A stretch of DNA of 14,099 nt from Bacteroidales bacterium UBA3684. Lineage in GTDB: Bacteria; Bacteroidota; Bacteroidia; Bacteroidales; P3. The notes below the pieces were generated by a model. That model ran no database searches. It worked only from the letters and a program-made list of their open reading frames with translations, and was not told the DNA's origin. Shown in pieces: positions 1 to 14,099 of this stretch (position 1 is the stretch's first letter; every line of letters starts with the position of its first letter). The translations under genes and the position numbers were made by a program. The DNA is taken from positions 1-14,099 of the forward strand of contig DFIZ01000074.1 of NCBI GenBank assembly GCA_002372855.1, written 5' to 3'.

Positions 1-33
1 ATATGAGAACGATATAAGAACAATATAAGAAAT
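1..33. repeat. Three 11-bp direct repeats at window edge
   Basis: Positions 1-11, 12-22 and 23-33 read atatgagaacg, atataagaaca and atataagaaat, giving consensus ATATRAGAAYN with exact 11-bp spacing. The array starts at the first base of the window, so it may continue to the left. No function can be assigned. 11 bp is close to one DNA helical turn, which is noted only as an observation. Confidence 0.6.
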
Positions 34-43
34 ATCCTATTTG

Positions 44-65
44 ACCCCTCTTCAACCCCTCTTCG
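44..65. repeat. Two 11-bp direct repeats, CT-rich
   Basis: acccctcttca (44-54) is followed at once by acccctcttcg (55-65), with the next three bases starting a third copy. The 11-bp period matches the repeat at 1-33 although the sequence differs. This could be chance or a short slippage product. Confidence 0.5.
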
Positions 66-90
66 ACCGCATGGAATCGGATGGCGACAT

Positions 91-110
91 AGCATGTGCA
101 TTCGCATGCT
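91..110. other. Short intergenic hairpin
   Basis: agcatgtg (91-98) and cgcatgct (103-110) can pair over 8 positions with one G-T wobble around a 4-base loop. No T-run follows, so it is not an obvious intrinsic terminator. It could still mark the 3' end of a transcript from the left or be a chance palindrome. Confidence 0.35.
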
Positions 111-186
111 GAGACACATCATAACCCGGTTCCAAACTTGGGTCAGGAGAAAAGGCAGAGGGGAAATTAAGGGATTTTAACAAAAA

Positions 187-222
187 TTTGTTATAAAGTG
201 TGAAAAAGAATGCGTATCTTTG
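187..222 (+). promoter_or_regulatory. Probable Bacteroidota promoter of gpsA
   Basis: A TATCTTTG matching the Bacteroidota -7 consensus TAnnTTTG lies at 215-222, with a TTTG at 187-190 as a candidate -33 element. The 24-base spacing is somewhat longer than usual, so the -33 assignment is weak. Transcription from here would give a leader of about 50 bases before the gpsA ATG. Confidence 0.6.
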
Positions 223-281
223 CAGAATAATTAAGAATAGGCAACAGGGTATTATCTATTGAAACACAACAAGATATAGCA

Positions 282-1274
282 ATGATAGGAGTAATTGGAA
301 GTGGCTCGTGGGCCACTGCAATTGTTAAAATACTGCTGGAACAGGCAGACCGGAGGGTGAACTGGTGGGTGAGAAATGAAGAAGTGCGCAAGGGTCTGCT
401 GCGCGACGGGCACAATCCGGTGCACCTGCCGGATGTGAAACTCGACACCAGCCGCTTGGACATCAGCGGCGACCTTGCCGAAGTGGTGGAGAAGAGCGAG
501 TACCTTTTCCTCGTCATCCCCTCGGCATTCATCGCCAACGTGCTGGAGCAGCTGCCGAAGTCGGCCTACAAGGGCAAGAAGTTCGTCTCGGCCATCAAGG
601 GCATCATCCCCGACAGGAGGATTTCGGTGTCTGTATACCTGGAAAACATCGTGAAAATCAAGCGCAACGACATCTGCGTCATCAGCGGTCCGACGCACGC
701 CGAAGAGGCGGGCCACGGCAAGCCGACGTTCCTCACCATGGCGTCGAACAGCCCGACGCTGGCCATCGAGGTGGAGCAGCTGATGCGTTGCCCCTACCTG
801 CACACCACCCACACGACGGACATCCTGGCCGTGGAGCGCGTGGGCTTGCTGAAAAACGTCTACGCCATCTGCGCCGGCATGTGCCAGGGGCTGGGCTACG
901 GCGACAACCTCAACGCCGTGATGGTCAGCGCCGCCATGCGCGAGCTGAGCCAGCTGATCAAGGTTTTCCCCTCGGTGACCCGCAACATTGCCGACAACTG
1001 CTACCTGGGCGACCTGATGGTGACCTGCTGGTCGAAGCACAGCCGCAACCGCCGCCTGGGCGAGGAAATTGCCCGCGGCGGCGAACTGGACGCCATCTTC
1101 GAGAAAATGGGCACCGTGGCCGAAGGCTACTACTCCGCCAAGAACTTCCACGAGCTGGGAATGCTGATCGGCCGATGCGACGAGATGCCCATCGTCGAGG
1201 CCGTCTACCGCGTGCTTTACGAGGGCTCCGACCCCAAGGAGGAGATTGACAACCTGATAGAGAACGTCTTCTGA
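282..1274 (+). CDS. gpsA: NAD(P)H-dependent glycerol-3-phosphate dehydrogenase
   Basis: GpsA is a cytosolic enzyme that reduces dihydroxyacetone phosphate to sn-glycerol 3-phosphate, the backbone for phospholipids. The protein is 330 residues, normal for the family. It opens with the dinucleotide-binding loop VIGSGSWATAI (residues 4-14). It then shows FLVIPSAF, SAIKGI and ISGPTHAEE, and the substrate-domain segment LLKNVYAICAGMCQGLGYGDN, in which K191 matches the catalytic lysine. YLGDLMVTCWSKHSRNRRLG follows, corresponding to the family's GDL...SRN segment. The ATG at 282 sits right before the nucleotide-binding strand, as expected, in an A-rich Bacteroidota-type leader rather than behind a Shine-Dalgarno site. 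The acyltransferase gene begins five bases after its stop, so the two are probably co-transcribed and act in sequence in glycerolipid synthesis. Identification is firm. Confidence 0.95.
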   Translation: MIGVIGSGSWATAIVKILLEQADRRVNWWVRNEEVRKGLLRDGHNPVHLPDVKLDTSRLDISGDLAEVVEKSEYLFLVIPSAFIANVLEQLPKSAYKGKKFVSAIKGIIPDRRISVSVYLENIVKIKRNDICVISGPTHAEEAGHGKPTFLTMASNSPTLAIEVEQLMRCPYLHTTHTTDILAVERVGLLKNVYAICAGMCQGLGYGDNLNAVMVSAAMRELSQLIKVFPSVTRNIADNCYLGDLMVTCWSKHSRNRRLGEEIARGGELDAIFEKMGTVAEGYYSAKNFHELGMLIGRCDEMPIVEAVYRVLYEGSDPKEEIDNLIENVF

Positions 1275-1279
1275 AAATC

Positions 1280-2371
1280 ATGGACAACACTTTCGACGAC
1301 ATACGACCCTACAACGACGAAGAGCTCCGCGAAGCGCTGAAGCGCATCGGCAAATGGGAGCTGATACCCCAGATACTGAAATTCATCTATCCGCAGCGGC
1401 CTGTGGAAGAGTCGATGCAGCGGCTGCAGAAGGTGCAGACCGTCAGCGAATTGCAGACGACGTTCATGTTCGACGCCATCTGCCGCATCGTGTCGACCAC
1501 CACGCAGGGCTTCTCGCACTCGGGTTTCGACTATATCCGCAAGGGCAAGCCCTGCCTCTTCATCTCCAACCACCGCGACATCACCCTCGACGCTTTCCTG
1601 CTGCAGATGCTCCTGATCGAGCGCAAGCACGATACGTCGTACATCGTTTTTGGCAACAACCTGATGGAGACACCGCTGCTGCGCGACCTCTTCCTGAGCA
1701 ACCACCTGATACAGATGGAGCGCGGGGGCAATCCGCGAGCCTTCTACCGCAGCCTGCAGCACCTGTCGCAATACCTGCACCACCTCATTGTGGACCAGAA
1801 ACACACGGTGTGGATAGCGCAGAAGAACGGGCGCAGCAAGGACGGCATAGACTCCACGGCGCCTGCCATCATCAAGATGCTCACGCTGGGGAGCGACGGT
1901 CCCGCCGAGAAGACCCTCGCCGAGCTGAACATCATACCGGTGGCCGTGTCTTACGAGTGGGACCCCTGCGACCTGATGAAGGCCAACGAGCTCTACCATC
2001 GTGCCCACGGCGGCTACCACAAGGTGGAAGGCGAGGACACCAACAGCGTCACCACGGGTATTATAGGCCCCAAGGGGCATGTGCACCTGGCCATCGGCAA
2101 ACCGCTGAGCAGCGCCGAGATAGCCTCCGAGGGCGACCTGGCCGAGCACGTGGCGGGAGTGCTGGACCGCCGCATACAGAAGCTGTACAAGCTGATGCCT
2201 ACCAACTATCTGGCCTACGACCTCCTGACGGGTACCAACCAGCACCGCCAGCACTATTCCGCCGAGGTGAAAAACCTCTTCCTGCAGCGCATGAACCAGC
2301 TGCCGGAGGGCGAGTGCCAGCGGATATTCATGGAGATGTACGCCAATCCGGTGATTTCGGCCAGGCAGTAG
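1280..2371 (+). CDS. PlsC-like glycerophospholipid acyltransferase
   Basis: This 363-residue protein has the layout of the LPLAT/PlsC acyltransferase superfamily, which moves acyl chains onto glycerol phosphates at the inner membrane. The catalytic block reads SNHRDITLD, with H98 and D104. That spacing is H-x5-D, not the canonical H-x4-D. Further blocks are FGNNLMETPLLRDLF, then MERGGNPRAFYRSL, then AQKNGRSKDG (residues 180-189, in the position of the usual EGTRS motif), and NIIPVAVSYEWDP. The C-terminal third is an extension beyond the minimal PlsC core, and no clear membrane segment is visible. Lying directly behind gpsA, it may acylate glycerol 3-phosphate or lysophosphatidate, but the substrate is inferred from context only. 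I recall similar NHRDI-type proteins as common in Bacteroidota but cannot confirm that here. Confidence 0.85.
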   Translation: MDNTFDDIRPYNDEELREALKRIGKWELIPQILKFIYPQRPVEESMQRLQKVQTVSELQTTFMFDAICRIVSTTTQGFSHSGFDYIRKGKPCLFISNHRDITLDAFLLQMLLIERKHDTSYIVFGNNLMETPLLRDLFLSNHLIQMERGGNPRAFYRSLQHLSQYLHHLIVDQKHTVWIAQKNGRSKDGIDSTAPAIIKMLTLGSDGPAEKTLAELNIIPVAVSYEWDPCDLMKANELYHRAHGGYHKVEGEDTNSVTTGIIGPKGHVHLAIGKPLSSAEIASEGDLAEHVAGVLDRRIQKLYKLMPTNYLAYDLLTGTNQHRQHYSAEVKNLFLQRMNQLPEGECQRIFMEMYANPVISARQ

Positions 2372-2383
2372 AGAATCAACACT

Positions 2384-3817
2384 TTATTCGTAGAAACGGG
2401 GCTCGAAATTGAGCAGATAGACCCTGTCGGTGGCTCGCGTGAAAGCGGTATAGAGCCAGCGTAGGTATTCGCGGTCGAGCTGCATGTCGGGGGGCAGGAA
2501 CCCCTGGTCGATGATGACCGTGCGCCACTGGCCGCCCTGGGTCTTGTGGCAGGTGAGCGCATAGGCGAACTTGACCTGCAGGGCGTTGAAGTAGGGGTTG
2601 GCGCGAAGCTCGCGCAGGCGCTCCGCCTTGGTGGGGAGGTCGGCATAGTCCTCCATGACGTTGTTGAAGAGGAGGTTGGCTTCGTCGGAGGTGAGCGAGG
2701 GCGACTCGGAGTAGAGCGTGGAAAGAAGCAGCTTGCAGTCGCGGGGCTCCTCGTCGGGGTAGTCGACGAAGCGCACCGTGGCGTCGGCAAAGCGGAACCC
2801 ATAGAGCTCCTGTACATTGCGCACGCTAAGCACTTCAACGATGTCGCCGTTGGCGATGAAGCCGATGGTACTCTCTTCGTCGAGCCAGAAATAGTTGTTT
2901 TTCACCACCATGAGGTAGTCGCCGGCGTTGACCTCCTCCTCGCGGAAGAGCACGGTGTTGCGGACACCCTGGTTGAAGAGGTTGGCGCGCTTGTTGGAGC
3001 GGCAGATGACGACAACCTGGTCGAGGGCGAAGTCGCCGTATTCGCGGTAGAGGGTCTCCATGAGGTCCTCGCCAGCAAGGCGTATGACATCGACGCCGTT
3101 GGGGCTGAAAAGGGGCATCCGCGCCTCGTCGCCGGCGACGAGGGAGGTGATTTGCGAGCGCAGTGCCGTGGCTCCGGCCAGGATGCCGGAGAGCTGCTTC
3201 TGGCGCACCACCTCGGTGAGTTCGGCGCTGATGACATTGAGGGAAAAGGCGGCGGAGAGGTAGCGCTCGTCGAGGGCAGGGCTCTCGCTCTGGCCCACGG
3301 GGGGCAGCTGGGCGCTGTCGCCGATGAGCATGAGGCGGCAATGGTTGCCGTCGTAGACATAGTCGATGAGGTCTTCCAGCAAGCTCTGTCGCGTGGAGGT
3401 GGGCTCGAGGCCGATCATGGAGGCTTCGTCGACGATGAAAAGGGTATAGGAATGCTTGTTGATGCCACGGACCGTGCGCACGGCGCCGGAGGCGTCGGTG
3501 ACGGTCATGTAGATTTTTTTATGGATGGTGTAGGCCGGACGGTTGGAGTAGGCCGAGATGACCTTGGCGGCACGGCCAGTGGGCGCCAGCAGCAGAGAGC
3601 TAACGCGAAGCGACGGGAGGGTCTGGATGAGAGCCGAGATGAGCGAGGTCTTTCCGGTGCCGGCATATCCGCGCAGCAGGAAGGCCGAGCGGGGGTCGGA
3701 GTCGTAGAGGAACCGGGCCATGGAAGCACAAGCATCCCACTGTCCGCCCGTTGGCTGGTGCGGAAAGTGGGATAATATGAGCTTTTGGACAACCGGCTCG
3801 AAGCCTGAGGTAGCCAC
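2384..3817 (-). CDS. RecD/Pif1-like superfamily 1 DNA helicase
   Basis: This 477-residue protein is an ATP-dependent SF1B helicase. Motifs in order: Walker A GYAGTGKTS (residues 50-58), motif Ia LAPTGRAAKVI (77-87), Walker B VDEAS (129-133), motif III GDSAQLPPVG (166-175), the UvrD_C_2 segment TCHKTQGGQW (422-431) and motif VI LYTAFTRATDRVYLL (455-469). It is far shorter than full RecD2 (over 700 residues) and lacks the long N-terminal region, so it is closest to the short RecD-like or Pif1-like ATPases seen widely in Bacteroidota. A role in DNA repair or replication-fork processing is inferred from the family. Its ATG lies three bases after the secG stop, making it the last gene of a TPR-secG-helicase operon. 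It converges on the acyltransferase with only 12 bases between stops and no visible terminator. Confidence 0.9.
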   Translation of the reverse strand: MATSGFEPVVQKLILSHFPHQPTGGQWDACASMARFLYDSDPRSAFLLRGYAGTGKTSLISALIQTLPSLRVSSLLLAPTGRAAKVISAYSNRPAYTIHKKIYMTVTDASGAVRTVRGINKHSYTLFIVDEASMIGLEPTSTRQSLLEDLIDYVYDGNHCRLMLIGDSAQLPPVGQSESPALDERYLSAAFSLNVISAELTEVVRQKQLSGILAGATALRSQITSLVAGDEARMPLFSPNGVDVIRLAGEDLMETLYREYGDFALDQVVVICRSNKRANLFNQGVRNTVLFREEEVNAGDYLMVVKNNYFWLDEESTIGFIANGDIVEVLSVRNVQELYGFRFADATVRFVDYPDEEPRDCKLLLSTLYSESPSLTSDEANLLFNNVMEDYADLPTKAERLRELRANPYFNALQVKFAYALTCHKTQGGQWRTVIIDQGFLPPDMQLDREYLRWLYTAFTRATDRVYLLNFEPRFYE

Positions 3818-3820
3818 GAC

Positions 3821-4174
3821 TTACTGTTGGTCAGCCTCAGGAGCGGGCGTGGCGGCTGCGGGCATGGCGGCCGTGGCAGCGGGAGCCTGCTGAACAGGGC
3901 TATAGTCGGCGACTTTCACCTCGGACTGGAGGGGGTCGGAGGACTGGCCACGATGGATGCTGATAGTGGCCACAAGGCTGAGTGCCACAAGGATACCAGC
4001 GAGCCACCAGGTAGCTTTCTCAAGGAAATCGGCGGTCTGGCGCACACCCATCACCTGGGTGGGAGCAGAGAAATTGGCGGCGAGTCCACCACCCTTGGAG
4101 TTCTGCACGAGCACAACCAATGCGAGCAAAACGCAGACAATGATAATCAGGATTACGATGATGTTATACAGCAT
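3821..4174 (-). CDS. secG: Preprotein translocase subunit SecG
   Basis: SecG is the small accessory subunit of the SecYEG channel and aids protein export across the inner membrane. The 117-residue product shows the expected plan: membrane segment 1 at about residues 3-23, the conserved QNSKGGGL loop (24-31), a soluble linker with GVRQTADFLEKATW, and membrane segment 2 at about 55-73. The C-terminal 40 residues are rich in Ala, Pro, Gln and Thr and look disordered, a common extension in Bacteroidota SecG. It lies 14 bases after the TPR gene and three bases before the helicase gene, so all three are likely on one transcript. The identification is secure. Confidence 0.93.
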   Translation of the reverse strand: MLYNIIVILIIIVCVLLALVVLVQNSKGGGLAANFSAPTQVMGVRQTADFLEKATWWLAGILVALSLVATISIHRGQSSDPLQSEVKVADYSPVQQAPAATAAMPAAATPAPEADQQ

Positions 4175-4188
4175 AGTTTTTTAATAAT

Positions 4189-4791
4189 TTATTTACTATT
4201 TAATATTGTTGTCAGTCGTTGAATTCGGGGTGCAAAAATACTACTTTTTTCGGGATTATGGGCCAATAAATTCTTATAAATTGCCAAAGCCTTGTCGTAA
4301 CGGCCTTGTTTCTCGAGTATAACAGCAAGAGTTTCAGTGCCTAAAGAAACATCGGGGGTTAAACTTTTTTTGTCGTTGATGTCGCGGTTGCGAGCGTCTT
4401 GCGAGGCCTCATTTTCCTCTTCGGAAGGGTCGACTTGGAGAAAATTGGACAGGATGACACTCTTGGGAGCTGTCTTGAAAGAGACTTCCTGGAAGGTGTT
4501 GATTTCGCTCAGAATGTCGAACGACGGGTCGTCGGCCACCGGCGCGGCGGCGGGGCCGCTGGAGGCGTTGGCCAAGAGGGTGTCGAGAACTTCCGGGTTG
4601 CTTATCGACAGGGCCACGGCGCGGCGTTCCTCGGGCGTGTCGAACCCGTGAGCATGGTCGGCAAGCAGCGCCAGGGTGGCAACAACCGATGAATAAGGAT
4701 ACTTGGCCAGCTGTGCCTTGAGCCAGCCACGGTCCTGCGAGGAGAAACGGGTGGGGGCCGAGATCATGTCGATAAACTGTTTTTTGTCCAT
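4189..4791 (-). CDS. TPR-containing protein upstream of secG
   Basis: This 200-residue soluble protein has no signal peptide or membrane segment. The N-terminal half (KKQFIDMI, then WLKAQLAKYPYSSVVATLALL) is helical. The middle (about 100-140) is acidic and polar, probably a flexible linker. The last 45 residues hold one clear tetratricopeptide unit (LAVILEKQGRYDKALAIYKNLLAHNP) followed by a capping helix. A single TPR usually mediates protein contacts. From memory, Bacteroidota often keep a small TPR protein just upstream of secG, which fits this position, but its role is unknown and a link to secretion is inference from context. It is the first gene of its operon and has a -7 promoter box about 80 bases upstream. 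Confidence 0.75.
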   Translation of the reverse strand: MDKKQFIDMISAPTRFSSQDRGWLKAQLAKYPYSSVVATLALLADHAHGFDTPEERRAVALSISNPEVLDTLLANASSGPAAAPVADDPSFDILSEINTFQEVSFKTAPKSVILSNFLQVDPSEEENEASQDARNRDINDKKSLTPDVSLGTETLAVILEKQGRYDKALAIYKNLLAHNPEKSSIFAPRIQRLTTILNSK

Positions 4792-4872
4792 ATCCTACGG
4801 TTGTTTTTTGTTACTTTAGCTGTTAAAAAATTTACTCCATTTAACAACTTTTCACATTGAAAAATGGATTTG

Positions 4873-4880
4873 CAAATGTA
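4873..4880 (-). promoter_or_regulatory. Probable -7 box for the TPR-secG-helicase operon
   Basis: CAAATGTA on the plus strand reads TACATTTG on the minus strand, matching TAnnTTTG. It lies about 80 bases upstream of the TPR start. A TTTG on the minus strand at 4893-4896 is only 12 bases away, too close for a normal -33 element, so only the -7 box is called. Confidence 0.5.
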
Positions 4881-5006
4881 CAAATAATTTTTCAAACAGA
4901 AAAAAAAGAATTTATTTTCATCATCGTGACTACTGATAACCAATAATTTAGATTGAAAAAAGATTTACCGGAGAGAAATTTTTATCAACAATTCAAAAAA
5001 AATGTG

Positions 5007-5014
5007 TACTTTTG
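5007..5014 (+). promoter_or_regulatory. Probable -7 box of the rpmH promoter
   Basis: TACTTTTG matches the Bacteroidota -7 consensus TAnnTTTG and is followed by CA, as is typical at these promoters. It lies 46 bases before the rpmH ATG, giving a leader of roughly 40 bases. No convincing TTTG is present at the -33 position. Confidence 0.6.
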
Positions 5015-5060
5015 CAAACTCAATTTCGACGAAAAAAGAAACAAAAAATATTGCAGAAAA

Positions 5061-5207
5061 ATGAAAAGAACATTCCAACCGTCACTGAGAAAAAGAGCGA
5101 ACAAGCACGGTTTCCGCAAGAGAATGTCTACCGCCAACGGTAGAAAAGTGCTGGCCGCACGTCGTAGAAAAGGCAGAAAAAGACTGACCGTTTCCGACGA
5201 ACGCTAA
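5061..5207 (+). CDS. rpmH: 50S ribosomal protein L34
   Basis: L34 is a small basic protein of the large ribosomal subunit. The 48-residue product starts [18 protein letters not shown], continues with [26 protein letters not shown] and ends SDER, which is the complete family signature. The start was placed at 5061 because this ATG opens the conserved MKRTFQPS sequence. An upstream in-frame ATG at 4953 would add 36 unrelated residues and would overlap the promoter box at 5007-5014. The gene has its own promoter and is followed by an intrinsic terminator, so it is probably expressed alone at high level. The usual neighbours rnpA and dnaA are not in view. Confidence 0.97.
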
Positions 5208-5253
5208 ACAAGGCCTCCACCGAAATGGAGACTTGAACGGCATTTGCAAAGAG

Positions 5254-5284
5254 AAAAGAAGTATTGAGGATACTTCTTTTTTTT
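5254..5284 (+). terminator. Intrinsic terminator after rpmH
   Basis: aaaagaagtat (5254-5264) pairs perfectly over 11 bp with atacttctttt (5270-5280) around the loop tgagg, and the T-run continues through 5284. The stem is AT-rich but the T-tract is strong. It separates rpmH from rlmD, so rlmD must rely on read-through or on a promoter I could not find. Confidence 0.8.
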
Positions 5285-5312
5285 CTTTTAACACCAAAAG
5301 AACCAATACACT

Positions 5313-6746
5313 ATGGGAAGAAGAAACAGAGACTTGCCGCTGCTGGAGAAGGTAACAATCGCCGATGCAGGAGCCGAAGGCATGGCCGTGGCCAAGGTTG
5401 ACGGACTGGTGGTGTTCGTGCCCTTTGTGGTGCCGGGCGACGTCGTCGACATCCAACTATATAAGAAGAAAAAGAACTACGCCGAAGGGCGCGCCGTGAA
5501 GTTCCATAGCTACTCCGACCTTCGCGTCGAGGCCCGTTGCCCCCACTACGGAGTGTGCGGCGGATGCAAATGGCAGACCCTCAGATACGAATCCCAACTG
5601 GAGGCCAAACAACGGCAGGTGCGCGACAACCTGGAGCGCCTGGGCAACGTCGACTGTTCCGGCATGCGGCCCATCTGCGGTTCGGAGAACATCTACTACT
5701 ACCGCAACAAACTGGAATTCACCTTCTCCTCCAAAGCCTGGCGCACACAGGAAGAGCTTGCCGCCGGCGACACCGCCCTACCCTCGCCCGGCGCACTGGG
5801 ATTCCACATCCCGCAACTCTTCGACAAGGTGCTCAGCATCGAGCACTGCGCCCTGCAACAGGACCCCAGCAACGACATACGCCTCGCCGTGCGGCGCTAC
5901 GCCGAGGAGCACGGCCTGGAATACTACGACATACGCAACCATACCGGTTTCCTGCGCAACCTCGTCATCCGCAACACCTCCACCGGCCAGTGGATGGTCA
6001 TCGTCATTGTGGCCAGCGACGACCCCGACCGCCTCTTCCCCCTGCTGGACATGCTGGCCGAACGCTTTCCGCAAATCACATCGCTACAATATATTGTAAA
6101 CACCAAGCTCAACGACTCTTACAGCGACCAGACCGTCGTCACCTACCGCGGCAGCGACCACATCGAAGAGTGCATGCAAGGCTACCGCGGCAGCCGCGAG
6201 CTGAAGTTCATCATCAACCCCAAATCCTTCTACCAGACCAACTCAGCCCAAGCGCAGCGGCTCTACAGCTTCGTGGCCGAACTGGCCGAACTGCAACCCG
6301 ACGACACCCTCTACGACCTCTACACCGGCACCGGCACCATCGCCCTCTTCCTGGCCGACAAATGCCGCCGCGTGGTCGGCATCGAATATGTCGAGGAAGC
6401 CATCGCCGACGCCAAAAACAACGCCCGCATCAACGGCTACGACAACACCCGCTTCTACGCCGGCGACATGGCGCAGGTGCTCACCGAGGAATTCATCGCC
6501 GCCAACGGCCAGCCCGACGTCGTCGTCACTGACCCGCCGCGCGCCGGCATGCACGAGAAAGTCGTCGCTCAACTCATCGCCACGGCACCCAGGAAAATCG
6601 TCTACGTCAGCTGCAACCCCGCCACACAAGCCCGCGACCTGCAACTCCTCGCCGAGCGCTACGAGGTGCGCCGCATACAACCCGTCGACATGTTTCCGCA
6701 CACGCAACACGTCGAAAACATCGCCGAACTTGTGTTAAAATCTTAA
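5313..6746 (+). CDS. rlmD: 23S rRNA (uracil-C5)-methyltransferase RlmD
   Basis: This enzyme family transfers a methyl group from S-adenosylmethionine to C5 of a uracil in 23S rRNA (U1939 for E. coli RlmD). The 477-residue protein starts with a TRAM RNA-binding domain (about 8-62). An iron-sulfur cysteine set follows: C76, C82 and C85 in CPHYGVCGGCKW, plus C179 in IEHCAL. The C-terminal Rossmann methyltransferase domain has motif I DLYTGTGTIAL (335-345), GIEYVEEAI, the DPPRAGM motif (407-413) and VSCNPATQARDL with catalytic C434. All family landmarks are present and the length is usual. RlmD, RlmCD and TrmA-like members share this plan, so the exact target uridine is inferred. The gene stands alone between the rpmH terminator and the next promoter. 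Confidence 0.92.
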   Translation: MGRRNRDLPLLEKVTIADAGAEGMAVAKVDGLVVFVPFVVPGDVVDIQLYKKKKNYAEGRAVKFHSYSDLRVEARCPHYGVCGGCKWQTLRYESQLEAKQRQVRDNLERLGNVDCSGMRPICGSENIYYYRNKLEFTFSSKAWRTQEELAAGDTALPSPGALGFHIPQLFDKVLSIEHCALQQDPSNDIRLAVRRYAEEHGLEYYDIRNHTGFLRNLVIRNTSTGQWMVIVIVASDDPDRLFPLLDMLAERFPQITSLQYIVNTKLNDSYSDQTVVTYRGSDHIEECMQGYRGSRELKFIINPKSFYQTNSAQAQRLYSFVAELAELQPDDTLYDLYTGTGTIALFLADKCRRVVGIEYVEEAIADAKNNARINGYDNTRFYAGDMAQVLTEEFIAANGQPDVVVTDPPRAGMHEKVVAQLIATAPRKIVYVSCNPATQARDLQLLAERYEVRRIQPVDMFPHTQHVENIAELVLKS

Positions 6747-6771
6747 AAAAAACACAGATTTTTCAACAAAA

Positions 6772-6804
6772 TTCTGTTCATTCCGAAAAAAAGTGTTATC
6801 TTTG
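6772..6804 (+). promoter_or_regulatory. Promoter of the T9SS protein-apbE-yicC cluster
   Basis: TATCTTTG at 6797-6804 matches the -7 consensus and is followed by CA. ttctg at 6772-6776 is a candidate -33 element with 20-base spacing, in the normal range. The predicted leader is about 105 bases. Its first part may fold weakly (ttgtt near 6809 with aacaa near 6848), while the rest is AT-rich and unstructured. Confidence 0.6.
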
Positions 6805-6916
6805 CATGTTGTTCGCGACGGCGAAGACAACCTCGCTTTCGGCGCAACAACCTAAACAACAAATAATTGTATAAAATAACAAAGAATAATAATAAATAAA
6901 AATACACACTAACAAG

Positions 6917-8803
6917 ATGAAAAAAGTATTATTGAGTCTGTTATTGGCTATTGCATGCATGCCTATGGCTATCGGCCAGAACAAAGCCGGCAATTTGGTA
7001 ACTATCGACACTACCGTCTGCAGCAGTTTCACCTGGATCGACGGTTTCACCTACACTCACGACACCGTGGCACTCTACACCTCGGCAAGCGACTCCACCG
7101 TCTACGTGCTCAACCTCACCATGAGCGGTGCCGTCACCGATACTGCCAATGCCATTGAGCTCGACGGCATCTGCAGCGTCAACTGGAACAACAAAGTTTG
7201 GTCCACCCCCGGCAGCTTCTTCGACACCCTGAGCACCGTCAGCGGCTGCGACAGCATCGTCAAGCTCCAAATCACCCTCGCCGGTGAAAGCCACGACACC
7301 ATCGTCGCCCAGGCCTGCGACGAGTACGTCTTCGACTCCGTCAGCTACACCGCCAGCGGCAACTACACCATCACCGAAACCGAAGGCACCTGCCACACCT
7401 ACACCCACCTCTTCCTGACCATCGCCAACACCATGACCGACACCGCCTCCGTCGTCGTCCGCGACACCATCGGTGGCTGCAGCATCACCTGGAATGGCCA
7501 GACCTACTCCTTCGCCGACACCAACCGCACCATCTACGCCCTCGGCACCACCTCCGTCGCCGGATGCGACAGCCTCATGGCCATCCGCATCACCGGCTTC
7601 ACCGGCACCCAGCGCGACACCAACTACGTCGAAAACTGCGGCTACTACCTCTGGGAAGGCGACACCCTCCGCACCAGCGGCATCTACACCACCGTCGACA
7701 CCACCGCCACCTGCATCGAAGTGAACAACCTCGCCCTCACCATCACCTCCCTCCACGACACCACTACCACCGAAGTCTGCGAGACCTACACCTTCATCTT
7801 CAGCTCGCGTGAAGGCGTCGCCGGCGCCCGCGACCGCGCCACCTTCACCGAGAGCGGCATCTACAACACCGACCTCGAAGGCGACACCCTCTACTCCACC
7901 CACTTCCGCACCGGCTGCGTCACCTACCACACCCTCGACCTCACCGTCATCCCCGTGGCCCAGCGCTTCAGCACCGAGACCATCTATGACACCGTCTGCG
8001 ACAAATACACCATCTCCTTCGGTGGCGAAAGCCGCGAGTTCACCGAGAGCACCGGCGACACCACCCTCCTCCACTCCCGCCGCACCGTCCGCAACTGCTA
8101 CGACACCTCCATCACCCTCAACATCATCGTCAACCATCGCTCCTACGCCGACTACAACGAGACCGTCTGCGACAGCTACTTCTGGCCCTTCACCGGTCAG
8201 ACCTACACCGCCTCCACCGTTCAGACCTATATCCTCCCCGACACCCTCAACAGCGTCAAGTGCGACTCCGTCGGCCGCCTGAACCTCACCGTCAACTACA
8301 CCCCCGAGGTCTCCATCGAGGGCAACTGGCACCTCAACCCCGAGGTCAGCAATAGCACCGTCCTCAGAATCGTCGACAACCCCGCCGACCACAACACCTA
8401 CAAATGGTTTAAGAACAACGAGGCCACGCCCTTCAGCACCGCCGACTCCGTCACCGTCACCGTCACCGACAACACCGACATCCACCTCCAGTCCACCTCC
8501 AACAAGGGCTGCACCGCCGACAACTGGCTCACCATCACCCTCAACGTGGGTATCGACGACGTCGACGGCCTCAACGTCAACCTCTACCCCAACCCCACCA
8601 GCCGCTACCTCAATGTTGAAAGCGCCGAAGGCATCAGCACCGTCGTCGTCTACAACACCATCGGCCAGCAGGTCATCCGCCGCGACATCAACGCCACCGC
8701 CGCACAGCTCGACCTTGGCAACCTCGCCGTCGGCACCTACACCCTCCAGATCCTCTCCGCCAATGGCGAACAGGCAACACGCAAATTCATTGTCAACAAA
8801 TAA
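6917..8803 (+). CDS. T9SS-exported repeat protein, adhesin-like
   Basis: This 628-residue protein is probably exported by the Sec system and then the type IX secretion system to the cell surface. It has a signal peptide (1-20, cleavage likely after AIG). About eight diverged repeats follow, starting near residues 31, 81, 132, 185, 240, 287, 360 and 417. The repeat pattern is C-x-x-Y/F-x-W/F, a turn with G, T-x-S/G-x-Y, then GCDS and L-x-L-T. Each repeat typically has one cysteine near each end, suggesting a disulfide-stapled beta-sandwich. A different Ig-like segment (about 461-545) precedes the type A sorting domain (552-628), which begins LNVNLYPNPTSRYLNVE and ends ATRKFIVNK. No enzyme motif is seen, so surface adhesion or structure is the likeliest role (inference). 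Its stop codon overlaps the apbE start by one base. Confidence 0.85.
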   Translation: MKKVLLSLLLAIACMPMAIGQNKAGNLVTIDTTVCSSFTWIDGFTYTHDTVALYTSASDSTVYVLNLTMSGAVTDTANAIELDGICSVNWNNKVWSTPGSFFDTLSTVSGCDSIVKLQITLAGESHDTIVAQACDEYVFDSVSYTASGNYTITETEGTCHTYTHLFLTIANTMTDTASVVVRDTIGGCSITWNGQTYSFADTNRTIYALGTTSVAGCDSLMAIRITGFTGTQRDTNYVENCGYYLWEGDTLRTSGIYTTVDTTATCIEVNNLALTITSLHDTTTTEVCETYTFIFSSREGVAGARDRATFTESGIYNTDLEGDTLYSTHFRTGCVTYHTLDLTVIPVAQRFSTETIYDTVCDKYTISFGGESREFTESTGDTTLLHSRRTVRNCYDTSITLNIIVNHRSYADYNETVCDSYFWPFTGQTYTASTVQTYILPDTLNSVKCDSVGRLNLTVNYTPEVSIEGNWHLNPEVSNSTVLRIVDNPADHNTYKWFKNNEATPFSTADSVTVTVTDNTDIHLQSTSNKGCTADNWLTITLNVGIDDVDGLNVNLYPNPTSRYLNVESAEGISTVVVYNTIGQQVIRRDINATAAQLDLGNLAVGTYTLQILSANGEQATRKFIVNK

Positions 8804-9840
8804 TGAATACATATCTTAAGAACAAAAGCGTTCGGCACCCCCGTGCCGGACGCTTTTTGGTAACCCTCGCAGCCTGCTCCCTGCTCCTCGCCTCCTGCCA
8901 CCGGCAGGAGCCCGTGCGCCTCGCCGGCGAAGCCCAGGGCACTTTCTACAGCATCCAGTACTACGATCCCCAGCAACGCAACCTCCAGCCCCGAATCGAC
9001 TCCCTCCTCCAGGCCTTCGACCGCTCGGCATCCCTCTGGGTCGACTCCTCGCTCCTGCGACGCATCAACGCCGGCCAGACCGACAGCCTCGACGCCACCC
9101 TCCAATTCCTCCTGCAGAACTCCCTGCGCATCATGGAATACACCGACGGTGCCTTCGACCCCCGTGTGGGACGCCTTGTCCAGACCTGGGGCTTCAGCTT
9201 CAAACAGCGCAGCGAGCCCGACAGCGCCACCCTCGCCGCCCTCCTCCGCGCCGCCCACAGCCCCGTAGGCATCGCCGACGGACGCTTCTTCCGCCATAGC
9301 CCCGACACCGAACTCGACTTCAACGCCATCGCCCAGGGCTACGCCTCCGACCTCGTCGCCCGCCTCCTCGACAGCTGCGGCATCGACAGCTACCTCGTCG
9401 ACATCGGCGGCGAAGTCGTCTCCCGCGGACTCAAACCCGACGGCAGCCCCTGGCGCGTAGGCATCGAACGCCCCGCCGAGGACCGCTACAGCGAGCCCGT
9501 CGTCCACACCGCCATCCCCCTCACCGACGCCTCCGTGGTCACCTCCGGCAGCTACCGCAAATACTACGAGCGCGACGGCGTGCGCTACTCCCACACCATC
9601 GACCCCGCCACCGGCCGCCCCGTGCAGCACTCCCTCCTCAGCGTCTCCGTCGTCGAGGACCAGTGCTGGCTCGCCGACGCCATGTGCACCGCCTACATGG
9701 TCATGGGCCTCGACAGCGCCCGACGCTTCATCGCCGCCCACCCCGACGGCCCCGGCACCGCCGCCGTCTACTTCATCTACGACTCCTGCGGCACCCTCAA
9801 AGAATACGCAACAAAAGAATTTAACGACCTAGCAAAATAA
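8803..9840 (+). CDS. apbE: FAD:protein FMN transferase, lipoprotein (ApbE)
   Basis: ApbE-type enzymes use FAD and Mg2+ to attach FMN covalently to threonine or serine residues of partner proteins on the outer side of the inner membrane. The 345-residue product has a lipobox LASC ending at C32, so it is a predicted lipoprotein. Landmarks: GTFYSI (46-51), GAFDPRVGRLVQTWGF, LDFNAIAQGYASDLVA, YLVDIGGEV, VVTSGSYRKYYERDGVRYSHTIDPATGRP (H264, D267) and LADAMCTA with the metal-binding D292 and T296. These match the family well. The ATG at 8803 overlaps the upstream stop in TAATG. A terminator-like hairpin covers codons 8-19, so the basic n-region of the signal peptide is encoded by hairpin DNA. A TTG start at codon 19 is possible but would leave no basic residues. 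The flavinylation partner (for example Nqr or Rnf subunits) is not in view. Confidence 0.92.
   Translation: MNTYLKNKSVRHPRAGRFLVTLAACSLLLASCHRQEPVRLAGEAQGTFYSIQYYDPQQRNLQPRIDSLLQAFDRSASLWVDSSLLRRINAGQTDSLDATLQFLLQNSLRIMEYTDGAFDPRVGRLVQTWGFSFKQRSEPDSATLAALLRAAHSPVGIADGRFFRHSPDTELDFNAIAQGYASDLVARLLDSCGIDSYLVDIGGEVVSRGLKPDGSPWRVGIERPAEDRYSEPVVHTAIPLTDASVVTSGSYRKYYERDGVRYSHTIDPATGRPVQHSLLSVSVVEDQCWLADAMCTAYMVMGLDSARRFIAAHPDGPGTAAVYFIYDSCGTLKEYATKEFNDLAK
8824..8858 (+). terminator. Intrinsic-terminator-like hairpin inside apbE start
   Basis: aaaagcgttcggcac (8824-8838) pairs with gtgccggacgctttt (8843-8857) over 15 positions with one G-T wobble and a CCCC loop. Five Ts finish at 8858. This is the shape of a rho-independent terminator for the preceding T9SS gene, yet it lies within codons 8-19 of the apbE reading frame. 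It could end most transcripts and let some read through. Confidence 0.75.
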
Positions 9841-9845
9841 ACACA

Positions 9846-10718
9846 ATGAAATCAATGACCGGCTACGCCAAGGTGCAGTCCTCCTTCGGCGACAAAAAAC
9901 TGAACATAGAAATCAAAACCCTCAACAGCAAGCAGCTCGACCTCATCGTCAAGGTCCCCGCCGCCTACCGCTCCCACGAGCTCGACATCCGCGCCATGCT
10001 CGGCGTCCTGGAGCGCGGCAAAGTGGAGTGCATCCTCTCCGAGGAAAACAGCACCTCCGCCGACGCCAGCTTCAACACCGACCTCCTCGTCAGCCGCTAC
10101 AACGCCCTCGTCGACGTGGCCAACGACCTCCATGCCGTCGACCTCATGCACCGCGCCTCGCTCTTCACCACCGTGGCCGCCATGAGCGACATCTGGAACA
10201 CCGCCGCCAGCGACGAAGTCAGCGACGAGCAGTGGCAGCAGACCGCCGCCGACCTCCAGCGCGCCATCGACCTCTGCGACCAGTTCCGTGCCCACGAGGG
10301 CAGCGTCCTCGAGGTGGACTTCCACAAGCACGTCGACCTCATCGAGGACAAGCTGCGCCAAATCCCCGCCCTCGAGGGCGAACGCATCGACACCGCCAAG
10401 GAGCGCATCAAACGCTACCTCGCCGACGCCAACGTCGAAGTCGACCCCAACCGCTTCGAGCAGGAACTCATCTACTACCTCGAGAAACTCGACATCACCG
10501 AGGAGAAGGTGCGCCTGCAGAAACACATCGACTACTTCCGCCAGACCATGGCCACCGAGCCCTCCTGCGGCAAGAAGCTGGGCTTCGTAGCCCAGGAGAT
10601 GGGCCGCGAAATCAACACCACCGGCTCCAAAGCCAACCACGCAGGCATCCAGAAAATCGTCGTCGAAATGAAAGACGAGCTCGAGAAAATCAAAGAACAG
10701 CTGGGGAACGTGCTTTAA
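9846..10718 (+). CDS. yicC: YicC family endoribonuclease
   Basis: YicC proteins are conserved bacterial proteins with reported endoribonuclease activity on RNA. The 290-residue product carries the N-terminal signature MKSMTGYAK followed by EIKTLNSKQLDLIVKVPAAYRSHE (YicC-like N domain). It ends with the DUF1732 signature KKLGFVAQEMGREINTTGSKANHAGIQKIVVEMKDELEKIKEQ. The central part is helical, with YYLEKLDITEEKVRLQKHIDYF. Length is normal. The gene starts five bases after apbE and is probably on the same transcript. In many Bacteroidota yicC is followed by gmk (guanylate kinase). Here a 304-bp octamer array starts on the very next base after the stop instead, and would form the 3' untranslated region. 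Confidence 0.93.
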   Translation: MKSMTGYAKVQSSFGDKKLNIEIKTLNSKQLDLIVKVPAAYRSHELDIRAMLGVLERGKVECILSEENSTSADASFNTDLLVSRYNALVDVANDLHAVDLMHRASLFTTVAAMSDIWNTAASDEVSDEQWQQTAADLQRAIDLCDQFRAHEGSVLEVDFHKHVDLIEDKLRQIPALEGERIDTAKERIKRYLADANVEVDPNRFEQELIYYLEKLDITEEKVRLQKHIDYFRQTMATEPSCGKKLGFVAQEMGREINTTGSKANHAGIQKIVVEMKDELEKIKEQLGNVL

Positions 10719-11022
10719 AGTCGTAGAGCTATAGAGTCGTAGAGCTATAGAGTCGTAGAGCTATAGAGTCGTAAAGTCGTAAAGCTTTAGAGACGTAGAG
10801 TCATAGAGACGTAGAGACGTAAAGACGTAGAGACATAAAGTCGTAAAGATATAGAGACGACTTTATGTCTTTACGTCTTTATTACTTTATAACTTTATGA
10901 CTTTATGGCTTTAAAACTCTATAGCTCTACGTCTTTACGTCTCTACAACTCTACAACTCTACGTCTCTACAACTCTACGTCTCTACAACTCTACGTCTCT
11001 ACAACTCTACGTCTCTACGTCT
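10719..11022. repeat. Bidirectional octamer array, 38 units in perfect phase
   Basis: The 304 bp divide exactly into 38 octamers without an indel. Units 1-18 (10719-10862) follow AGNNDTAR on the plus strand. Units 19-38 (10863-11022) follow its reverse complement YTAHNNCT. Only unit 18 (agacgact, the hinge) departs from the consensus. The left end alternates agtcgtag and agctatag (16-bp period), and the right end alternates ctacaact and ctacgtct. Because every unit holds TAA or TAG and 8 is not a multiple of 3, inward reading meets stops in all three frames within 24 bases. The array begins immediately after the yicC stop and ends one base before a terminator hairpin. It is not CRISPR: there are no spacers and the unit is too short. 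Function is unknown. Confidence 0.9.
10819..10882. other. Near-perfect 25-bp hairpin at the array centre
   Basis: 10819-10843 pairs with 10858-10882 at 25 of 25 positions, two of them G-T wobbles (10830/10871 and 10819/10882), around a 14-base loop. Pairing is shifted three octamers from the orientation switch. Further out the arms still pair partly, since at least AG and TA match in every unit. A separate 16-bp perfect match links the left copies of cgtagagctatagagt (first at 10722-10737) to 10916-10931. Confidence 0.8.
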
Positions 11023-11023
11023 C

Positions 11024-11056
11024 AAAAAAAAGCCGCCCGTTTGGGCGGCTTTTTTT
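11024..11056. terminator. Bidirectional intrinsic terminator between convergent genes
   Basis: gccgccc (11032-11038) pairs with gggcggc (11043-11049) around the loop gttt, flanked by eight As on the left and seven Ts on the right, which extend the stem. It can end transcripts from both sides: the yicC cluster after it crosses the array, and the minus-strand T9SS gene 17 bases after its stop. Confidence 0.9.
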
Positions 11057-11072
11057 GTATCCAACTGGAACC

Positions 11073-13856
11073 TTACTTGATGATGAGTTTCTCGATCTTG
11101 CTGAAGGTGTCGTTGGTGATGCGCACGAAGTAGGCGCCGGCAGGCATGTTGCTGACGTTGATGGTGGTCTCGGCCTCAGCATTGATGTTGGCGTTGTAGA
11201 CCACGCGGCCGCTCATGTCGATGATGTTGCAGTTGACAGTGCCGGTGACACCAGCAACCTGCAGCTTGACGGTGGAGGTGGCGGGGTTGGGGTAGAGAAT
11301 CATACCAGCCTCGGGAGCCACGGGGTCGATTCCGACGGAGGGATCCCAGCCGTACCACTCGTAGTCAACAGTGATGGTGTAGCCATTCTCGTTCTGGGGA
11401 ATCTGCTGGAAGAAGAGCTCGTAGTATTCGCGAGCAAGCAGCACCTGGTTGGCCGAGTTGGTAACGTTGGCCTCGCCGCTATACAGCCAGAAGTTGGTAG
11501 TGGGGGTCTCGCCGCCTTCAACATAGACGGGGGCCTCGACGCCGTTCACATACACGTGGGTGATGTAAGAGTGGTCGCCCTTAGGATAGATCACGAAGGA
11601 CTGGTTGGAACCAACGGCCACATTGACCTCGTCGGAGCAGGCGTCGTCGGCACCGTGCTCAACGGTGACACCGAATTCGTTGTTGGTGTCGGAGACACAA
11701 CCGGTGGCAACAACGGGAACACGCTCAACCTCGTCGGCAGGTCCGACGATGGGGCGAATCATAGGATAGTTGTTAATATTCCAACCATGAATCCAGTGGC
11801 TACCACCCGCGTTCGTGCCGTTGGCATCGTAGACCATCACGCTGTAGGGCATGTTGGGGCTGTTCTGGTAGTAGTAGGGGGCGGTAGCCTCGTCGTTGAG
11901 GTAGCTGGCGCGGGTGTTGGCGTCGGGCTTGTAGCTCCAAGCCTGGGCGGCCACGTGGAAGTTGGCATCCTCATAGAGGCGGTAACCGAAGCGATAGGCG
12001 GTGTTGGGCTTCAGGGTGGGCTGGTCGAGGAAGGGGATGTTGATGGCGCTGTAGTTGGCCTCGCCGTCGGTGGAGGGCAGACGATAGCCGGTCGTGGGCA
12101 GGTTGGCAATGTCGGCCTCGGTGACACTGAAGAGCTGGTTGTCGATACCGCAGGGGACGTCGACGAAGCTCAGGCTCTGGTCGTCACCTTCGCCAACATA
12201 CTGCTCTTCGTACACAACGGGCAGGATGCAGCCTTCGGCGGGAGCAACCGTACCGTCGGTGGCGGGCACCATTTCGAAGCCGCGGAACACCCAACCCTCG
12301 GGAATGTCGTTACCGGTGGTGTAGCGGACATGAACCATGTAGCCGCGTCTGGTAGCATGGTCACTTCCATCGCTAGCATCGAGGTAGTGGTTGTCGCCGT
12401 CGCCGTAGCCAACCTTGAAGGTGGAGTTGGAGGGGATAAGACCATTGTCGCGGCCCCAACGGTAACCGTCAACACCATTGCCGCCTTCAAACTCGATGTA
12501 GCTGGAGACGGTGTAGAGGACGGAGTCGACGAGGGTGTTCAGGTTGCCGCCGTGGGCACGCACTCTGTAGACATTGGCACCAACGGTCTGGGTGTTGAGG
12601 TGGCGGCCCTGGAAGCCCTGGGGCAGGCCGGGCTGGCCATAGTGGGCGTAGTTGCCGAGCCAGTCGTGCGAACCGTAGGTCAGAGGATCCTCGGTCATGA
12701 AGCCGCGCTCGTTGACGATCATGCCGTAGTCGGTGTCGAACTGGCCGGCGGGCATGGTGAGGGGGGCAGAGGTGGCAACGGTGGTGAACTCGCCGCCGTT
12801 GAGCGGAGCATTGTCGATGGAGATGTAGGCGTTGTTGAGGGTGGTGATGTTGGTGTTGCGGCCATAGATACCGTAGGTGATGGGGATGCTCATGCCTTCA
12901 GGCATCATACCGTAGAGACCGTCGATAGGAGTGCTGTGGTTGAACTCCCAAGACTCGGTGTCGTTGTTGCTGATGACGGCGACATTGTCGAGGAACCAGC
13001 CGTAGCCGTAGGCGGCATACTTCTTGGCGGAAACGCGGATACGCAGTTTGATGGAGGTCTGGTTGACCAGGTTGAAGGGCATGACGTAGCGGACCTTGGA
13101 GGAAGCAACGCTGTTGACATCGCAGTCGATACCGTTGACGTTGATTTCGCGGACATACCAGGTGTTGCCGATCTTATAGTCGAGGAAGCACTGGTCGTAG
13201 AAGCTGTAGTAGGCCTGGTTGACACCGACCACGAAGGGGGTGCCGCTGGTGGTACGGGTCACCACGGGCAGCTCGATGTAGTCGTTGATGTTACCAACGC
13301 TCAAAGCGTTGTTGTTGGCATCATAGCCATAGAAGACGAAACCGTCGTCGGCATAGCCGGCGTCGTTGGTGTTGTTGCCGGCGCCAATGCGGTTGAGGAC
13401 CCAGCCGAAGTCGGTGCCGCCGTTGCCGTCGCCGCAATAAAAGCTACCAACCCAGGTAGGATAGTCGGTCATGATGTTGGCCTTGAAGGTGGCGGAGTCG
13501 GCATAGCGACGCCACTGGGCCCACTGGTTGGCGGAGGTGTTGACGGTGTGGGCGTCGGCGCCAACGGTGCTGTCGGTGCCGTTGACATTGATGACGTCGG
13601 TGGCACTGAGGGTACCCACGGTCATTTCTGCCCAGTCGGAGGCCGAGAAGCGGAAGACACGCAGGGTGTCGAGGTGGGAATCCTTGGCGAAGATGGAGGC
13701 CTTGTAGTCAACATCGGCCTTCTGAACCTCGCTCAGATTGATTTTCTGCTCGCGGCCACGGGGAATGTCGTGGCGGGAGACGACGGTCTTGGCGGTCTGT
13801 GCGAAAGCCATGGTGGTGCACAGGGCAAAACCTAAAACCATTAATGCTTTTTTCAT
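11073..13856 (-). CDS. Large T9SS-exported protein with jelly-roll-like domain
   Basis: This 927-residue protein has a clear signal peptide (MKKALMVLGFALCTTMAFAQ, cleavage likely after residue 19). It ends in a type A T9SS sorting domain (about 851-927), which starts GMILYPNPATSTVKLQV and includes IIDMSGRVVY, NMPAGAYFVRI and a basic tail KIEKLIIK. The N-terminal third has a segment ending YGYGWFLDNVAV (near residue 280). This is the pattern of the 'choice-of-anchor' or MAM-like jelly-roll domains found in Bacteroidota surface proteins, where strands carry an acidic FxD/DNV signature. The middle is beta-rich, aromatic- and glycine-rich, with no recognised catalytic motif. It is likely surface-attached or secreted, and its function is unknown. 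It is monocistronic in this window, with a promoter about 105 bases upstream and a terminator directly behind the stop. Confidence 0.82.
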   Translation of the reverse strand: MKKALMVLGFALCTTMAFAQTAKTVVSRHDIPRGREQKINLSEVQKADVDYKASIFAKDSHLDTLRVFRFSASDWAEMTVGTLSATDVINVNGTDSTVGADAHTVNTSANQWAQWRRYADSATFKANIMTDYPTWVGSFYCGDGNGGTDFGWVLNRIGAGNNTNDAGYADDGFVFYGYDANNNALSVGNINDYIELPVVTRTTSGTPFVVGVNQAYYSFYDQCFLDYKIGNTWYVREINVNGIDCDVNSVASSKVRYVMPFNLVNQTSIKLRIRVSAKKYAAYGYGWFLDNVAVISNNDTESWEFNHSTPIDGLYGMMPEGMSIPITYGIYGRNTNITTLNNAYISIDNAPLNGGEFTTVATSAPLTMPAGQFDTDYGMIVNERGFMTEDPLTYGSHDWLGNYAHYGQPGLPQGFQGRHLNTQTVGANVYRVRAHGGNLNTLVDSVLYTVSSYIEFEGGNGVDGYRWGRDNGLIPSNSTFKVGYGDGDNHYLDASDGSDHATRRGYMVHVRYTTGNDIPEGWVFRGFEMVPATDGTVAPAEGCILPVVYEEQYVGEGDDQSLSFVDVPCGIDNQLFSVTEADIANLPTTGYRLPSTDGEANYSAINIPFLDQPTLKPNTAYRFGYRLYEDANFHVAAQAWSYKPDANTRASYLNDEATAPYYYQNSPNMPYSVMVYDANGTNAGGSHWIHGWNINNYPMIRPIVGPADEVERVPVVATGCVSDTNNEFGVTVEHGADDACSDEVNVAVGSNQSFVIYPKGDHSYITHVYVNGVEAPVYVEGGETPTTNFWLYSGEANVTNSANQVLLAREYYELFFQQIPQNENGYTITVDYEWYGWDPSVGIDPVAPEAGMILYPNPATSTVKLQVAGVTGTVNCNIIDMSGRVVYNANINAEAETTINVSNMPAGAYFVRITNDTFSKIEKLIIK

Positions 13857-13968
13857 TTTGTTTGAATTTTGATGATTAATAAATTATTTCCAATTTTTTC
13901 GTTTATTGTTCTAGCTTTCAATCTGTTCAACATGTTTTTAACACTTCCACGCACTATATTTCACGATG

Positions 13969-13998
13969 CAAATATAGGCATTTTTTTTAATACCGCAA
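13969..13998 (-). promoter_or_regulatory. Promoter of the 927-residue T9SS protein
   Basis: On the minus strand TATATTTG (13969-13976) is a full match to TAnnTTTG, followed by CA. TTG at 13996-13998 lies 19 bases upstream as the -33 element, within the normal spacing. The predicted leader is about 105 bases and AT-rich, without a Shine-Dalgarno site, as usual for the phylum. Confidence 0.7.
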
Positions 13999-14045
13999 TT
14001 TTTTTTTGTTTTTTTATGATTCTTTTCGCCCGTCCGACCCCCGTC

Positions 14046-14075
14046 TGTGGAGACGCAGCACGCTGCGTCTCTACA
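14046..14075. repeat. 30-bp palindrome at right edge
   Basis: Arms 14046-14059 and 14062-14075 pair over 14 positions with one G-T wobble (14049/14072) and only AC between them. The core gagacgcagc/gctgcgtctc is perfect. No T-run follows. The edge motif cgtctctac also occurs as the junction ctacgtct/ctac inside the octamer array. It resembles a small dispersed palindromic repeat, but only one copy is in the window. Confidence 0.7.
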
Positions 14076-14099
14076 TTAACTCATAACTCTTAACTCATA
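14076..14099. repeat. 7-bp tandem repeat running off the window
   Basis: ttaactc (14076-14082), ataactc (14083-14089), ttaactc (14090-14096) and the start of another copy give consensus WTAACTC with exact 7-bp phase. It abuts the palindrome directly and is cut by the window end, so the array is probably longer. On the minus strand the unit reads GAGTTAW, close to octamer variants such as agttataa. Confidence 0.7.

Follow-up and report, generated by a model that had tools for sequence, protein, structure and literature searches.

A fixed-core octamer family tied to gene ends in a Bacteroidales genome, with two opposed arrays between convergent genes

The spacer between yicC and the gene that converges on it holds 38 octamers that change orientation partway along. 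The spacer lies in the window, the whole 14,099-nucleotide stretch of DNA analysed here, from Bacteroidales bacterium UBA3684. On balance, we consider it probable that this feature consists of two separate 3′-flanking arrays of one genome-wide octamer family, AGNNNTAR, placed head-on and grown by slippage with the core of the unit as the register. Because arrays of the family follow the strand of the upstream gene and mostly start at stops, the apparent inversion is best read as the meeting, between convergent genes, of one 3′-flanking array from each side.

The octamer array of the window

The features of the region, with coordinates in the window, are as follows.

9846..10718, plus strand: yicC, YicC-like endoribonuclease (ORF; Pfam PF03755 and PF08340)
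10719..10854, plus strand: forward arm, 17 octamers AGNNNTAR (sequence)
10855..10862, no strand: hinge AGACGACT, junction of both arms and centre of a stem of 15 pairs with a 4-base loop
10863..11022, minus strand: reverse arm, 20 octamers that match AGNNNTAR when read from the minus strand, in sense with the convergent gene (sequence)
11024..11056, no strand: intrinsic-terminator-like hairpin, bidirectional: A8, GCCGCCC-GTTT-GGGCGGC, T7 (sequence and fold)
11073..13856, minus strand: convergent gene, 927-aa protein with a Por secretion-system C-terminal sorting domain (Pfam PF18962)

The array covers 304 bp (10719..11022) as 38 octamers laid end to end with zero indels, exactly as the first-pass annotation had it. 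It lies, as also annotated, between convergent genes, yicC ending at 10718 on the plus strand and the sorting-domain protein gene at 11073 on the minus strand. It is made up of 17 forward AGNNNTAR units, one hinge (AGACGACT) and 20 reverse-complement units; the earlier tally of 18 forward units brought the total to 39, one too many, whereas its 20 reverse units and single hinge were right. The stop codon of yicC (TAA, 10716-10718) adjoins the forward arm in phase (NNNNNTAA, then AG). At the other end, the hairpin sits between the reverse arm and the convergent gene, one base past the arm; it is absent from one scan's listing and is placed here from sequence and fold.

Positions 1, 2, 6 and 7 of the unit are invariant in 37/37 non-hinge units (0 core departures), as had been claimed for this array. 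C is never seen at position 5 in the window, in agreement with the D of the pattern first proposed (AGNNDTAR), and position 8 is A or G. Units 1-7 of the forward arm carry the free triplets TCG and CTA in alternation, that is, as copies of a 16-bp block, and the units of the reverse arm closer to the convergent gene are mostly AGTTGTAG and AGACGTAG in alternation. The comparison with shuffled sequence that had been proposed as a check sets the longest real run of 20 units against a maximum of 2 in 1000 first-order resamples of the region 10301-11500, and of 3 in 1000 first-order resamples with the array's own composition. The whole window gave 0 Rfam matches at the gathering threshold and no tRNA. 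An ORF that reads the reverse arm as 'LYNST' repeats (10905-13835) was judged spurious; it is antisense to the secreted-protein gene.

A family of arrays at gene ends in the same genome

A BLAST search of the draft genome (1.89 Mb in 88 contigs, 79% complete) with the window array locates AGNNNTAR arrays at 14 loci, the window and 13 others. The locus is thus not unique, and the combination of strict phase with divergence limited to certain positions, first remarked on in one array, is true across 14. A further match (C49), two units inside a gene at E = 6, was dropped as chance. A sample of contigs from the same genome contained zero AGNNNTAR, which is a biased density because these contigs were chosen without a BLAST match to the array. 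Genes outside the window were called by a custom codon-model script, not by a standard annotator.

The octamer is sense to the downstream gene in 13/13 non-window loci and sense to the upstream gene in all 11 that have a visible one (L003 and L015 lie too close to a contig end to show it). In 10 of these 11 the distance from the upstream gene's end to the array start is between -8 and +7 nt; the exception is L004, where the array lies 139 nt downstream. The register agrees with the native stop in 6/12 loci when the window and the out-of-phase L004 are included (1.5 expected, p = 0.002), and in 6/11 with L004 left out (p = 0.001). In L005, L008 and L017 the native stop doubles as the TAR of a unit; in L010, L013 and the window it is the TAR of the in-phase octet that precedes the array.

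In 13 of the 14 loci the units have a single orientation, that of the genes next to them. Only the window among these loci is a convergent site, and it is therefore the place where two opposed arrays are expected. Orientation-flipping, which the annotation had treated as a property of a single element, does not hold across the family. Run lengths are 3 to 20 units per arm, with four units in 1/16.

Two of the loci, L003 (216-367, reverse complement) and L004 (1506-1601), have the same upstream 11-mer stretch, as if a composite had been copied, and a TATCTTTG box downstream of both arrays resembles what we take to be a Bacteroidota promoter motif. Elsewhere in this genome, a 95-bp inverted repeat of 11-mers (AGAAGTATATG-like) is present with identical letters at L039, L042, L043 and L053. 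Three of the four copies lie ~400 bp or less from a contig end, and the repeat may be the cause of assembly breaks.

Unit structure and probable block copying

Across the 157 units of the 15 arms, with edges extended leniently, positions 1, 2, 6 and 7 have an entropy of 0.11-0.27 bits, as against 0.89-1.68 bits at positions 3, 4, 5 and 8, and 18/628 core bases are departures. The core constraint of the non-window arrays is partly by construction, since they were bounded by the AGNNNTAR pattern itself. The window array, bounded by the stop codon and the hairpin, is free of this bias. A minimum spanning tree of the 32 distinct unit types among 138 units, taken from arrays delimited by pattern runs, contains 2 core changes and 30 changes at variable positions (p = 1.2e-7, or 9e-6 corrected for choosing 4 of 8 positions).

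Neighbouring units are not near-identical, as they would be in a simple perfect-slippage microsatellite: identical adjacent units are depleted in the family (4% vs 12% with units shuffled), while identical units are enriched at lag 2 (22%) and lag 3 (24%) relative to 12-13% in shuffled order. Because adjacent identity is rare and lag-2 and lag-3 identity common, the order of units points to copying in blocks of 2-3 units (16 and 24 bp); the TRF periods are 16, 24 and 32. There are thus signs of the copying and turnover that the first-pass annotation suggested, both in these blocks and between species (below). Identical unit variants are found again at many loci of the family. Depletion of identical neighbours was rejected as a general rule, as other 7-10-mers are enriched at lag 1.

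Signs of spacer turnover between sister species

Around six matching genes, 173 stretches were compared, 7 from the own genome and 166 from others, some of them paralogues; among the matches listed, AGNNNTAR runs of at least 3 units occur in 0/166 of the relatives' stretches. The surroundings of the window array are retained, with yicC, the terminator-like hairpin and the convergent gene all kept in the same-genus genomes G008, G021, G014, G004, G018 and G011 and likewise in G002, G022 and G007. In 22 same-genus relatives, the yicC spacer contains other 7-10-bp arrays in 6, 11-mers in 2 and none at threshold in 14. The other arrays include ATAACGTN in G014, CTAGAAATT in G004 and CCTAGGNNNN in G002, and opposed octamer runs are found in G022, G007 and G018. 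Different arrays thus occupy one spacer across sister species, a sign of turnover between species. In G022, the yicC spacer (L061) has a near-perfect octamer stem of ~40 bp before the hairpin; it resembles a true hairpin far more than the two arms of the window do.

A second spacer lies ahead of a gene that we presume, from its GSFNPIHVGH motif, to be nadD-like. In the own genome it measures 132 nt and holds nine octamers. Among 27 readable relatives, the gene pair overlaps by 1 nt (a spacer of -1 nt) in 8, and the spacer contains different arrays in 5, some of which start at the stop itself (TAGTGTT, TAGTGGG, TGANTGNN). The gene upstream of it gave no Pfam match. In G002 this spacer (L150) extends over 480 nt and mixes arrays with units of 7, 11 and 9 bp, for a gene pair that overlaps in several sisters. 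Several other arrays of the genus, judged by eye, also combine a fixed core with 3-4 free bases.

Short-repeat arrays across the genus and phylum

Spacers of at least 20 nt were scanned for periods of 5-13 bp, those with N runs being dropped; N runs inflated the period-5 rows of one array scan. Array-bearing spacers amount to 43/143 in sampled contigs of the own genome and to 24/179, 35/214 and 33/205 in the further genus members scanned. The same period scan finds arrays in 0/119 spacers in 200 kb of E. coli K-12, and the E. coli collection gave no DNA match to the window array. By period, the 149 arrays divide into 74 of 11 bp, 45 of 7, 15 of 8, 7 of 9, 6 of 10 and 2 of 12, with 0 of 5, 6 or 13.

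The 11-mers behave unlike the 7-10-bp class. They lie in longer spacers, with 0 in the co-directional spacers of <70 nt that are home to 24 7-10-mers, and 27/74 are between divergent genes. They are the commonest class within G008 (28/38 arrays; for example L106, L113 and L117) and within G004 (21/34). Of the co-directional 7-10-mers that lie no more than 15 nt from the stop and leave part of the spacer unfilled, 16/20 are G-rich on the sense strand, as against 2/18 farther from the stop (p = 2e-5), a comparison that leaves out ties and 18 spacer-filling arrays (10 G-rich, 8 C-rich). The 227 array-free spacers have no G skew. When all contexts are scored by the nearer gene, G-richness is a weak trend (42/69, p = 0.09), and a rule of outward growth for all arrays is for that reason not claimed.

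A first estimate of general stop-phase locking (15/39 vs 4.6 expected) was discarded as inflated because array detection could take in the stop; a strict test gives 7/28 vs 3.4 expected (p = 0.04). Inverted pairs occur in 10/134 array-bearing spacers of the wider sample; the criterion was strict and overlooks diverged pairs, L053 being an example. A predicted 812-bp spacer of G014 (L095:7409-8220) contains three same-orientation arrays of the octamer AGACWTCR, a unit with no sense stop codon.

Related arrays are scattered in other Bacteroidota, as the proposed scan of related genomes found. DNA matches to the array occur in 3/60 near relatives besides the own genome, one of which (G035) has just two units in a row, and in 20/395 sampled Bacteroidota, own genome included. 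Among 26 loci fetched from the phylum search, runs of at least 3 units lie near the match in 10, and the rest are related, different repeats. Two of the 10 have the same letters as a listed array and one is inside a predicted gene, leaving 7 distinct extragenic arrays. Of these, 2 are flanked by genes of their own strand, 2 stand between convergent genes and 3 run antisense to the genes on either side. Nine further loci comprise 3 between own-strand genes, 2 between divergent genes, 1 antisense to both neighbours (L030) and 3 without a visible neighbour. An exact-pattern search returned 7 contigs, 5 from Bacteroidota (in which we take Cloacibacterium to belong), 1 from Pseudomonas and 1 from Chthonomonas. 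A perfect octamer, (AGTTGTAG)n, is also present outside Bacteroidota, in Pseudomonas agarici and a Chthonomonas MAG (L030, L028).

Proposed mechanism

Most likely, the AGNNNTAR arrays are slippage-grown and quickly replaced spacer DNA in which the core is kept as an annealing register. The block order of units, their placement at stops outside genes and the differing arrays in sister spacers are seen directly. In the window, one array would run 5′ to 3′ from the yicC stop. The other would start just beyond the convergent gene's terminator-like hairpin and run along the opposite strand. Growth may proceed by misaligned replication or template switching, with the 5-nt core TARAG acting as the annealing register. 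Amplification would then be limited to units with an intact core, and the three bases between cores would drift. The first core could be supplied by the stop codon of the gene, and the upstream coding sequence could not be overwritten; together these two conditions would determine where an array starts, in what phase it lies and that it reads in sense.

A core that acts as an annealing register would account for the contiguity of TARAG, the free bases between cores and the start at a TAR stop, as well as for the contiguous cores of ~5-6 nt that are visible by eye in other families. The product of such growth would be mainly spacer DNA. Two side effects are genuine features of the sequence, stop codons in all frames over the length of a few units and, where two arms are opposed, a large imperfect RNA stem, but these are probably not what maintains the array. 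Since variants are common to many loci, copying between loci would be needed beyond independent birth at each stop.

Some observations count against slippage growth from stops. Orientation is mixed outside the genus, 3/7 distinct phylum arrays being antisense to both neighbours, and stop-phase locking is clear in the AGNNNTAR family but weak as a general rule (7/28). The depletion of identical neighbours is likewise not general, and the one octamer phase that spans both arms would be a 1-in-8 coincidence.

Alternative explanations

In descending order of probability, the first alternative is an unlikely one in which the repeats are an RNA-binding platform. Transcribed UAR-AG cores would be multivalent protein sites in 3′-UTRs and intercistronic regions, maintained by selection. 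Core constraint and strict spacing are consistent with such a platform, as is a strand that follows the upstream gene in 11/11 loci, and MacGregor suggests that TAACTGA repeats act post-transcriptionally (PMC4679880, available part). However, cores and periods (7, 8, 9, 10, 11) are many per genome and differ between sisters, so that many binders would be needed, and the selection per unit over 37 units would have to be very strong. A platform based on the RRM was rejected. RRM_1, the domain of RbpB and the one RNA-binding family covered by the search, matched in 0/13 genus genomes, own genome (79% complete) included. In addition, the most significant motif in the available part of the Bacteroides RbpB study, a 41-nt sRNA motif, is unlike AGNNNTAR (PMC11697453).

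A doubtful second possibility is that this Bacteroidales genus has an active, stop-codon-seeded process of array writing in which the free bases are made during copying. Units would consist of a lineage-specific core of 5-6 nt with a stop triplet, followed by 3-4 near-random bases. Any given spacer would come to contain other cores and other periods from one sister to the next (AGNNNTAR, CCTAGGNNNN, GATAGANNN, TCTAGANNN, TGANTGNN), and the free bases would arise in copying, not by point mutation.

Selection for an RNA stem follows, and we regard it as unlikely. The forward and reverse arms would form a long 3′-UTR hairpin that stabilises the mRNA or blocks convergent read-through. Together they fold at -143 kcal/mol over 304 nt, and a stem followed by a terminator-like hairpin is found again in the yicC spacer of relatives (L061, L062, L063) and in the own-genome spacer L053, with a similar stem without the terminator in L146. 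Yet 193/200 permutations of the units and 197/200 column shuffles are at least as stable as the real order, and the variable bases of the two arms match no better than chance in the best of 12 registers (p = 0.56). A register-specific hairpin of the two arms was therefore set aside. Furthermore, 13/14 AGNNNTAR loci are single-armed, and strict inverted pairs make up 10/134 of the wider spacers.

Selection for translational stops is improbable. One UAR per unit at period 8 would place stops in three frames against read-through ribosomes, and the forward arm indeed has 5/6/6 stops per frame and the reverse arm 7/7/7 on its own sense strand, with 1-2 per frame on the other strand. A sense stop is also present in 35/39 stop-proximal 7-10-mers (26.1 expected, p = 0.0004). 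Against this, A1 and G2, which lie outside the stop, are about equally invariant, and variants that kill the stop are moderately depleted only (14 vs 22.6 expected). Antisense stops are enriched near stops too (26/39 vs 18.4, p = 0.003); in arrays away from stops they occur in 17/20 (13.8 expected, p = 0.06), as against sense stops in 9/20 (8.7 expected). With a unit of 9 bp, moreover, all the stops of a family fall into a single frame.

Spread by a transposase or a REP-type system (Y1/RAYT) through GTAG-like tetranucleotides is very improbable. Many units end in GTAG, the own genome has Y1 transposases (3 matches, 2 above cut-off), and the common flanks of L003 and L004 resemble a dispersed composite. 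However, Y1_Tnp was not found in G007 (88% complete) or G008 (95%), both of which contain 7-11-bp arrays, and the unit is not a 20-40-bp palindrome. Finally, an assembly artefact of a draft in 88 contigs at 79% completeness is least credible of all, given 14 loci with mostly distinct flanks and orientations matched to genes, and independent genomes with other arrays in the same spacer.

Comparison with known repeats

Several published classes share part of the AGNNNTAR architecture. Mrazek et al. (2007) described long simple sequence repeats with units of 5-11 bp, defined as longer than statistically expected, and proposed polymerase slippage (via PMC4679880). The unit range fits AGNNNTAR, and the account given in the available part of PMC4679880 holds no fixed-core degeneracy or stop-codon anchoring. 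Prokaryotic satellites such as (GATAGRA)n of Chloroflexus aurantiacus likewise have a short degenerate unit with TAG at many places per genome, but that unit is a heptamer (PMC6749651, available part). The tandem repeats of Borgs evolve rapidly, arise independently and are in some cases intergenic; unlike AGNNNTAR, they belong to archaeal extrachromosomal elements, and the source, in its available part, stresses in-frame amino-acid repeats (PMC9879509). REP/RAYT systems, as the available parts of two sources describe them, are defined by a palindrome of 20-40 bp that bears a GTAG or CGTC tag and by an associated Y1 transposase (PMC3733652, PMC2817692), whereas the unit here is 8 bp and non-palindromic, and Y1_Tnp is present in the own genome and not found in G007 and G008.

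The first-pass annotation did not recognise a named element. In that respect it stands, as PMC literature, a coverage outside which most subscription papers fall, yielded no name for AGNNNTAR; the kind of array, however, has published relatives. The nearest among published kinds are the TAACTGA repeats (PMC4679880) and the heptamers of Rehm et al. (PMC4692102), both known here from the available parts of these papers. TAACTGA direct repeats occur in Beggiatoaceae, cyanobacteria and five Bacteroidetes (MacGregor 2015, PMC4679880). Like AGNNNTAR, they are short, tandem and mostly intergenic, have a unit that is not a multiple of three, carry forward stops and are present in Bacteroidetes. They differ in being a fixed heptamer, which the main species carry in 2-6 copies and mostly right before starts (PMC4679880), whereas AGNNNTAR is a degenerate octamer at stop codons.

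The heptamer arrays of Xanthomonas and Nostoc, GGGAATC/(GGGANTN)n and GGGGA(C/T)T, have fixed and free positions, an intergenic location, a stop-proximal sense placement and inverted convergent pairs in common with AGNNNTAR (Rehm et al. 2015, PMC4692102). Such pairs are frequent there (70 and 75 cases in two species), while most arrays lie between aligned ORFs and their length varies between species (PMC4692102). The AGNNNTAR arrays are placed similarly, within 8 nt of the stop in 10/11 loci and in sense in 11/11; no mirror copies ahead of start codons, on the strand opposite the coding one, were seen in the family. The Rehm unit is 7 bp, against 8 bp in 38/38 units of the window, and its G-tracts are able to form G-quadruplexes, with a preference for four units (PMC4692102); AGNNNTAR has runs of 3-20 units, the core TARAG, and GGG as free triplet in 12/157 units. 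On these two grounds, unit length and G-tracts, the family falls outside the Rehm class. Degenerate, polarised arrays of short units therefore extend beyond G-rich heptamers to an octamer mostly without G-tracts, so that G-quadruplexes cannot be the general reason for this architecture. With sisters that carry differing arrays in one spacer and, at one gene pair, 8/27 readable relatives in which the genes overlap and no spacer exists, the genus offers a system for testing how 7-11-bp intergenic repeats turn over and what makes some bacteria rich in them.
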